From positions 15,298 to 76,787 of the forward strand of contig NZ_KB903554.1 in NCBI RefSeq assembly GCF_000379805.1: a stretch of 61,490 nt of DNA, given 5' to 3'. The stretch's first letter is position 1; each line of letters opens with the position of its first letter. Below the pieces are notes generated by a model, which was given only the letters and a program-made list of their open reading frames with translations, had not been told where the DNA came from and did not search any database. The DNA is from Lewinella cohaerens DSM 23179. GTDB taxonomy: Bacteria > Bacteroidota > Bacteroidia > Chitinophagales > Saprospiraceae. Shown here piece after piece: positions 1-61,490 of the stretch. A program made the position numbers and the translations under genes.

Positions 1-43
1 CTACTAAGAAGTAAGAAAATAAGGGCGCTGTAACGATAAGGGA

Positions 44-106
44 GTTTAAAATATGCTGAGGAGCGAACCGCACTTGTGAGAGAGATGCTTGAAGCATATT
101 TTAAAC
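44..106. repeat. 14-bp perfect inverted repeat
   Basis: GTTTAAAATATGCT at 44-57 is matched by its exact reverse complement at 93-106, with a 35-base loop between. It could be a hairpin in RNA, a terminator-like structure without a T-run, or the ends of a small mobile remnant. The sequence alone does not decide. Confidence 0.5.
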
Positions 107-171
107 ATTATGAGTTGAAATAAAGTTTTACGCAATTAATAATTTCACCACCGCTGTCTTTAAGGACTGGC

Positions 172-372
172 ATTGAGTATTTGCCGTTAAGAAAATAGGC
201 AGCTGGTGAATGATTGCGAAGCTTGCGCGGAAGTTGAGCCCCAGGCATATTCCCCAAGGCTTGAAAAAACAGCAAAGCAACTGCTCCCCCACCTCTATTT
301 AGGGTAACTGGGCGAACGGCTTCGCAAGCGTGAGGGAATCACTGCCTATTTTTAGGTAAATGCTCATAGCCT
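172..372. repeat. Imperfect long inverted repeat (possible MITE-like element)
   Basis: The left arm at about 172-202 reads towards AAAATAGGCAG and the right arm at about 342-372 reads CTGCCTATTTTT. The match extends outward through TTGAGTATTTGCC against the complement of GGTAAATGCTCA. A second, inner pair (GCGAAGCTTGCGC near 219 and CTTCGCAAGCG near 318) adds to the fold. No ORF lies inside. The architecture would fit a small non-autonomous element or a structured RNA; no transposase was recognised nearby. Confidence 0.45.
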
Positions 373-505
373 TGATTTTTGGTTCTTTTTATCAAGAAAA
401 AGAACAGTACCACCATCAAGCCACTTGGGAATACATCAATACGGAGCTCTAGATCTGCCGCTGATAAATAAGATTTTACTAAATTTGAAGAGGTATACTG
501 CCGCT

Positions 506-1213
506 AATCGAGTAGGGTAATGAGCAGCGATTTGCTGCTCATTATCCCTCTCACACCACTTAGCGTACGGGCCTCGTACTAAGCGGTTCGTCAGACAGCG
601 TTAGCCGCTCTTTACACCAGCTAGGCCTTGTTCTTTTCACTGAGCCGTAATTATGGACGTACAGGAATCGGTCACCTAATCATCCATCGCCACGAATCAG
701 ATACTTCAAACGGTCTGACGTTCAGGCCTTCAGGCTACCCTCTCTGTGTAGGCAATACTCACAACACGGTTTTCTGTCCCACATCAGGTTTGGCTCCCTA
801 CTATGCCCTCGGCTGACTTCTTGATCTATAGGAATACCGAACCTAATTCAAGACCTCCCTGGGTAAGCACATCCTCCTTCCACTGATCACAGCTGCATCT
901 ACTACACGTGGATTGTTGGTTACGGCCTTTGACATGAAGTGCTGCCTCGACCTCCACGCATAGCCTCTTATGCAATTCCTGTTCGTCCGTACCAGTTTTC
1001 GTAGTCCCACTTACTTCAGACCCGGAGTCACCTCACGCGCCCTTGTGGCTTACTTGACGGCTTCACCAACTCGCCGCCGGTGGACTTGCACCACCAAGAT
1101 TTATCGCTATCTTTATAGAGATGGATGTGCATTCCAGGCACACACTTTGGTGCAGCGTCAATAGCCTTCGCTGAGCTACGGCTACTGCGCCGCCACCAGC
1201 AGTTCTGCGCAAC
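506..1213 (-). mobile_element. Group II intron, ORF-deleted derivative
   Basis: Read on the minus strand, this is a group II intron of about 708 nt. The 5' end near 1213 begins GTTGCGCAG. Domain I hallmarks follow, including GGTGCAAGTCCACC and a GGTCTGAAG segment. A stretch near 790-830 (GAAGTCAGCCGAGG) resembles the start of the intron-encoded reverse transcriptase frame, but the frame soon stops and the RT core is absent. Domain V is a hairpin at about 555-588 with paired arms ACCGCTTAG and CTAAGTGGT. Domain VI is the hairpin at 515-549, and the 3' end is CTACTCGATT near 506. The exact ends are inferred from motif comparison, not from an empty site. It lies 35 bases upstream of the next gene on the opposite strand. 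Confidence 0.75.
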
Positions 1214-1247
1214 AGATTAATTTCTAAGGAATCAAATAATAATAAGT

Positions 1248-2078
1248 GTGAGTGAATTTCAATACTATGAATTCCATTCAATTGATAAAGCTCTGACTCC
1301 ACAACAGCAAGAGTCGATTAGAGGGATGTCTAGTAGGGTAGATTTAACACCGACTAGGGCAGTATTTACCTATAGTTTCAGCGATTTTAGATATAATGAA
1401 GAGCAAATTATGTTTGAGTATTTCGACTTTATGTTTTATATGTCGAACTGGGGAGCCAAGCGTATCTTGATAAAGATTCCGGAGAGCATAGGTAACTTCA
1501 AAGAACTAAAGAAATACAACATCACTGTTGATAGCTCATACGCTCAAGAAATTCGTGTTGTGAAGCGTTCCAAGTTTATATTAATCGACATAAACTTCAC
1601 CGAAGAAGAAGGCTTAGGGTGGATTGACGAAAACCAAAGCTATGGCTTTGAAAGCATTAGAAATGAAATAATTGAAGGGGATTATCGAGCGCTCTTTATG
1701 ATCTGGTTAAGATTTATAGAAGAGATGTACGAAACAGCTGAATTCGATGAAAATTACTCCTTTGAAGTTGCTTTTATTCCAGCAAACCTAGAAACTCTAC
1801 CTTCGAGTGTGTTGCGTTACAAGGATTTTTTTGGTGTGAGCGATACTTGGATTAATGCGTTTTTACCGTACAGTAAGAATGACTTAGGAATAGATTATAA
1901 AACTCTAGTGCAAAGCTTGCCAAAAGAAAAAATGACAGCATATTTGCATATGATACTTGATAATGAACCCAATATTCGAGCAAGGCTTGTTAAAGAATTG
2001 AAGTTATCCACTAGGCAAGAAGGAACGGAGACAGAAGCTGATACAAGAATGCTAAGATTGGTTGATCTGGGAAAATAG
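1248..2078 (+). CDS. Conserved hypothetical protein, probably C-terminally truncated
   Basis: This 276-residue protein opens with a QYYEF - ALTPQQQESIRGMSSR - DLTPTRAVFTYSFSDF pattern. I associate that with a family of soluble proteins of unknown function often encoded beside SWIM zinc-finger proteins; this rests on recall, and no SWIM gene is present here. The middle holds a YFDFMFYMSNWGAKRILIKIP segment. No signal peptide or membrane helix is visible. The start is GTG, just after the group II intron. Family members I remember are longer, with a charged helical C-terminus, whereas this one stops shortly after a charged segment and is followed by about 600 bases with no coding signal. Truncation at a recombination point near 2080-2130 is inferred. 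Confidence 0.6.
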   Translation: MSEFQYYEFHSIDKALTPQQQESIRGMSSRVDLTPTRAVFTYSFSDFRYNEEQIMFEYFDFMFYMSNWGAKRILIKIPESIGNFKELKKYNITVDSSYAQEIRVVKRSKFILIDINFTEEEGLGWIDENQSYGFESIRNEIIEGDYRALFMIWLRFIEEMYETAEFDENYSFEVAFIPANLETLPSSVLRYKDFFGVSDTWINAFLPYSKNDLGIDYKTLVQSLPKEKMTAYLHMILDNEPNIRARLVKELKLSTRQEGTETEADTRMLRLVDLGK

Positions 2079-2679
2079 AAAGAGCCTTATGGGCAGTTAT
2101 GATGAAGGAGATGAAGAATTAATAAATAAGGGAGCGCAGAACTTTGCTTGTGCGACTATACCCGCCCGGAGTAGTATTCCACTCGGTTATATATGTGGGA
2201 AGGAACTTAGGCAGCGGTTTTCTTGCTCGGTCTGCGGTGCAGAGGGGCATGTACATCGCAGTAGCCGGAGTTAGCGGAAATTCCAATTATAAGGATTTCC
2301 CCAAAAGAGCTTCTAACGTGACAGGTATTTTTCGCGTGTTACGTGCTCTAGTATTCGGCCCTCACGACTTATAATACGCGGCATGACTCAACGGGACTCA
2401 GTATAAGTAGGACCGCTCAACACGACTTGGTATATCTACTTTGAAGCGATCTCGCTCGTAATAAGCCCGTCAATAATTATGGTTATTTGACCACCAAGTC
2501 GTTCGGTACCGTATCCCTAAAAAAGAGGTCGCGTGTAAAGATAAACAACACTCATATTGCATGATATCAAGATGACGCCAGCTACGTTCCTTATAACCAT
2601 TGATCGTATGGAACGAGCTGGGTCGATAGTCATTGCCCACTGGCAGCCCCTTCAAAGTTTCTAAACTGAAATAATCACC
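2079..2679. other. About 600 bases without recognisable gene
   Basis: The open frames here (62-76 codons) have unlikely residue composition, do not follow the codon use of their neighbours and match no family I know. A small hairpin (GGAAAT-T-CC / GGATTTCC, 2276-2300) is present without a T-run. The stretch follows an apparently truncated gene and the intron, so it may be imported or decayed DNA. Confidence 0.5.
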
Positions 2680-3714
2680 TTATCGATATTCATTAATAAA
2701 CGCGATGACCTTTTCGGCAAAAAGATCGGGCTCCGATTCCAGCGGACTATGCCCAGAACGTTCAAAAATGAAAAGCTCTTTGTGAGTAGAACCTAAGTGA
2801 TCAAAAGCTTCTTGAGCAAACTTAGTAGGAACAACAAGGTCATGCTTACCCCAAAGAACCAATGAAGGTATGGTAATATTGGGTAGGTCGTCGGTGAATG
2901 ACAGATCTCTCCAAAGGCCTTTTTGAGTTAGAATTAGACCTACCTCTCCATTATTTCTAGCAACAAATGTTATTTCTTCCCCATTCTCATCAACCTTCTG
3001 AGGTTTATTGATCACTAGGTCGTCGGCCAGTACCCCTTCCGATTCGTGTGCTTTGCCATTCATATTGCTACCATCCTCTTCATTGTAAATTGGATTTACA
3101 TTTTGAATGAGTTCAAGAACACCCTCCCAATGAGGGATACTGTTCCCCAACGCAATTTGTTCATTAGCTTTTTCCATTAATCTAATCGGGTATTCGTAGT
3201 ACAAATCTTTAGGGCTATGCGCACCAGCAATGTCGATCCACCCTAGGAAGTTTTCCTGCCCTTTCAGCAAGGTGGCCGGGCCAAGAGCACCTCCCCAGCT
3301 TGCGCCCATTAGAAAAAATTTGATGTCGCTACCGTACCTGGTCCGTAAGACTTTTACTAGTGCCAGAACATCCTCTGCCATTGCGTCGATGTTCATGTCT
3401 TCTTCCGAATAGTTTCCTTGTGCATTTCCTGATCCTCGCTGATCAAAATAAACAACGGCGTTATTCTCTTCCACTTCGGTGATCATGGTGTTTATCCGAG
3501 CTTCTAGCCCCAGCCCACCAGGGCCACCATGCAGATAAATCAGAAATGTTTTATCAGAAGCGTTGCCATGTACATGAGCGGGCATATCAGCCTGTCGATG
3601 TCTTAGGTAGATGGTTTCATTCAGGTTGTCAAGGTTGATCTCGTCTTTCGAACAAGAGAAAATATTTAGTAGTATAAATAGGACAACTACTGTTTTAAGC
3701 TTTATAATATTCAT
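2680..3714 (-). CDS. Alpha/beta-hydrolase lipoprotein (S33 proline iminopeptidase-like)
   Basis: The N-terminus is a lipoprotein signal ending in FSC (Cys21), so the protein is probably anchored to the cell envelope. An alpha/beta-hydrolase fold follows, with HGGPGG at 62-67 (oxyanion loop typical of peptidase family S33), DQRGSG near 91, the nucleophile Ser139 in GASWGG, an acid in GKHDLVVP and the catalytic His in RSGHSP near the C-terminus. All triad residues appear present, so it is likely an active hydrolase. Substrate cannot be told: S33 includes proline iminopeptidases and other esterases or peptidases. It is followed downstream by the gene-free stretch. The next gene upstream on the same strand ends about 28 bases from its start, so cotranscription is possible. 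Confidence 0.85.
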   Translation of the reverse strand: MNIIKLKTVVVLFILLNIFSCSKDEINLDNLNETIYLRHRQADMPAHVHGNASDKTFLIYLHGGPGGLGLEARINTMITEVEENNAVVYFDQRGSGNAQGNYSEEDMNIDAMAEDVLALVKVLRTRYGSDIKFFLMGASWGGALGPATLLKGQENFLGWIDIAGAHSPKDLYYEYPIRLMEKANEQIALGNSIPHWEGVLELIQNVNPIYNEEDGSNMNGKAHESEGVLADDLVINKPQKVDENGEEITFVARNNGEVGLILTQKGLWRDLSFTDDLPNITIPSLVLWGKHDLVVPTKFAQEAFDHLGSTHKELFIFERSGHSPLESEPDLFAEKVIAFINEYR

Positions 3715-3742
3715 TGTATATAAGGTTTCTTAGTTGTTAAAA

Positions 3743-4444
3743 TTAAAATCTACGTCCGAAGTGCAATGAGCGGATGTGTAGCGTGGCTGCATTGTAGTTA
3801 GTCAGTACAGTGTACTGGAGGTTTAAGTACCAACCAGATCGTTTTGTCTCTTTACGGAATCGCCCTATTCCAACAGCCACAGACGGTGCGTAGTAGCTTC
3901 TGCCAGGAAACGAAACCTTCGTTACATCTTCACCTTCTACGTGGTAGGTTGTGGGTAGTACTGAACGGTAAAGGCCCAATGGGTTTAGTTCTACGGAAAG
4001 TTCTCTGCTTTTAGTGTTGACCCTGCGGAAAGTGAAGCCCGAATAGGCGAATATTCCATTCTGAGTTTGGGTAGCAAAATTAGTAGAGTAACCCAGGCTT
4101 CCGTTCAACAACAATTGGTGCTTAATCGTTTTTTGCTGATCCCTTCTCTCTCTTATCTTGACATTCTCTTTCCAGAGGTATTCCGCACCGAGGTTGATAC
4201 CTTGGTTGGCGGATATGTTGCCAAAGTACCCCACTTTAAAATCGGTTCTTTCTCGGAAAGAGGAACATTCGGTTGCGTGTTGAGCCGAAAGTTTAACGGT
4301 AAGTAATAGTAGGATAACCGCAAGGTAGGTTTTAGGTAAAGCTAAACGTAGTAAATAGTTTACGCTTAGTTTTTTCTGCCCTCGTTCTATAGTAATAAGA
4401 GAATAATGGATTAAAAATCTTAAAAGACTTTTTGTTAAATTCAT
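3743..4444 (-). CDS. Hypothetical protein, probable outer-membrane beta-barrel
   Basis: The 233-residue product has a hydrophobic segment (TYLAVILLLLTVKLSAQ, about residues 39-55) that looks like a signal peptide, which suggests the N-terminal 30 or so residues may not be used. No ATG, GTG or TTG start just before this segment was clear, so I keep the long form. After it come alternating polar and hydrophobic strands (GYFGNISANQGINLGAEYLW, GSLGYSTNF, YLNLQYTVLTNY), and the last residue is Phe, the usual barrel C-terminus. No family name is recognised. It lies between the hydrolase and a regulator gene on the same strand. Confidence 0.6.
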   Translation of the reverse strand: MNLTKSLLRFLIHYSLITIERGQKKLSVNYLLRLALPKTYLAVILLLLTVKLSAQHATECSSFRERTDFKVGYFGNISANQGINLGAEYLWKENVKIRERRDQQKTIKHQLLLNGSLGYSTNFATQTQNGIFAYSGFTFRRVNTKSRELSVELNPLGLYRSVLPTTYHVEGEDVTKVSFPGRSYYAPSVAVGIGRFRKETKRSGWYLNLQYTVLTNYNAATLHIRSLHFGRRF

Positions 4445-4529
4445 GATTTCATTTGATTGTTTCTATGGCAATAGTAGGCGAAATGCTACTGCCAGGAGTT
4501 CCGAAACCTTGAATTTCAATAAATCCGAA

Positions 4530-5690
4530 CTACTTGTGTGTTTTTCGGTACACATTTGGAGTCATTCCCGTTATTTTTTTGAAAGCTGTATGAAAAGTGG
4601 TTTTTGAAGAGAACCCTGCTTCTAGCCCTATTGCCAGTAAACTGTAGTTGCTAAACTCAGCGTCAGCGATCATTAATTTAACGGATTCAACTCGGTAGCG
4701 ATTAATATAGGTCGAAAAATTGTCCCCCGTAATGGTGTTGACGATTTGAGAAACATAACCTGGACTTATCCCTAATATTTCAGCTACTTGCACTCTATCC
4801 AGCGTATTGTCGAGGTAGATCCGTTCATTGGTACAAAGCGCTTCTAATTTTTTGAAATATGAATTTTCGGCGGTTAAAGATACTGTTCGTTTTTCATCAC
4901 CTACCGAATCCTGTGGAGGCAAGGGGATGGCTGGCTTAACCGAACCTGACTTCCACTTCTTGACCAAAGCCCTGATTTCTTCCTGGTCTTTGGATAACCT
5001 GAACTTAAAAATACCGACGTAGGTTATCCAGTGAATCAGAAAGGCAGCACCTAGCGCAATTGTTCTTAGCACCGAAGCAAATTCGATGAAGGAAAACATG
5101 GCTAAGACCATGGATGAGACATAGGAAGTCATGAGCACAGCAACCCAGAACCAAAGCTGGGTTAGCCATCGTTTTTCTCGTCGGCCATCGGCGTACTTGA
5201 TGAAGGTGTAGGCGTATATTAAAACAGATGGAATGAATACAAGTATTAGCAGAAATAGAAGCCCTCCGGTGATGTCGAAAAAAACTTGAATTATCGGAGA
5301 ATCGATAACAGCATCCAGCCCGCTATGGAGAATCCATAATAAATGTGGAACAAATAGCCACCACCTTTGGGGAGAATTCCGAAACGGATGATCTACTTGG
5401 TTGACGATGAACAGCAATATTAGCACAGGAAACAGCGCTCCTGAACTAAAAATGTCGATGATACGCAATGATAAGCTTTGTTCGTAAGATTCAGTGAGCT
5501 CTAAACCTAGGATAAGCAACGAAAAGGAAAGTCCAATTACGGCGTAGGCCAAATATTTATTAGCGGCGCTCTTGAAAATGGGTGACCTCAGAATAATCAC
5601 TCCCAACAAGATTCCCAGAAAAATAGCAATATTAAAAAGGGCTGATAGTAGTGACACTGTTGTGAGTTTTAAGTGAAGCAGTATGGGCAA
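4530..5690 (-). CDS. Membrane-bound AraC-family transcriptional regulator
   Basis: The N-terminal half (about 1-225) contains six or seven hydrophobic helices, and the last 100 residues are an AraC/XylS DNA-binding domain with two helix-turn-helix motifs (VAEILGISPGYVSQIVN and LLAIGLEAGFSSKTTFHTAFKKITGMTPNVYR). This design, a multi-helix sensor fused to AraC HTH, is common in Bacteroidota. The ligand is unknown. A short charged and proline-containing linker (about 240-285) joins the halves. The neighbouring hydrolase and barrel genes downstream on the same strand could be its targets, which is only a guess from position. Confidence 0.85.
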   Translation of the reverse strand: MPILLHLKLTTVSLLSALFNIAIFLGILLGVIILRSPIFKSAANKYLAYAVIGLSFSLLILGLELTESYEQSLSLRIIDIFSSGALFPVLILLFIVNQVDHPFRNSPQRWWLFVPHLLWILHSGLDAVIDSPIIQVFFDITGGLLFLLILVFIPSVLIYAYTFIKYADGRREKRWLTQLWFWVAVLMTSYVSSMVLAMFSFIEFASVLRTIALGAAFLIHWITYVGIFKFRLSKDQEEIRALVKKWKSGSVKPAIPLPPQDSVGDEKRTVSLTAENSYFKKLEALCTNERIYLDNTLDRVQVAEILGISPGYVSQIVNTITGDNFSTYINRYRVESVKLMIADAEFSNYSLLAIGLEAGFSSKTTFHTAFKKITGMTPNVYRKTHK

Positions 5691-5856
5691 GATGTATGGA
5701 TAATTTTCAAATACACGTAGTCCATTAAGTTAGCTCCTTTTATCAATTTTTCTTAAAGGCTATGACAGGAATAAAAAAGTCAATAGACGGAAGAGACCTA
5801 TTTTAGTGGATACTCTTGGCTTATTTTTAGGCGTACACAACTGCTTTTTTCTCTTT

Positions 5857-6543
5857 TCAACTGGTTTCATCTTGATTTTTAGAATCAAAATTGAGCCCCC
5901 CATGCATAAAAAAGATAGTCGTAATAATCATCAAGACATGTGCAAAATCATGATGATTAAACCATTTGCTCAACACTATTGGATAGTTGAAAATGACTGC
6001 GGCAATGGCCAAAACACCTACGCCGTACAGCATGTATAGACTTCCTTTATTTCTGGTTTTACGATAAGTGTACAGATGAAAGGGGAAAATAACCGCCAAT
6101 ACCCCATAAGCAAGATGAATTTGAACAAACAAGAAATTAAGGGTGTAGGCAGCTACTATCATCAGTAGTCCTAATTCAATAATGTTAGCTGCAAGGAAAA
6201 ATTTAGCTAGTCGAGGTGGTAAAAGACTTTGACTATGTTCTATCGAGGATCGCTCAATCAGCATCACCGAGAACATGCTAATAAACCAACCTGGGATTTT
6301 CCATTCAGGTGATAGCAAATACAAAAAACCATGGCCTACCAGTCCGCCAAACAACATGGCAATTGCCAGCACGATGAAATACAATTTTAAATAACGGAGT
6401 GCATTTCCTTCGTTTTTTATGTTCCGTAATCGCCAATAGGCATATAAACAAGCAAGTGCTACCAGTACATCTGTGGCAGTAGTGACGGGTTCTTGGATAC
6501 GAATGCCAAGAAGGTGAATATCAGGTTGGAGAAGTTCTTCCAT
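5857..6543 (-). CDS. Polytopic membrane protein (DUF6962-like)
   Basis: About seven hydrophobic segments fill this 228-residue protein. Conserved-looking histidines lie in or near membrane segments (GHGFLYLL, HHDFAHVLMI), which recalls the CREST/ceramidase-type layout. I believe it belongs with the small Bacteroidota family DUF6962, by the opening LLQPDIHLLGIRIQEPVTTATDVLV. I chose the second ATG (6543), since the family seems to begin with ME-LLQPD; the first ATG at 6582 would add 13 polar residues. Function is not known, and an enzymatic (hydrolase) role is only a possibility from the histidines. The upstream region carries two strong palindromes. Confidence 0.6.
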   Translation of the reverse strand: MEELLQPDIHLLGIRIQEPVTTATDVLVALACLYAYWRLRNIKNEGNALRYLKLYFIVLAIAMLFGGLVGHGFLYLLSPEWKIPGWFISMFSVMLIERSSIEHSQSLLPPRLAKFFLAANIIELGLLMIVAAYTLNFLFVQIHLAYGVLAVIFPFHLYTYRKTRNKGSLYMLYGVGVLAIAAVIFNYPIVLSKWFNHHDFAHVLMIITTIFFMHGGLNFDSKNQDETS

Positions 6544-6591
6544 TTTCCATGATAGGCATTTATCGTCCAATCTACAAATCAAATAATTAAA

Positions 6592-6623
6592 CCCTAGGGC
6601 AAATTCATGAATTTGCCCTAGGG
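6592..6623. repeat. Perfect 32-bp palindrome
   Basis: The arm CCCTAGGGCAAATTCA is followed directly by its reverse complement, so the whole 32 bases are self-complementary with core AAATTCATGAATTT. It lies in the gap between the membrane-protein start and the photolyase stop. It could be a protein-binding operator or a dispersed repeat. It is followed by a repeated motif described at 6617-6641. Confidence 0.75.
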
Positions 6624-6641
6624 TGCCTTTGGTGGTTCAAA
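6617..6641 (+). repeat. Copy of intergenic motif GGGTGCCTTYGGTGGTTCAA
   Basis: The motif GGGTGCCTTTGGTGGTTCAA followed by a run of A begins where the 32-bp palindrome ends. Close copies occur at 56100-56119 (GGGTGCCTTGGCGATTCAAA) and twice, in opposite orientations, in the hairpin at 57914-57966. It therefore seems to be a dispersed intergenic repeat of this genome. Confidence 0.55.
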
Positions 6642-6657
6642 AAAAAAATCCCATATC

Positions 6658-6679
6658 GGTTAAATTCGTGAATTTAACC
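6658..6679. repeat. Second palindrome, related core
   Basis: GGTTAAATTC followed by GTGAATTTAACC is self-complementary except at the central bases. Its core, AAATTC-RTGAATTT, is the same as in the 32-bp palindrome 35 bases away, with different outer bases (GGTT instead of CCCTAGGGC). Two copies with a common core and covarying arms suggest a structure that is kept by pairing. Confidence 0.65.
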
Positions 6680-6694
6680 TAGCAGGCATCCCCT

Positions 6695-6729
6695 TTAAAT
6701 GCCCTTACAATTCCTTAAATGGTTCAAAA
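6695..6729 (+). repeat. Copy of dispersed intergenic repeat
   Basis: This segment, from TTAAATGCCCTTACAAT to ATGGTTCAAAAA, is nearly the same as 56057-56091, 49 kb away. Both are followed after a few bases by TCGGGTG. Both are intergenic, next to the ends or starts of unrelated genes. Confidence 0.65.
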
Positions 6730-6762
6730 ATCTTCGGTCGGGTGGCCCCTTCGTAGTTCAAA

Positions 6763-8125
6763 CTAGCCCCTGCCCCTATTTAGTCCTTCCTTGTAGGTGG
6801 CCAGACAACGTTCGCGGGCCATCTTGTGATCAACGATAGGCTCAAGGTAATCAGCCGTGCCATATTCTGGCACCCAACGTTTGATGTAAACCTTCTGCTT
6901 GTCAAACTTTTCCATCTGACTGGTAGGATTGAAGATGCGAAAATAGGGCGCAGCATCCGTCCCGCAGCCTGCCGCCCATTGCCAGCCGCCATTGTTGGAG
7001 GCAAGGTCAAAATCCAGTAGCTTTTCCGCAAAATAAGCTTCCCCCCAGCGCCAATCGATCAAGAGGTGCTTCGTCAGTAAGCTGGCGGTAATCATACGCA
7101 CCCGGTTATGCATAAAGCCGGTAGCGTTTAGCTCGCGCATCCCGGCATCAACGATGGGGTAACCGGTTTCACCTTTGCACCAAGCTGCAAATTCTTCTTC
7201 ATTATTACGCCACTCAATAAAATCGTATTCCGGGCGGAAACTATTTTCGGCAACGTGTGGGAAATTCGCTAAAATCTGTGCGTAAAAATCTCGCCAAATC
7301 AGCTCATTGAGGAAGGTTTCATTCAATTGACGAGCACGGCGGGCTTTCTCCCGAATAGAGATGGTCCCAAACCTAAAATGAATCCCCAGGCGGCTAGTAC
7401 CGGCCAGTGCAGGAAAATTCCGGGTGTCGTCATAGTTTTTGATGAGGCCACGGCTAACTGTCTTGGAAGGAATATCCGTATCCGTGGCTTCAAAATCCAT
7501 CTCTGCTAGTGTCGGAAATGAGAATGCTTCGTCTGTCTGGTGAAAATTATGAAAATACTTTTCGGTAGGATAAGGCTTCAGATAATAGGAAAGTTTGACT
7601 TGCTGGCCATTCTCCTCAATGGTATCTTCTTTTTCATCCAACTTGGCTTTCCAGGTCTTGCTGTAAGGCGTAAATACAGTATAGACACCACCGGCCTTTT
7701 TGGTAATCTCTTCTTTTTCAAAAATGACATGATCCTTGAAGGTGTGAAGAGGAATCTGTTGTTTTTCTAAAAGCACGGATACCTTTTCATCCCTTTGACA
7801 AGCGTACGGCTCGTAATCATGGTTGGTATAAACGGCCTTGACCTCAAATTGCGCTAAAACCTCCGGCCATACGTCTTCCGGTGTACCGTATTTTACCAAA
7901 AGATCACTGTTTTGATCTTTCAACTCCTTCTTTATCTCCGCTAAAGCGTTATGAATAAACTCGACACGCGCATCTGCACGATTAGACAATTTATCCAAAA
8001 TGTTACGATCAAAAAATGAAAAGGGGAAGCACCGGCCATTCACTCTTTAGTGCTTGATAGAGCGCCGCATTATCTTCTAATCGCAAATCACGGCGAAACC
8101 AAAAAATAGAAATTCCTTTACTCAT
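6763..8125 (-). pseudogene. Deoxyribodipyrimidine photolyase / cryptochrome, one-base frameshift
   Basis: The gene starts at the ATG at 8123-8125 (MSKGISIFWFRRDLRLEDN, the typical photolyase opening) and runs to 8017 in one frame. It then continues in the -1 frame to 6763. The break is a run of six A on the plus strand (8011-8016): with five, the reading would be PLFIFDRNIL without interruption, giving about 453 residues, the normal family length. The rest is intact: an N-terminal alpha/beta antenna-binding domain, then the FAD-binding helical domain with TSRLGIHFRFGTIS, NELIWRDFYAQIL, GYPIVDAGMRELNATGFMHNR and NNGGWQWAAGCGTDAAPYFRIFNP. The enzyme repairs pyrimidine dimers with light. The break may be a sequencing error, a slippery phase switch or a real loss; the otherwise clean sequence speaks against old decay. 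Confidence 0.85.
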
Positions 8126-8168
8126 GGGTTTGTAACAGTAAGGTTAATGCTTAGTTCAAGAAATATTT

Positions 8169-8176
8169 TACTTTTG
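8169..8176 (+). promoter_or_regulatory. Putative -7 element TACTTTTG of the TPR lipoprotein gene
   Basis: TACTTTTG fits the Bacteroidota -7 consensus TAnnTTTG and lies 35 bases before the start at 8211. No clear TTTG lies at the right distance upstream, so the match is partial. Confidence 0.35.
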
Positions 8177-8210
8177 ACAGGTATTTCTTCACCAATTTGC
8201 TATTATAGAT

Positions 8211-8957
8211 ATGAGTACCAATTACGTTCTACTAATTGCTTTGCTATTTACCTTTTTTGCCTGTAGCACTCCGGAGCCCAAGGATGAGCTGACACTAATG
8301 GAAGAAAGCTTCTATCAGCAACCTGACAAAGAAAAAGGCCAGGCGCTCGTTGCTGCTTTCGAGACGAAATTGGACACGATGCAAGGAGAACCCTCAGAGA
8401 AAATAAACCTGTTGAGCAAGACTGCCACTGTTTATTTCCGCATGGGAGCCAACGAAGGATTACAAGCTAATTTTGCGCGCTTGCTCAATGAGTTCAAGGA
8501 TCAACCTATTGCCACCAAAGCTACCCAGAATATTCTTGACACACTGTTGCATAGTATCACTGACCCTACGACACAGCGTTTGGTGCCTAATGTTGCCAAG
8601 CAATACATCGCATTAACAGAGCTTTACGCTAAAGCGAAACCCGATGCCCCTGAAAGTCCTGAGCAACTCTACAAAGCAGGAGAAATAGCTCGCTCTATTG
8701 GCGCTTACCAGCAAGCCTTGGGCATCTACGCCACCATCGAAGGGTATTTCCCACAGTATGAAAAAGCGCCAAAAGCCTTATTTATGCAAGGGTTCACCTA
8801 CGCTGAAGACCTTGGAGACGAAGAAAAAGCAAGGGAGCTTTACGAAGCTTTCATCGCAAAATACCCCAACGATGATTTTGTCGATGATGCTCAAATTTTA
8901 CTAGAAACATTAGGAAAAACGGATGAAGAAATCTTCCAACAACTGGAGAATCAATAG
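8211..8957 (+). CDS. Tetratricopeptide-repeat lipoprotein
   Basis: A lipoprotein signal (LLIALLFTFFACS, Cys at about 18) is followed by helical repeats. The clearest are the TPR-like pairs EQLYKAGEIARSIGAYQQALGIYATIEGYFPQYEKAPKALFMQGFTYAEDLGDEEKARELYEAFIAKYPNDDFVDDAQ in the last 100 residues. The pattern resembles BamD/YbgF-type envelope scaffolds, in which TPRs hold partner proteins, but at 248 residues with the strongest repeats at the C-terminus it cannot be assigned to either. Its stop lies 35 bases inside the next gene, so the two are translated together, and the partner may be the M16 protease. Confidence 0.75.
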   Translation: MSTNYVLLIALLFTFFACSTPEPKDELTLMEESFYQQPDKEKGQALVAAFETKLDTMQGEPSEKINLLSKTATVYFRMGANEGLQANFARLLNEFKDQPIATKATQNILDTLLHSITDPTTQRLVPNVAKQYIALTELYAKAKPDAPESPEQLYKAGEIARSIGAYQQALGIYATIEGYFPQYEKAPKALFMQGFTYAEDLGDEEKARELYEAFIAKYPNDDFVDDAQILLETLGKTDEEIFQQLENQ

Positions 8958-11763
8958 TAGTCTTGTACTGCTTGTATGCTGTGGGGTTTTGTCTGTATTG
9001 AACGGGCAAAACCCTTCCAGCTATTGGCAACAAGAGCTCCTTGTTGACAGCGCGATACAGCAGGGTGTTTTAGCCAATGGCCTCTGCTATTTTATCCGCC
9101 CAAACAATGAGCCTCAGCAGCGAGCAGAACTACGACTGGTCATCAAAGCAGGCTCGCTGCAAGAAGAGGAAGACCAACTAGGCGTAGCCCACTTTGTAGA
9201 GCACATGGCCTTCAATGGTACGGAGAAATTTGCGCAAAACACGCTCATCGACTTTATCGAAAGAAATGGTTCTCGCTTTGGTGCAGACCTTAATGCTTAT
9301 ACTTCTTTTGCGGAAACCGTCTACCAGCTACAAGTGCAAACGGATAGCCTGGCACTGGTCGATACTGCGCTGCAAGTACTGTCAGAATGGAGTAGTAAAA
9401 TCACTTTCGATCCGGAAGAGGTAGACAAAGAGCGCGGGGTAATCATTTCCGAGTGGCGCAGCCGCTTGAGTTCCAACCAACGCTTACAAATGCAGGCTTA
9501 CCAAACTTTGCTGGCGGGATCACGTTATGCACAACGCTTACCTATTGGTAGCCCTGAGTTGATTGACACCGTTTCGGCACAGCGCTTAATTGACTTTTAC
9601 CAACGATGGTATCAGCCAGAAAACATGGCCCTCATTGTAGTCGGTGATGTTGATCCTGCTTGGATAACAACCAAGATTGAAGACTATTTTTCTGGATTGA
9701 GCAACGACGGCTTTCAGCCTGCGGAAAACTACCCACTAGATACCAATCAAGTTCAACGATTTCTCCTGGCCACCGATGACGAAGCGGCTTTTACGCGATG
9801 GGAGCTAACATTTCAGCTGGAACCACAGAAAAGCGACCTCACACGGGGAACCCTTAAATACCAGTTGCAACGCTCCCTATTTGGTAGCTTGATAAACAAA
9901 CGGCTGGCTAAACTCAAGGAAACAGCCATTCCTCCTTTTACTTTTGCCTATTCTGGTTTTGCTTCTCTGCCAGGGAATTACCACAGTTATCGGCTGAGTG
10001 CTTTAGGGCCAGCAGAGCAACTTAATGAGGCGCTTTATACCGTTATGAATGAAACTCGTCGGGTAATTCTACATGGTTTTAGTGACGATGAGTTGGCTGT
10101 TGAAAAAAAGGCTATGCTTGACCAGTATGAACAGATGGTCAAAGAATTAGATAAAAGATCCAGCAGTAGTATTGCCGGCAGTATCAGAAACGCTTTTCTG
10201 GAAGATACCAAGATGGTAGACTTCAATGCACTCCCCTCTTTCGCGGCAGATTGTTTAGGAGAAATCACTTCTGCAGAGTTGCAAAGTTTAGCTCAAAAGG
10301 CACTGACTTCCGAAGTTCGTAATGCAATTATCACCACCAATTCGGAGCTGGCCCCTACCCTTCCTGACAGCACTGCGTTTTATCAATTATTAGATCAACT
10401 GCTTTTGCTTCAGCCGGAGGCTCCTGTTGCCCCCTCGCAGCAAGGCCCTCTCCTCAGTGAGCAGTTGCCTGCTCAAAAGGCTGTATTAGCCAGTTATGAC
10501 AGCGTTCTCCAGGTAAGTAGCTATGAGCTGCCCAATGGCGTAAAGGTGATACTTAAGCCTACGGATTTCAAAAATGATCAAATCAGATTTCGGGGCTTCA
10601 GCCCAGGTGGTATAAGTCTTTATGAAGACGAAGATTACCCGAGTGCCCGCCACGCCTTGTCTATCCTTGATCAATCCGGCTTGGATACTTTTCGCGAAAG
10701 CGAATTGTTACAATTGTTAAGTGATCAAAATGTGAGCGTCAATCCATATCTAGGGTCTTACGAAGAGGGTATCTCTGGCAGTAGCAATCAGGAGGACATT
10801 GAAACGATGTTCCAGCTGATTTACCTTTATTTTACCCGCCCTCGGTTTGATAGCCTCGCTTTAGCGGCTTATCAGAAGCGACAAATAGATATCTACGACC
10901 GATTGGATGAAGATCCGCGTACTGCCTTTGGCCGAATGGTCATAGACAAGAAATACGGCGACCATCCCCGGCGTCCCAACTTCTCCATTGAAGAGTTTGA
11001 GACGATCAACTTGGACCGTGCAGCAGCCATTTATTACGAACGCTTTGCCAATGCCGCAGATTTTAGTTTTGTTTTTGTGGGAAACTTCGCTCCCGACAGC
11101 TTAATGCAACTTGCGGCCCAATACTTAGGGAACTTACCTCTAACCAATCAAGCTACCGAGCAGTGGAAAGACCGTGGACTTCGGCTCAGCAACGCACCTT
11201 TGGATACCACCGTCATTGCCGGGCAAACGCCTAAAGCAGAAGTCATCTTGGAGTGGCACGGCGATTTCCCTTACAGTAACCGGGATACTCGTTTGCATTT
11301 CTCAGCCTTGCGGGAAATACTTTCTTTCCGTTTACGGGAAAAGCTACGCGAAGAAATGGGTGGCGTCTATGGTGTGAGAGTGAACATGAGAATGCAGTCT
11401 ATCCCCGATTCTTTACACCACACGACGATTCGCTTCAATGCCTCACCCGAAGAAGTAGATACGCTTATCGCAATGGTTTACGAAGAAATAGCCTCGCTTG
11501 CAGCGGGAAATACCCGCCAAAGTGACTTGGACAAAATAAAGGCCAGTAGACTGAAATCCTACGAAGAAGCTTTACGCAATAATGGATTCTGGCTGGGCCA
11601 AATAGCCCAATGCATCCGCATGAAATACGATCTTGAACGACTTTATCCCGATCGTTACAGGCAACGGCTAGATTCGATCGACGCCGATAAATTTGGTCCT
11701 ATTACTAAGCGGTATTTGATGAATGCTACCCATTTTAAGTTTGTATTGCTGCCGGAGGAGTAG
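8923..11763 (+). CDS. M16-family zinc protease (pitrilysin/insulinase type)
   Basis: The 946-residue product has a cleavable-looking signal (SSLVLLVCCGVLSVLNGQ) and two M16 half-units. The first half holds the inverted zinc motif HFVEH (His90, Glu93, His94), with the third ligand Glu at about 170 in DKERGVIISEWRSR. The second half (about 540-946) is the catalytically silent kind that closes the chamber and contains the REEMGGVYGVRV region typical of M16 C-terminal domains. The enzyme would degrade peptides in the periplasm. The start overlaps the TPR lipoprotein gene by 35 bases in another frame, a sign of translational coupling. The length fits the double-unit bacterial M16 group. Confidence 0.9.
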   Translation: MKKSSNNWRINSSLVLLVCCGVLSVLNGQNPSSYWQQELLVDSAIQQGVLANGLCYFIRPNNEPQQRAELRLVIKAGSLQEEEDQLGVAHFVEHMAFNGTEKFAQNTLIDFIERNGSRFGADLNAYTSFAETVYQLQVQTDSLALVDTALQVLSEWSSKITFDPEEVDKERGVIISEWRSRLSSNQRLQMQAYQTLLAGSRYAQRLPIGSPELIDTVSAQRLIDFYQRWYQPENMALIVVGDVDPAWITTKIEDYFSGLSNDGFQPAENYPLDTNQVQRFLLATDDEAAFTRWELTFQLEPQKSDLTRGTLKYQLQRSLFGSLINKRLAKLKETAIPPFTFAYSGFASLPGNYHSYRLSALGPAEQLNEALYTVMNETRRVILHGFSDDELAVEKKAMLDQYEQMVKELDKRSSSSIAGSIRNAFLEDTKMVDFNALPSFAADCLGEITSAELQSLAQKALTSEVRNAIITTNSELAPTLPDSTAFYQLLDQLLLLQPEAPVAPSQQGPLLSEQLPAQKAVLASYDSVLQVSSYELPNGVKVILKPTDFKNDQIRFRGFSPGGISLYEDEDYPSARHALSILDQSGLDTFRESELLQLLSDQNVSVNPYLGSYEEGISGSSNQEDIETMFQLIYLYFTRPRFDSLALAAYQKRQIDIYDRLDEDPRTAFGRMVIDKKYGDHPRRPNFSIEEFETINLDRAAAIYYERFANAADFSFVFVGNFAPDSLMQLAAQYLGNLPLTNQATEQWKDRGLRLSNAPLDTTVIAGQTPKAEVILEWHGDFPYSNRDTRLHFSALREILSFRLREKLREEMGGVYGVRVNMRMQSIPDSLHHTTIRFNASPEEVDTLIAMVYEEIASLAAGNTRQSDLDKIKASRLKSYEEALRNNGFWLGQIAQCIRMKYDLERLYPDRYRQRLDSIDADKFGPITKRYLMNATHFKFVLLPEE

Positions 11764-11805
11764 GGAGAAGGGGCTTACGAATTGGAGTTTTGGGGTGGTC
11801 TCGGC

Positions 11806-11828
11806 GTAGGTAAAACCAACGCCGAACA
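11806..11828 (+). repeat. Short hairpin after the M16 gene
   Basis: CGGCGT, a small loop with AGG/CC pairing, and ACGCCG form a stem 43 bases after the stop of the protease gene. There is no T-run after it, so it is not a typical intrinsic terminator. Confidence 0.35.
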
Positions 11829-11870
11829 GAGAGCAAGCTACCTCTAATACTGCTAAAGAAACCTTATCAG

Positions 11871-12302
11871 ATGAAAATAATTAAGTCTAAAACGGCCTAC
11901 ATCAATGTTGTTATCCTGGTAATATTCTTTTCTGTACTAGCTTTTTCTTTGTTAAAAGAAAAGCGAACTGTGAATTCTCTAAAAGAGAATTATGTAGTCA
12001 CAGTTGCGAGGGGTGTATCTAATGAAAAACCTGAAGGAAAATATTTGTCAAAACTGGAGATAGAGTATATGTATCGGCATAAAACATACAGAAACTACAC
12101 TCTTCCGTTCTATAGATCAATAAAGACCCCTGAACCAGGAGGTACGTGTATAGTTGCCTATGATAAGGATAATCCTAAAACTGTAGCTATAATAACAGGG
12201 GTCTTCCTAGACGAGTATAAATTTGGTGAAGAGCTAAATTCCATAATCGATACTACTCATCTAGAGTTCAATTGGCTAGGAACAGGATATTTAAGGAAAT
12301 AA
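11871..12302 (+). CDS. Hypothetical membrane-anchored protein
   Basis: The protein has 143 residues with one N-terminal hydrophobic helix (about 9-30), followed by a charged stretch and beta-rich segments (YVVTVARGV, LEIEYMYRHKTYRNYTL, GGTCIVAYDKDNPKTVAII). The layout, one or two helices and a small beta domain with a YDxxNPK-like motif, resembles DUF3592-type proteins, but I cannot name the family surely. The DNA is more AT-rich than the protease gene before it. The protein at 28850 has a comparable plan (helix, beta domain with a VGDVVDLEYSK motif). Confidence 0.5.
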   Translation: MKIIKSKTAYINVVILVIFFSVLAFSLLKEKRTVNSLKENYVVTVARGVSNEKPEGKYLSKLEIEYMYRHKTYRNYTLPFYRSIKTPEPGGTCIVAYDKDNPKTVAIITGVFLDEYKFGEELNSIIDTTHLEFNWLGTGYLRK

Positions 12303-12422
12303 TCCCCCCCACTAGCTAGCTATGCGACTTGTGCGTTAACATGGACATATAGCGTCCAGTGGGCACTGACGCAGTCCAGCTGAAGAATGCCTTCTACAAG
12401 CAGCCAGATTAAATCACTATTT

Positions 12423-12602
12423 ATGTCGATTCAGGAAATTATTCCTACGAGAAAATTTGTAACTGAATTACTTCAAAATATTGACATTGAAGAAGATCAG
12501 ACTAAAATAGAACAATTCACTATTGCTTTAAAAGCTTGTCAAACCACCGATTATCAAGTGCTAAAAAAAAGCGACAACCAGAAAAATCGCCCTTCGCAAT
12601 GA
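12423..12602 (+). CDS. Small hypothetical protein
   Basis: A reading frame of 59 codons from the ATG at 12423 (or 71 from 12387) gives a soluble, mostly helical product with a polar tail (KKSDNQKNRPSQ). I prefer 12423 because the first 12 residues of the longer form are low-quality. There is no recognised family and no strong ribosome site. It lies just before an antitoxin gene on the same strand, 44 bases apart, so it might be part of that unit. Confidence 0.35.
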   Translation: MSIQEIIPTRKFVTELLQNIDIEEDQTKIEQFTIALKACQTTDYQVLKKSDNQKNRPSQ

Positions 12603-12646
12603 ATTATTTAACCTGATAAAACGTTATATTTAGGATTGTAAAACAA

Positions 12647-12916
12647 ATGCTTATGAGTGCTGTAGAAATGCGCGAACAAGTCCACCAGCTGGTGGATGAA
12701 ATAGATGAAAGACTTTTAAAGGCAGTCTTTCTTATGATGAGTTCTTACCAAAACGAGGAAGTACCAATTGGCTACGAAATGAATGGTAGTCCTATTTATG
12801 GCAGCGAACTTGGTGAACTACTCGATCAGGAAGTGGAAGCTGCAAAGCAGGGAAATTACATTACCGTTGAAGAACTAGCAAAACGCTCCCAGAAATGGCT
12901 GACACGTACAAAGTAG
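12647..12916 (+). CDS. Antitoxin-like protein of a RelE/ParE-type module
   Basis: This 89-residue protein has an N-terminal helical part (MREQVHQLVDEIDERLLKAVFLMMSSY) and an acidic C-terminal tail (GELLDQEVEAAKQGNYITVEELAKRSQKWL). This is the plan of the short antitoxins that sit before RelE/ParE toxins in Bacteroidota and often carry the phrase YITVEEL. It overlaps the toxin start (ATG 12895) by 22 bases, the usual arrangement. It would bind and neutralise the toxin and probably repress the pair. Because the toxin frame is broken here, the antitoxin may be an orphan. Confidence 0.65.
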   Translation: MLMSAVEMREQVHQLVDEIDERLLKAVFLMMSSYQNEEVPIGYEMNGSPIYGSELGELLDQEVEAAKQGNYITVEELAKRSQKWLTRTK

Positions 12917-13220
12917 TTGTTACTCCTCGTGCCGAAGCCAGCCTGGAAAAGATCATTAATTATCTTATTGAAGAGGTCTCTTATGAAACAGCGGAACATG
13001 TTGAAAAGAAGCTTTAGCTGTTATTAATGATCTTGCAAAGATGCCTACTAGAAATGCTCCAGCAAAGGAGATAATCAGCAAAGCAAATATTACTTATCGG
13101 CGAGCATTATCAATGTCATATAGGATAATTTATAAAGTTGAAGAAGATCAACTTATGGTTCTGGTTGTTGAAATTTATCACACAAAAAGAGGAGAACCAA
13201 CTATAAAAGACATAGAATAA
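12895..13220 (+). pseudogene. RelE/ParE-family toxin gene, frameshifted
   Basis: The frame starts at 12895 with MADTYKVVVTPRAEASLEKIINYLIEEVSYETAEHVEKKL and hits TAG at 13015-13017 after 40 codons. Moving by one base near 13008-13014 restores ALAVINDLAKMPTRNAPAKEIISKANITYRRALSMSYRIIYKVEEDQLMVLVVEIYHTKRGEPTIKDIE to the stop at 13218-13220. The total of 326 bases is one short of 109 codons, which fits one deleted base. The restored protein has the RelE/ParE plan: an N-terminal helical hairpin, then the YRIIYKVE and VVEIYHTKR strands. As written the toxin is cut before its catalytic part. Its ATG overlaps the antitoxin gene. Confidence 0.75.
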
Positions 13221-13246
13221 GCTACTTACAGAGTAGTAAAACAGTA

Positions 13247-13876
13247 TTACACCACCTCCCCCTTCCCAATATTCCTCACCATCGCCTCTCCCAAATCACG
13301 AATAACGCTATCTGTCGATTGACTCAACTCAGCGGCAATGCGTTCTTGCTCGGAAGTCGTTTTATTTTGACTCAATTTGGCTTTCGCCTGAACTTCGGCC
13401 ACCTCTAATTCAAAGGCTACAATTCCTGACAGCATGGCTTGCTTGTACCCATCCGAAAGGTCTGCCCATTGTGCTTGGTAATCTTGTTCGAAAGTAGCAA
13501 TCAAACGTTCTAAATGAGCGAAAGCTTCTGCTTCATTTGTCAAAAGGCGGGCCTTACCATATACATGAACGGCTTGATAGTTCCAAGTGGGTACATTTTG
13601 GGCCTTATCGTAATGACGGGGCGAAATATAGGCGTGTGGTTCCGCAAAGATAACAAGAGCCTCTTGCCCATCTTCCAAAAGCTTCCACTGTGGATTAGCG
13701 CGGGCAAAATGGGCTTCCAATAACAGCTTGTCATCCACCTGCCTGACAACAAAAGGCAAATGAGTAGCCACCGGACGTTTGCCCTCCTGATTTACGATAG
13801 CTGCAAAACTATACGCATGAAGAAAGGATAGAATCTCCTCCTGATCATCTACATTATAGTGAGAAGGAATGTACAT
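13247..13876 (-). CDS. PaiB-family FMN-binding protein (negative transcriptional regulator family)
   Basis: The product starts MYIPSHYNVDDQEEILSFLHAYSFAAIVNQEGKRPVATHLPFV, the standard opening of the PaiB/FMN-binding split-barrel family. Later motifs are NPQWKLLEDGQEALVIFAEPHAYISPRHY and VPTWNYQAVHVYGKARL. Family members bind flavin, and in Bacillus PaiB is described as a regulator of sporulation and degradative enzyme genes; a direct DNA-binding role here is unproved. I use the ATG at 13876, where the homologous start is, and not the longer frame from 13921, which would run into the next gene. It ends near the toxin remnant, converging with it. Confidence 0.9.
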   Translation of the reverse strand: MYIPSHYNVDDQEEILSFLHAYSFAAIVNQEGKRPVATHLPFVVRQVDDKLLLEAHFARANPQWKLLEDGQEALVIFAEPHAYISPRHYDKAQNVPTWNYQAVHVYGKARLLTNEAEAFAHLERLIATFEQDYQAQWADLSDGYKQAMLSGIVAFELEVAEVQAKAKLSQNKTTSEQERIAAELSQSTDSVIRDLGEAMVRNIGKGEVV

Positions 13877-13880
13877 AAGC

Positions 13881-14969
13881 TTACAGTAATTCCAACTGAA
13901 CCCACACCGGCTGGTGATCACTAAACCGGAATTGCTGGTCCAATGTCTTCACTTTCAAAGCCTTGATATTCGGAGAAATCAGAAAGAAATCGATAACGGT
14001 ACGGAAGGTGTTTTCGGTGTCGTAAACGCTCCGAAGTTTGCGGTTGCTAGGCACGGTGGGATCGTAGAGCCATTGCCAATCCTCTCCCACAAAATCTGCG
14101 GCGATATTGCTCTGGGTGTATCCATCTGTTTCTCCTGGCGAAAAGGTATCGAAGGGAAAGAAAGGCGGGCATTGGTTCCAGTCGGCACCAACGATGACGT
14201 AATTTCCTTTATCGTATTCTGTCGTCACCAATTGCTGAAGAAAGACCATCTGCTGCTTTTTGAGCACCCCACCTTTATCATAAGCAGAAAGGTGGGCATT
14301 GATCACCACCAGTTCCTTGCCGGAAGATGTGGGGAAACGGCTAATGAGTAAACAACGATCGAGCTGAAAAATTCGGGTTGGCCAATCAAAGCTACCAGGA
14401 AGTTGTAGCCTACGTTCAGCTGTGGGTTGCCAACGACTTAGTGACGCGATACCTGCTTCTACTTTTCCGTAAGCGCGCCAAGGCTCCAATATCGGGATAG
14501 GCACCCGTGTTACGCGATAATTAGCAGCATAGCTAGCGGCATAATCAGGGCGTTGTGCCCGAAGGCTATCCAGTTGTTGGGTGTAATAAGAACGCCGTGA
14601 ATTCAGGTCAACCTCCTGAATAAGAAAGATATCTGCTTCTGTACTTTTTACAAACAACTCTGCACCATCGAGGTTTTTCTCCACCAATTCTTCGCTTGGC
14701 CGGATCATCTTCCCATTAGACATGAAGAAGCCACCACTGTCAAAGAAAAAGTTAGACTCCTCTCCCAATCCAGCGTATCCCATATTCCAGATCGCCAGAG
14801 AAATGATGCTATCCTCGATAACATCGTTCGTGCTTTGCGCATAAACATCAACTGGCAAATCTTCATCAGGCTGCCAATCGGTGAGGGTACCATGTAGCAA
14901 AACACCGCCCACATACAGCAAGAAAATTGCTACCAACAGCAAAGATATCCTGATCGTTTTACGCATCAT
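13881..14969 (-). CDS. Endonuclease/exonuclease/phosphatase-family protein
   Basis: The 362-residue product has an N-terminal membrane anchor or uncleaved signal (IRISLLLVAIFLLYVGGVLL) and the EEP fold. Visible catalytic motifs are NMGYAGLG near the start, QEVD (Mg-binding Glu), INAHLSAYD, GADWNQCP (Asp/Asn pair) and the final SDHQPVWVQLEL (Asp-His). All expected metal and catalytic residues appear present. The family includes nucleases, sphingomyelinases and inositol phosphatases, so the substrate is open; the anchor places the enzyme outside the cytoplasmic membrane. The paiB gene begins four bases after its stop, so the two may be cotranscribed. Confidence 0.85.
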   Translation of the reverse strand: MMRKTIRISLLLVAIFLLYVGGVLLHGTLTDWQPDEDLPVDVYAQSTNDVIEDSIISLAIWNMGYAGLGEESNFFFDSGGFFMSNGKMIRPSEELVEKNLDGAELFVKSTEADIFLIQEVDLNSRRSYYTQQLDSLRAQRPDYAASYAANYRVTRVPIPILEPWRAYGKVEAGIASLSRWQPTAERRLQLPGSFDWPTRIFQLDRCLLISRFPTSSGKELVVINAHLSAYDKGGVLKKQQMVFLQQLVTTEYDKGNYVIVGADWNQCPPFFPFDTFSPGETDGYTQSNIAADFVGEDWQWLYDPTVPSNRKLRSVYDTENTFRTVIDFFLISPNIKALKVKTLDQQFRFSDHQPVWVQLELL

Positions 14970-15018
14970 AGCAACTTTATTTTAGAAACGGCACGAAAAT
15001 AAAACGCAATATTTATGG

Positions 15019-17673
15019 TTATTCCTCCAACAACTTTTTCAGCTCATTGAGCTTCATCATACACTCGATGGGGGTCATGTTATTGATCTGCAAATCCAGC
15101 AATGTGGCCTTCAATTGCCCAGCTACCGGGTCAACGGTTTCGAAGATGCTCAACTGCATAGCCTCTGTACTGATCGATTCTGTAGCAGGGCGTGCAACTT
15201 TAGGTTCTCCCTTTGTTTCTACGTCTCCCTCAATATGCTTTTGCTCCAATTGGGTGAGGATCTGCGTAGCCCGATCTACGATAGAGTGAGGCATACCGGC
15301 CATTCTCGCAACATGAATACCGAAGCTATGGTGGCTACCTCCTTCAGCAAGTTTACGCAAAAAGATGACCTTTTTGCCCAATTCTTTCACCGAAACATTG
15401 AAATTCTTGATTCGGGGAAATTTTGTTGCCAGCTCGTTCAGTTCGTGATAATGCGTAGCAAAGAGCGTCTTGGGATAAGATTTTCCATTGCTGTGAAGGT
15501 ACTCCGCAATCGACCAAGCAATACTGATTCCGTCATAAGTACTGGTACCTCGCCCAATTTCATCCAACAGGATGAGCGAACGATCCGAGACATTATTCAT
15601 AATGCTGGCGGTCTCGTTCATCTCCACCATGAAGGTAGACTCGCCGCTGGAGATGTTGTCACTGGCTCCTACACGAGTGAAGACCTTATCCACTATGCCC
15701 AGTCGGGCGGCTTTCGCCGGAACAAAGCTTCCCATTTGGGCCATCAAACAAATCAGAGCAGTCTGCCGCAAGAGGGCTGATTTACCCGACATGTTAGGGC
15801 CTGTGATCATCATGATTTGTTGTTCGTCACGATCCAGAAAAACATCATTGGGAACATACGCTTCGCCTAGCGGCAAGTGCTTCTCGATCACAGGGTGGCG
15901 CCCTTCCTTAATATCAATCACGAAGCTATCGTCTATCTGCGGTCGTACGTAATAATTTTTCACCGCGACCTTACTAAAAGAGAGCAAGCAATCCAAGCGG
16001 GCAATCAGGGCAGCGTTGCGTTGCACTTGTGGAATAAAGTCTGCCAATCTAAGTACCAGCTGCTCGAAAAGGGAAGCCTCCAAGACCAAAACCTTCTCCT
16101 CAGCGCCTAGTATTTTATCTTCCAGAACCTTTAGCTCCTCTGTGATATATCGCTCTGCATTCGTTAGCGTTTGTTTGCGAGTCCACTCCTCTGGAACATC
16201 ATTTTTAAATCTATTCGTGACCTCCAAGTAATAACCGAAGACATTGTTAAACCCAATTTTAAGGCTTGATATCCCAGTACGTTCTACTTCGCGGTTTTTG
16301 ATTTCCACAAGGCGATTACGCCCATTCTTCATGATATCCCGAAGATCATCAAGTTCTTCCGACCAACCATCAGCGATGACGCCACCTTTTGAAAGATTGA
16401 CCGGGGGGGGGTCTTCTTTGATTTGTTTACCAATCTCCTGGCACAAGGTTTCGCAAGGGTCTAGGCCATCGGCTATCTTCTGCAACATCTCCTCTTTGGT
16501 TCCTGCAAGGGAAGCCGCTATCAGTGGAATTGTTTCAAGTGACCTCTTCAGGGATGTTATCTCCCTTGGGTTGATTTTTCCTAATGGAACTTTAGCAATC
16601 AAGCGCTCCAAATCTCCCATCTGGCGGATATAACCACTCAACTCTTCTACCTGCTCTGCTGACTGCACAAAATGATCAACCACCTGCAAGCGAGCCTCAA
16701 TATCATTAACATCCTTGAGTGGTAGTACGACCCATTTCTTCAGCAACCTCCCTCCCATCGGAGAAACGGTATGATCCAGGATATTGATCAACGGCACACC
16801 ACTTTCATGCGGACTATAAATCAATTCAAGGTTACGAATCGTAAAGCGATCCAGCCACACATAAAGATCAGGCTGTATGCGGCCAATCGTATTAAGGTGC
16901 TGGATATTTTTATTCTCGGTCGTTTCCAGGTAGTGCAAAATAGCACCTGCCGCTACTTGCGACAACTCCATTTCCTCTACCCCAAAGCCTTTGAGTGATT
17001 GTATCTCAAAGTGGTGGAGCAATTTCTCTCTGGTATAATCCAATGAATACACCCATTCATCGAGCGAGAAGACATGAAAACGTTCTCCAAAACGTTCTTC
17101 AAAACCTTTCTTCTTGTCTTTAGAGAGGATCACTTCCGAAGGGCGGAAACTTTGCAACAGCTTATCAATGTATTCCTGGTTGCCTTCACAGACTAAAAAC
17201 TCGCCGGTGGATATGTCTAGCAAAGCCAGCCCCATCTGCTGCTGCTTGCCAAAATACAAGCTCGCCAAAAAGTTATTGGTCTTATGGTCCAACAGCTTAT
17301 CATCAATGGCCAGTCCTGGCGTAACGATCTCGGTAACTCCTCGCCGAACAATCTTCTTCTCTTTCGAAGGTTTCTCCAGCTGCTCGCAAATAGCTACCCG
17401 ATGGCCAGCCCTGATCAATCGGGGCAGGTAAGTATCTAAAGAATGGTAGGGAAAACCAGCCAACTCGACATCACTGCCGCCATTGTTTCTGCTTGTCAAG
17501 ACAATGCCTAACACCTGAGCGGCAACAACGGCATCTTCTCCAAACGTTTCGTAGAAATCACCTACTCGAAAAAGCAAGATAGCCGAAGGGTGTTTGGCTT
17601 TTACGGTAAAATACTGCTTCATCAAAGGAGTTACCTTCGTAGATTTCTTTTTTGCTTTTGCTTTTCCGGCCAA
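15019..17673 (-). CDS. mutS: DNA mismatch repair protein MutS
   Basis: The full-length protein has 884 residues. The N-terminal mismatch-recognition domain has GDFYETF, with the Phe-x-Glu that stacks on the mispair. Connector, lever and clamp domains follow, and the C-terminal ABC ATPase carries the Walker A motif GPNMSGKSALLRQ (about residue 625), Walker B LILLDEIGRGTSTYDG and the switch His in ATHYHEL. The tail (MTPIECMMKLNELKKLL) matches the usual MutS C-terminus. It recognises mispairs and small loops and recruits MutL, which is not in this window. A good promoter lies at 17700-17729, 27 bases upstream. Confidence 0.97.
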   Translation of the reverse strand: MAGKAKAKKKSTKVTPLMKQYFTVKAKHPSAILLFRVGDFYETFGEDAVVAAQVLGIVLTSRNNGGSDVELAGFPYHSLDTYLPRLIRAGHRVAICEQLEKPSKEKKIVRRGVTEIVTPGLAIDDKLLDHKTNNFLASLYFGKQQQMGLALLDISTGEFLVCEGNQEYIDKLLQSFRPSEVILSKDKKKGFEERFGERFHVFSLDEWVYSLDYTREKLLHHFEIQSLKGFGVEEMELSQVAAGAILHYLETTENKNIQHLNTIGRIQPDLYVWLDRFTIRNLELIYSPHESGVPLINILDHTVSPMGGRLLKKWVVLPLKDVNDIEARLQVVDHFVQSAEQVEELSGYIRQMGDLERLIAKVPLGKINPREITSLKRSLETIPLIAASLAGTKEEMLQKIADGLDPCETLCQEIGKQIKEDPPPVNLSKGGVIADGWSEELDDLRDIMKNGRNRLVEIKNREVERTGISSLKIGFNNVFGYYLEVTNRFKNDVPEEWTRKQTLTNAERYITEELKVLEDKILGAEEKVLVLEASLFEQLVLRLADFIPQVQRNAALIARLDCLLSFSKVAVKNYYVRPQIDDSFVIDIKEGRHPVIEKHLPLGEAYVPNDVFLDRDEQQIMMITGPNMSGKSALLRQTALICLMAQMGSFVPAKAARLGIVDKVFTRVGASDNISSGESTFMVEMNETASIMNNVSDRSLILLDEIGRGTSTYDGISIAWSIAEYLHSNGKSYPKTLFATHYHELNELATKFPRIKNFNVSVKELGKKVIFLRKLAEGGSHHSFGIHVARMAGMPHSIVDRATQILTQLEQKHIEGDVETKGEPKVARPATESISTEAMQLSIFETVDPVAGQLKATLLDLQINNMTPIECMMKLNELKKLLEE

Positions 17674-17699
17674 GACTTAGGAGGTATTTGGTTAGTCAG

Positions 17700-17730
17700 C
17701 AAATATACCTAAATCAAGGGTATTATCAAC
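17700..17730 (-). promoter_or_regulatory. Promoter of mutS
   Basis: On the minus strand, GTTG (17727-17730) is followed after 19 bases by TATATTTG (17700-17707), a close match to the Bacteroidota promoter. The transcript would start a few bases inside the 27-base leader of mutS. Confidence 0.6.
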
Positions 17731-18598
17731 TCCGTTTTGCTCCAGTATAAAAACCCTTGCTCCAGTGCACTAGTAAATACAGGATAACAGGGGTATACAA
17801 TAAAAACTTCGCCCAATATTTACTGCGGATAACCCTCGAGAAAATACTCAGGTATCGAAATTTGGCTAAAGCGAAAGCTAATATTGGAAGTTTAAAAACA
17901 AGCTGAGGTGGCATCCCGTGGGCTCGGCGTACGATGGCAGAAAATTTGCCCAGCATAGTCTGGTTACGACGAATACCAGCCAAATCTGTCTTATTGAGAT
18001 GTGCAATGCGAATACCGTTGATACGAAATATTTGCCCGCCCTGATCCGTAAACTTTTTGCAGAAAAGCATATCCTCAAAAGCACGGTCATCCGTGAAGTA
18101 TCCAATTTTATCGAAAACCTCTTTGCGACAAGCAAAATTGCAAGTAGCCGCCGCGTGGGCCGGTACCTTGTGTCCTGAAAAGTCCAAAAAATGGTTGAAT
18201 TCTACCAGGAAAGAACACGTTCCGTAAACGCTATCTTCTGTACCATTCTCTATCACCCCCGTTAAAATCACATTGTGTTCCATGTTTTTCCAAATGTTCT
18301 CCAGCCAATTCGGCTTGGCAACACAATCGGAATCAATCAGCGCAATGACCTCCCCCTGAGCAGCCTTAATGCCTATATTTCTTGCTGATCCTGGAAAGGT
18401 TTGCTTTTCCAATGGAATAAGTTGAACCTTAGGAATAGTCGCACAAAAGGCAGCCAACTCATCCTGTTTACGCTTATCGGAGCTGTCTGCAATGATGATT
18501 TCATAGGTGCCGCCAAAATCCTGCTCCAGGATAGAGCCGATACATCTTTGTACCGTCTCTGGTTGATTATAAGAAGGGATAACGACTGATATTTGCAT
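17726..18598 (-). CDS. Family 2 glycosyltransferase
   Basis: The 290-residue protein has a GT-A fold opening with QISVVIPSYNQPETVQRCIGSIL. A nucleotide-binding region is followed by the metal-binding VIALIDSDC, and FACRKEVFDKIGYFTDDRAFEDMLFCKKFTDQGG contains the acceptor and catalytic ED motif. The C-terminal 60 residues carry one or two hydrophobic segments, so it is probably attached to the inner face of the membrane. Donor and acceptor cannot be told. The gene stands alone between mutS and a YkuK-type gene, not in a polysaccharide cluster. Confidence 0.85.
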   Translation of the reverse strand: MQISVVIPSYNQPETVQRCIGSILEQDFGGTYEIIIADSSDKRKQDELAAFCATIPKVQLIPLEKQTFPGSARNIGIKAAQGEVIALIDSDCVAKPNWLENIWKNMEHNVILTGVIENGTEDSVYGTCSFLVEFNHFLDFSGHKVPAHAAATCNFACRKEVFDKIGYFTDDRAFEDMLFCKKFTDQGGQIFRINGIRIAHLNKTDLAGIRRNQTMLGKFSAIVRRAHGMPPQLVFKLPILAFALAKFRYLSIFSRVIRSKYWAKFLLYTPVILYLLVHWSKGFYTGAKRS

Positions 18599-18647
18599 AG
18601 GCTTTACTCAATGATTTTGACAGTGTGCAACTTACGTTTTTAATTTA

Positions 18648-18679
18648 TAAAAAAAGGTCAACCCGAAATGGATTGACCT
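18648..18679 (-). terminator. Intrinsic terminator after the YkuK-type gene
   Basis: On the minus strand, a stem of AGGTCAA and TTGACCT with an 11-base loop is followed by a run of seven T, 36 bases after the stop at 18715. Confidence 0.75.
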
Positions 18680-18714
18680 CTCTTTTATCATTTTATGACA
18701 ATTCAAAACAGCAT

Positions 18715-19191
18715 TTACACCATTTTGTCGGCACAGCTGGTACTTGCAAAAGCATCAGGCTTAGCTTTGAAGACAAAGCCCATTCCCAGGATATAGCCCA
18801 TGGCTTCTTTTAATGCTACGTTGCTTTCGAAGTGCGGATCGGTGTTGATATCTGCATGAACTTCCAGTTCTACATCGTATTTATCCAGCAAATCACACAG
18901 GTTATACGCGACGTTAACGGAACGTGCCACTTCAGAAATCATCCGTTCACGGATAGACATTTTCCGGAACTCCTTGTGGTTGCTGATAAACATGAAACCT
19001 CCTCGCTTTTCTCGTAGAAAAACGATGACCGTAGCATATTCAATAACACCTCCTTTCACCTGCGAATCGGAACCAATACAGACCTTCATCCGATGGCCAT
19101 CTGCCAGTTCTTTTTTCAGTACTTTTTCTACGGCTACTTTTAGGTCATCCTGAATAGATTTACCGTTCAGCCTTCGCCATTTCATTACCAT
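18715..19191 (-). CDS. YkuK-type ribonuclease H-like protein (DUF458)
   Basis: This 158-residue protein matches the YkuK/DUF458 family: MKVCIGSDSQVKGGVIEYATVIVFLREKRGGFMFIS in the first half, with the Asp of a RNase H-like core, then the SEVARSVNVAYNLCDLL helix and VELEVHADINTDPHFESN with further acidic residues. The family is predicted to have the RNase H fold; its substrate is not established. The product is soluble. The end (KAKPDAFASTSCADKMV) is also typical of the family. A terminator follows. Confidence 0.85.
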   Translation of the reverse strand: MVMKWRRLNGKSIQDDLKVAVEKVLKKELADGHRMKVCIGSDSQVKGGVIEYATVIVFLREKRGGFMFISNHKEFRKMSIRERMISEVARSVNVAYNLCDLLDKYDVELEVHADINTDPHFESNVALKEAMGYILGMGFVFKAKPDAFASTSCADKMV

Positions 19192-19395
19192 GTCCGATGT
19201 TTTTATTACCGGAAGATAGTCATTATCACCCTACTTAAAGGAGTCAAAATCCACCTCCACTAATATTTAATATTGCGATCAAATAAAATTTACAAATTAT
19301 TGGTATTGCGCAACGGACACTTAAACATCAGTTAGGAGCGGAATGGTTCCCGCTTGGTAAAAAAGTTAATAAACGGAGGCTAGCAAGAGGTATAC

Positions 19396-20124
19396 TTATA
19401 GCTCTCTGATCCAGATATTGCGAAAACTCACGGGGTTGCTATGGTCTTGGAGTTTAATCGGGCCTGGGCCATGTGGTTCGTTTTGAGGCAAACCAATGTA
19501 GGGTGTTGTTCCTTTGATCTCTACGTGGTTTTGCACCAAAACACCGTTGATCAAGACCGTGATGTAGCCAGAGGCCACCTTCATTCCATCATCATTAAAC
19601 TGGGGAGCCTTAAAGATAATATCATAAGTATTCCATTCGCCGGTAGGCCGAAGTGGGTTCACCAACGGAATATGCTGCTTGTAAATAGCGCCAGCCTGGC
19701 CATTAGAGTAGGTTCGGTTCTGATAGCTATCTAAGATCTGAACTTCGTAGATTCCCTGGAGGAAGACGCCACTATTGCCACGTCCCTGTCCCTCGCCTTC
19801 AATCACAAGAGGAGACCTCCACTCCAGATGAAGTTGGCAGTCGCCGAATACTTTTTTGGTTTGAATATCGCCCGTCCCCTTCTCAACAGTTAGATGCTTA
19901 CCTTCTTGTTTCCAGCCAACGGCTTTGCCGTTGAGGTGTTCCCATTGATCAGTATTGGTACCATCAAAAAGGATATATGCATCTGCTGGCGGGCCATTTA
20001 CAGGGCCAGGGTCAACTGCGCGGGGCTCTGGCTCCCAAACTTCGGTAGCTACAGGGTCTGTAATCTGTGCCCGTAAGAAAGAGCCTGTCAGAAAAAGGAA
20101 AAGCAAGAAGAAAAGTGGTCTCAT
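19396..20124 (-). CDS. DUF1080 (3-keto-disaccharide hydrolase-like) secreted protein
   Basis: A signal peptide (FFLLFLFLTGSFLRAQ) is followed by a concanavalin-like sandwich of the DUF1080 family: AYILFDGTNTDQWEHLNG, a lysine-rich edge, HLEWRSP, GNSGVFLQGIYEVQILDSY, GAIYKQHIPLVNPLRPTGEWNTYDIIFKAP, and the C-terminal GPIKLQDHSNPVSFRNIWIREL. The family acts on or binds sugars outside the cytoplasm and is now partly annotated as 3-keto-disaccharide hydrolase; activity here is unproved. It lies 69 bases after the creatininase gene on the same strand and may be the last gene of that transcript. Confidence 0.85.
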   Translation of the reverse strand: MRPLFFLLFLFLTGSFLRAQITDPVATEVWEPEPRAVDPGPVNGPPADAYILFDGTNTDQWEHLNGKAVGWKQEGKHLTVEKGTGDIQTKKVFGDCQLHLEWRSPLVIEGEGQGRGNSGVFLQGIYEVQILDSYQNRTYSNGQAGAIYKQHIPLVNPLRPTGEWNTYDIIFKAPQFNDDGMKVASGYITVLINGVLVQNHVEIKGTTPYIGLPQNEPHGPGPIKLQDHSNPVSFRNIWIREL

Positions 20125-20193
20125 CTTTTTTTCTTGCTAATTAACAACTTTTTACCGAAAGGCTAGCTCAATTGCTATGCCAATTCTTTGTTT

Positions 20194-20988
20194 TTAATGA
20201 CGCGACTGATAAAGCTTCTCAAGTGGCGTCTTCTTCACGAAGTCGACAAATTTCACCAATTGGTGAATCATAATTTCCCACATTTTCACCCCCTTTTCTG
20301 CGGTTGCAATTGTGGCATCTCCCATTACGCCAGAGTTGGAAATCTTGTTGGTACGAACATACCAACTTACGCTGTGGTCATCATCAAAATTCAAAAAGTC
20401 GCTACCGAAGTCAAGCGTTTCATTTACGGCCTTATCCATCTGTACGGCTTCAGGACGTAAGGCCAGGGTTGTACTGGTCTCAATCTCACCGGCGTGGATA
20501 TCATTTGGCGTACTTGCCAATTTCGCGATATCTGTATCGCTCGTGTCGCCAGTATCCACACAAACAAAGATGCGAGCGTCCCGATTGATCATCTGGGCCG
20601 CATAATTCAGCGTAGGAGCATTGTCGCCATGTCCATTGATCATAATAATCTTCTTCACACCCTGCTTGGCCAAGTTCATACCAATATCATACACAAAAGC
20701 AGACAAAGCGTTATTCGTAACACTGATAGTACCAGCAAAATCCTCATGGTGATAAGAAACACCGTAAGGGATAGCAGGCAGCACAAGTGGCTTTGGATCA
20801 GAGCACATTTCTGCTACCTTACGAGCCAAGTATTTGGCATCATAATAATCAATATCCACCGGCAAATGCGGGCCGTGTTGTTCGATAGCACCACAGGGCA
20901 GCAAAACCGTATCGACGGTTTCCAGGCGTTCGTTGATTTCCTCCCAGGTCATCTCTTCCCAGAGAAAACCCTTTTTATTTCTGTTCAT
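20194..20988 (-). CDS. Creatininase-family amidohydrolase
   Basis: The 264-residue protein shows the metal site of the creatininase family: LPCGAIEQHGPHLPVDIDYYDA (Glu36, His38, Asp), the MINGHGDNAPTL helix start and HAGEIETSTTLALRPEAV with His and Glu ligands near 173. The family holds creatinine amidohydrolase, the mycofactocin peptidase MftE and hydrolases of riboflavin and bacillithiol-type routes, so the substrate is open. It overlaps the ATP-PPase gene by 14 bases and follows the PLP enzyme, so it very likely acts in the same pathway, for example by opening or trimming an amide made by the ATP-dependent enzyme. Confidence 0.85.
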   Translation of the reverse strand: MNRNKKGFLWEEMTWEEINERLETVDTVLLPCGAIEQHGPHLPVDIDYYDAKYLARKVAEMCSDPKPLVLPAIPYGVSYHHEDFAGTISVTNNALSAFVYDIGMNLAKQGVKKIIMINGHGDNAPTLNYAAQMINRDARIFVCVDTGDTSDTDIAKLASTPNDIHAGEIETSTTLALRPEAVQMDKAVNETLDFGSDFLNFDDDHSVSWYVRTNKISNSGVMGDATIATAEKGVKMWEIMIHQLVKFVDFVKKTPLEKLYQSRH

Positions 20989-22510
20989 TGCTTCTTGTAA
21001 ATTTGTAAGGCTTGTTTTCGGCCAATAAGTCCACCACGGATGTTGTATCCCATTTGTGGTGATTACGGCGTACTACTCCTTCCGAATACTCATTAAATAG
21101 TGATAAAAGTTGTTCCCGGATATTCTCCGGCATATCCTGCAAATTGCTGCGCTCCTCATCAAAACGAAGTTGCATGATTTCAGGGTTCTTTTTAGCCAGC
21201 TTACGGGTATGAGGATTATCCTCAATTAACTCTTTTTCTAATAAAAGATGATATAATTGTTGGGCATCAGAGCCCAGTTGTTTAACACTTTTCCCTTCCA
21301 AAGCCTTGAGACATTGGATGATTTGGTCTTCGCTGTAGCCGCAGCGTGCCGGATCTTCTTCTAGTGCTTTGAGCATTCCTACAATACGGCGGCATTTCTC
21401 ACATTTGCCACAAGGCATCATCCGCTCCCCTTTTTTATGGGCAGCATGGCAAGAAACTTGAAGACTTTGCAAATCAGGGTAACGTTTTACCAAGATTTTT
21501 AAAATCAAAAGTTCGGAAAGCGACCTTAGAATAGAAAACTGGAAAAAATCCCAACCTTTTTTATCGTAGTAACGTGTAAGTGCATTGTCGAAATATTTGC
21601 TCTGATCGTACAGCGCAGCATAATGCGTGATTCCATCCTGCTGCAACTGCAGTGTGGTATCATACTCGTTACCGATAATGATATTTCTCACCTTACGCTT
21701 CCGCGCCAAAGGAAGTACACCAAACAAGAAAACAGAAACCGTCCACAGTCGAATGGGATAAATATCGGCGCGAATATTTTGGTAATTCTCCCGGATAAAA
21801 GGCATCTGACGAACCATCCAATTGAAAATACGGTCACAGTTGCACCACACCCGACTGGTGTTGGGCGCTATCTCCAGCATCTTGTGGTAAGCATTATAGG
21901 CAGTATACCAGTGCCTACCGGATTCATTTACATAGATAGGGTGTGCTGTCTGTAACTCATTTAGGATCCCATAACTCAGTAAACTATCCTTGCCACCACT
22001 GCTAAGAATGATATAGGCATCATTGTCCAATTCAGCGGAAGCACCTGTTTCATCCTGAACAGTCTTGGGTGCTGATTCTCCTTGAAAGGTCAACTTAGCA
22101 GCCGTGTACTTACTCTTCTTTTCAGGCGCTAAATCGCTGAATGCTGGCCGCAAAAACTCATTATTTGCCAGCAGCTTATGCACGTATACCTCGCGCGATG
22201 TATTCTCCGTTACTGCCCGCAAGAAAGATTGGTCTTTTTCATCAAAAGCACCTTCAAAAATGATCTCCTCACAGAACAAGCCATAATTTAAAGCAACCTG
22301 TGCGGCCATGGTAGAGGCCAGATTCCGATCCTCCCAACGCTTAGGGTCAAAAACCTTTTCAGTATAAGCATAGATGAGTGTATTCGACACGGTTTCACCA
22401 TCTTTCTTACCCAAAGTATAGGTGGCTTTCATTCGTTTAGGCTCTACCACAATCTCATGTACCTTGAGGTAGTCAAATACGATAAAATTTGACAATTTGA
22501 TTGACATCAA
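20975..22510 (-). CDS. PP-loop ATP-pyrophosphatase with Cys-rich tail, function unknown
   Basis: The protein has 511 residues. An N-terminal domain of about 160 residues without a recognised family leads to the PP-loop SGGKDS at 171-176, which marks ATP pyrophosphatases (QueC, asparagine synthase, tRNA thiolases). The later half contains GNEYD and a metal-type cluster, CHAAHKKGERMMPCGKCEKCRR (about 365-386), like the zinc site of QueC. It is about twice the length of QueC, so it is not the ordinary queuosine enzyme. These enzymes adenylate a carboxylate or carbonyl and replace AMP by a nitrogen or sulphur donor. Overlap with the creatininase gene and a 29-base gap to the PLP-enzyme gene indicate an operon. 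Confidence 0.75.
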   Translation of the reverse strand: MMSIKLSNFIVFDYLKVHEIVVEPKRMKATYTLGKKDGETVSNTLIYAYTEKVFDPKRWEDRNLASTMAAQVALNYGLFCEEIIFEGAFDEKDQSFLRAVTENTSREVYVHKLLANNEFLRPAFSDLAPEKKSKYTAAKLTFQGESAPKTVQDETGASAELDNDAYIILSSGGKDSLLSYGILNELQTAHPIYVNESGRHWYTAYNAYHKMLEIAPNTSRVWCNCDRIFNWMVRQMPFIRENYQNIRADIYPIRLWTVSVFLFGVLPLARKRKVRNIIIGNEYDTTLQLQQDGITHYAALYDQSKYFDNALTRYYDKKGWDFFQFSILRSLSELLILKILVKRYPDLQSLQVSCHAAHKKGERMMPCGKCEKCRRIVGMLKALEEDPARCGYSEDQIIQCLKALEGKSVKQLGSDAQQLYHLLLEKELIEDNPHTRKLAKKNPEIMQLRFDEERSNLQDMPENIREQLLSLFNEYSEGVVRRNHHKWDTTSVVDLLAENKPYKFTRSNEQK

Positions 22511-22539
22511 CCCAGTTTTAAAAAACGCTAAATAAAAGA

Positions 22540-23607
22540 TTACTTGGAATTCTTAGCCGTTAGGATAGCAACGTAGCGGTCCGGCTCTATCTCATTTTTT
22601 TCATGTTCCTTCAGCAGTCCAATCAATCCTGCTGTAGAAGCAGGGAGTATACTTTTCGACTCCTTGTTAAGAAGGTATTTAGACATGCTTTTCATCTCCT
22701 GGTCACTTACATTGTGTGCACTTCCATTACTTTCTTTCATGGCATACAAGGCCTCTTCGCCATCAAAGCTGTGCCAGTTGATTAAAGGTTCGTTGAACTT
22801 TGTTTCTTTAATGAGATCAGGGTTTAAATCGGCGCAATAATCCAATCCTTTATTAAAGGAATAAACGATAGGGTTTTTCCGTACAGAAGAAGCGCCTAGC
22901 ATCTGCGGCACGCGGGATGTCTTGCCTCGCTTATAAAGAGAAACAAATCCACGATAAATTCCTGCCAGCAATGTCCCATTAGAAATTGGGACCGCACAAA
23001 TGCGGGGAGCATCGCGCAGCTGATCGTAAATCTCGAAAGCAATTTGGCTATAAGCCATAATCTGCAAAGGCGTATTCGCACCACCGGGATTGGCATCGTA
23101 CCAACCGTTGTCTTGTGCTAGTTTGCTGCTCTCTGTCACGCTGTCTTCATAGCTGCCACGCAGACGGAGAATCTCGCTACCTAAATCAACCATCTCTTCA
23201 ATCCTGGCAGTATGATAGGATTCAGGAATGAATATTTTGCACTCGATACCTGCCAAGTGCGCCGCCAAAGCAACTGCTGATCCATAATTCCCACAAGTAG
23301 CAAGGCTGATCGTATCGTATTCACGACGCAAAGCATCGTAAACCTGTGCAAAAGCAATACGGTCCTTTTGCGTTCCTGTTGGGTTATCGCCTTCTGTTTT
23401 AAGGTAAAGTTGGCGCAGATTATAGTCACGCTCCAGAGATTTGGCCCGCATCAGGCTGGTATCCCCTACTTCGATATTTATAATATCTTCGAAAACTTCC
23501 AGCCGGTCTATCAGACTGTTGTTTTTGTTCTTAACAAATTCACTGTACTCCTTTGCTTCTTTCGATACTTTGAGTTCAATGCTATTCGTAAGATCCCGTA
23601 AATTCAT
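22540..23607 (-). CDS. Fold-type II PLP enzyme, threonine synthase-like
   Basis: The 355-residue protein shows the tryptophan-synthase-beta fold. The PLP lysine is in EGDNPTGTQKDRIAFA (Lys81), the phosphate- and substrate-loop is TCGNYGSAVALAAHLAG, and ISNGTLLAGIYRGF is the glycine loop. It resembles threonine synthase but is shorter than the long type, has TQKDR where most have SFKDR, and sits with an ATP-PPase and a creatininase instead of thrA/thrB. It could therefore catalyse a beta- or gamma-replacement to make an unusual amino acid. First gene of the three-gene set, transcribed from upstream of 23607. Confidence 0.75.
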   Translation of the reverse strand: MNLRDLTNSIELKVSKEAKEYSEFVKNKNNSLIDRLEVFEDIINIEVGDTSLMRAKSLERDYNLRQLYLKTEGDNPTGTQKDRIAFAQVYDALRREYDTISLATCGNYGSAVALAAHLAGIECKIFIPESYHTARIEEMVDLGSEILRLRGSYEDSVTESSKLAQDNGWYDANPGGANTPLQIMAYSQIAFEIYDQLRDAPRICAVPISNGTLLAGIYRGFVSLYKRGKTSRVPQMLGASSVRKNPIVYSFNKGLDYCADLNPDLIKETKFNEPLINWHSFDGEEALYAMKESNGSAHNVSDQEMKSMSKYLLNKESKSILPASTAGLIGLLKEHEKNEIEPDRYVAILTAKNSK

Positions 23608-23841
23608 AGTTGAATTTCTTATTAGTTACCCCAAAATAGGGAACTTTTAGCGAGGGCGGATTAATAACTGTCAGATTCCTTAGGAGTGATTTTGGCTTTA
23701 TCCTTCGTTAAAGAACCGCCTCCCTTAGCGAAAAACGCCGCAACTTAGGGGGATTTTAAATGAGATGCAATAGGTGAGATAAAATATAGGAAAACTAACG
23801 TACGTGTTCCTAACACTCAATTTCAAAATCGAAGCGGACTG

Positions 23842-24789
23842 CTAAAATTTCCGCAAATCACTACCCTTGAAAGACCATTCCGGGGTTCTAAATACGCCTT
23901 CAAGTGTGGAAACTTCATACCAAGGAGAATCGGCATTGGGATTTTGTAAAACATGGATATCCTGGGCCGGCATATAGCTCTGTGCCAATAATATCCTTTT
24001 CTGATGAGTTTCAGGATGAACAACCATATCTACCACAATGATCGCATGACCAGGGCTGCCTCCCTGAATAAATACATCGCCAGCTTCAATTTGCGATAGC
24101 GATTGTTCCTTGAGTTCTTTGGCTACAGAGAGTGTACCTGCGTAAGCAAAGACCATATTGAGGTAACTGCGGAAAGCTTTGTAGGACGAATCTTCTCCCC
24201 TGCTGCTCGTCCAGCTTACTTCATTTCCATTCACCCTTATGCGTTGACCAGATCGCCATTTGGTGTATTTAGCTAGAAAGCCATTCGTAAAATGGAACTG
24301 AATCGCATCATATTCTTTTTGCTGCCATAGATATTCCGCCCGCAAGCGGATTACAGCATCCGCACACTGCTGTAAATCACGCCGCCCGACATCTATATCG
24401 ACAACAGCACTGACAGCGGCTTGATTTCTTTTTAGTGAACCATCATAAAGGTAAACGGGAGAATTTGCAGATTTCAGAGGAAGCGTCCTCAAAAAATAGG
24501 CAAATGTATTATCATCGTATTCTACTCGTGAGAACCCTACAGGAACAGGAAAACGTTTCTCAATAGTATTCCCAATTGTGTCTAAGGTATAAACGGTATC
24601 TAATAGTACATTCTCTTGCGTTGAATGTGCTACGACATCCGTACTTCCTTCTGTGCTACAAGCAAGTAACAAAAGGTAAAAACTCCCAAAAAAAATGAGC
24701 TTAAGGGATGAGGAAATAAATAATTTACGCAAAGGGCGTAGATTATCTTTTGCGAATTCCCTAACCCCCACTTTTCTTGGTTTGGCCAT
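23842..24789 (-). CDS. DUF4846-domain lipoprotein
   Basis: The 315-residue product carries a lipoprotein signal well inside the frame (IFFGSFYLLLLACSTEG), so the first 20-odd residues (MAKPRKVGVREFAKDNLRP) may not be translated; a TTG at LRKLF could be the true start. The ATG at 24789 overlaps the SUI1 gene by 29 bases. The body matches DUF4846: VPVGFSRVEYDDNTFAYFLRTLPLKS, VYLYDGSLKRNQAAVSAVVDIDVGRRDLQQCADAVIRLRAEYL, then GDVFIQGGSPGHAIIVVDM and the LAQSYMPAQDIHVLQNP end. Its role is not known; the family is common in Bacteroidota and some Proteobacteria. Confidence 0.8.
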   Translation of the reverse strand: MAKPRKVGVREFAKDNLRPLRKLFISSSLKLIFFGSFYLLLLACSTEGSTDVVAHSTQENVLLDTVYTLDTIGNTIEKRFPVPVGFSRVEYDDNTFAYFLRTLPLKSANSPVYLYDGSLKRNQAAVSAVVDIDVGRRDLQQCADAVIRLRAEYLWQQKEYDAIQFHFTNGFLAKYTKWRSGQRIRVNGNEVSWTSSRGEDSSYKAFRSYLNMVFAYAGTLSVAKELKEQSLSQIEAGDVFIQGGSPGHAIIVVDMVVHPETHQKRILLAQSYMPAQDIHVLQNPNADSPWYEVSTLEGVFRTPEWSFKGSDLRKF

Positions 24790-25111
24790 AGCCTTTGTCT
24801 AGTAAAAACTTAAGGACTTTATCTCTTTGATCACCTTGTACAAGGATTTCACCGTCTTTGGCCGATCCGCCTACGCCACAGTACGTTTTGAGTGATTTAG
24901 CCAAGCTTTTAAGATCGTCATCATTGCCTTCGAAACCCGTAATCAGCGTTACCGCCTTTCCTTTCCGCTTTTTGCGATCCAGCCAAATACGGAGTTTTTG
25001 ATCAGCCGCATCAAGCGTTTCTTCTTCCTCTTCCTGTTGATTAAGGTTGACATCAGGGTTAGTGGAAAATACGAGTCCACCTAAATTTTTCCATTCGTTA
25101 TCTCTGGCCAT
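24761..25111 (-). CDS. SUI1/YciH-type translation initiation factor
   Basis: The first 45 residues are acidic and unstructured-looking, followed by an SUI1 domain: KGKAVTLITGFEGNDDDLKSLAKSLKTYCGVGGSAKDGEILVQGDQRDKVLKFLLDKGYGQTKKSG. This is the bacterial homologue of eIF1, which in E. coli (YciH) can influence start selection. The 116-residue length is normal. It lies 29 bases after mutS2 and overlaps the DUF4846 gene, so all three are probably cotranscribed. Confidence 0.92.
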   Translation of the reverse strand: MARDNEWKNLGGLVFSTNPDVNLNQQEEEEETLDAADQKLRIWLDRKKRKGKAVTLITGFEGNDDDLKSLAKSLKTYCGVGGSAKDGEILVQGDQRDKVLKFLLDKGYGQTKKSGG

Positions 25112-25140
25112 GTCTCTTAGTATTTTCGTACTATTTCGTA

Positions 25141-27522
25141 TTATAAATCTACTAATGTTACACCGTCACCACCAGCTTCCGCAGCGGGATGGTAAACCTC
25201 CATGGTGACATTATACTCACGGAGCTTCTTTTTAACGGCATCTCTGAGGGAACCATTGCCTTTTCCGTGGACTATTCTTAAATTGGAAACATCCGCCAAA
25301 AGTGCTTGATCTACAAAATCTTCTATCACCTTCATGGCCTCTACATAACGCATACCGCGAATATCAATTTTGCTATCAAAACGAGCGGCATAATCGATGT
25401 CAGAATGTACGCTCTGGGTGGTCTTTACGTCGAGGGGAGTTTTTGCTAACTGTAAATCACGCAGCTTTACCGTCATTCGCATCCCTCCCATTATCATGAT
25501 GGCATTCTTTCGATCAATGCTCTCTATTTCTCCGGTTGCACCGCCTGTTTTTAGTTTAACAAAATCACCTACGGCTAAGGGGCGATCTTCCAATAAGGCT
25601 TTGTCTGGATGATAGATTTCTTCTCGCAGGCCACCTACTTGTTCAGATAGGTTCTCTCGTTGATACTTGATTTCAAGTGATACCTTCTTTGCTTTATCCA
25701 GGTTCTTTTCTTCTTTCAACTCCCGGATCAGGCGCTCCAATTCTTTATTTTCCTGCGCACTTTGCTGCAACTCCTGCTCCTTGCGTTCAAGCTTATGCTT
25801 TTTGCGCTTGTATTCCAGATCACGATGCAGTTGATCGTAGGTCTTTGTGAGTCGATCTAACAACTTTTGCTTGTCAGTGAGTTCATTAAGCCTTTCTTCT
25901 ACTTCTTGCTTTTCTCGCTGTAAATCAACCAGTAAATCATCAACTGCTCGTTCATTACTACCAATTCGTTTGCGGGCATATTTCAAGACACGCCCCGGCA
26001 AACCACTCTTTCCTGCGATTTCAAAAGCGTAGGAGCTACCCGGTCGGCCTACTTGCAATTCATAACTCGGGGACAGATTATCCTTGTCAAAATGCATCGA
26101 GCCATTGACCAATCCTCGGGTTTTAAAAGCGAATACTTTTAGATTACTATAGTGAGTGGTAATGACTCCATAGATCTTACGGCGATTGAGCTCAAAAAGC
26201 ACAGATTCTGCAATAGCACCACCAATTTTGGGATCAGTACCAGAACCAAATTCATCAATCAACACCAAGGTATTCGGATTAGCGTGCTCCAAAAACACCT
26301 TGGCGTTTTCTAACCGTGAGCTGTAGGTCGATAGATCATTTTCTAACGATTGTTGATCACCAATATCTGCAAATAGCTGTTCAAAGACCGCCATTTCTGT
26401 TTGACCATCAACCGGCAAAAGCAGTCCACACTGGAACATTAACTGTAGCAAGCCAACGGACTTCATGGTAATCGACTTACCCCCTGCATTTGGCCCACTG
26501 AGCACGAGGATACGGTTTTGACCAAAAAGAGAAAGGTCGAAAGGAATGGTTTTACGCCCAAGCCCTTTGTTTTTCAAATATAGCAGTGGATGCCTTCCTT
26601 GAATAATAGCGAGGGTCGGTTCTTTTTTGGTGCGCGGACGAACAGCATTGAGTTTCAGTGCCAACTGGGCTTTGGTCTGCACGACATCAAAGCGGATGAT
26701 CAGATTCTGGTAGTCATGTAAGGAGGGTAAATACGGCCGCAGGGTAGCACTGAGTTCTTTAAGGATGCGATAAATCTCTCTTTTTTCTTCTTGCTGAAGG
26801 TCAAAAAGGTCATTATTGATATCAATAACGCCTTCCGGTTCAATGAATGCCGTACGCCCTGTGCTGGATTCATCATGGATAATACCTCTGATTTTCCTTT
26901 TGTGCTCCGAGGGCACACTCAGTACGCGGCGGGCATTACGAAAACTTTCTACGTTATCTGTAAGCCAGCCTTTCTTACGATAAGTATCAATAATGAGTCG
27001 GAATTGCCGGTCCATTTCCCGGTACTTGCTTTGAATGTGCCGGCGAATTTTCTGTAACTCAGCCGAAGCATCCGGTCGAATATTTCCCTCTTCATCGATC
27101 ACCCCTTCAATGGCATGTAATAGGTCTTCATTAAAATGAATGGGGCGGATAATATTGTAAAGCGTTTCATAAGCCTCCTGACGATCCTTATTGAAAAACT
27201 TGTAAATGTCTTTAATAAAAAGCAATAAGATATTCAGCTTTTGTAACCCATCTTCGGGGAGAACGAAGCCTGCTATTTCTAACATCCGCAACTCCTCATT
27301 GATCTCTTGATAAGCACCAATGGGAAAATTATCACGCTTCTCCAAGCTACGGCGAAATTCGTCTACCTCATCTAACCCTTGCTCAATACGAGCCAAATTA
27401 GACATGGGCTGAGTTGCCCGTATTTGTTCTTTGCCTTGTTCACCAAAACAAGATTCTTCCAACAAGGAAAGAATTTTATCAAACTCCAACTTCTCATATA
27501 AATCACCTGGTTCCAGTCGCAT
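25141..27522 (-). CDS. mutS2: Endonuclease MutS2
   Basis: The 793-residue protein lacks the MutS mismatch domain. It has the clamp and core helices, an ATPase with Walker A GPNAGGKSITMKSVG (about residue 340) and Walker B LVLIDEFGSGTDPKIGG, then a long coiled coil (about 520-630, rich in Glu and Lys). A small beta domain (GDFVKLKTGGATGEIESIDRKNAIM) follows, and a C-terminal Smr domain with DIRGMRYVEAMKVIEDFVDQAL and IVHGKGNGSLRDAV. The Smr motifs are intact. MutS2 acts on branched DNA and, in Bacillus, on collided ribosomes; which applies here is open. Confidence 0.96.
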   Translation of the reverse strand: MRLEPGDLYEKLEFDKILSLLEESCFGEQGKEQIRATQPMSNLARIEQGLDEVDEFRRSLEKRDNFPIGAYQEINEELRMLEIAGFVLPEDGLQKLNILLLFIKDIYKFFNKDRQEAYETLYNIIRPIHFNEDLLHAIEGVIDEEGNIRPDASAELQKIRRHIQSKYREMDRQFRLIIDTYRKKGWLTDNVESFRNARRVLSVPSEHKRKIRGIIHDESSTGRTAFIEPEGVIDINNDLFDLQQEEKREIYRILKELSATLRPYLPSLHDYQNLIIRFDVVQTKAQLALKLNAVRPRTKKEPTLAIIQGRHPLLYLKNKGLGRKTIPFDLSLFGQNRILVLSGPNAGGKSITMKSVGLLQLMFQCGLLLPVDGQTEMAVFEQLFADIGDQQSLENDLSTYSSRLENAKVFLEHANPNTLVLIDEFGSGTDPKIGGAIAESVLFELNRRKIYGVITTHYSNLKVFAFKTRGLVNGSMHFDKDNLSPSYELQVGRPGSSYAFEIAGKSGLPGRVLKYARKRIGSNERAVDDLLVDLQREKQEVEERLNELTDKQKLLDRLTKTYDQLHRDLEYKRKKHKLERKEQELQQSAQENKELERLIRELKEEKNLDKAKKVSLEIKYQRENLSEQVGGLREEIYHPDKALLEDRPLAVGDFVKLKTGGATGEIESIDRKNAIMIMGGMRMTVKLRDLQLAKTPLDVKTTQSVHSDIDYAARFDSKIDIRGMRYVEAMKVIEDFVDQALLADVSNLRIVHGKGNGSLRDAVKKKLREYNVTMEVYHPAAEAGGDGVTLVDL

Positions 27523-27695
27523 CTTATACTTTCTTCTACTACCTGTTTATTTGCAGCCCGCAAAGATAAGACTTCAAATGATTTTGTCTATTCGAGCTGC
27601 GTACTTCTAACTACTCCTTGGTGTAAAAAGTTTCAATATGCTTAGGAGATTGTAATTTTTACCAATTTATAACTTTTACTGTAGACCCTAAATCC

Positions 27696-27703
27696 TACCT
27701 TAG
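27696..27703 (+). promoter_or_regulatory. Putative -7 element of aroC
   Basis: TACCTTAG is one base from TAnnTTTG and lies 23 bases before the GTG start. TTTT at 27674-27677 stands at an 18-base distance and may be the -33 element. Confidence 0.35.
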
Positions 27704-27726
27704 CGCCGCATCAAATAAAAGCGATT

Positions 27727-28806
27727 GTGGCAGGTAGTAATTTTGGCACCTTATTTCGGATCAGTACATTTGGAGAATCCCACGGCAAGGCCCTAGGCGT
27801 AATCGTTGACGGCTGCCCAGCAGGCATAGCTATTGACGAGGATTATATTAGTACAGAATTGGCCCGCAGAAGGCCAGGGCAAAGCAAAATTGTCACCCAG
27901 CGCAAAGAAGCTGATCAGGCACAAATTCTTTCAGGGGTCTTTGAAGGTTATTCAACAGGCACTCCTATTGCAATGGTGATTTTTAACGCCGATGCTCGTT
28001 CAAAAGATTACAGCCACATCGCAGATAAGTTTCGCCCAAGTCACGCAGATTATACTTTCCACGCAAAATACGGTTCTCGCGATTACCGTGGAGGAGGCCG
28101 TTCCTCTGCGCGTGAGACAGCTGCACGTGTTGCCGGTGGTGCCATCGCCAAGCTTTTTCTCAAGCATTATGGTGTTGATGTTTTTGCTTACACATCCCAA
28201 GTAGGGAAATTACAAATGAGTAAAAACTATCAAGAAATAAGTAAGGAGTTGATTGAATCCAATCCTGTTCGATGTCCTGATCCGGCAATGGCTGCAGAGA
28301 TGGAGGATTATATTAAAGAGGTCCGAAAAGACGGTGATACTGTAGGCGGTGTTGTGAGTGCAGTGGTGCAAGGCTGTCCTCCTGGGCTAGGTGAACCCGT
28401 TTTTGATAAGCTACACGCTGATTTAGCTAAGGCTATCATGAGTATCAATGCTTGTAAGGGTTTCGAATACGGCTCTGGCTTTGCGGGCGTCAGTATGCGC
28501 GGCAGTGAACACAATGATGCCTTCTATCAGGAAGGGGAAGAGGTTAAAACCCGCACAAACTACAGCGGCGGCATTCAAGGAGGCATCTCTAATGGAATGG
28601 ATATCTATTTCCGGGCAGCCTTCAAACCTGTAGCCACAATAGTTGCTGATCAAGAGTCGGTCAATGAAGCAGGTGAATCTGTTACCGTTTCTGGCAAAGG
28701 ACGGCATGACCCCTGTGTAGTACCACGCGCAGTACCTATCGTAGAAGCAATGGCTGCTTTGGTCATAGCGGATCATTTGCTACGGCAGCGGGCGAGCCAG
28801 GTTTGA
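27727..28806 (+). CDS. aroC: Chorismate synthase
   Basis: The 359-residue protein starts [33 protein letters not shown] and keeps the family signatures: [83 protein letters not shown] and [22 protein letters not shown]. It converts EPSP to chorismate with reduced FMN, the last step of the shikimate route. The start is GTG at 27727 (no better ATG before the conserved SNFGTLF). It diverges from mutS2 across about 200 bases. Shikimate kinase is encoded 9.8 kb away, so the pathway is not in one operon. Confidence 0.97.
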
Positions 28807-28849
28807 TTGAAATCAGCTCCATGAACGCCTCCAGAAAAGCGAAGGTTCT

Positions 28850-29446
28850 TTACCTGAAGCTTCTCAATGTTATGTATTCCGTACCTACAAACATTGACAA
28901 AAGCACAAAAATCACGATTAAGCCTACAATCAAAAGTCCTTTGAACGGGATATTTGGTTTTTCTTCAAAAGAAAGAGGCAGTAAACAAATAAGGAAACCA
29001 TAAGCGGATAAAAACCTTAGCCATAACCTATTCTTATTTTTATGCTCCTCTACTTTTTCTAGATTACAATAATCTTTGTTGTTCTTTCTAAGAACGTGGA
29101 TTTCGTAAGATCCTAAAAATGATTTAGAGTATTCTAAATCAACAACATCTCCAACCTTAATCTCTTCTTTGAATTGATCATGATTAAACTCTTGATAACC
29201 AATACTACTTATTTCGAATTCTCGGTCATCTCCATCAAGCTTAATACTAATTAGATGCGACCTTTTTTTTCCTTTTTTTTCTAAATACTCGAATGAATGC
29301 AGTTTCTTGTCACTCAAGCTATTAAGACCCATTGGACTTACCTTAGATGGGATTATAAAGGATAGTAAAAAAAGAACAATGCAAAATAAAAGGCCTTGAA
29401 CAAACTCTACTTTTTGTTCTTCCCAAGTTTTTCTTGAAGCCTTCAT
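28850..29446 (-). CDS. Hypothetical membrane protein
   Basis: About 198 residues from the ATG at 29446; a longer frame from 29482 would overlap the phosphatase gene. One hydrophobic helix lies near the N-terminus (LLFCIVLFLLSFII) and two near the C-terminus (LWLRFLSAYGFLICLLPL and GLLIVGLIVIFVLLSMFVG). Between them is a polar beta-rich domain (HLISIKLDGDDREFEISSIGYQEF, IKVGDVVDLEYSKSFLGSYEIHVLRK). No family is recognised; the plan resembles DUF3592-type proteins. Base composition is clearly richer in AT than the neighbouring aroC and kdsC-type genes, which may mean acquisition. Confidence 0.55.
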   Translation of the reverse strand: MKASRKTWEEQKVEFVQGLLFCIVLFLLSFIIPSKVSPMGLNSLSDKKLHSFEYLEKKGKKRSHLISIKLDGDDREFEISSIGYQEFNHDQFKEEIKVGDVVDLEYSKSFLGSYEIHVLRKNNKDYCNLEKVEEHKNKNRLWLRFLSAYGFLICLLPLSFEEKPNIPFKGLLIVGLIVIFVLLSMFVGTEYITLRSFR

Positions 29447-29462
29447 TGATTCATTTTTTGAG

Positions 29463-29963
29463 CTAAACCTCCCACTGTCCATTCAGTTTCAGCACTTTTT
29501 CAATAACGTCGCGGGCACAGCCTTCACCGCCGTTGAAACCGGAAATATATTGTGCAATGGCTTTGATTTCGTGAGCCGCATTGGCTGGGCAAGCAGGTAG
29601 CCCTACCCTTCTCATCACCTCATAATCCGGTAGATCATCTCCCATATAGAGAATCCCAGCTTCGTCCAGATCATACATATCAACGACCTCCTCGTAAGTT
29701 TCTATTTTGTCGGAAATGCCTAAATACACATCGGGTACGCCTAGGTTCTGTAGTCGAACTCTCACCCCTTCCGATTTTCCGCCACTAATGATCACCACTC
29801 GATAGCCTTCCTCCACAGCACGCTTTAGCGCGAAGCCATCTCTGATGCTCATTTGTCGCAATAACTGACCGTCTTGCATCACTAAAACACTGCTGTTTGT
29901 AAGTACGCCATCTACGTCAAAAATAAAGGTGTGAATCTGTCCAAATACCTCCAGGTTATTCAT
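29463..29963 (-). CDS. KdsC-type HAD phosphatase
   Basis: The 166-residue protein has the small HAD fold of KDO-8-phosphate phosphatase: FIFDVDGVLTNSSVLV (nucleophile Asp and general acid Asp), FALKRAVEEGYRVVIISGGKSEGVRVRLQNLGV, YMGDDLPDYEVMRRVGLPACPANAAHEIKAIAQYISGFNGGEGCARDVIEKVL. The final GGEGCARD is the family's C-terminal substrate loop. It would free KDO from KDO-8-phosphate for lipopolysaccharide synthesis. Close relatives act on N-acylneuraminate-9-phosphate, so the substrate is probable, not proved. Confidence 0.88.
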   Translation of the reverse strand: MNNLEVFGQIHTFIFDVDGVLTNSSVLVMQDGQLLRQMSIRDGFALKRAVEEGYRVVIISGGKSEGVRVRLQNLGVPDVYLGISDKIETYEEVVDMYDLDEAGILYMGDDLPDYEVMRRVGLPACPANAAHEIKAIAQYISGFNGGEGCARDVIEKVLKLNGQWEV

Positions 29964-30095
29964 ACTACTACAAGAAAAATTATAACGATTGAAATGAAAT
30001 TACAGGCAAATGTAAGCGCAATAATTCAGAAGTTCTTTTCGGTCAACATATTGATTGTTCTTTAATATGAGGAAAAACATCCTCAAAACCTGTCT

Positions 30096-30128
30096 TTTGT
30101 CAGGCAACTAACAAAGCTCCTATATCTG
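30096..30128 (+). promoter_or_regulatory. Promoter of the DUF4397 repeat-protein gene
   Basis: TTTG (30096-30099), a 21-base spacer and TATATCTG (30121-30128) match the Bacteroidota promoter with one mismatch. This leaves a leader of about 75 bases before the ATG at 30212. Confidence 0.5.
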
Positions 30129-30211
30129 AGAACAAGATGAGTCTTTTTAAGTTTCACAAGGGAATTGCATATCAATTCTGCATTAGTAAAACTAAAAAAC
30201 CTTTGAGAAAC

Positions 30212-33200
30212 ATGAAAAAGCTTTCTACGCTTTTGTGCCTATTTATGGCAATCTCCCTCAGCCTATGGAGTCAGGCTTCTGTTCAAGTTATTCACAACTC
30301 CCCTACCCCCGGTACTAATAGTGGACCAACAGTAGATATTTATGTAAACGGTGCACTGCTACCTGAATTAACAGGAGTTGCTTATCGAACAGCTACCGCT
30401 TATCTCGATGTTCCTGCTAATGCAGATATTGAAGTAGGTGTTGCTGTCAGTCCGAGTTCTGGCCCTGAAGATATTATCGCAACATTTCCTTTAGGTCAAT
30501 TAGCTGACGGTGAAGCTTATACCGTCACTGCTGCCGGAATTGTTGGTGATATGGATACACCATTCAATGTATACGCTGGTGTCGGACAAACCGCTTCAAG
30601 CGATGGTGGCCAAGTAGCTATTCAAGCTTTCCACGGTTCAACCGATGCACCTGCGGTTGATGTAGATGCCCGCTTGGTAGGAAACCTTATTCCTAATCTA
30701 GCTTTCGGCAATTACTCTGGCTATCTAGAAGTCCCAGCAGGTTTGTATTACCTTGACGTTCGTGCAGCCGGTGACCCAAATATCGTAGCTACTTTCGAGG
30801 CCGACCTCAGTAGTCTTGGCGGTGGTGCTGCCAATGTTTTCGCTTCTGGTCTTTTAGGAGGCTCACCAGCCTTTGGCCTTTTTGCAGCTTTACCTGATGG
30901 TACTGTAATTGAACTTCCAGCAACTGCTATTGCGCGTTTGCAGCTTATTCACAATTCCCCAAGTCCTACCGTAGACGTATATGTAAACGGTGCGCTTTAC
31001 CAAGATGACTTTGAGTTCCGTACTGCTACTGAATTCCGTACCGTACCTGCTGGTGTTGAGTTGGATATTGCTGTTGCACTAAGTACTTCAACAAGTGTCG
31101 ATGATGCGCTAGTTACTTTCGAAGACATCGTACTTGACAATGGTAGTACTTACGTTGTTACTGCTAATGGAATTGTCGGAAACATGGATACACCTTTTGG
31201 CTTGGCCATCAACGGAGCAGCTCTTGAAGCTGGTGCCCCTGGCACTGTAGCTGTAGCTGCTTTCCATGGTTCTCCAGGAGCACCTAACGTAGATATTGCT
31301 GCTCGTGGTGCTGGAGATATTATCACAGACTTAGCTTACGGCACCTACACTGCAGGATATTTGGCATTGCCACCTGCTGCCTATATATTAGATGTCAAAG
31401 CTGCAGGTGATGACAACATTGTAGCTTCTTTTGGTGCAGACATTACTTCTCTTGACGGTGGTGCTGCAACTATCTTTGCCTCTGGTTTACTTGGTAGTGA
31501 CCCTGCCTTCGGTCTTTTTGCGGCACTTGCTGACGGTACCGTTATTGAGTTACCTGCTGTTTCTCTGGCAACACTACAGGTTATCCATAACTCTCCGAGT
31601 CCTACCGTTGACATTTATGTAAACGGTGCACTCTATCAAGATGATTTTGCTTACCTGACAGCCACGGAAGCCCGCGAAGTACCTGCTGGTGTAGAACTGA
31701 ATATTGCGATAGCTCCTGAAACCAGTACGAGTGCTGATGATGCCATTTTCACAACGACGGTCACTTTAGAAAATGGAGAAAACTACACCGCCATTGCTAA
31801 CGGTATTGTTGGCGATGCTGATTTCCCATTCGGAATTGCCGTAGCAGATGGTGCTCAATTGACGGGTACCAGTGCTGATGTTATAGACATCCGTGCTTTC
31901 CACGGTATTCCTGGCGCACCAGCTGTAGATATTTATGAGATCAACAATGACGTTACTCCTTTTGTAGATCTTTCTTATGGCGACTTCTCTAATGAATATG
32001 TAGGTATTGCTCCTGGCGCAAGTTTCTTTGAAATTCGCCCTACTGGCACCGAAACTACAGTAGGTACTCTCTTTGGTAACCTTACTGGTGCTGGTGGCCT
32101 TAGTGGTGTAGTATTTGCAGGTGGTTTATTAGACGAAGCACCATTTTTCAACCTTTATTTGGTATTACCAAACGGTAATGTAATTGCACTTACACCGCTA
32201 GCACCTCTACAGATTATCCATAATTCTCCGGCCGCAGCTGCTGGCATAGTAGATGTTTATGCTGGAGTTAATCCAACTACAGGAGCAGATTATTCGCTGA
32301 TCGAAGATGATTTAGCTTTCCGCACGGCTACTAGTCTGCAAACTTACTACCCTACTCGACTTCCTTTGACAATTGGTATTGCACCTGCTAATAGTACCGA
32401 TGGCGATGATATTCTATTTAGCCTCCCGCCATTTACCCTCCAAGATGGTAAGTTGCACACCGCTATTGCGAATGGCATTCCAGGTGATGCTGATTTCCCA
32501 TTTGGTTTGGAAATCAATGATGACGCACGTATCAATAGTAGCGACGACGCTTTGGTAGGAATTACCGCTTTCCACGGCTCTCCAGGTGCACCTAATGTAG
32601 ATATTGATACCCGTAGCAATGGCGCTACAGCAATTAGCGATTTAGCTTACGGTGATTTCACGGGATACCTTGAAGTAGCTAACGTAGTTGAATTCCTGGA
32701 ACTAAGAGCCGCTGGTGATCCTAATTTAGTAGCTACTTTTGATGCAACGGTATTAGAAGCTATCGGAGGAACAGCAGTTACTGTTTTTGCGTCAGGACTT
32801 TTAGGAGATGATCCTGCTTTTGGTCTTTTTGCTGCATTACCCAACGGAGATGTTGCTGAGCTAGGTTCCGTAAGTCGCCTACAGATCATTCACAACTCAC
32901 CAGATCCAACCGTGGATATTTATGTAAACGGAGCTAATGCTGTACCTGGTTTAGCCTTCCGCACAGCTACAGGAATGATTGATCTTCCAACGCGTACGCC
33001 TATTGATATTGCAGTGGTTCCTGCTGGAGGAGCACTCGCTGATGCAGTAGCAACTTTAGAAGACGTAACATTAGAAGACGGCAAGGTTTATCTAGCAATG
33101 GCTAGTGGTGTCGTAGGTGACCCTACTACTCCATTCACAGTTGTCATCAATGACATGGGACGTGATCGTGCTGCTGATGCTACGCAAGTAGATTTGACCT

Positions 33201-33793
33201 TGTTCCACGGTTCACCAGATGCCCCAGCGGTAGATGTTGTAGTAGAGGGTGGCCCCGTATTATTTGACAATATCGAATATGGTAACTTCAGCGATTATCT
33301 TGGTGTAGCACCCGCTGCCTACGTATTAGACGTGACCCCTGCCGATGATAACAACACCGTTGTGAAAAAATACGACGCTGATGTATCTACCCTTACTGGC
33401 CAGGCAGCTGTTGTATTTGCTTCTGGTTTTCTTACCGCTGGTGAAGAGCCTGCTTTCGAAACCTGGGTAGCACTGACTGATGGTACAACGTTCCCACTAG
33501 CTGAGGTGGTAAGTACTAACGAAATTCCGAGCACACTGGACGCTTACACTGTATTCCCTAATCCTGCGCGAGAATTAACAACTGTTGAGTTTAACTTAAC
33601 AAATACGACTGAAATTCTTATAAATATCGTGAACCAAGGTGGACAGGTATTGTTGAATAAGTCGTACGGACAATTGGGAGCAGGCAACTACCGCGAACAA
33701 TTGGAATTGAGCAATTTACCTGCTGGCTTATACCAGCTACAATTGGTAACTCCTGAGGGACAAGCTACGCAGCCTTTGCTCATTATTAAATAG
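30212..33793 (+). CDS. Secreted DUF4397 repeat protein with T9SS sorting domain
   Basis: The start at 30212 places a normal signal peptide first (MKKLSTLLCLFMAISLSLWSQ); the longer frame from 30137 adds a polar lead that would spoil it. The mature part holds five tandem units of about 210-225 residues. Each begins with an IHNSP-PTVDIYVNG-type half and continues with an AFHGSPGAPNVDI-type half, as in the DUF4397 family (beta-sandwich surface domains). The IHNSP starts lie near 30287, 30943, 31580, 32212 and 32885. The last 80 residues (AYTVFPNPARELTTVEF to QPLLIIK) form a type A sorting domain for the type IX secretion system. It is probably a surface or extracellular adhesin-like protein; no catalytic motif was seen. 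Confidence 0.88.
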   Translation: MKKLSTLLCLFMAISLSLWSQASVQVIHNSPTPGTNSGPTVDIYVNGALLPELTGVAYRTATAYLDVPANADIEVGVAVSPSSGPEDIIATFPLGQLADGEAYTVTAAGIVGDMDTPFNVYAGVGQTASSDGGQVAIQAFHGSTDAPAVDVDARLVGNLIPNLAFGNYSGYLEVPAGLYYLDVRAAGDPNIVATFEADLSSLGGGAANVFASGLLGGSPAFGLFAALPDGTVIELPATAIARLQLIHNSPSPTVDVYVNGALYQDDFEFRTATEFRTVPAGVELDIAVALSTSTSVDDALVTFEDIVLDNGSTYVVTANGIVGNMDTPFGLAINGAALEAGAPGTVAVAAFHGSPGAPNVDIAARGAGDIITDLAYGTYTAGYLALPPAAYILDVKAAGDDNIVASFGADITSLDGGAATIFASGLLGSDPAFGLFAALADGTVIELPAVSLATLQVIHNSPSPTVDIYVNGALYQDDFAYLTATEAREVPAGVELNIAIAPETSTSADDAIFTTTVTLENGENYTAIANGIVGDADFPFGIAVADGAQLTGTSADVIDIRAFHGIPGAPAVDIYEINNDVTPFVDLSYGDFSNEYVGIAPGASFFEIRPTGTETTVGTLFGNLTGAGGLSGVVFAGGLLDEAPFFNLYLVLPNGNVIALTPLAPLQIIHNSPAAAAGIVDVYAGVNPTTGADYSLIEDDLAFRTATSLQTYYPTRLPLTIGIAPANSTDGDDILFSLPPFTLQDGKLHTAIANGIPGDADFPFGLEINDDARINSSDDALVGITAFHGSPGAPNVDIDTRSNGATAISDLAYGDFTGYLEVANVVEFLELRAAGDPNLVATFDATVLEAIGGTAVTVFASGLLGDDPAFGLFAALPNGDVAELGSVSRLQIIHNSPDPTVDIYVNGANAVPGLAFRTATGMIDLPTRTPIDIAVVPAGGALADAVATLEDVTLEDGKVYLAMASGVVGDPTTPFTVVINDMGRDRAADATQVDLTLFHGSPDAPAVDVVVEGGPVLFDNIEYGNFSDYLGVAPAAYVLDVTPADDNNTVVKKYDADVSTLTGQAAVVFASGFLTAGEEPAFETWVALTDGTTFPLAEVVSTNEIPSTLDAYTVFPNPARELTTVEFNLTNTTEILINIVNQGGQVLLNKSYGQLGAGNYREQLELSNLPAGLYQLQLVTPEGQATQPLLIIK

Positions 33794-33822
33794 GATTTTT
33801 CAAGTTTAGATAGGTGGTTTTG

Positions 33823-33856
33823 AGGCGCATTCCCTTTTAGGTGAATGCGCCTTTTT
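33823..33856 (+). terminator. Intrinsic terminator after the DUF4397 gene
   Basis: AGGCGCATTC and GAATGCGCCT form a perfect 10-bp stem with a 10-base loop and five T after it, 29 bases beyond the stop. Confidence 0.85.
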
Positions 33857-33949
33857 ATGTTCTATATTTGTATATATGAGGAAAAGATCAGACCTTCATT
33901 AGTAATAAAATTTTTCTCCTCTAAAAACGATAGCTGCTTATCTTCACTT

Positions 33950-36568
33950 ATGGCCGAAGCGCACTCACATCCCCGCAGAGAAAATTTTAAGTTCAAAGAA
34001 CTTAAGGTGTACTCCTCTACGGAATGGCTAGCGGATAATCGAAAAAAATACCGCCAGGTTTTTGATCGCTATACAACAACCTTTGTTTACGCTGAACTTT
34101 CTTTTTACAACCGGTTATTTGACGAAGAAGATTGGGACGTATCTGTTGACATGGTCTGCTACTCACTCCGAAAAGGCAAACGCGAAATTTGCCGTTTAAG
34201 CATTAGCAAAAAAATCAGCAAATACGATAATATTGCCTATATCCGGGAAGGATGGGGAAATAAGGCAGAAGGCAGTTTTTGGAAGAAAGGCACCTACTAC
34301 TGGGAAGCTTTTCTTGATGGCCAAAAAGTTGGTTCTAAGTATTTTTACATTGAAGATGCTAACCAAGAACCTCACCCCGAAGAAAACCCTTACCTGGAAG
34401 TACAGAGTGTACGCTTGTATGAAGGCCCTTACGATGATGTCAATGAAGACGACCGTAAATACTTTAAAGCCTTCAATTGCGAAGAAACGCGGTATATCTA
34501 CGTTGAAATACTACTAAAAAATTTGCTTCCTGAGAAGAACTGGCAATGTGAATTGTTTACCAAATTCTTCAATAACGCTCGCGAGCTAAAGGGGCAAGTC
34601 GTACGTTTACAAAAGGTAGAAAAAGGCAAAGACACCATTCAACTTACTGCCGGATGGGGTTCTAATGTACAAGGTTCCTGGCGCAAGGATCGCTACACGG
34701 TAGAACTCGTCTTTATGGACGAATTACTGGCCAGCACCCCTTTTGAGGTAGGTGTTGAATACATAGAGGGAGATCCTGCCGTATGGCTGCCAAACGGAAT
34801 TACTCCTGTAGTTTTAGCGCCCGAAGATGGCGATCGCCGTACTTTCTCAGAAGTCGTTGAAAATCTTGATGACCTTATTGGGTTAAAAACCATTAAGAAA
34901 CAAGTCAAGGAACACGCTCAGTATATTCAATTCCTCCAGCTGAGGCGAGATAAGGGATTTGCTGAAAAAGACGAAATTAACGTTCACTCGGTTTTCATTG
35001 GTAACCCCGGAACAGGTAAAACCACCGTCGCCAGTATGATGGGTAAGCTTTATCACAAGATGGGCTTGCTCAGTAAGGGCCATGTTCACAGTGTAGACCG
35101 AGTAGATTTGGTAGGAGAATACATTGGCCAAACTGCCCCTAAAGTCAAAGAAGCTATAGAAAAAGCCCGTGGGGGTGTACTCTTCGTAGACGAAGCTTAC
35201 TCACTGGCTCGTTCCCAAGATGATTCTAAAGATTTTGGCCGCGAAGTAATAGAAATTCTCGTCAAGGAGATGAGTAACGGCCCTGGTGACCTTGCTGTTA
35301 TTGCTGCAGGGTACCCTCGTGAAATGAAATATTTCCTGGATAGTAACCCTGGCTTAAAATCACGCTTCAAGCACCGCTTTGAGTTTCCAGACTACCTTCC
35401 TCAAGAACTTATCGAAATTGCCCGTTTTGCTGCGCAGCACATGGAGGTCAGCCTGGCACCTGAAGCTGCACAAAGAATTGATATCATTATTACTGAAGCT
35501 TTCAGAAATAGAGATCGTTCCTTTGGCAATGCTCGCTTCGTATTTGACCTTGTAGAAAAGGCTAAAGTCAATCTGGGATTGCGGATAATGGCACATACCA
35601 ATCCCCGCCAACTATCCAATGAAGAACTGGAGTTGGTTACCGAGAACGATGTTGCCCAGATTGACCTGAAAAACATTAAGCAACTTCCTGATATTCCCGT
35701 CGACGAGGCATTGCTTGATGAAAGTTTACTGGAATTGGATCAGCTTATTGGTATGAAAAATATCAAGGCAGAAATCAGGGAGATGGTCCAATTGGTGAGG
35801 TACTACCGACTGTCAAAAAAAGATGTTCTCAACCGGTTCTTCCTTCATACCGTTTTTGTAGGCAATCCAGGAACCGGAAAAACAACGGTTGCTCGTATTC
35901 TTACCAAAATTTACAAAGCATTAGGTGTACTTGAGCGTGGCCACATGATAGAAACCGACCGCCAGGGCATGGTAGCTGGCTATGTGGGGCAAACAGCTAC
36001 CAAAACGACAGAAAAAATTGATGAAGCACTAGGTGGGGTACTCTTTATTGATGAAGCTTATGCACTCACCCAACGTTCTGCTAGTAGCCAAGGGGACTTT
36101 GGCGATGAAGCTATTCAAACGCTTCTCAAACGAATGGAAGATCAGCGTGGACAGTTTTTCGTCTTTGTCGCCGGATACCCTGACAATATGGAACGCTTCC
36201 TAAAAGCCAACCCTGGCCTTAGCTCTCGCTTTGATAAGACCCTCCGATTTGAAGACTATGCCCCGGAAGAATTGGTCCAGATAGCAGAGAAAATGTTTGA
36301 AGACCAAGGGCTTCACCTTAATGGGACAGCCCATACTCATATAGCAAGGTACCTCAACTTTGTCCACAATTTGCGCGACAAGTTTTTCGGTAATGCACGT
36401 ACTGTTCGCAAAATCGTAGAAGAAGTCATCAAGGCACATGACCTGAGGCTCGCTGCCGCAAACGACGATATCCTGGCCAATGAAATCACCTTGGCCGATG
36501 CACAAGTATTGAAGATGGACAAGAACAGTTTACAGTTTTCTCGGCCAGCTATTGGCTTTCGGAAGTAG
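33950..36568 (+). CDS. Double-AAA+ ATPase of the CbxX/CfxQ (EccA-like) type
   Basis: From the ATG at 33950 (the longer frame begins inside the terminator) the protein has about 872 residues. The first 250 hold two copies of a beta-rich domain: [32 protein letters not shown] (about 31-62) and [30 protein letters not shown] (about 168-197). Two AAA+ modules follow, each with [11 protein letters not shown] (about 351 and 639), Walker [13 protein letters not shown] / [12 protein letters not shown], a YxGQTAxK loop and the arginine-containing FGNAR. This is the CbxX family, which includes Rubisco activase CbbX and the ESX protein EccA. Neither Rubisco nor ESX genes are here, so the client is unknown. 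The end overlaps the convergent ybbR gene by 20 bases. Confidence 0.88.
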
Positions 36569-37535
36569 GTAAGTTTTCATTTGGCTTTATGACAAAAAAC
36601 TCCGTGGCGCGGGGAGTGATCAAGGCGTTATGCAAATAAGCAGGTTGTGCTACGAGTTCAAGAGGAACGGTGTTTTTCCCCTCACGGATAAACGTTTTAT
36701 TCAAATCCGCAATTAACCGGAAGTTCTCTGGAGAGAGGTCATTGTAGTGACTAAGGCCAATCACACATTTTATCAATGCTTTGTCAGGAAACAATCTAAT
36801 GCTATCCGCCAGAGGGTTTACAACTTCCACATTTACAAAAATGCTTTTCTCTGTATATCGCTCTACAGGGACCTTCACTTGAACGACCTCTGGCGCTATA
36901 CGCAGTCCATCTTCGGGGACTCTCAAAGTTAGCTGGCCTTCGTAATCTTTACTCAAGTTATTTAACAGAAGGCTATCAGTTGCCCAATAGCTAAGTGGTG
37001 TTACCTGGCTTATTGGGCCAGTAATCCAAACCGAGTCAGGAGAAAGGACAATAGAATCTGCCAGATGATGCTCATCGGCAAAGGAGAGTTCTTGAAAAAG
37101 CCTGATAGGCAACAACACTTGTTCCTGCCCTTCTAGTGGTATTCTTACTCCGTCAAAGACCAAGTTCGTAATTTCTACTTCTTTGTCATTAACCAAGTCG
37201 TCTAAATCCGAACGAATTTGAGTAGGGCTAAGATTGAAAACCGTATGATCATTTACCTCGTAAGCCAGATCATAATGCTTACCCATAATTCCTGCTACCA
37301 AAAAATACCAGCCCTGTGCAGTAAGGTTGACTAATACCGATTCTGGCGGAGGGGTAACAAAGGCTTTGCCCTGAGGCAACTCATAATGGAGATCGACCGT
37401 ACGAACGACGGTGTATTCTTTGGAAAACTTAACAAGCAACCAGAAAATAAAGGCAAAACCTAGACAAATCGCCAGAATCGTACGATCCTCCGGCGATTTG
37501 TCTGCAAGGGGGTTTCTAATTTTTAGTCGCTTCAT
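36549..37535 (-). CDS. YbbR-domain (CdaR-like) membrane-anchored protein
   Basis: The 328-residue protein has one N-terminal membrane helix ([19 protein letters not shown]), then YbbR-type beta domains outside the membrane. The repeats are recognisable by [57 protein letters not shown] and the [29 protein letters not shown] end. In Firmicutes the homologue CdaR controls the diadenylate cyclase CdaA; in Bacteroidota it usually follows yajC. Its start overlaps yajC by 20 bases, so they are translated together. Confidence 0.82.
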
Positions 37536-37836
37536 TGAAGAAAGCGTCTGTCATTTCCTTAGAAATAGCACTTCGGGTGATAGGAATGAATACTTTTCCT
37601 GCCTCAAGTACAATTGTTTTTTCCTCAATTTTATTGATCTTACCTACTATACCGCTAGCGGTAACAACTTCATCGCCTTTGGCTAGGTTTTTCATAAACT
37701 CTCCCTGTTCGCGCTGGCGTTTTGCCTGAGGACGAATTAGAAAGAGCCAAAAGATAAGCAACATTGCTCCGAAAAAAACAAGTTGCACCATCCCTCCGCC
37801 GGAAGCGGCCTGTAATAGTAATGTGGAAAACTCCAT
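37516..37836 (-). CDS. yajC: Preprotein translocase subunit YajC
   Basis: The 106-residue protein has an N-terminal hydrophobic helix (GMVQLVFFGAMLLIFWLFLIRPQAKRQREQ) with the RPQ-KRQRE signature and a small beta domain (LAKGDEVVTASGIVGKINKIEEKTIVLEAG). It joins SecDF in the secretion machinery of the inner membrane. DUF1573 is before it and ybbR overlaps after it, a conserved order in Bacteroidota. Confidence 0.95.
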   Translation of the reverse strand: MEFSTLLLQAASGGGMVQLVFFGAMLLIFWLFLIRPQAKRQREQGEFMKNLAKGDEVVTASGIVGKINKIEEKTIVLEAGKVFIPITRSAISKEMTDAFFNEATKN

Positions 37837-37891
37837 ATAAATAGCTTATTTATTGATACCCCAAAGGTAATCATCTTAGCCGAAATTCCGA

Positions 37892-38380
37892 CTAACTACT
37901 CTCTCCATCCACCTGACCATTAAGATAAATTGTGGTTTTAGCAGGAATGGTATTTGCGGTAATAGTAATTGGCTTGTTCTGCCTCCCGCTTTTGTTCTTC
38001 GTATCAAAACGTACAGGGATCACTCCTCCCTCTCCAGGAGCAATGGCCGTCTTGGGCCAATCTGCTACCGTACAGCCACAAGTGGATCGTACATTACTGA
38101 TAATAAGAGGTACTTTTCCTGTATTGACAAAAGAAAAATCATGCGAAACTACTGCACCTTCATCTACCCTGGCATACTCATAACTGAGTTCCGAGAAAGT
38201 AATTTTCGCAATATTATTAGTATCAATTTCTTCCTGATCTGCTGTTATAGGATTCCTGATAATATCAGAAATACCACCTTCAATGGCCTCTTCCTTATTC
38301 TCAGAACCGCTAGCTACCGTGGTCTCATTACAAGAAACCATCAACAACACCAGCATGCTTAAAAGCATATTCTTAACCAT
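37892..38380 (-). CDS. DUF1573-domain lipoprotein
   Basis: The start at 38380 gives a clean lipoprotein signal (MVKNMLLSMLVLLMVSCNE); the longer frame from 38425 does not. The mature part contains one DUF1573 beta-sandwich: ITFSELSYEYARVDEGAVVSHDFSFVNTGKVPLIISNVRSTCGCTVADWPKTAIAPGEGGVIPVRFDTKNKSGRQNKPITITANTIPAKTTIYLNGQV, with the CGC motif of this family. Its role is unknown; it may bind envelope proteins in the manner of PapD-like folds. It lies 55 bases before yajC on the same strand. Confidence 0.9.
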   Translation of the reverse strand: MVKNMLLSMLVLLMVSCNETTVASGSENKEEAIEGGISDIIRNPITADQEEIDTNNIAKITFSELSYEYARVDEGAVVSHDFSFVNTGKVPLIISNVRSTCGCTVADWPKTAIAPGEGGVIPVRFDTKNKSGRQNKPITITANTIPAKTTIYLNGQVDGESS

Positions 38381-38557
38381 AAATATTCTTGTTTTTATAG
38401 CGGGCAAAGATACGGCATTTACCACAAACCTCCACCTTCAGTGAGTGAACAGCCACTGTTGTTGAGTTACTGACATCAACCATAGGTTTTCTCGCCTCGA
38501 AAATTCAATTTCCGCACAACTCACAGTAACTTAGCACCACACTGCAATCACTACCTA

Positions 38558-39085
38558 ATGCATAAGTCGATTTTTTTGGTTGGTTTTATGGGCTCTGGCA
38601 AGTCTCATGTTGGTATCAAACTGGCAGACTACCTATATTGTCCTTTCTACGATATTGACCAAATGATAGAACGGAAAGCTGGTAAATCAATCAGCGAGAT
38701 TTTTTCTCAGCACGGAGAAGCTTGGTTTAGGATTTTAGAACGCAGAGCTTTACATGACACCCTTCATAAAACACCTGGAATAATTGCTACAGGCGGTGGT
38801 GTCCCTTGTTTTTTTGACAATATAGAATGGATGAATAAGCAAGGTGTTGTCATTTTCCTTGATGCCTCGGAGGAAGTTCTCTTTCAACGCCTATGGAAAG
38901 GCCGTAGCAAAAGGCCGCTTTTGAATGGCCTGACTATAGAAAACTTGCAAATATTCATTAAGCAAAAAATGGAAGAACGCCGCCCCTTTTATGAGAAAGC
39001 CGCCGTTCATTATCTTATCCAAAGTCATGAACAAGCTACCGCCGAAGACATAAACATCCAACTTAATTCTATTACTGGGCATTAA
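38558..39085 (+). CDS. aroK: Shikimate kinase
   Basis: The 175-residue protein has the Walker A motif FMGSGKSHVG, the shikimate-binding DIDQMIERKAGKSISEIF with GEAWFRILERRAL, the ATGGGVPCFF loop and a lid with KGRSKRPLL. It phosphorylates shikimate in the aromatic amino-acid pathway. A weak -7 match (TAACTTAG at 38527-38534) lies 24 bases upstream. It diverges from the DUF1573 gene and converges with folE. Confidence 0.95.
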   Translation: MHKSIFLVGFMGSGKSHVGIKLADYLYCPFYDIDQMIERKAGKSISEIFSQHGEAWFRILERRALHDTLHKTPGIIATGGGVPCFFDNIEWMNKQGVVIFLDASEEVLFQRLWKGRSKRPLLNGLTIENLQIFIKQKMEERRPFYEKAAVHYLIQSHEQATAEDINIQLNSITGH

Positions 39086-39096
39086 TCAAAACAGCG

Positions 39097-39813
39097 CTAT
39101 TTGCTCCAGATGGTTTGCAAAAACTCTTGCCGAACATTTTCGTTCAAAAATTTCCCACTATAATCAGATGTTGAGGTTACTGAAGCTTCATGTTGAACAC
39201 CACGAGACTGAACGCACATATGATAAGCTTCAATATACACCGCTACATCCTCTGTGCCTAAAACACTTTTCAGTTCTTCTGCGATCTGGATCGTCAATCG
39301 CTCTTGGACCTGAGGGCGTTTAGCATAATACTCAACAATACGATTGAGTTTTGACAAACCAATAACATTGCCATTGGCCATGTAGGCAATATGCGCCTTG
39401 CCGTAAATGGGCAAAAAGTGATGTTCACAAAAGGAGTGTAATTTTATATCCTTTTCTACCAACATCTGCTTATAACGATACTTGTTCTCAAACAGAGAAA
39501 TATTCGGCTTTGCCTTTGGGTTAAGACCGGCGAAAATTTCTTTTACAAACATCTTAGCTACCCGTCGTGGCGTATCCTGTAGGGAATCATCGGTGAGATC
39601 AAGCCCCAGCGTATCCATTATTTCACGAAAATGGCCTTCAATAATTTCCATTTTCTCTTCGTCACTCCGCACAAATGCGTCAGTTCGCATCGGCGTACTA
39701 ATGTCTATCAAATCAGGAATAACATTGGGGTTGGTCATTAGGGGTTTTTCATTGTCAGTTGTGGGGCCACTTTTACTTATACTATCAACGGCAGGAAATT
39801 CGTCCTTGCGCAT
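39097..39813 (-). CDS. folE: GTP cyclohydrolase I
   Basis: About 50 variable N-terminal residues lead to the FolE core: LGLDLTDDSLQDTPRRVAKMFVKEIFAGL, KDIKLHSFCEHHFLPIYGKAHIAYMANGNVIGLSKLNRIVEYYAKRPQVQERLTIQIAEELKSVL and YHMCVQSRGVQHEASVTSTSDYSGKF. The zinc ligands (Cys in FCEHH, its second His, and Cys in HMCVQSRG) are present. It makes 7,8-dihydroneopterin triphosphate for folate and related cofactors, also the first step of queuosine and pterin routes. Length 238 is normal with the longer N-terminus. Confidence 0.96.
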   Translation of the reverse strand: MRKDEFPAVDSISKSGPTTDNEKPLMTNPNVIPDLIDISTPMRTDAFVRSDEEKMEIIEGHFREIMDTLGLDLTDDSLQDTPRRVAKMFVKEIFAGLNPKAKPNISLFENKYRYKQMLVEKDIKLHSFCEHHFLPIYGKAHIAYMANGNVIGLSKLNRIVEYYAKRPQVQERLTIQIAEELKSVLGTEDVAVYIEAYHMCVQSRGVQHEASVTSTSDYSGKFLNENVRQEFLQTIWSK

Positions 39814-39916
39814 TTTATTTATTTTTTGAATGAAAATCTATTTTATGATCTTGAAAGCTAATTAGAAACGTCATCTGACCGCTTTTGTTTATCCTCCTAC
39901 CGCTATCTCGGTAAAT

Positions 39917-39975
39917 AATGCCCTTCAAAACCGTTATTACAATGTTTACAACATCTTGTTGGGCATTTTTTTTTC
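39917..39975 (+). terminator. Terminator-like hairpin with no gene before it
   Basis: AATGCCC (39917-39923) pairs with GGGCATT (39961-39967), directly followed by eight or nine T. The inner part can also pair in part (ACAATG/TTGT). No plus-strand gene precedes it within 850 bases except aroK, whose transcript would have to run through the antisense folE gene. Confidence 0.5.
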
Positions 39976-40347
39976 CATTGTGTCCCATTTAGGGTTAAGC
40001 CTTGTTTTTCAAGGGCTTTACAATGTACAACAGCTTGTTTGCAAGAATATTTAATAATGTATAAAAAATTAATTATCAATAGATTAAGCAAAAAAATGAT
40101 ACTTTTTAACACAAGGTTTACAAGAAGGTTTTTTTGGATAATATTTGGTAGCCGAGGACAAAAACCCTAATTTTACATCGTAAAGCGAGTCTACACTACC
40201 GGTCGAACATGAATAATGATCCCGGAGAGATTTTCCAGAAGCGTAAGAAAGGGTGCGTCCGTTTTTGTTCATCAATAGTTTTCTGTTAATGATAAAGAAT
40301 ATCGACGGCTCTTTGCAAAATATTATTTGGTATCAGTAAGTTTTTTC

Positions 40348-40381
40348 GAACCCTGTCAGTTCCTGATGGGGTTCTTTTTTT
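40348..40381 (+). terminator. Terminator upstream of lpd
   Basis: GAACCC and GGGTTC enclose a 15-base loop and are followed by seven T. It lies just before the -7 element of lpd and would stop any transcript coming from the left. Confidence 0.6.
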
Positions 40382-40395
40382 GGCGAATAGTTAAC

Positions 40396-40403
40396 TATAT
40401 TTG
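40396..40403 (+). promoter_or_regulatory. Putative -7 element of lpd
   Basis: TATATTTG followed by CGCC is a full match to the Bacteroidota -7 consensus, 36 bases before the ATG. A TTTG at the usual 19-20-base distance was not found, so only this half is claimed. Confidence 0.5.
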
Positions 40404-40438
40404 CGCCACAGAACAGTCTAAAAAAATCAAATACCCTT

Positions 40439-41836
40439 ATGAATTTTGATCTGATAGTAATTGGTTCCGGCCCAGGAGGATACGTTGCAGCAATTCGCGC
40501 ATCACAGCTTGGACTAAAAGTAGGTGTAGTAGAACGTGAGAACCTGGGAGGTGTATGCCTTAACTGGGGTTGTATTCCTACCAAGGCACTATTAAAAAGC
40601 GCACAGGTTTTTGAATATATCCAGCATGCCGAAGACTATGGCATTTCCGTAAAAGACGCCAAGGCGGACTTTGGAGGAATGATCGGTCGCAGCCGGAGCG
40701 TAGCCGAAGGTATGAGCAAGGGTATCAATTTCCTCTTCCGCAAAAACAAAATCACGACCATTGAAGGCGAAGGCCGTCTAGTTCGTGGCAAAAAAGTAGA
40801 GGTAACAGATAAGGACGGTAAAAAAACGACCTACGAAGCAGCCCATATTATAGTTGCTACTGGTGGACGTGCTCGTCAATTGCCTAATATTCCTATCGAT
40901 GGTAAAAAAATTATCGGATACCGGGAAGCCATGACGCTTGATAAGCAACCAAAGAAAATGGTAGTTGTTGGCGCAGGCGCTATCGGTGTAGAGTTTGCCT
41001 ATTTCTACAGCAGCATTGGTACAGAGGTTACTATTGTAGAATTCATGGAGCAAGGCCTGGTTCCTCGTGAAGATGCCGACATCTCTAAGGAACTGACTAA
41101 GATTTATAAGAAAAAAGGTATCAGTGTAATGGCCAATAGCGCTGTTCAATCTGTAGATACCAAAGGAAGATCCTGTAAGGTGGTGGTTAAAAACCGCAAA
41201 ACCGACAAAGAAGAAACCATCACTTGTGATGTTGTTCTCTCAGCAGCCGGCGTGACTCCGAATACCGAAAATATCGGTCTGGAAGAGCTAGGGATTAAAA
41301 CAGATCGCGGGATGATTGAAGTAGATGCTTTCTACCAAACCAATGTCCCTGGTATCTATGCTATTGGTGATGTAGTTGCCACGCAGGCGCTTGCCCACGT
41401 AGCCAGTGCAGAAGGTATTATCTGTGTTGAGAAAATAGCAGGACACACTCCTGAGCCATTGGACTATAACAATATTCCAGGCTGTACCTACTGCTCACCT
41501 GAAGTAGCATCTGTTGGTTATACAGAAGCAGCTGCTAAGGAAGCGGGATATGAAGTTAAAGTTGGTAAATTTCCATTCACAGCTTCAGGAAAAGCTAAAG
41601 CTGCTGGTGCCAGCGAAGGTTTCGTAAAGGTTATTTTCGATGCCAAATACGGTGAATGGCTAGGCGCTCACTTCATTGGAGCAAACGTCACAGAAATGAT
41701 CGCAGAGGTTGTGGTTGCCCGTAAATTGGAAACGACAGGTCATGAAATCATCAAATCAGTACACCCCCACCCTACCATGAGCGAAGCGGTGATGGAAGCT
41801 GCTGCTGCTGCCTACGGCGAAGTGATTCATATGTAA
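40439..41836 (+). CDS. lpdA: Dihydrolipoyl dehydrogenase
   Basis: The 465-residue flavoprotein has the FAD site IVIGSGPGGYVAAIRASQLG, the redox disulphide in GGVCLNWGCIPTKAL, the NAD site VVVGAGAIGVEFAYFYSSIG, the second FAD motif GIYAIGDVV and the C-terminal HPHPTMSEAVMEA with the catalytic His-Glu pair. It reoxidises the lipoyl groups of 2-oxoacid dehydrogenases and the glycine cleavage system. No E1/E2 gene is adjacent, so it is probably the general E3. Confidence 0.97.
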   Translation: MNFDLIVIGSGPGGYVAAIRASQLGLKVGVVERENLGGVCLNWGCIPTKALLKSAQVFEYIQHAEDYGISVKDAKADFGGMIGRSRSVAEGMSKGINFLFRKNKITTIEGEGRLVRGKKVEVTDKDGKKTTYEAAHIIVATGGRARQLPNIPIDGKKIIGYREAMTLDKQPKKMVVVGAGAIGVEFAYFYSSIGTEVTIVEFMEQGLVPREDADISKELTKIYKKKGISVMANSAVQSVDTKGRSCKVVVKNRKTDKEETITCDVVLSAAGVTPNTENIGLEELGIKTDRGMIEVDAFYQTNVPGIYAIGDVVATQALAHVASAEGIICVEKIAGHTPEPLDYNNIPGCTYCSPEVASVGYTEAAAKEAGYEVKVGKFPFTASGKAKAAGASEGFVKVIFDAKYGEWLGAHFIGANVTEMIAEVVVARKLETTGHEIIKSVHPHPTMSEAVMEAAAAAYGEVIHM

Positions 41837-41861
41837 GCATCACGCTTAACAACAGGTATTA

Positions 41862-41909
41862 AAGAAATGCCATTTTCTGATTGATTCAGAAAATGGCATT
41901 TCTTTTTTT
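41862..41909 (+). terminator. Strong intrinsic terminator after lpd
   Basis: A perfect 18-19-bp stem (left arm 41862-41880, right arm 41886-41904) with a very short loop is followed by a T-run to 41909. It begins 26 bases after the lpd stop. Confidence 0.9.
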
Positions 41910-42008
41910 ATCAAGAGCTAGCTATTATTCTAGCTATAGATACTTTTCAACCTTTAGTGCTTCCAAAGGATAAGTTCTTTGATAATGATTACTAAATATT
42001 TCGCGCCC

Positions 42009-43092
42009 CTAAGCTGTACCGTCGTACATCAGCCAAGCTTTAAGAAAACCATCAATTTGCCCATCCAACACCGCTTCTGTTTGAGGCGTCTGATGACCGG
42101 TACGGTGATCTTTGACCCTTCGGTCATCAAGTACATAGGAGCGAATTTGGGAGCCCCATTCATTCTTCATTTTCTGTGACTCTAAGTCGTCCTTCTCTTG
42201 GCGTTGTCTTTCCAGCTCTAACTCATAGAGCCTGGATTTAAGCATTTGCATGGCTTTTTCCCGGTTCATATGCTGAGAACGTTCTTCTTGGCAGGAAACC
42301 ACGACACCTGAAGGTAGGTGCCTTAAACGTACAGCAGATTCCGTTTTATTAACGTGCTGCCCACCAGCTCCACTTGCACGAAAAGTGTCCCATTCTATAT
42401 CAGCAGGGTTAACATCTACTTCGATGCTGTCGTCGACCATAGGGTGAACAAAAACCGAGGCAAAGGAGGTCATACGTTTACCTTGTGAATTGAAAGGACT
42501 TATCCTCACCAAGCGATGTACGCCGTTTTCACCTTTAAGTAATCCATAAGCAAAATCACCTTTGATTTCCAAGGATATAGACTTTACACCCGCAACATCT
42601 CCATCCTGGCGATCTAGTTCCGATATTTTGAAGTTTTGCTTTTCAGCCCACATCAGGTACATTCTTCCCAGCATTTCTGCCCAGTCACAAGCTTCTGTAC
42701 CTCCGGCACCTGCATTGATCTCAAGAATAGCATTCAGCTCATCCTCCGGTCGATTAAGCGTAGAATGGAATTCAACATCTTCCAACAATTCTACAACCTG
42801 CTCATAGCGAGTATCAACCTCTTGTTCGGTTCCTTCTCCTTCTTTGAGGAATTCAAAAAGTATTTCCAAATCCTCGATAGCGGAGGCTACCTTTCTGTAT
42901 TGCCCTAGCCAGTTTTTGTGGCTCTTAAGGTCTTTCATAACCCCTTCGGCTAGTTTGGGGTCATCCCAAAAGTTGGGATTGAGCATTTGTTGCTCTAGTT
43001 CAGAAAGTTTGTGTTCACGTTCTGCGACGTCAAAGATAGTGCCTCAACTGATCGAGGCGACTGTGCAGCTTTTGCAATTGCTCTGCGGTCAT
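42009..43092 (-). CDS. prfB: Peptide chain release factor 2, programmed +1 frameshift
   Basis: Translation starts at the ATG 43090-43092 ([20 protein letters not shown]) and meets an in-frame TGA in CTTTGAC at 43029-43035, the classic RF2 autoregulation site. A +1 shift there reads on as [25 protein letters not shown] to the stop at 42009. The total of 1084 bases is 361 codons plus one, as this needs. The SPF anticodon-like tripeptide ([11 protein letters not shown]) and the GGQ motif ([15 protein letters not shown]) are present. RF2 releases peptides at UGA and UAA. The shift falls when RF2 is plentiful, so expression is self-limiting. An upstream AGG in TTGAGG may act as the helper Shine-Dalgarno. 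Confidence 0.95.
43029..43035 (-). promoter_or_regulatory. Programmed frameshift site of prfB
   Basis: CTT-TGA-C on the minus strand: a slippery Leu codon, a UGA stop and a following C (poor termination context). TTGAGG lies ten bases upstream. This is the standard RF2 recoding signal. Confidence 0.92.
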
Positions 43093-43103
43093 AGTAATAA
43101 TAT

Positions 43104-44018
43104 TTATTGAGGAAACTTTGAAGCCTCCAATAGTTCAAAATAATAAAACAGGGTATCCTCTGGCCCAATAAAAGGCGCTTTACCCAAATTGCCATACGCC
43201 AATGAAGGTGGTACAGCTAATAAAACTTGACCACCAGGGCCAATAATGTCTAAACACTCCTCCCAGGCTTTGATAACACTCCCTTTTCCTGCTGTAAAAG
43301 AAAAAGGGGTATCCTGCGTGAAGTTCTCTCCAAAAACGGTGCCGTCTTCCAAGCTACCTATGTACTTTACCCAAACGTTTTCTCCCTTCTGGACTCGCTT
43401 ACCTGATCCTTTCGCAAGAATGGTATAGTATAAACCGGATTTAGTAGAAGTACTAACCGTTTTGTACTCGTTTCTATAACGCTCCAATGCATCCAAAATC
43501 ACAGAAGCTTCCGGAGTCTCTGCTAATTGCTCCCGCAAATCAACTTTAACCAAAGGTACATCACCTTCTGGTTGGAGTTCATATGATCCTTCAGCATGAC
43601 TTCCTTCTGAAACAATTCTACGCAGAACCACATCATAATAAAGCAAATCTGCCGATGCTAGTCCAGGTGCAACTCTCATTTCATCAGTTACCTTCATAAC
43701 GACGGTTACACTATCGCCAACACTCATCAAAGGTAAAATGTCCGCTACGGGGTCAGGTTTTTTTATTGGATTTAACGATGGATCTTGAAGTACAGCGCGC
43801 ATTCCCTTTATTCCATTAGGAGAGGAATAAATTAGCGTATCCTGCGTGCGGATTTGAAAAAAAACAAAGACTTCATCACCAAAAGACGGCTTGTTGCCTC
43901 CTGTTTTCAGGTGCTCCCAATAATTGTACCCATGCTCCGTCTGTCCGTCGTACTGATGGCAACTTTGCGCCCAAAGCGTAATCACCGACAAACATAAATA
44001 GGTGAGAAATCGAATCAC
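43104..44018 (-). CDS. FKBP-type peptidyl-prolyl isomerase lipoprotein
   Basis: The 304-residue protein has a lipoprotein-like signal (YLCLSVITLWAQSC). A less conserved N-terminal domain (about 25-170) holds FGDEVFVFFQIRTQDTLIYSS and MSVGDSVTVVMKV, itself FKBP-like. The C-terminal FKBP domain reads GENVWVKYIGSLEDGTVFGENFTQDTPFSFTAGKGSVIKAWEECLDIIGPGGQVLLAVPPSLAYGNLGKAPFIGPEDTLFYYFELLEA. It would help fold proline-containing proteins in the periplasm. The prfB start is 12 bases after its stop, so they may share a transcript. Confidence 0.88.
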   Translation of the reverse strand: MIRFLTYLCLSVITLWAQSCHQYDGQTEHGYNYWEHLKTGGNKPSFGDEVFVFFQIRTQDTLIYSSPNGIKGMRAVLQDPSLNPIKKPDPVADILPLMSVGDSVTVVMKVTDEMRVAPGLASADLLYYDVVLRRIVSEGSHAEGSYELQPEGDVPLVKVDLREQLAETPEASVILDALERYRNEYKTVSTSTKSGLYYTILAKGSGKRVQKGENVWVKYIGSLEDGTVFGENFTQDTPFSFTAGKGSVIKAWEECLDIIGPGGQVLLAVPPSLAYGNLGKAPFIGPEDTLFYYFELLEASKFPQ

Positions 44019-44031
44019 TATGTGAAGTTGT

Positions 44032-45036
44032 TTAAGACTGGAGTTGTTCCTTGTTCTCTTCTAGGATTTCTTTAAAGCGCCTTACAGTCACAGCCAGGCT
44101 GTGAAAGCTGGCTCCACCGGCTGCATTCTTATGGCCGCCGCCTCGAAAATTGCGCTTGGCCATCTCCTGAACATCAATATCTCCTTTAGAGCGCAAACTT
44201 AGTTTTACAATCTTAGGCTGCTCGTGAATAAAGGCAGCCAGTTTCACATTCCGTAATTTGAGAAGGAAATTAACGACACCTTCTGTATCACCACGATTGA
44301 TATCAAAAAAGGAATAATCCTCTTTCGTAAGCGTAATAATACCTGTTTGATACTCCGGAAGAATTTCAAGTCGGTTATATAAGCAATGCCCTAAAATGCG
44401 CAATTGCTTTTCATTCATACTATTGAAAATCAAATCCTGAAGACGAAGATCATCCACCCCCATTTCTAGCAAATTGGCTACCGTGCGAAATAATTTCGGT
44501 GAATTACTGTACTTGAAGGACCCTGTATCTGTTAAGATGCCAGTAAACAAGCACTCTCCTATCATCTGATCCAGATAATCTTCCTGCCCCAACATATGAA
44601 TAAAATCATAGACTAATTCACAAGTAGAACTAGCCGTCGTTTCACTCAACATAAAGTCCGCAAAAGGTTCAGGGAAAAGGTGATGGTCTATCATCACTTT
44701 TGGGCATCGAGCATCTTCTACCAACTCTCCGGCTTTGTCAATCCTATCTAAAGAATTAAAGTCCAAACAGAATATCAACGTTGCTCTTTTAACAATGTGC
44801 TCTACTTCTTCGGGGTCGTGGTCATAAATGACGATATCATTAGCTTGCGGCATCCATGACAAGAAGTCGGGATAATCGGAAGGTGCAACAATTTTTACAT
44901 TGTGCCCATTTTTTTGTAAAAAAAGACTTAGACCGAGGGAAGACCCCACAGCGTCGCCGTCTGGATTACGATGAGTAAGAATAACCACATCTTGTGGTGT
45001 ATTAAGCAGCTTTTTAAGCTCTTCTAAATTTTCCAT
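44032..45036 (-). CDS. DHH-family phosphoesterase (NrnA-type)
   Basis: The start at 45036 (MENLEELKKLLNTPQDVVILTHRNPDGDAVGSSLGLSLFL) is where the family begins; the open frame reaches 45234 but the extra 66 residues overlap the ndk promoter and start and are not credible. Motifs are DGDAVGSS, IFCLDFNSLDRID, MIDHHLFPEPFADFMLSETTASSTCELVYDF (the DHH triad) and the DHHA1 domain with FRGGGHKNAAGGAS. The family degrades short RNAs (nanoRNase), pAp or cyclic dinucleotides. It stands divergent to ndk and 13 bases before the FKBP gene. Confidence 0.9.
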   Translation of the reverse strand: MENLEELKKLLNTPQDVVILTHRNPDGDAVGSSLGLSLFLQKNGHNVKIVAPSDYPDFLSWMPQANDIVIYDHDPEEVEHIVKRATLIFCLDFNSLDRIDKAGELVEDARCPKVMIDHHLFPEPFADFMLSETTASSTCELVYDFIHMLGQEDYLDQMIGECLFTGILTDTGSFKYSNSPKLFRTVANLLEMGVDDLRLQDLIFNSMNEKQLRILGHCLYNRLEILPEYQTGIITLTKEDYSFFDINRGDTEGVVNFLLKLRNVKLAAFIHEQPKIVKLSLRSKGDIDVQEMAKRNFRGGGHKNAAGGASFHSLAVTVRRFKEILEENKEQLQS

Positions 45037-45106
45037 AATTGTGCATATACTGGGGGGTGCGAAGTTGATAAAAATAATTGATTCTGCCAAAATGTTTGGA
45101 GGGGGC

Positions 45107-45137
45107 TTTGGCGCTCGCTTGCATTTGTTTACTTTTG
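45107..45137 (+). promoter_or_regulatory. Promoter of ndk
   Basis: TTTG (45107-45110), a 19-base spacer and TACTTTTG (45130-45137) fit the Bacteroidota promoter consensus exactly, 40 bases before the ATG. Confidence 0.7.
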
Positions 45138-45177
45138 CGTCGCTTTTTACAAATAACGACCAAAACCAAAGCAAAAC

Positions 45178-45600
45178 ATGGCTGGTAATATCACTTTTAC
45201 GATGATCAAACCCGATGCTGTAAAAGCCGGGCACATCGGCGGCATCCTTGCACAGATCAACGAAGCTGGTTTCCGTATCGTAGCGATGAAACTCACCAAA
45301 CTATCGGCAGAGAAGGCTGGCGAATTTTACGCTGTTCACAAAGAACGTCCATTTTATGGCGAACTTGTTGAATTCATGTCTAGTGGCTCAATCGTAGCTG
45401 CTGTTCTTGAAAAAGACAACGCTGTTGAGGACTTCCGTACGCTGATTGGTGCAACAAATCCTGCTGAAGCTGCTGAAGGTACTATCCGTGCCAAGTATGC
45501 TACCAGCATTGGCGAGAACGCAGTACACGGTTCTGATTCCGATGAGAACGCACAAATTGAAGCTTCTTTCCACTTCTCTGTAACCGAGATGTTTAAGTAA
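45178..45600 (+). CDS. ndk: Nucleoside-diphosphate kinase
   Basis: The 140-residue protein starts [24 protein letters not shown] and contains [56 protein letters not shown], with the phosphorylated His in NAVHGSDS. It moves the terminal phosphate between NTPs and NDPs. Its own promoter and a terminator flank it, so it is a single-gene transcript. Confidence 0.97.
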
Positions 45601-45622
45601 CCTTCGGGGACTTCATTGACAG

Positions 45623-45662
45623 AAAAAAGCCACTAAGACATTATGCTCTTAGTGGCTTTTTC
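45623..45662. terminator. Terminator after ndk, usable in both directions
   Basis: AAAAAGCCACTAAGA and TCTTAGTGGCTTTTT form a perfect stem with a nine-to-ten-base loop, with A before and T after. It separates ndk from the convergent small gene at 45710. Confidence 0.88.
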
Positions 45663-45709
45663 AATTGGGCTGCTTAACGGTTCAACTCAACTGAAACCGA
45701 AAATTTTCA

Positions 45710-45916
45710 TCAGGGGCGAATCTCGGTTGAAGCAGCTACCGCTTCATCTGGTGTATCTTCACCCATCATTTCCATAACGACTTCGGGAAGATATTCGCTC
45801 CACGAAATATCATCTTTCACTAGAAAAAATGTTAATAAACCGCCATACAACAAGGTAGTAATGACGATGGCTTTGCGGCGGTTGCGGCGTTCAATACGAT
45901 CTACTTGATAAGACAT
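45710..45916 (-). CDS. Small single-helix membrane protein
   Basis: The 68-residue product has a very basic start (YQVDRIERRNRRKA), one membrane helix (IVITTLLYGGLLTFFLV) and an acidic tail (SWSEYLPEVVMEMMGEDTPDEAV). By the positive-inside rule the tail faces the periplasm. No family is recognised. The clear charge pattern, a start just before the basic part and the terminator near its end support a real gene. Confidence 0.6.
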   Translation of the reverse strand: MSYQVDRIERRNRRKAIVITTLLYGGLLTFFLVKDDISWSEYLPEVVMEMMGEDTPDEAVAASTEIRP

Positions 45917-46025
45917 AGTTGGATTTTTCCTTCTCTGGCAATTGTTTTACGTAATAGCAAACGGCATTCCATTAAACCTTATTTTTGATCCATCCGTTAA
46001 AAATGTCATAAAACCATATTAGAGT

Positions 46026-46691
46026 ATGCTCGCTGCTGTCCTACAAAGTATCCAAGAAGAGTTGGCTCCCTACCAAGCTAAACTCGTTGCTGTTTCTAAA
46101 ACCTACCCCAAAGAGATGCTGCAAGCAGCCTACGAATGTGGCCAGCGTGATTTTGGAGAAAATCGTGTGCAGGAAATCGTAGAGAAAGCTGAAGCATTGC
46201 CGAAAGATATTGTCTGGCATTTCATCGGCCACCTACAAACCAATAAAGTCAAATACATTGCACCTTTCGTTAATCTCATACACGCTGTTGACAGCTTTAA
46301 ACTCTTGAAGGAAATAGATAAACGAGCTGCTGCTAACGATCGCATTATCAATGTTTTATTACAGTTTAAAATAGCAGAAGAGGATTCCAAATACGGATAC
46401 GACGCTGCTGATATTTTCTCTATGCTAGATGAATTACCTTGGCAAAAGTTACAACATGTGCGTATTGTAGGCGTCATGGGAATGGCAACCTTTACAGAGG
46501 ATAAAGAACAAGTGGATCAGGAATTTAGTCAACTAAAAATCTACTTTGATCGCCTTAAGGCTACCTATTTTGAAAACGAGCCTTCTTTCAAAGAAATATC
46601 TATGGGCATGTCAGGTGATTATCCACTCGCCCTTGAGCATGGTAGCACGATGGTGAGGATCGGAAGTAAGATTTTTGGACATCGAGGATAA
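46026..46691 (+). CDS. YggS-family pyridoxal-phosphate homeostasis protein
   Basis: The 221-residue alanine-racemase-like TIM barrel shows the family motifs: LVAVSKTYPKEMLQAAYECGQRDFGENRVQEIVEKAEAL (PLP Lys in VSKTYP), IVWHFIGHLQTNKVKYIAPFVNLIHAVDS, VGVMGMATFTED and EISMGMSGDYPLALEHGSTMVRIGSKIFG. It binds PLP and keeps the B6 pool in balance, without known enzymatic turnover. TATTTTTG at 45980-45987 could be its -7 element. Confidence 0.95.
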   Translation: MLAAVLQSIQEELAPYQAKLVAVSKTYPKEMLQAAYECGQRDFGENRVQEIVEKAEALPKDIVWHFIGHLQTNKVKYIAPFVNLIHAVDSFKLLKEIDKRAAANDRIINVLLQFKIAEEDSKYGYDAADIFSMLDELPWQKLQHVRIVGVMGMATFTEDKEQVDQEFSQLKIYFDRLKATYFENEPSFKEISMGMSGDYPLALEHGSTMVRIGSKIFGHRG

Positions 46692-46725
46692 GGGAGTTCA
46701 CAAAAAAAACAATCTACACACCTTC

Positions 46726-47097
46726 CTACAACTTTTTCTTCTTCTTTTTACTGGCCTTCGCTAAAGGATTAAACGCAATGCACAGCCTTATCCAATGCGT
46801 TAGGTCTTCCTCTGTATCAAAACCATCTGACGTCACAAAAACGTAGCCTTTCATCGGACGTCCGGTAAAATCCATTGGATGACAGCCCTCGCGTTCTAAT
46901 GCATCTATTGAAGCATCCAAGCCTATTCGGGCCATCAGCAAATCCGTTTCTTTCTTTTTATCATAATGGATGCCACAGCACATCTTTTCATTTACCATAA
47001 AACACAAGCCTCCCATCATTTTTTTCTCAGCAAACGCAGTGTTATGCTCCTCAAAGGCCTTACGAATACGATCTGCTAAATACTCATCAAAAGCCAT
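46726..47097 (-). CDS. TfoX/Sxy N-terminal-domain protein
   Basis: The 123-residue product reads DEYLADRIRKAFEEHNTAFAEKKMMGGLCFMVNEKMCCGIHYDKKKETDLLMARIGLDASIDALEREGCHPMDFTGRPMKGYVFV, matching the TfoX N-terminal domain family. It ends in a lysine-rich tail (KASKKKKKK). In Proteobacteria TfoX/Sxy activates competence genes, but the stand-alone domain is common elsewhere and its role there is unknown. Confidence 0.88.
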   Translation of the reverse strand: MAFDEYLADRIRKAFEEHNTAFAEKKMMGGLCFMVNEKMCCGIHYDKKKETDLLMARIGLDASIDALEREGCHPMDFTGRPMKGYVFVTSDGFDTEEDLTHWIRLCIAFNPLAKASKKKKKKL

Positions 47098-47219
47098 AAA
47101 TAATTCTACTTAGTTTAAAAATCATTGCAAAACTTAACATACAAGAAAAGAGAATAATATTATATTCATGCCGCTATTTACTTATTTTTTTTATCAACTA
47201 TCTACAGAAAAACCGAATT

Positions 47220-48752
47220 ATGATCCGTAACTATCTACTAGTTTGCTTATCGCTCGTGCTGGTAATGGCCAGCTGTGCTAAAGAGCAAGGCTCCGATCAG
47301 GAAGTCCAAATCAACGCTTCTGAACGTACCAGCAAAGAAGACATCAATGCCTTTGTTCTTTCCCAACTTCACGAAAAAAACATTTTCAAGTGGGAAACGA
47401 TGGACGATGAAATGCTTTGGAGTGCCATGTCTCACGGCAATGACATTGCTTCAATCGGCTATCAACCTGCAGGTTTCACCAACATGGAAGAACGCATCCA
47501 TGAAATTGACATTACCAAAGGAGAATGGCGAACCGTCCGACAGGATATCATTGACCTCGTACTGAGCGAAACTCAGCGGTATTTCCCGGAAGAGAACATT
47601 ACTGCTGAAAAACTACTCATGGGGAAACCCATCGAAGAAGTCCTGCCCAATTTCAGTATCCTTATCAAGCACCCTGCGATTGTAACGGCATTGCGCGAAA
47701 GAGCAGACGTACGCTACGTGGAACCAATGAATTATTCATTCAATGAAGTTGCTGATCGCAGTGACTCTGGTTGTGATGTCAGCCCGGCTAATAACATCCC
47801 TTCGGCAGATTACACGACTACTTCCCCTTCCGCAAAGATCCCCTGGAATTTCCACCTGCTTAATATTCCTACTGCCTGGAACACCAGCCAGGGAGACAAT
47901 ATCGGCGTATGCCTCATCGACACAGGCACTTCTCCTAACCAGTCTAAACTTGGCAGTCAATTTGCTTCAGGGCAATCGACTAATCGCTATATTTCCCGTT
48001 ATGGTACTTATGTAAGTTCCTGGTGGTGGTGGGCTTCTCCTGACGGGCCAGATGATGATTGTGGGCACGGTACTCAAATGGCAGGTCTCATTGCTGGCCC
48101 TAGAACCTCTGGAGGGTCAACAACAGGTGCTGCCTACAAAGCAAACCTAATTTCTTACCGCGGTACCGGAGACGTTGTAGTAAACAGCTCTAACGAGAAA
48201 GAAGGCGTAAGAGACGCGCTTGTTGCAGCGGGCAATCGCAGTGATGTAAAAATCATTAGCATGTCTATAGGTGATGTTTTCTACAGCAGCACCGTGGCTG
48301 ATGGCATTTTCTACGCCTACAATCGCGGAAAGCTCATCTTCGCTGCTGCGGGTACTTCTTTAAGCTGGACCAATTGGTGGGGCGTTATCTTCCCAGCAAA
48401 CATGTCGCAAACAGTAGCTGTAACCGGCGTTAAAGAAGGCTATCCGCTTGAACGCTGTAATACTTGCCATGATGGATCACAAGTAGACTTTATTGTTCCA
48501 ATGCAGCGCCGTAATGACAACAGCCGTACCTCGCTAACCTTAGCCATGAGTGGTAATACACCTTCTTATGTAGGAGGCTCAAGTGCAGCTACAGCAACAA
48601 CGGCAGGCGTAGCTGCCATGGTTTGGGCAACAAGTCCTTCTTCCTCAAGAAGTACGATCTTGAATCGACTCAAGAATGCTGCTTCCATCTACCCAAGTCG
48701 TGATGGCAACTTCGGCTGGGGTATCATTGATGCCCAGCAAGCCGTAAATTAA
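47220..48752 (+). CDS. Subtilisin-like (S8) serine protease lipoprotein
   Basis: A lipoprotein signal (LLVCLSLVLVMASCAK) and a propeptide-like region of about 150 residues precede the S8 catalytic domain. Asp is in IGVCLIDTGTSP, His in DDCGHGTQMAGLIAG and Ser in VGGSSAATATTAGVAAMVW. The usual oxyanion-hole Asn is expected in an AAGN motif, but here the segment reads FAAAGTSLSWTNWWG, so Thr seems to stand there. The protein ends at GNFGWGIIDAQQAVN without a sorting domain. It probably acts at the cell surface. A terminator follows about 190 bases downstream. Confidence 0.9.
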   Translation: MIRNYLLVCLSLVLVMASCAKEQGSDQEVQINASERTSKEDINAFVLSQLHEKNIFKWETMDDEMLWSAMSHGNDIASIGYQPAGFTNMEERIHEIDITKGEWRTVRQDIIDLVLSETQRYFPEENITAEKLLMGKPIEEVLPNFSILIKHPAIVTALRERADVRYVEPMNYSFNEVADRSDSGCDVSPANNIPSADYTTTSPSAKIPWNFHLLNIPTAWNTSQGDNIGVCLIDTGTSPNQSKLGSQFASGQSTNRYISRYGTYVSSWWWWASPDGPDDDCGHGTQMAGLIAGPRTSGGSTTGAAYKANLISYRGTGDVVVNSSNEKEGVRDALVAAGNRSDVKIISMSIGDVFYSSTVADGIFYAYNRGKLIFAAAGTSLSWTNWWGVIFPANMSQTVAVTGVKEGYPLERCNTCHDGSQVDFIVPMQRRNDNSRTSLTLAMSGNTPSYVGGSSAATATTAGVAAMVWATSPSSSRSTILNRLKNAASIYPSRDGNFGWGIIDAQQAVN

Positions 48753-48829
48753 GCGTTTGGCTTTAGCCCAAAGACTTGTTTTACTGGGGCAGATTGGTGG
48801 GAAAATTGATGCATTATCAACCACGCGAA

Positions 48830-48875
48830 GCCTTTTTTGAGGAGCCTAGCCTTAGCTAAGCGACTTAAAAAAGGC
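48830..48875 (+). repeat. Hairpin in the S8-protease downstream region
   Basis: GCCTTTTTT and AAAAAAGGC, with an inner CTTAGCTAAG-like pairing, can form a stem. It does not have a T-run after it. It may be an intergenic repeat or an RNA-stabilising element. Confidence 0.35.
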
Positions 48876-48943
48876 ACAGTGTGGGAAGATGAGGCGCGAT
48901 TTGCCCCCGAAATGATCCCAGCAGAACAAGTCTAATAACGAGA

Positions 48944-48985
48944 AGAGGGTAAAGGGATTAACAATCCCTCTACCCTCTCTTTTTA
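48944..48985 (+). terminator. Terminator after the S8-protease gene
   Basis: AGAGGGTA-AAGGGATT pairs with AATCCCT-C-TACCCTCT around a small loop and is followed by CTTTTTA. It lies between the convergent protease and pruA genes. Confidence 0.75.
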
Positions 48986-49008
48986 GCTGTACAACCTTAT
49001 CTAGCCTA

Positions 49009-50640
49009 CTAAGCTTCTTCCAGGAAAGGATAACGATAATCCTTTGGCGTTACGAAGTTTTCCTTAATTGTTCGTGGACTGATCCACCGATAAAGGTTCA
49101 AGACAGAACCTGCTTTATCATTGGTTCCAGAACCACGCGCTCCACCAAACGGTTGTTGTCCGACAACAGCTCCTGTTGGTTTGTCATTGATATAAAAGTT
49201 TCCGGCAGCATTACTCAACTTGTCCGTAACGTAATTGATAACAGAACGTTCGCGGGCGAAAATAGAACCTGTAAGTGCATAAGGGGAAGTGCTGTCTACC
49301 TGCTCCAGCATCGTATCAAATTCTGCATCAGGGTAAACGTAAATCGTCAGTACTGGGCCAAAAATCTCTTCCTCCATGGTACGGTAATGAGGATCTTTAA
49401 CCAATAATACTGTAGGTTCTACAAAATAGCCTTCCGACTTATCACAGTTACCTCCAGCAACGATTTCTACGCCGTCATCTTTTTTCGCTTGAGCGAGATA
49501 GCTACTTATCTTATCAAAAGACCGCTCATCAATGACAGCATTGATGAAGTTGGAGAAATCTTCGACTGTCCCCATTTTGAAAGTAGCCAAATCTGCTACC
49601 AGCTTTTCTTTAATAGCAGGCCATAAACTTTCTGGCAAATAAGCCCGAGATGCTGCTGAGCACTTTTGCCCTTGGTATTCAAAAGCACCGCGTGCCAACC
49701 CTACAGCTACCTGAACGGCATCTGCTGACGGGTGAGCTACCACAAAATCTTTACCTCCCGTTTCTCCGACAATCCGAGGATAAGAACGGTACTTACTGAT
49801 ATTTTTGCCAACCATACTCCACAAAGCCTGGAATACTTTGGTGCTACCAGTAAAGTGCAAGCCCGCAAAATCAGCGTGAGAGAAAACGATATCTCCTGCC
49901 ATCGGGCCGTCCGTGTAGATCAAATTGATCACACCAGCAGGCAAGCCTGCCTCATGGAAAATTTCCATCACCAACTTAGCAGCGAAAATCTGCGTCTCCG
50001 CAGGTTTCCATACCACTACATTACCCATCATTGCCGGAGCAGCAGGTAAGTTACCTGCAATCGCCGTGAAATTGAAAGGAGTAATCGCAAAAACGAAACC
50101 TTCCAATGGACGATATTCCATTCTGTTCCAAACCGTCGGAGAACTATTAGGCTGCTGCTGATAGATTTCCGTCATATACTGCACGTTAAAGCGCAGAAAA
50201 TCAGCAAGTTCAGCAACACAATCAATCTCTGCTTGATAGACATTTTTACTTTGCCCCAGCATCGTGGCCGCATTCATCCGAGCACGGTATGGTCCACTGA
50301 TTAAATCCGCAGCTTTCAGAAAGACAGCAGCACGATCTTGCCATGGCATTCTTTCCCAAGCTGGCTGAGCAGCTAACGCTGCATCAATGGCTGCATTAAC
50401 ATGATCAGAACCACCTTTAGAAAAATGAGCTAAAACGTGCTTTTTCTCATGAGGTGGATGGATAGCTACTTTATTATCAGTAGAAACCCACTCTCCGTTA
50501 ATATACATTGGCAAATCGAGTGCTTCCTTTTTATACGCTGCAAGCGCCTCTTTTAAAGCCTTACGTTCCGGAGAACCGGAGCGGTAGTTCAGAATAGGTT
50601 CGTTGACAGGTTGTGGGACCTTATAAAATGCGTTAGCCAT
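49009..50640 (-). CDS. pruA: L-glutamate gamma-semialdehyde dehydrogenase
   Basis: The 543-residue enzyme belongs to the long P5C-dehydrogenase group: an N-terminal YKVPQPVNEPILNYRSGSPER, the Rossmann segment NRMEYRPLEGFVFAITPFNFTAIAGNLPAAPAMMGNVVVWKPAE, the catalytic Glu in RIVGETGGKDF and the catalytic Cys in FEYQGQKCSAASRAY, then EEEIFGPVLTIYVYPD. It oxidises glutamate semialdehyde (from proline or ornithine) to glutamate. It is not fused to or next to proline dehydrogenase here. A very good promoter lies upstream. Confidence 0.95.
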   Translation of the reverse strand: MANAFYKVPQPVNEPILNYRSGSPERKALKEALAAYKKEALDLPMYINGEWVSTDNKVAIHPPHEKKHVLAHFSKGGSDHVNAAIDAALAAQPAWERMPWQDRAAVFLKAADLISGPYRARMNAATMLGQSKNVYQAEIDCVAELADFLRFNVQYMTEIYQQQPNSSPTVWNRMEYRPLEGFVFAITPFNFTAIAGNLPAAPAMMGNVVVWKPAETQIFAAKLVMEIFHEAGLPAGVINLIYTDGPMAGDIVFSHADFAGLHFTGSTKVFQALWSMVGKNISKYRSYPRIVGETGGKDFVVAHPSADAVQVAVGLARGAFEYQGQKCSAASRAYLPESLWPAIKEKLVADLATFKMGTVEDFSNFINAVIDERSFDKISSYLAQAKKDDGVEIVAGGNCDKSEGYFVEPTVLLVKDPHYRTMEEEIFGPVLTIYVYPDAEFDTMLEQVDSTSPYALTGSIFARERSVINYVTDKLSNAAGNFYINDKPTGAVVGQQPFGGARGSGTNDKAGSVLNLYRWISPRTIKENFVTPKDYRYPFLEEA

Positions 50641-50671
50641 ATTTTGTAAATTGGTTAGGTTTTAATTTCTG

Positions 50672-50703
50672 CAAACATACTTACTCCCAAGGGAACACCC
50701 AAA
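50672..50703 (-). promoter_or_regulatory. Promoter of pruA
   Basis: On the minus strand, TTTG (50700-50703), a 20-base spacer and TATGTTTG (50672-50679) match the Bacteroidota promoter, 32 bases before the ATG. Confidence 0.7.
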
Positions 50704-50745
50704 CATGGAAGATCGTTGTACATGGATATATCTAAAGAAAGGAAC

Positions 50746-51468
50746 TTAGTTCTGCACTTGTAGCTTCTTCAATGCGATCATTGACTGGATATAGCGTTTT
50801 GCCAGCGGGATAATTTTCACTTTACTACTACTCACATCGTCGGTCCATTTCACAGGAAGCTCGCAAAGGTTTTTCCCTTGCCACTCTGCGACCGTTAATA
50901 ATTCTGTACTAAAAAACCACCCATCGTTTTGTGCACCACCATTCATGAGGTCTTCCAAAATGGAACGATGCAGGAATTTAAAGCCACACATTCCATCCGA
51001 AAAGCCTACTCCTAAGTAGCTTTTCAGTAGAAAGTTAAACCCTCTGGAAGCAACTTCTCTTTTAAATGGTCGATTGATCACCTCTGAATCAGGATGCAAC
51101 CGAGAGCCATAAACCAAATCACAGCCTTGCTGAGCAAGCGCATCGTATGCTTCCGGAAAATGCTGGAGGTCCGTTGCTAAATCTAGGTCCATATAGCCAA
51201 CAATGTCAGCTTTTGATTGCCCCCATGAGGTTTTTAATGCCAAACCTACCCCTCGACGGGGAACACTCACCCAATGTACTGCCGGGTATTCCTCGCTAAG
51301 CTGTTGAGCTATTGTTCTGGTATTATCTTCTGACCCGTTATCTGCAATAATGATTTTCCATTGCCCCTGGGTCGTAAAATGATCTTTTAAAAAGGTATGC
51401 AAAACACCCACTTGATGCTCTAGTGTAGCCTCTTCATTCAAAACAGGAATCGTAATATCGAAAGTCAT
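50746..51468 (-). CDS. Family 2 glycosyltransferase, dolichyl-phosphate glucosyltransferase-like
   Basis: The 240-residue protein opens FDITIPVLNEEATLEHQVGVL and contains KIIIADNGSEDNTRTIAQQL, DIVGYMDLDLATDLQHFPEAYDAL with the metal motif DLDLATD, YGSRLHPDSEVINRPFKREVASRGFNFLLKSYLGVGFSDGMCGFKF and WFFSTELLTVAEWQGKNLCELPVKWTDD. This is the Alg5/DPM1-like group that moves sugar to polyprenyl phosphate. No C-terminal membrane helices are present. The sugar is unknown. Confidence 0.85.
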   Translation of the reverse strand: MTFDITIPVLNEEATLEHQVGVLHTFLKDHFTTQGQWKIIIADNGSEDNTRTIAQQLSEEYPAVHWVSVPRRGVGLALKTSWGQSKADIVGYMDLDLATDLQHFPEAYDALAQQGCDLVYGSRLHPDSEVINRPFKREVASRGFNFLLKSYLGVGFSDGMCGFKFLHRSILEDLMNGGAQNDGWFFSTELLTVAEWQGKNLCELPVKWTDDVSSSKVKIIPLAKRYIQSMIALKKLQVQN

Positions 51469-51608
51469 TACATTAGCTTTGTACGCGAAGATAGAGCAGG
51501 TTTAGGATATTATGGGATACTTTTCTTTACTTTGTAGAAATTCTGACCAGCTTAATCGAAGATTCGTAACTATATCCTGATTAAAGCTATTATTAGAGGT
51601 AAGAAATT

Positions 51609-52268
51609 ATGCTAAAAAATCTGAAATCAATTTTCATTGTAGAGGAAGAAGCTTCTGCTAAAAGTAAGGCTGGTTCTCCAACCAAAAATACACCGTCTAA
51701 AGAAAAAGCTCCACAACAGGGCAGCCCTCCTGTTGTAAGTAATCGTGATGGTAAAATCACTAAAAAATTCACAGACATTCTACTCTCGGCGATGGACACT
51801 GCCGACCTGGAAGGGTTTGATTATCTAGAGTACAAAAAATCTCTAAAATCCCTTCAGAAGATGAACATGGAAGAACGCACCGCCTACCAATCAGCCTTCG
51901 CTATGGCGCAAACAATGGGTGCCACACCGCAGCATCTGGTGGCCACTGCTCAGCACTACTTAAAGGCACTTAAGCAAGAGGAGCAAAAATTCGAAAAAGC
52001 GCTCAGTAACCAGCAAGAAAATAGAATTGGAGCAAAGCGTCAGGAACAACAAACACTGACCAATACGATCAAAGACAAAGAGACCCAAATCAAAAAGTTG
52101 CAAGCTGAAATTCAGGAACATCAACAAAAATTGGGTAAATTGGACGGCGAGATAAAGCAGGCCGATGCATCTATTGCAAACACAAAAAATGACTTCTTTG
52201 CATCCTACCAAAACCTGGTAAAACAAATCCAGGGGGACATCAACAAAATGCAAGAGTATTTAAAATAA
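51609..52268 (+). CDS. Hypothetical coiled-coil protein
   Basis: The 219-residue soluble protein has a polar, Lys/Ser/Pro-rich N-terminus (about 10-50). A helical domain follows (KKFTDILLSAMDTADLEGFDYLEYKKSLKSLQKMNMEERTAYQSAFAMAQTMGATPQHLVATAQHYLKALKQEE), then a long coiled coil (about 115-215, rich in Gln, Glu, Lys). I recognise no named family. It is the first of three plus-strand genes with gaps of 64 and 87 bases, so it probably works with the membrane coiled-coil protein next to it. Confidence 0.7.
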   Translation: MLKNLKSIFIVEEEASAKSKAGSPTKNTPSKEKAPQQGSPPVVSNRDGKITKKFTDILLSAMDTADLEGFDYLEYKKSLKSLQKMNMEERTAYQSAFAMAQTMGATPQHLVATAQHYLKALKQEEQKFEKALSNQQENRIGAKRQEQQTLTNTIKDKETQIKKLQAEIQEHQQKLGKLDGEIKQADASIANTKNDFFASYQNLVKQIQGDINKMQEYLK

Positions 52269-52332
52269 GGAACAGCACAAAATAAATTGAGCCGTATACT
52301 AACTACTACACGAAAAATCATCACTGTACTAC

Positions 52333-53352
52333 ATGGATAAGACACCGTTAAAATCAAAATCATTCTGGAAACGCCCCGAGGGTGTCACTGGTCTCATTTT
52401 CTTAGCTGCACTCGTTGCGGGTGGAGCTTACTTGTTGACTACCGTCAACTGGGCTGCAATTTTTGCCAATACACTTGCGCTTGCCGGTACGCTAGGTATT
52501 CTTGGTATCATCGTTTATATGGTATTGGACCCGAAAATGAGAGCTTTAGTTAGCTTTGGATACAAAAGCATCATGCGCTGGATTACAGGCATATTTGTCC
52601 GCGTAGACCCTATTGGCATTCTAAAATCTTATGTAGATGAGCTGCAAGGCAACCTCCGTAAGATGAATAAGCAGATCAGTCAACTACGGGCTCAGATGCA
52701 TAAGCTGAAAGAGATCATCGTCAACAATCAGCGAGAAATTCAGAGTAACCTGCAATTGGCCAGCAAAGCCAAGGCTACTCAGAAGACCAATGTCATGATC
52801 CTCAAATCTCGCAGAGCAGGTCGTCTGAAGGAGTCTAACCTCAAACTAGAAGACCTCTATAAGAGGATGGAAGTGCTCTATCGTGTGCTCACCAAAATGT
52901 ATGAAAATAGTCAGATTTTGGCAGAGGATATAAAGGATCAGGTTGCTGTAAAAGAACAAGAGCGAAAGGCTATACACGCCTCCCACTCTGCTATGAATTC
53001 CGCGATGAGTATCATCTCTGGTGACCCCGATAAGCGTGCTATGTTCGACATGGCAATGGAAGCCGTCACCGAAGACGTCGCGAATAAAGTAGGTGAAATG
53101 GAACGCTTTATGGAGGTATCTGCCAACTTCATGAACTCCATCGACCTCCAGCAAGGAGTCTTCGAAGAAGACGGCTTGAACATGTTGGAAAAATGGGAAA
53201 AGGAAAGTACTTCTTTCATTTTAGGTGAAGAAAAGTCGTCGCTTTTGCTTGAAGCAGAAGATGATAGTAATGTCCTTGACCTCAATGCTCCTGTAACAGA
53301 AAAAGTAAGAGCTACGGGTCACCGTAATCAATATGATAATTTTTTTGAGTGA
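52333..53352 (+). CDS. Membrane-anchored coiled-coil protein
   Basis: Two hydrophobic helices lie at about 18-36 (TGLIFLAALVAGGAYLL) and 42-63 (AAIFANTLALAGTLGILGIIVYMVL). A long helical region of about 170 residues follows, starting VDPIGILKSYVDELQGNLRKMNKQISQLRAQMHKLKEIIVNNQREIQSNLQLASKAKA. This stretch, a short DP-containing start followed by helices dense in charged residues, recalls PspA/ESCRT-III-type hairpins, but the likeness is only structural. The end is acidic. The gene is followed by a hairpin at 53366-53401. Confidence 0.7.
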   Translation: MDKTPLKSKSFWKRPEGVTGLIFLAALVAGGAYLLTTVNWAAIFANTLALAGTLGILGIIVYMVLDPKMRALVSFGYKSIMRWITGIFVRVDPIGILKSYVDELQGNLRKMNKQISQLRAQMHKLKEIIVNNQREIQSNLQLASKAKATQKTNVMILKSRRAGRLKESNLKLEDLYKRMEVLYRVLTKMYENSQILAEDIKDQVAVKEQERKAIHASHSAMNSAMSIISGDPDKRAMFDMAMEAVTEDVANKVGEMERFMEVSANFMNSIDLQQGVFEEDGLNMLEKWEKESTSFILGEEKSSLLLEAEDDSNVLDLNAPVTEKVRATGHRNQYDNFFE

Positions 53353-53365
53353 CCTAATGTCCTAA

Positions 53366-53405
53366 AGGAGGTCTGAAGGTAGCATCTTCATCAGACCTCC
53401 TTATT
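53366..53405 (+). terminator. Hairpin after the membrane coiled-coil gene
   Basis: AGGAGGTCTGA and TCAGACCTCCT form a perfect 11-bp stem with a 14-base loop, then TATTAT. The weak T-run suggests partial termination before the next gene of the set. Confidence 0.6.
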
Positions 53406-53439
53406 ATAGATCATTTGTTCATAAACACCATCACACTTA

Positions 53440-54987
53440 ATGGCTAAACTAACCACGTTTTCGAAATTACTCATCGTATTTTTAGTTGTAGCAGGTGCCT
53501 TTTTTGGTATCCGATACGCTACGAACTCAGGCTTAATAGGTAGCGGCACCAATAATCAAGGTAACAACTCTTCCTCGGAGCCTAGTCGCAGTAGCAGCTC
53601 CAATAGTGATGATGTTATCAAAATTGGCGTTGTTACCTGGGGTGGCTATGCCGGTGGCCAATACTTTAATGAAGGCTTTGCTGCCAATACCGCTTCCCGG
53701 TTTTCGAAAGAATACGGGATTGACGTAGAGTTTGTCCTTAACGATGATTTTGACGCCTCACTAAATGCTTGGAAAGCTGGAGAGATCGACTTGCACTGGT
53801 ATACCATCGATGCTTTTCCTACTATACTTCCTGGCTTAGAAGCTTTCGATCCGGTAGCTTTATTTCAGGCCGACTGGTCGAGAGGTGGTGATGCCATTGT
53901 CGTACGGAGGGGCATCCGTACAGTAGCTGACCTCAAAGGCAAGAAAATCGCTGTTGCAGAACTGACACCTTCTCATTCCTTCCTGATCTGGTTACTTGAT
54001 GCCGGTGGTTTGAGTATTGACGATGTCGAGATCGTCAAGCAAGCTTCAGCTATCGACGCCGCCGCTGCTTTCAAGAGCCAGCAGGTAGATGCGGCTGTTG
54101 TTTGGAGCCCTGATGATGAGCTATCAATCCGTGCCGTCCCTGGTTCTAGAGTACTGGAAAGCACACGCTCTGCGTCTAACATTATTGCTGACTTCTTTTT
54201 CGCAAAGCGCGAATACGTCAATGCTAATCGTGATAAGCTTCAAAAGCTTTACGAAGGATGGATGCGCGGTGCTGCCGAAATCAATGCCAGTGCTTCTGCG
54301 AAAGGGAAAGCAGGTAAAATTCTTGCCGAAGGACTTGGCATTCCCGAAGCCGATGCCATTGCTGCCATTGACAATGTTCGCTTAGCAACACATGGTGACA
54401 ACCGCAACTTCTTTGGTTTAAATACCGACTTTCAAGGTGTTGATGGCAATGGCCTCTATCTACGGATGACAAATGAGTACCAAAAATTAGGTGTCATTGA
54501 CGGCAAGGTTCCTAACTGGCGTCAGATAAGCATGCCTACCCTCATACAACGGACAGAGCTTAGTGGCCCTGACAACGAAGCCGAAGCAAGCAAAACGTTC
54601 ACCAAAGTGGAAGCAACCGAAGCTAAAGAGCTTGAAGCTATTGCTTCTAAGCCCGTAAGTATCAACTTCCGTACCGGAGAGCACATTTTGGACGAAAATG
54701 CCAAATACATCATTGATCTGGAATTTGTAGAAATCGCTAAAGCTTTCGCCAATGCCCGCATCAGAATTGAAGGAAATACCGATAATGTGGGTTCTCGAAC
54801 TAGTAATATTAAGCTATCAGAGCTTCGTGCACAGTCTGTAGCCAATTACCTAATCAAGGAACACAACATGTCTCCTAACCGCCTGATTATTGTAGGCAAC
54901 GGCCCTGACAAGCCCCTTTCCAGCAACAATACCCAAGACGGTAAAGCTAAGAATCGCCGGACAGACTTCCAGCTCGTTCGCGAGTAA
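53440..54987 (+). CDS. Substrate-binding protein fused to an OmpA domain
   Basis: The 515-residue protein has an N-terminal helix (LLIVFLVVAGAFFGIRYA) and a Ser/Asn-rich linker. A type 2 periplasmic-binding domain (about 60-350) reads IKIGVVTWGGYAGGQYFNEGF, GEIDLHWYTIDAFPTILPGL, GGDAIVVRRGIRTVADLKGKKIAVAELTPSHSFLIWLLDAGGL, VDAAVVWSPDDEL. The C-terminal OmpA domain (about 390-515) reads INFRTGEHILDENAKYIIDLEFVEIAKAFANARIRIEGNTDNVGSRTSNIKLSELRAQSVANYLI, NRRTDFQLV. OmpA domains hold peptidoglycan. No permease or ATPase gene is near, so the binding domain may be a sensor and not part of a transporter. Confidence 0.88.
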   Translation: MAKLTTFSKLLIVFLVVAGAFFGIRYATNSGLIGSGTNNQGNNSSSEPSRSSSSNSDDVIKIGVVTWGGYAGGQYFNEGFAANTASRFSKEYGIDVEFVLNDDFDASLNAWKAGEIDLHWYTIDAFPTILPGLEAFDPVALFQADWSRGGDAIVVRRGIRTVADLKGKKIAVAELTPSHSFLIWLLDAGGLSIDDVEIVKQASAIDAAAAFKSQQVDAAVVWSPDDELSIRAVPGSRVLESTRSASNIIADFFFAKREYVNANRDKLQKLYEGWMRGAAEINASASAKGKAGKILAEGLGIPEADAIAAIDNVRLATHGDNRNFFGLNTDFQGVDGNGLYLRMTNEYQKLGVIDGKVPNWRQISMPTLIQRTELSGPDNEAEASKTFTKVEATEAKELEAIASKPVSINFRTGEHILDENAKYIIDLEFVEIAKAFANARIRIEGNTDNVGSRTSNIKLSELRAQSVANYLIKEHNMSPNRLIIVGNGPDKPLSSNNTQDGKAKNRRTDFQLVRE

Positions 54988-55006
54988 GAAGTTCCCGAAT
55001 TAAATA

Positions 55007-55073
55007 AAAGCGGCACGAAGCCCCAACGAAGGATCAAAACTTCAAAGGGTCTCGTGCCGCTTTACCTTTTTTA
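55007..55073 (+). terminator. Terminator after the OmpA-fusion gene
   Basis: AAAGCGGCACGA (55007-55018) and TCGTGCCGCTTT (55052-55063) form a perfect stem around a 33-base loop, followed by ACCTTTTTT. It begins 20 bases after the stop. Confidence 0.8.
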
Positions 55074-55153
55074 GGCCTCCCTACATATTTTAAGTACTTA
55101 AACAATACCCCTCCTACCCTACTCGTTTAGCCCCCGTAGCCAACTATCCAACG

Positions 55154-55747
55154 ATGAAGAAGTTCTTTCTGGCCATTATGGCCCTTTTCTGTTCTACTAT
55201 TATTATTGCTCAATCCTATGACCTCGCTGCTGGGGTTCGACTAGGCACCGACTTAGGCATCAGCGCTAAATTGCGTCTCCCGCCAATTGATGAAAACTTC
55301 ACGCTAGAGACCATTCTACAGACAAGCCTGGAACGAGAAGAAGGAATGCTCACGGTACTCGGAGAACAACATTTCCCCCTGATCACTCGCCGTGTCAATC
55401 TTTATGCGGGCATCGGCTTTCACGCCGGATGGCTGGAAAACGACCCTGACCGCCTCGAAGATTACAAAGCTCCTGCCGGCATCAGCTTCATCGGTGGCGC
55501 TGAACTCAACTTCAAAAACATCAACATCAGTACCGATTTCAAGCCCGCCATCAATCTCAGTGGTGGCGAAAAACGGATGTATAGTCAAACAGCTATCACC
55601 CTCCGCTACATCCCCTTCAAACGGTACGACATCTTTGAATCCCCTCGCGCAAAACGCAAGCGCAAACGCCAGAAAGCCCGTGATCAACGTCGGCAAGATC
55701 GCACTACCAATGGTAAGAAAGGTTGGCAATTCTGGAAGAAGGGGTAA
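55154..55747 (+). CDS. Probable outer-membrane barrel protein with basic tail
   Basis: A signal peptide (FFLAIMALFCSTIIIAQS) is followed by short beta strands (YDLAAGVRLGTDLGISAKL, FTLETILQTSL, VNLYAGIGFHAGWL, AGISFIGGAELNFKNINISTDFKPAINLS, AITLRYIPF). The protein ends with about 35 residues very rich in Arg and Lys (RAKRKRKRQKARDQRRQDRTTNGKKG). The body fits a small eight-stranded barrel; the basic tail is unusual and would lie in the periplasm. It follows the OmpA-fusion gene beyond a terminator. No named family. Confidence 0.65.
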   Translation: MKKFFLAIMALFCSTIIIAQSYDLAAGVRLGTDLGISAKLRLPPIDENFTLETILQTSLEREEGMLTVLGEQHFPLITRRVNLYAGIGFHAGWLENDPDRLEDYKAPAGISFIGGAELNFKNINISTDFKPAINLSGGEKRMYSQTAITLRYIPFKRYDIFESPRAKRKRKRQKARDQRRQDRTTNGKKGWQFWKKG

Positions 55748-55965
55748 TCACTCCTTATTCTTTATTTGGGGCCATGCCCAGCCCTCTTTGTTTTGATCAT
55801 TAATGGCAATCCATCACCATTCGGGCTGGCCACCGGGTCATCCACTCTTATGCGCACCTTTGCTTCCTTCCAAAGCAAGTATTCCCACGGTGCACATACC
55901 GCTGCTACCCCTTGTCCGAATACCTGATTTAACTGCGTACTCACTCCGTAGCCTTCATCCAAAAA

Positions 55966-56002
55966 AAACCAAAAGACCAGTTAACCAGTCTTTTGGTTTA
56001 CT
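55966..56002. terminator. Terminator-like hairpin
   Basis: AAACCAAAAGAC and GTCTTTTGGTTT form a perfect 12-bp stem with a 10-base loop (itself partly palindromic, GGTTAACC-like), with A before it. On the minus strand it is followed by a T-run, so it probably serves that direction, although no minus-strand gene lies just to the right. Confidence 0.5.
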
Positions 56003-56056
56003 GTCCCCCGTTCGGCGTAAATTTCATCTACGTCGTGTCATGTTTTACCTCCCCAC

Positions 56057-56119
56057 TTAAATGCCCTTATAATCCCTCATATGGTTCAAAAAAAACCTCG
56101 GGTGCCTTGGCGATTCAAA
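56057..56119 (+). repeat. Copy of dispersed intergenic repeat
   Basis: TTAAATGCCCTTATAAT to ATGGTTCAAAAA matches 6695-6729 with few changes; the following GGGTGCCTTGGCGATTCAAA matches 6617-6641. In this copy the two motifs are joined, while near 6600-6730 they are in the reverse order. Confidence 0.6.
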
Positions 56120-56191
56120 AAACACCCCCTGGTTACTAATTCTCGAAAAAGCATTAAATTTAGCAATCACCATACCAAGCTAACTCTTACT

Positions 56192-57835
56192 ATGATTGCC
56201 CATCCAAAATTTCACGTCATTAGATTGCTATTGATCTCCTGTTGTTCCCTATGCTCCCTCTTAGCACAGGGCCAGGAGGAGCAACCGACAAACTACGACC
56301 AATTGACCTCGCTTTTCACGGAATGGCGAGCCTTCGAGACACCTCCACTATTAAACGGTGTACCTGACTACACTGCCGCTACCTTTGAAAAAAGATGGCC
56401 TAATTTCAAAACACTGCAAAGAAAGCTTCAGGGAATAGATACCAGCGGTTGGAGCATTACCAAACAGGTCGACTGGCGCATTGTACGAGCCGAGATGAAT
56501 GGCTATAGATTTAACCGACGCGTCCTGAAACCCTGGGTTCGAGATCCTGCATTTTACAAGACCGTTTGGACTTACCGCAGTGATGTGCCAGCCCACGAGG
56601 GGCCTACTCACCACGCCACTACAGAGTTGTGGACCTACGACTTTCCATTGACCGAAGCGGAAAAGGACCGTTTGATTAGCGACCTCAAGGTAATTACGCC
56701 ACTGAACCAGCAAGCCAAGCAAAACCTTACTGGCAACGCCCGTGACTTATGGGTCACCGGTATCCGGGATATCCGCGGACAAAGCATGGTTTTACAAGGG
56801 ATATTGAAGCAAGAAGGGGTAGAAAGTCACAACGATTTAGTTAACGTCATCCAGCAAGCGATCACCTCTACTGATGAACTAGTCAGCTGGCTGGAAGCAG
56901 AGGCCGAAACCAAGACTGGCCCTTCCGGTATAGGTAAAGAACAATACACCTGGTACCTCAAAAATGTCCACCTCGTACCCTTAACTTGGGAAGACGAGGT
57001 GATGATTTTGAAAAGAGAACTGGCGCGGGCCTGGTCGTCACTCAAGCTGGAAGAGCACCGCAACCGCAATTTGCCGCCGCTCACTGCCGCCGACAGTCCA
57101 GAAGCATATGCTGCTTTAGCAGAAGTATCGGCGCAAAGCCTTATGAAATTTTTGGAGGAGGATGAAATCGTGAGTGTCAAAGATTACTTCGAGCCAGCTC
57201 TCAGAGAACATCTCGGCGGCTTTGTCCCCAATGAACGTAGAAACTTCTTTTGGATTACTGCTCATTACGACCCGCGCCCGTTGTACTCTCATTTTTATCA
57301 TTGGTTTGAACTAGCGCGAATGCAAGAGGAACCCAATCCTAGTGTAGTTCGTCGCGGACCGCTTCTTTATAACATTTTTGATTCCAGAAATGAAGGGATG
57401 GCTACTGCCGTGGAGGAGATGTTTATGCAAGCCGGCCTCTATGATGATAATCCCCGTGTCCGGGAAATTGTCTATATCATGATCGCTCAGCGCGCCGCTC
57501 GCGGATTAGGTTCCCTCTATGCGCACGCCAACGAGATGACAATGGAAGAAGCTGGTGGTATTCACTCGGAATACACCCCAAGAGGCTGGATGAAAACAGA
57601 GAAAGAGCTCCTCATTTTTGAGCAACACCTTTACCTACGCCAACCCGGCTATGGCACCAGTTACATCACGGGCAAATACCTCGTCGAAAACGCCCTTGCC
57701 GACTACGCACGTATCCAGGAATCCAAAGGAATGGAGTTTCAGTTAACCAATTTCTTTGACCAATTGAATGCTATTGGAAATATTCCTATCTCGCTAGGAC
57801 ACTGGCAGATGACGGGCGTGGATGTACTGAAATAG
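56192..57835 (+). CDS. DUF885-like secreted protein
   Basis: The ATG at 56192 gives a proper signal peptide ([25 protein letters not shown]); the longer frame starts inside a repeat. The 547-residue protein is mostly helical and resembles the DUF885 group: [41 protein letters not shown], then [33 protein letters not shown] and the end [35 protein letters not shown]. Members usually carry a zinc-protease-like HE..PGH segment. At the comparable place this one reads [13 protein letters not shown], so the metal site seems altered and activity is uncertain. Confidence 0.65.
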
Positions 57836-57860
57836 TGTCATTACAAGGACTAAATCAGGC

Positions 57861-57886
57861 TTGGCATTTTTTTTGCCAACAGCCCC
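57861..57886 (+). terminator. Small hairpin after the DUF885-like gene
   Basis: GGCTTGGCA and TGCCAACAGCC flank a run of T 26 bases after the stop. The loop itself is T-rich; the structure may add to termination together with the stronger hairpin next to it. Confidence 0.4.
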
Positions 57887-57915
57887 CCCTACTCTCTTTT
57901 CTTATCAAATATTGA

Positions 57916-57966
57916 ACCACCGAAGGCACCCAAGAACAATTCCTTAGGTGCCTTCGGTGGTTTAAA
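57916..57966. terminator. Strong two-way terminator made of two repeat copies
   Basis: ACCACCGAAGGCACC and GGTGCCTTCGGTGGT form a perfect 15-bp stem (57916-57930 and 57947-57961). A T-run or A-run follows on either side. Each arm is a copy of the GGGTGCCTTYGGTGGTTCAA repeat, in opposite orientation. It separates the convergent DUF885-like and TonB-receptor genes. Confidence 0.8.
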
Positions 57967-57988
57967 AAATCATTTATAATTTTAAAAG

Positions 57989-60517
57989 CTAGAAATCCAT
58001 CTTCAAGCGTAGATTGATTCTTCGAGAAGTGAGGTAATTCGGGATGGCATATTGCTGGTTAAAGATGGTCTTCACCCAAGTGTTACCTGCTTGGTTTTGA
58101 ACTTGCAAGAGATTAAACACCTCCAAACTCAACCAGGTTGTTTGTGTAAAGCGAAGGAAGTGGTTAGGCCGTTTAGCACGGCGCTTTTCATCAAATAACA
58201 GAAAGCTAAAGCCTATATCCACACGGTGGTAAGGATTGAAACGGTAGGTGTTCCGAAATTCTTGATTGTTGCCCAAAAGCCCGTAAGGCAGGCCGCTCCC
58301 CACCGTGAGGTTGAGGTGCATTTTGATATTTTCGTTGGTTTTCAGGTAATCCTGAAAAAACATGCTCATCTGCATCAGGCGATCAGTAGGCCGAGGAACA
58401 TCCTTGACCTCTACGGCTTCATCAACGTTGATCTCTCGCCGGAGATGCGTAACCCCATCCAGCCGCTCACGCGTTCTTAAGAAAGAAAGGTTGATCCAGC
58501 TTTCAGCACCAGGTACAAACTCACCATTGAGTCGCATATCTATTCCCATGGCGTAGCCCTTGGCATTATTGAGGCCACTGTAGCGGATACGCACATTTTC
58601 AATTTCATAGCTCACCAGGTCCCACAATTCTTTGTAATAGGCTTCGGTGATAAAGCGGAATTTCTTGGGATTGCGTTTACCAAGGTAAAAATCAAGTGTA
58701 AATCCGCCTACGACATGGAAGGATTTTTGAGCAAGCAAATCAGTATTGACCTGTCCGTTGAAGGCACGCATTTCCCGATAAAAAGGGGCTTGATAGTACA
58801 AACCAGTCGCCAGACGGTAACTAATATCTCGCTTACCCGCCAATGGCTTGTAAAGCAATTGCACACGTGGAGAGATCAAAAGTTCCTGGTTCAAATCCCA
58901 ATAATTAGCACGGACACCTCCAGAAAGGCGAAGCTCTCCTTTGTCATCTTTACGCCAAGTATAGGTATCTTGAATAAAGCCAGAAAAACGCAATGAGCGC
59001 AACTGGTTTGTAGTTTTCAAGGTCGAAAACAACATGACCGCGGAGGTGTCGTAAGGCAAACTATAACCTGCCGAATCCAAGCGCTCCCACTCATTGATCA
59101 TATCATCGATCCGCTCGTGTTGCGCCTTGAGACTAAACTGAAAGAAATGGGAAGCATCTACTTCTTCATTTCCTTTTTGAAGCTCCAGTCCTCCCCGCAC
59201 TTCAGCGTTATATATTTGTATATCCAGGAAGTTACGTACATATTGCTGCTGGGTTCCTGCACCAAGTTCGGCCAAGACTTCCCCAAAATTATCACTCCCC
59301 AGATTACTATCAATTTGGCGAAGACTGTAGCGCCCGATAACATCAATCCGTTCGTTTTCATCACTGCGAAAAGCCGATGTCAGGAACTTAACGAAAAAAG
59401 GATTTACACTACGATCTGGCAAATAGGTAAGGCTTAAGCCTCCCATTTGAGTGGTAAATTCGTTCACTTCCTGCCCTTCAAAAACGCTAAAGAGTTGCAA
59501 GGCAAGGTTGATTAAACCAAAACCTGTGCTTCTTTGCGTAGGCTGAAAGCGATAAATACTTTGGTTGAAATTTCCCAACAGGCCCAGCTGCCAATCTCTG
59601 CTAAGATCGTAGGTCACATAAGCCTGAACGTCCGTAAAGCTAGGCGTATATTCTCCGGAAACATCCAATGAGCCCAGCAAATAACGGGTGTCTTTATATC
59701 GAGTTCCTACCAGAAACCGCAACCGGCGATAAGAATCTTTTTTAGGGGCTACACTCCCTTCCAGGTGAGCAGATCCGCCGAGGAAACTTAAACCAACAGA
59801 ACCTCGAAGCTCGTCTGGCCGCTTGTACTTAATATCTAAAACACTAGACAATTTATCGCCATAGCGGGCCTCAAAACCACCGGAAGAAAAGGAAAGGTCT
59901 CGAATAAGGTCGATATTGGCGAAGGTGAGCCCTTCTTGCTGTCCTGCCCGAACTAACTGAGGGCGGTAGATTTCAAAATCATTAACGTAAACAAGGTTTT
60001 CGTCGTAATTACCTCCGCGCACATTGTATTGGCTGCTGAGTTCGCCTCCGGAACCGCTACTTACACCAAGTGCAATATGAGGCAAAACACTCTCCAGGTT
60101 ACCCGTAGTAGTGGGCAATAATTTAAGTTGCTCCACATCCTCCCTGATCATGCCACCTTCTTCAATCTTACTCTCTCGTACGATCACTTCAATTTCACTC
60201 TCGGAAGGCGCCAGGTTTACATCTACCTGCTGATTTGAACGAGCAGGCAGTGGCCCGAGTTCTGTAGTCCCCTCTTGATAGCCAATACGAGAAAACACCA
60301 AAATGAATTTTTCATTTGCAGGCACCACTATACTGTATCTGCCATTGGCGGCTGTTTCCGCAGCGGTATTACTGCCTTTAACGTAGACAGTCACCAAGTC
60401 AATGGCCTGCTCAGATATCGCATCCGACACTACGCCGGTAACCGTAGCTCGCTCGGTTTGTGCAGAAAGTCCGATGCTAAATGAAAGGAGGAGAGCGGAA
60501 ATAAAAAATAATCGCAT
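57989..60517 (-). CDS. TonB-dependent outer-membrane receptor
   Basis: The 842-residue protein has a signal peptide (FFISALLLSFSIGLSAQ) and a carboxypeptidase-regulatory-like domain (ATVTGVVSDAISEQAIDLVTVYVKGSNTAAETAANGRYSIVVP to about 105). A plug domain follows (about 115-230: VEQLKLLPTTTGNLESVLPHIALGVSSGSGGELSSQYNVRGGNYDENLVYVNDFEIY), then a barrel of about 600 residues ending in RINLRLKMDF. It is a SusC-like/FecA-like uptake channel by plan, but no SusD partner is adjacent and the size is smaller than SusC, so the ligand is open. Confidence 0.92.
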   Translation of the reverse strand: MRLFFISALLLSFSIGLSAQTERATVTGVVSDAISEQAIDLVTVYVKGSNTAAETAANGRYSIVVPANEKFILVFSRIGYQEGTTELGPLPARSNQQVDVNLAPSESEIEVIVRESKIEEGGMIREDVEQLKLLPTTTGNLESVLPHIALGVSSGSGGELSSQYNVRGGNYDENLVYVNDFEIYRPQLVRAGQQEGLTFANIDLIRDLSFSSGGFEARYGDKLSSVLDIKYKRPDELRGSVGLSFLGGSAHLEGSVAPKKDSYRRLRFLVGTRYKDTRYLLGSLDVSGEYTPSFTDVQAYVTYDLSRDWQLGLLGNFNQSIYRFQPTQRSTGFGLINLALQLFSVFEGQEVNEFTTQMGGLSLTYLPDRSVNPFFVKFLTSAFRSDENERIDVIGRYSLRQIDSNLGSDNFGEVLAELGAGTQQQYVRNFLDIQIYNAEVRGGLELQKGNEEVDASHFFQFSLKAQHERIDDMINEWERLDSAGYSLPYDTSAVMLFSTLKTTNQLRSLRFSGFIQDTYTWRKDDKGELRLSGGVRANYWDLNQELLISPRVQLLYKPLAGKRDISYRLATGLYYQAPFYREMRAFNGQVNTDLLAQKSFHVVGGFTLDFYLGKRNPKKFRFITEAYYKELWDLVSYEIENVRIRYSGLNNAKGYAMGIDMRLNGEFVPGAESWINLSFLRTRERLDGVTHLRREINVDEAVEVKDVPRPTDRLMQMSMFFQDYLKTNENIKMHLNLTVGSGLPYGLLGNNQEFRNTYRFNPYHRVDIGFSFLLFDEKRRAKRPNHFLRFTQTTWLSLEVFNLLQVQNQAGNTWVKTIFNQQYAIPNYLTSRRINLRLKMDF

Positions 60518-60596
60518 GCGCTTGACAGTAATGGTTAATGATTCTCTGACACTTTTATGGTCACGCCAAAGAACAAGGGTTCCCCAGCGAGAAGCT

Positions 60597-60604
60597 CAAA
60601 GGTA
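60597..60604 (-). promoter_or_regulatory. Putative -7 element of the TonB-receptor gene
   Basis: TACCTTTG on the minus strand matches TAnnTTTG. It lies 80 bases before the ATG. The -33 element is unclear (T-rich stretch near 60621-60626). Confidence 0.4.
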
Positions 60605-60642
60605 AAAAGACTAACGTAGAGAAAATGTCTGCCCGAAGAAAA

Positions 60643-61320
60643 CTAGATAAATTTATCTACTTCGTGCCCAACAGCTTTCAATTGCTCAATTGCTTTCTTA
60701 GGATCTGCTGCCTTGAAAACACTACTACCAGCAACCAATACGTCAGCACCAGCGGCTAGTACTTCCTGCGCATTCTGTAAGCCAATACCGCCGTCAACCT
60801 CAATAATGGCTTTTGAATTGCGCTCGCTAATCAAGCCTTTGAGTTCTTTAATTTTGGGAATACTCTGGTAGATAAATTTCTGCCCACCAAAACCAGGGTT
60901 AACAGACATAATGAGTACCAAGTCAATATCTTCAATCAAATCTTTAAGCAACGAAACCGGCGTATGCGGATTCAGTGCAACTCCGGCTTTGGCACCTGTT
61001 TCTTTAATTTGCTGTACCGTCCGATGCAAATGTGGACAGGTTTCATAGTGAACAGTAATCACATCTGCTCCTACTTCCCGAAAAGTAGAAATATATTTTT
61101 CGGGCTGCTCAATCATCAAGTGAACGTCTAAAGGCTTGTCTGCTTGACGTTTAATCGCCTGAATAATGGGCATCCCGTAAGAAATATTGGGAACGAATTG
61201 CCCATCCATCACATCCAAGTGAAACCAATCGGCTAAACTCTCGTTAACCATATCAATGGCGGCACCCAAATGGAGAAAATCGGCGGCTAATAAGGAAGGG
61301 GCTACTAAATGCTTTTTCAT
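60643..61320 (-). CDS. rpe: Ribulose-phosphate 3-epimerase
   Basis: The 225-residue TIM barrel reads LVAPSLLAADFLHLGAAIDMVNESLADWFHLDVMDGQFVPNISYG, DVHLMIEQPEKYISTFREVGADVITVHYE, GAKAGVALNPHTPV, LVLIMSVNPGFGGQKF and IEVDGGIGLQNAQEVLAAGADVLVAGSSVFKA. The metal and catalytic residues (His, Asp of DVMDG, DVHLM, VDGGI) are present. It interconverts ribulose- and xylulose-5-phosphate in the pentose-phosphate route. It is well separated from the genes beside it. Confidence 0.97.
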   Translation of the reverse strand: MKKHLVAPSLLAADFLHLGAAIDMVNESLADWFHLDVMDGQFVPNISYGMPIIQAIKRQADKPLDVHLMIEQPEKYISTFREVGADVITVHYETCPHLHRTVQQIKETGAKAGVALNPHTPVSLLKDLIEDIDLVLIMSVNPGFGGQKFIYQSIPKIKELKGLISERNSKAIIEVDGGIGLQNAQEVLAAGADVLVAGSSVFKAADPKKAIEQLKAVGHEVDKFI

Positions 61321-61362
61321 ATTAAGAATTCTATGACCTTTGGTTTGAGCCGAAACATAAAC

Positions 61363-61393
61363 AAAAAAAACCGGTTGGGAGTACCAACCGGTT
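61363..61393 (-). terminator. Terminator of a gene that begins outside the window
   Basis: AACCGGTTGG and CCAACCGGTT form a perfect stem with a five-base loop. On the minus strand it is followed by a run of eight T. It therefore ends the transcript of the partial gene at 61454-61490. Confidence 0.82.
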
Positions 61394-61453
61394 CGAAAAA
61401 AGAGCTTTGAGAGGCTATCTACATACCAAAAAATGAAACATCCATTGATGTTC

Positions 61454-61490
61454 CTAAAACTTCATGAGATTATAATTGATCTTGAAAGAC
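61454..61490 (-). CDS. 3' end of a probable outer-membrane protein gene (partial)
   Basis: The minus strand reads SFKINYNLMKF followed by TAG at 61454-61456. Alternating polar and hydrophobic residues with a final Phe are typical of the last strand of outer-membrane barrels. A terminator follows 60 bases downstream. Only 12 codons are visible, so the call rests on the C-terminus and the terminator. Confidence 0.4.
   Translation of the reverse strand, partial: SFKINYNLMKF

Follow-up and report, generated by a model that had tools for sequence, protein, structure and literature searches.

The window, the whole stretch of 61,490 nucleotides of Lewinella cohaerens DSM 23179 analysed here, harbors three tightly linked genes which we tentatively read, with a probability of about 0.4, as a reduced version of a patchily distributed five-enzyme pathway of the Bacteroidota that would yield an amino-acid metabolite containing an amide or peptide bond, charge-masked and perhaps a compatible solute. 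The five enzymes are a threonine-synthase-like PLP enzyme (PLP), a DUF1611 protein, a PP-loop ATP-pyrophosphatase (PPL), a creatininase-family amidohydrolase (CRE) and a dipeptide-epimerase-like enzyme (EPI). The genes for the DUF1611 protein and EPI are absent from the operon in the window (Table 1). The pathway appears to be undescribed, as no paper on it was found in the literature searched. The three open reading frames were confirmed on the minus strand, with a 29-base gap between the PLP and PPL genes and a 14-base overlap between the PPL and CRE genes, while 69 bases separate CRE from the next gene. An ATG one codon past the TTG start of PPL may be the true start, which would give a protein of 510 aa.

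Table 1. Coordinates, within the window, of the three operon genes and of the PPL domain and motifs.
Feature	Position	Strand	Evidence
PLP, fold-type-II PLP enzyme, threonine-synthase-like, 355 aa	22540..23607	-	Pfam PALP, NCBIfam PRK06381
PPL, QueC-like PP-loop ATP-pyrophosphatase with extra N-terminal domain, 511 aa	20975..22510	-	Motifs, fold match
PPL N-terminal domain, residues 1 to about 160	22031..22510	-	Predicted models; weak fold matches
PP-loop SGGKDS, PPL residues 171-176	21983..22000	-	Invariant in 18 aligned
Putative zinc site, QueC-type, C354-x12-C367-x2-C370-x2-C373 of PPL	21392..21451	-	Invariant in 18 aligned
CRE, creatininase-family amidohydrolase, 264 aa	20194..20988	-	Pfam Creatininase

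The gene set with its order and fusions, the predicted fold, the motifs, the distribution among taxa and the enrichment of nearby MscS, CorA and TerC genes are all computed results. The neighbourhood of PPL was tallied in 34 distinct loci, de-duplicated by hand from those fetched (L062 was merged with L011, L063 with L012, L072 with L017, L110 with L010, L113 with L013 and L116 with L009) and exclusive of the congener G002, which has short flanks, and of small loci around the matches. No two PPL sequences among these loci are identical, the loci L015 and L021 sharing 95% DNA identity, and 27 lineages are represented by our own genus grouping, where L009/L011/L112, L010/L015/L021, L013/L108, L012/L018 and L066/L067 count as one lineage each. 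The gene set around PPL is conserved and usually comprises five enzyme genes, with the order PLP - DUF1611 (DgcN-like) - PPL - CRE - EPI observed in 23/34 loci from four Bacteroidota families. The original prediction had linked PLP, PPL and CRE and had named a neighbourhood survey of the 511-aa protein as a check; as the three genes are neighbours again in other genera and families, their linkage is real and exceeds chance. The DUF1611 and EPI genes, as well as the repeated placement of ion- and osmotic-stress genes nearby, were missed at that stage. The operon is infrequent, being present in 11 of the 397 genomes of a Flavobacteriaceae sample, and in the genome of L017 the PLP gene is located ~60 kb away from PPL. 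Carriage on plasmids was dropped as a candidate, with no match in the plasmid collection. The 242-aa protein encoded after CRE matches Pfam 3keto-disac_hyd, which we take to be DUF1080. It had been suggested as a further member of the set and was rejected, since it is a neighbour only in the window genome (G000) and in G002.

The PPL protein has no Pfam match above any cut-off and no NCBIfam match at E-values up to 0.1, and this absence of a family match in the libraries searched supports the original prediction. Its SGGKDS PP-loop and residues C354, C367, C370 and C373 are invariant among 18 aligned homologues. The loop conforms to the SGGxDS pyrophosphate loop of the QueC family (PF06508), while the cysteines represent a variant, C(x)12CxxCxxC, of the C(x)8CxxCxxC zinc motif of that family, the zinc site being putative. 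As judged from sequence, similarity to QueC is otherwise very weak: the window PPL has no match to PF06508 at E-values up to 1, the gathering cut-off is not reached by any of the weak matches in 4/18 members (best e-value: 0.0076), and hhalign comparison with Escherichia coli QueC aligned the cysteine stretch alone (22 columns; probability: 6.6%). The canonical QueC motifs YxQxHxxE, VPxRN and YPDC, as given in PMC13329287, were not found in PPL when the alignment was read by eye, where P-x-R (residues 252-254) is the sole echo of VPxRN. The best PDB fold hit is Cap9 (e-value: 1.5e-3), described as a ligase which acts on the N-terminus of a partner protein (PMC13329287; PMC11996544). The N-terminal domain of PPL is predicted to have a bbb-alpha-b-alpha-b topology resembling RNase-H-like folds. 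Structure prediction of this region, as proposed earlier, yielded a topology but not a family identity: no fold match was obtained at E <= 1e-3, and the best hits, among them a designed fold, Argonaute, endonuclease V and UvrC, share at most an RNase-H-like topology with the domain, with TM values of 0.17-0.36 by query length.

PPL thus shares the SGGxDS PP-loop, a C-xn-C-x2-C-x2-C site and a Rossmann-type core with the PF06508 proteins QueC, Cap9 and QatC, but differs from them in scoring below the Pfam cut-off, lacking the QueC substrate motifs and having metabolic partners. As in PPL, the QueC-type core of QatC carries N- and C-terminal extensions (PMC13279940), which, along with the Cap9 fold match, would be in keeping with a protein-modification system acting in phage defence. 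We regard this as highly improbable and rejected it on the basis of the PADLOC models, which gave no match for the window PPL and two weak single-member matches among the 18 (e-values: 0.018 and 0.029). Furthermore, the conserved partners of PPL are metabolic enzymes, and no Qat or CD-NTase partners were found among the neighbours scanned with Pfam. A parallel four-stranded sheet is reported for QatC, whereas the predicted N-terminal domain of PPL has three meander strands followed by alpha/beta. The unclassified, ATP-using PPL probably forms amide bonds. The proposal that a substrate is activated and amidated, with the amidohydrolase acting on the amide, agrees with the QueC-like core and with the PPL-CRE fusions, while the alternative of thiolation is less likely because the spacing of the PPL cysteines is that of the QueC zinc site and not that described for LarE in PMC13329287.

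CRE is a clear member of the creatininase family (Pfam Creatininase e-value: 3.1e-70; PF02633, 236.7 bits against a gathering cut-off of 31.3). Residues E36, H38, D47 and H120 are invariant and D122 nearly invariant among 18 aligned sequences, and we take these to be the metal-ligand positions. While the fold and metal-site positions are common to creatininase, MftE and IolN, CRE lies below each equivalog cut-off (creatininase TIGR04448, 120.3 of 235 bits; MftE TIGR03964, 147.7 of 172 bits) and Asp replaces Glu in its NGHxxN motif. Unlike these enzymes, CRE is fused with PPL into a single protein in 11/34 loci. The PPL and CRE genes overlap by 4-20 bases in the ten unfused loci measured, while they are loosely joined in L016, L022 and L107, with 183-419 bases between the matched parts. 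CRE is absent from genome G004, and may therefore not be a needed step.

The PLP protein matches Pfam PALP (e-value: 4.8e-54) and exceeds the cut-off of NCBIfam PRK06381 (404.8 against 266 bits), with Lys81 in GTQKDR as the likely PLP lysine, judged by motif. A strong match is present in all 17 PPL genomes searched. The NPxRxEGQ segment of four PDB threonine synthases, the Arg of which presumably has a substrate-phosphate role, is replaced in PLP, with NTPLQIMAY found in the window protein. A Thr_synth_N protein is encoded elsewhere in the window genome and in 14/17 PPL genomes, and on this basis a housekeeping threonine synthase role was rejected. The Thr_synth_N Pfam match is missing from G030, G212 and G421; a second threonine-synthase-like frame (27-29% identical) occurs in G212 and G421 but not in G030, to which the rejection therefore does not extend. 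PLP probably does not act as a threonine synthase, and the original prediction that such an enzyme makes an amino acid is thus right in outline only.

The residues K160, K162, D189, E215, D240, K264, D317 and D319 of EPI are invariant among 19 aligned sequences, comprising the KxK, second Lys, D/E/D and DxD elements, which presumably represent the catalytic Lys residues, metal ligands and dipeptide motif. In these residues EPI agrees with the L-Ala-D/L-Glu (dipeptide) epimerases of the enolase superfamily. Such peptidoglycan-type relatives carry Arg/Lys at position 24, presumably a contact for the Glu side chain, whereas Glu occupies this position in 15/15 operon proteins; Lys/Arg is found in 4/4 paralogues and Arg in B. 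subtilis. The EPI of L009, the sole one scanned, reaches none of the equivalog cut-offs shown, its best score being 255.3 of 500 bits. MurL uses ATP, yielding AMP, in epimerising a terminal Glu (PMC8788868), and PPL might likewise adenylate a peptide C-terminal carboxylate for epimerisation of the alpha-carbon in an alternative cell-wall or peptide pathway. Such a function is improbable, given that an epimerase-like enzyme is already encoded in the operon, which is rare and accessory in its distribution.

NCBIfam DgcN and DgcA are among the matches of the L009 DUF1611 and EPI proteins, the sole pair scanned, and the DgcN/DgcA D-glutamate pathway likewise combines a DUF1611 protein with an enolase-superfamily epimerase. 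Furthermore, CRE belongs to the hydrolases, PLP might act as a lyase, and genes for an ABC ATPase (L071) and an amino-acid permease (L067) adjoin two of the operons. A DgcN/DgcA-like route that degrades or salvages peptides containing D-amino acids, in which PPL would reactivate a fragment while CRE and PLP break it down, is nevertheless doubtful. The L009 proteins score far below the cut-offs (DgcN NF041892, 156.6 of 480 bits; DgcA, 151 of 400 bits), the operon has three extra enzymes, and no peptidase was found beside it among roughly 30 neighbour proteins scanned, a part of all neighbours. ATP-pyrophosphatases are, moreover, usually biosynthetic. The window genome also has a DUF1611/EPI set elsewhere, beside RodA and aminopeptidase P genes, which is better suited to peptidoglycan. 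This set was rejected as displaced operon members, as it falls in a separate clade (100/100 support) common to the congeners G001 and G003, which lack PPL, and G058, which has it. The window genome may lack the DUF1611 and EPI steps or may leave them to distant paralogues.

A mechanosensitive-channel (MscS), CorA or TerC gene is located within 3 kb in 10/34 loci (8/27 lineages), where 0.5-1.0 of 34 would be expected from background counts in 17 genomes only (binomial P: 1e-10 to 3e-8, tested after being noticed); in L067, one of the ten, TerC is a BLAST-found fragment only. The other 24 loci, including the window and some with short flanks, have none within this distance. The combination of a D-residue-forming epimerase and a ligase is typical of antibiotic-like or metal-binding dipeptides, and the TerC and CorA neighbours also fit metal handling. 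That the operon makes such a dipeptide instead of a solute is, however, unlikely: the MscS and Usp neighbours suit osmotic stress better, and no recurrent exporter or receptor was found among the neighbours in a partial scan.

For the compatible-solute pathway we infer every substrate and reaction, the order of steps and the osmolyte role. The pathway would both make and take apart a small amino-acid metabolite with an amide or peptide bond. PLP would supply an unusual amino acid, and PPL, as a QueC-fold ligase, would activate a carboxylate with ATP, releasing AMP and PPi, and join it to an amine to yield a dipeptide or amide. EPI would then invert the alpha-carbon of the second residue and the DUF1611 protein would acylate an amine, masking its charge, while CRE would hydrolyse an amide bond of the same route in turnover, proofreading or deprotection. 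Dipeptide epimerases require a free N-terminus and carboxylate, which limits the positions of acylation and amidation. Most likely, the pathway would serve to adapt the cells to osmotic or ionic stress, and its product would be a charge-masked compatible solute. N-carbamoylglutamine 1-amide and N-acetylglutaminylglutamine amide (NAGGN) resemble the proposed product in that both amine and carboxyl charges are masked, while the enzyme set of the operon presumably differs from that encoded by the NAGGN genes. Osmolytes of this kind, uncharged amino acids and dipeptides, form a known class, and the producers named in the consulted part of a 2005 review (PMC1224877) are not Bacteroidota.

PPL represents an ATP-pyrophosphatase family for which neither Pfam nor NCBIfam has a model. 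With its constant company of up to four further enzymes, it points to a pathway whose product targeted metabolomics should be able to find. A more far-reaching proposal, which we consider distinctly unlikely as a whole, is that PPL-CRE represents the first example of a novel type of peptide/amide ligase with a QueC fold, in many cases joined to its own hydrolase in one protein, and that together with PLP, DUF1611 and EPI it makes, in marine Bacteroidota, a charge-neutral dipeptide osmolyte that contains a D-residue, with the fused pair setting its level and neighbouring MscS channels releasing the solute on dilution. If the product is an osmolyte, the operon would supply enzymes for the class of uncharged amino-acid and dipeptide solutes, whose biosynthetic enzymes were described as 'unexplored' in the same review, and the QueC fold would gain an amide-ligase chemistry beyond its settings in nucleobase, tRNA and defence biology. 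Under salt stress, these bacteria may benefit from a small modified amino acid or dipeptide made by this operon.

The reduced operon of L. cohaerens comprises genes for a fold-type-II PLP enzyme (PLP), a 511-residue PP-loop ATPase (PPL) and a creatininase-family protein (CRE), and all three frames were located at the positions and on the minus strand originally predicted, with the predicted tight spacing measured as a 29-base gap and a 14-base overlap. A neighbourhood survey, proposed along with the original prediction, recovered the longer order PLP - DUF1611 - PPL - CRE - EPI, where DUF1611 is a DgcN-like protein and EPI a dipeptide-epimerase-like enzyme, in 23 of the 34 distinct loci. The DUF1080 gene, previously considered a possible member, adjoins CRE only in the window genome and its congener G002, and is thus placed outside the conserved set. 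Two frames flanking the region were recognised, by eye only, as one MutS-like and one MutS2-like.

Features of the operon, its paralogues and its surroundings (L numbers denote loci)
Feature	Position	Strand	Remark
PLP	window 22540-23607	-	reading frame; Pfam PALP
PPL	window 20975-22510	-	reading frame; no family found in Pfam or NCBIfam
CRE	window 20194-20988	-	reading frame; Pfam Creatininase
DUF1080 3-keto-disaccharide hydrolase gene	window 19396-20124	-	69 bases past CRE
MutS-like frames	window 15019-17673 and 25141-27522	-	~7.5 kb apart
PLP orthologue, congener G003	L090:7043-8104		70% identical
Paralogous DUF1611, window genome, contig 5	L081:5837-8343		adjoins RodA/FtsW gene
Paralogous dipeptide epimerase (Lys24), window genome, contig 5	L080:4516-6961		adjoins aminopeptidase P gene
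Beta-lactamase2 family serine hydrolase	L013:8847-9764; L019:14311-15201		adjoins operon in two genera
Carbon-nitrogen hydrolase genes	L065:3771-4595; L065:10756-12315		flank operon on both sides; one has a fused acetyltransferase domain

PPL was matched in 7/100 relatives (window genome included), 11/395 genomes sampled across the phylum, 11/397 of a Flavobacteriaceae sample and 8/79 genomes of a third family, these sets overlapping one another. A peptide-pattern search of genome contigs, which detects close relatives only, gave 14 PPL loci, with hosts including Zeaxanthinibacter, Eudoraea, Croceitalea, Muriicola, Kordia, Allomuricauda, Lewinella and Flavilitoribacter, which we take to be marine groups. 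A strong PLP match was present in all 17 PPL genomes searched, and CRE in 11 of the 12 checked. Departures from the full order include the PLP-PPL-CRE version of the window, PPL-CRE by themselves (L016 and L017, the latter with PLP ~60 kb away), PPL-CRE-EPI (L108 and L013, the latter with PLP and DUF1611 ~8 kb off) and loci with no EPI alongside (L070 and L022, whose sequence stops 2.4 kb downstream), while L015, L077 and L114 are truncated by contig ends. PLP-DUF1611-PPL is found in L075, in whose genome (G004) no CRE was found at E <= 1e-8; this loss suggests that the CRE step is one of turnover or trimming and is not essential.

In 11/34 loci (L020, L065 to L071, L074, L114 and L115) PPL and CRE form a single reading frame of 774-802 codons, and this fusion suggests that the ligase and hydrolase have a substrate or product in common; the bifunctional synthetase/amidase glutathionylspermidine synthetase is a precedent. 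In ten five-gene loci where the two genes are separate and spacing was measured, CRE starts 4-20 bases before PPL ends, and spacing at the remaining junctions extends from an overlap of 4 bases to a gap of 91. In L016, L022 and L107 the matching segments of the two genes lie 183-419 bases from each other. In family f37, PPL and CRE of L064 (genome G440) are unfused and nearer the Flavobacteriaceae type, while the family's other seven known operons carry the fusion and diverge more. The DUF1611 of L064 groups with Flavobacteriaceae (support 97/96), and together this suggests transfer of the whole operon.

The predicted PPL model (mean pLDDT 85.1; pTM 0.87) has Cap9 as its top Foldseek match (9nto; E 1.5e-3; TM 0.63 by target length), followed mostly by other PP-loop ATPases, with no match reaching E 1e-3. 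A phmmer search of the PDB gave no convincing relative (single match, E 0.27), and hhalign against E. coli QueC aligned the cysteine motif alone, at low probability. These matches and the motif-limited alignment point to a protein that seems to use a QueC-type scaffold yet, by the tests run, belongs neither to QueC nor to a known defence family. Excerpts of a 2026 survey of the QueC family mention neither creatininase nor epimerase (PMC13329287). The N-terminal domain, whose modelling had also been proposed (pLDDT 89.1; order bbb-alpha-b-alpha-b), resembles the folds of Argonaute PIWI, endonuclease V and UvrC weakly, having only an RNase-H-like topology in common with them.

PLP scores 404.8 bits against NCBIfam PRK06381 'threonine synthase' (cut-off 266) and retains the Lys81 motif. 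The NPxRxEGQ segment of four PDB threonine synthases is, however, replaced, and a Thr_synth_N protein is encoded elsewhere in 14/17 PPL genomes, where PLP therefore probably does not serve as the housekeeping threonine synthase. PLP can furthermore stand alone, as congener G003 carries an orthologue while neither PPL nor CRE was found there. CRE falls short of the NCBIfam equivalog cut-offs for creatininase, MftE and IolN, and keeps the creatininase metal-ligand positions, one as Asp in place of Glu.

EPI can be aligned along its whole length with the structure of the L-Ala-D/L-Glu epimerase from B. subtilis and, like dipeptide epimerases, retains the KxK pair, K264, the metal ligands and the DxD motif. 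Position 24, presumably with a role towards the side chain of the second residue, is Glu in 15/15 operon EPI aligned, Lys or Arg in 4/4 paralogues and Arg in B. subtilis. We read this substitution as a switch to a side chain other than Glu at the second residue of the putative substrate, perhaps a cationic or neutral one. The paralogous DUF1611 and epimerase genes of the window genome lie ~17 kb from each other on another contig, and both are also carried by G001 and G003, congeners without PPL. Their RodA and aminopeptidase P neighbours fit muropeptide use, and a role of DUF1611 in peptidoglycan recycling is suggested.

Genes for MscS (L019, L022, L066, L111), CorA (L010, L014, L021, L022) or TerC (L022, L069, L115; a fragment in L067) occur within 3 kb of the operon in 10/34 loci, loci rather than genes being counted because these genes cluster mutually. 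At mean densities of 1.49, 0.27 and 0.27 genes per Mb, respectively (17 genomes), a locus would have such a neighbour by chance with probability 0.016 (0.029 with the highest densities), such that 0.5-1.0 loci are expected (P 1e-10 to 3e-8; by lineage, 8/27, P 8e-9 to 6e-7), in a post hoc test of a pattern seen first, with neighbours detected by BLAST and some queries drawn from the very loci tested. As the three genes also cluster away from the operon in several genomes (e.g. G000:C15, G448:C19 and G158:C81), the operon seems to join a pre-existing ion-stress cluster. Universal stress proteins adjoin it at L019 and L020. No MscS, CorA or TerC neighbour was seen at the window locus, and loci without them have assorted neighbours (DUF2807, MnmE, histidine kinase, nitrilases, ABC ATPase and Beta-lactamase2).

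Among the open-licence papers searched, DUF1611 is named in only two, and neither these nor those found on compatible solutes treat the five-gene set, judged by titles and opening lines of abstracts; nothing relevant came up there on creatininase combined with epimerases, QueC or PP-loops. A QueC-type ligase with an often fused amide hydrolase, accompanied by an epimerase of the dipeptide type, the DgcN-like protein and the PLP enzyme, would fit a route to a modified dipeptide or amide. One established class of osmolytes consists of uncharged amino-acid solutes whose amine and carboxyl groups are masked (PMC1224877), and for this reason a compatible solute is the product that we favour for this route, its substrates being putative throughout.
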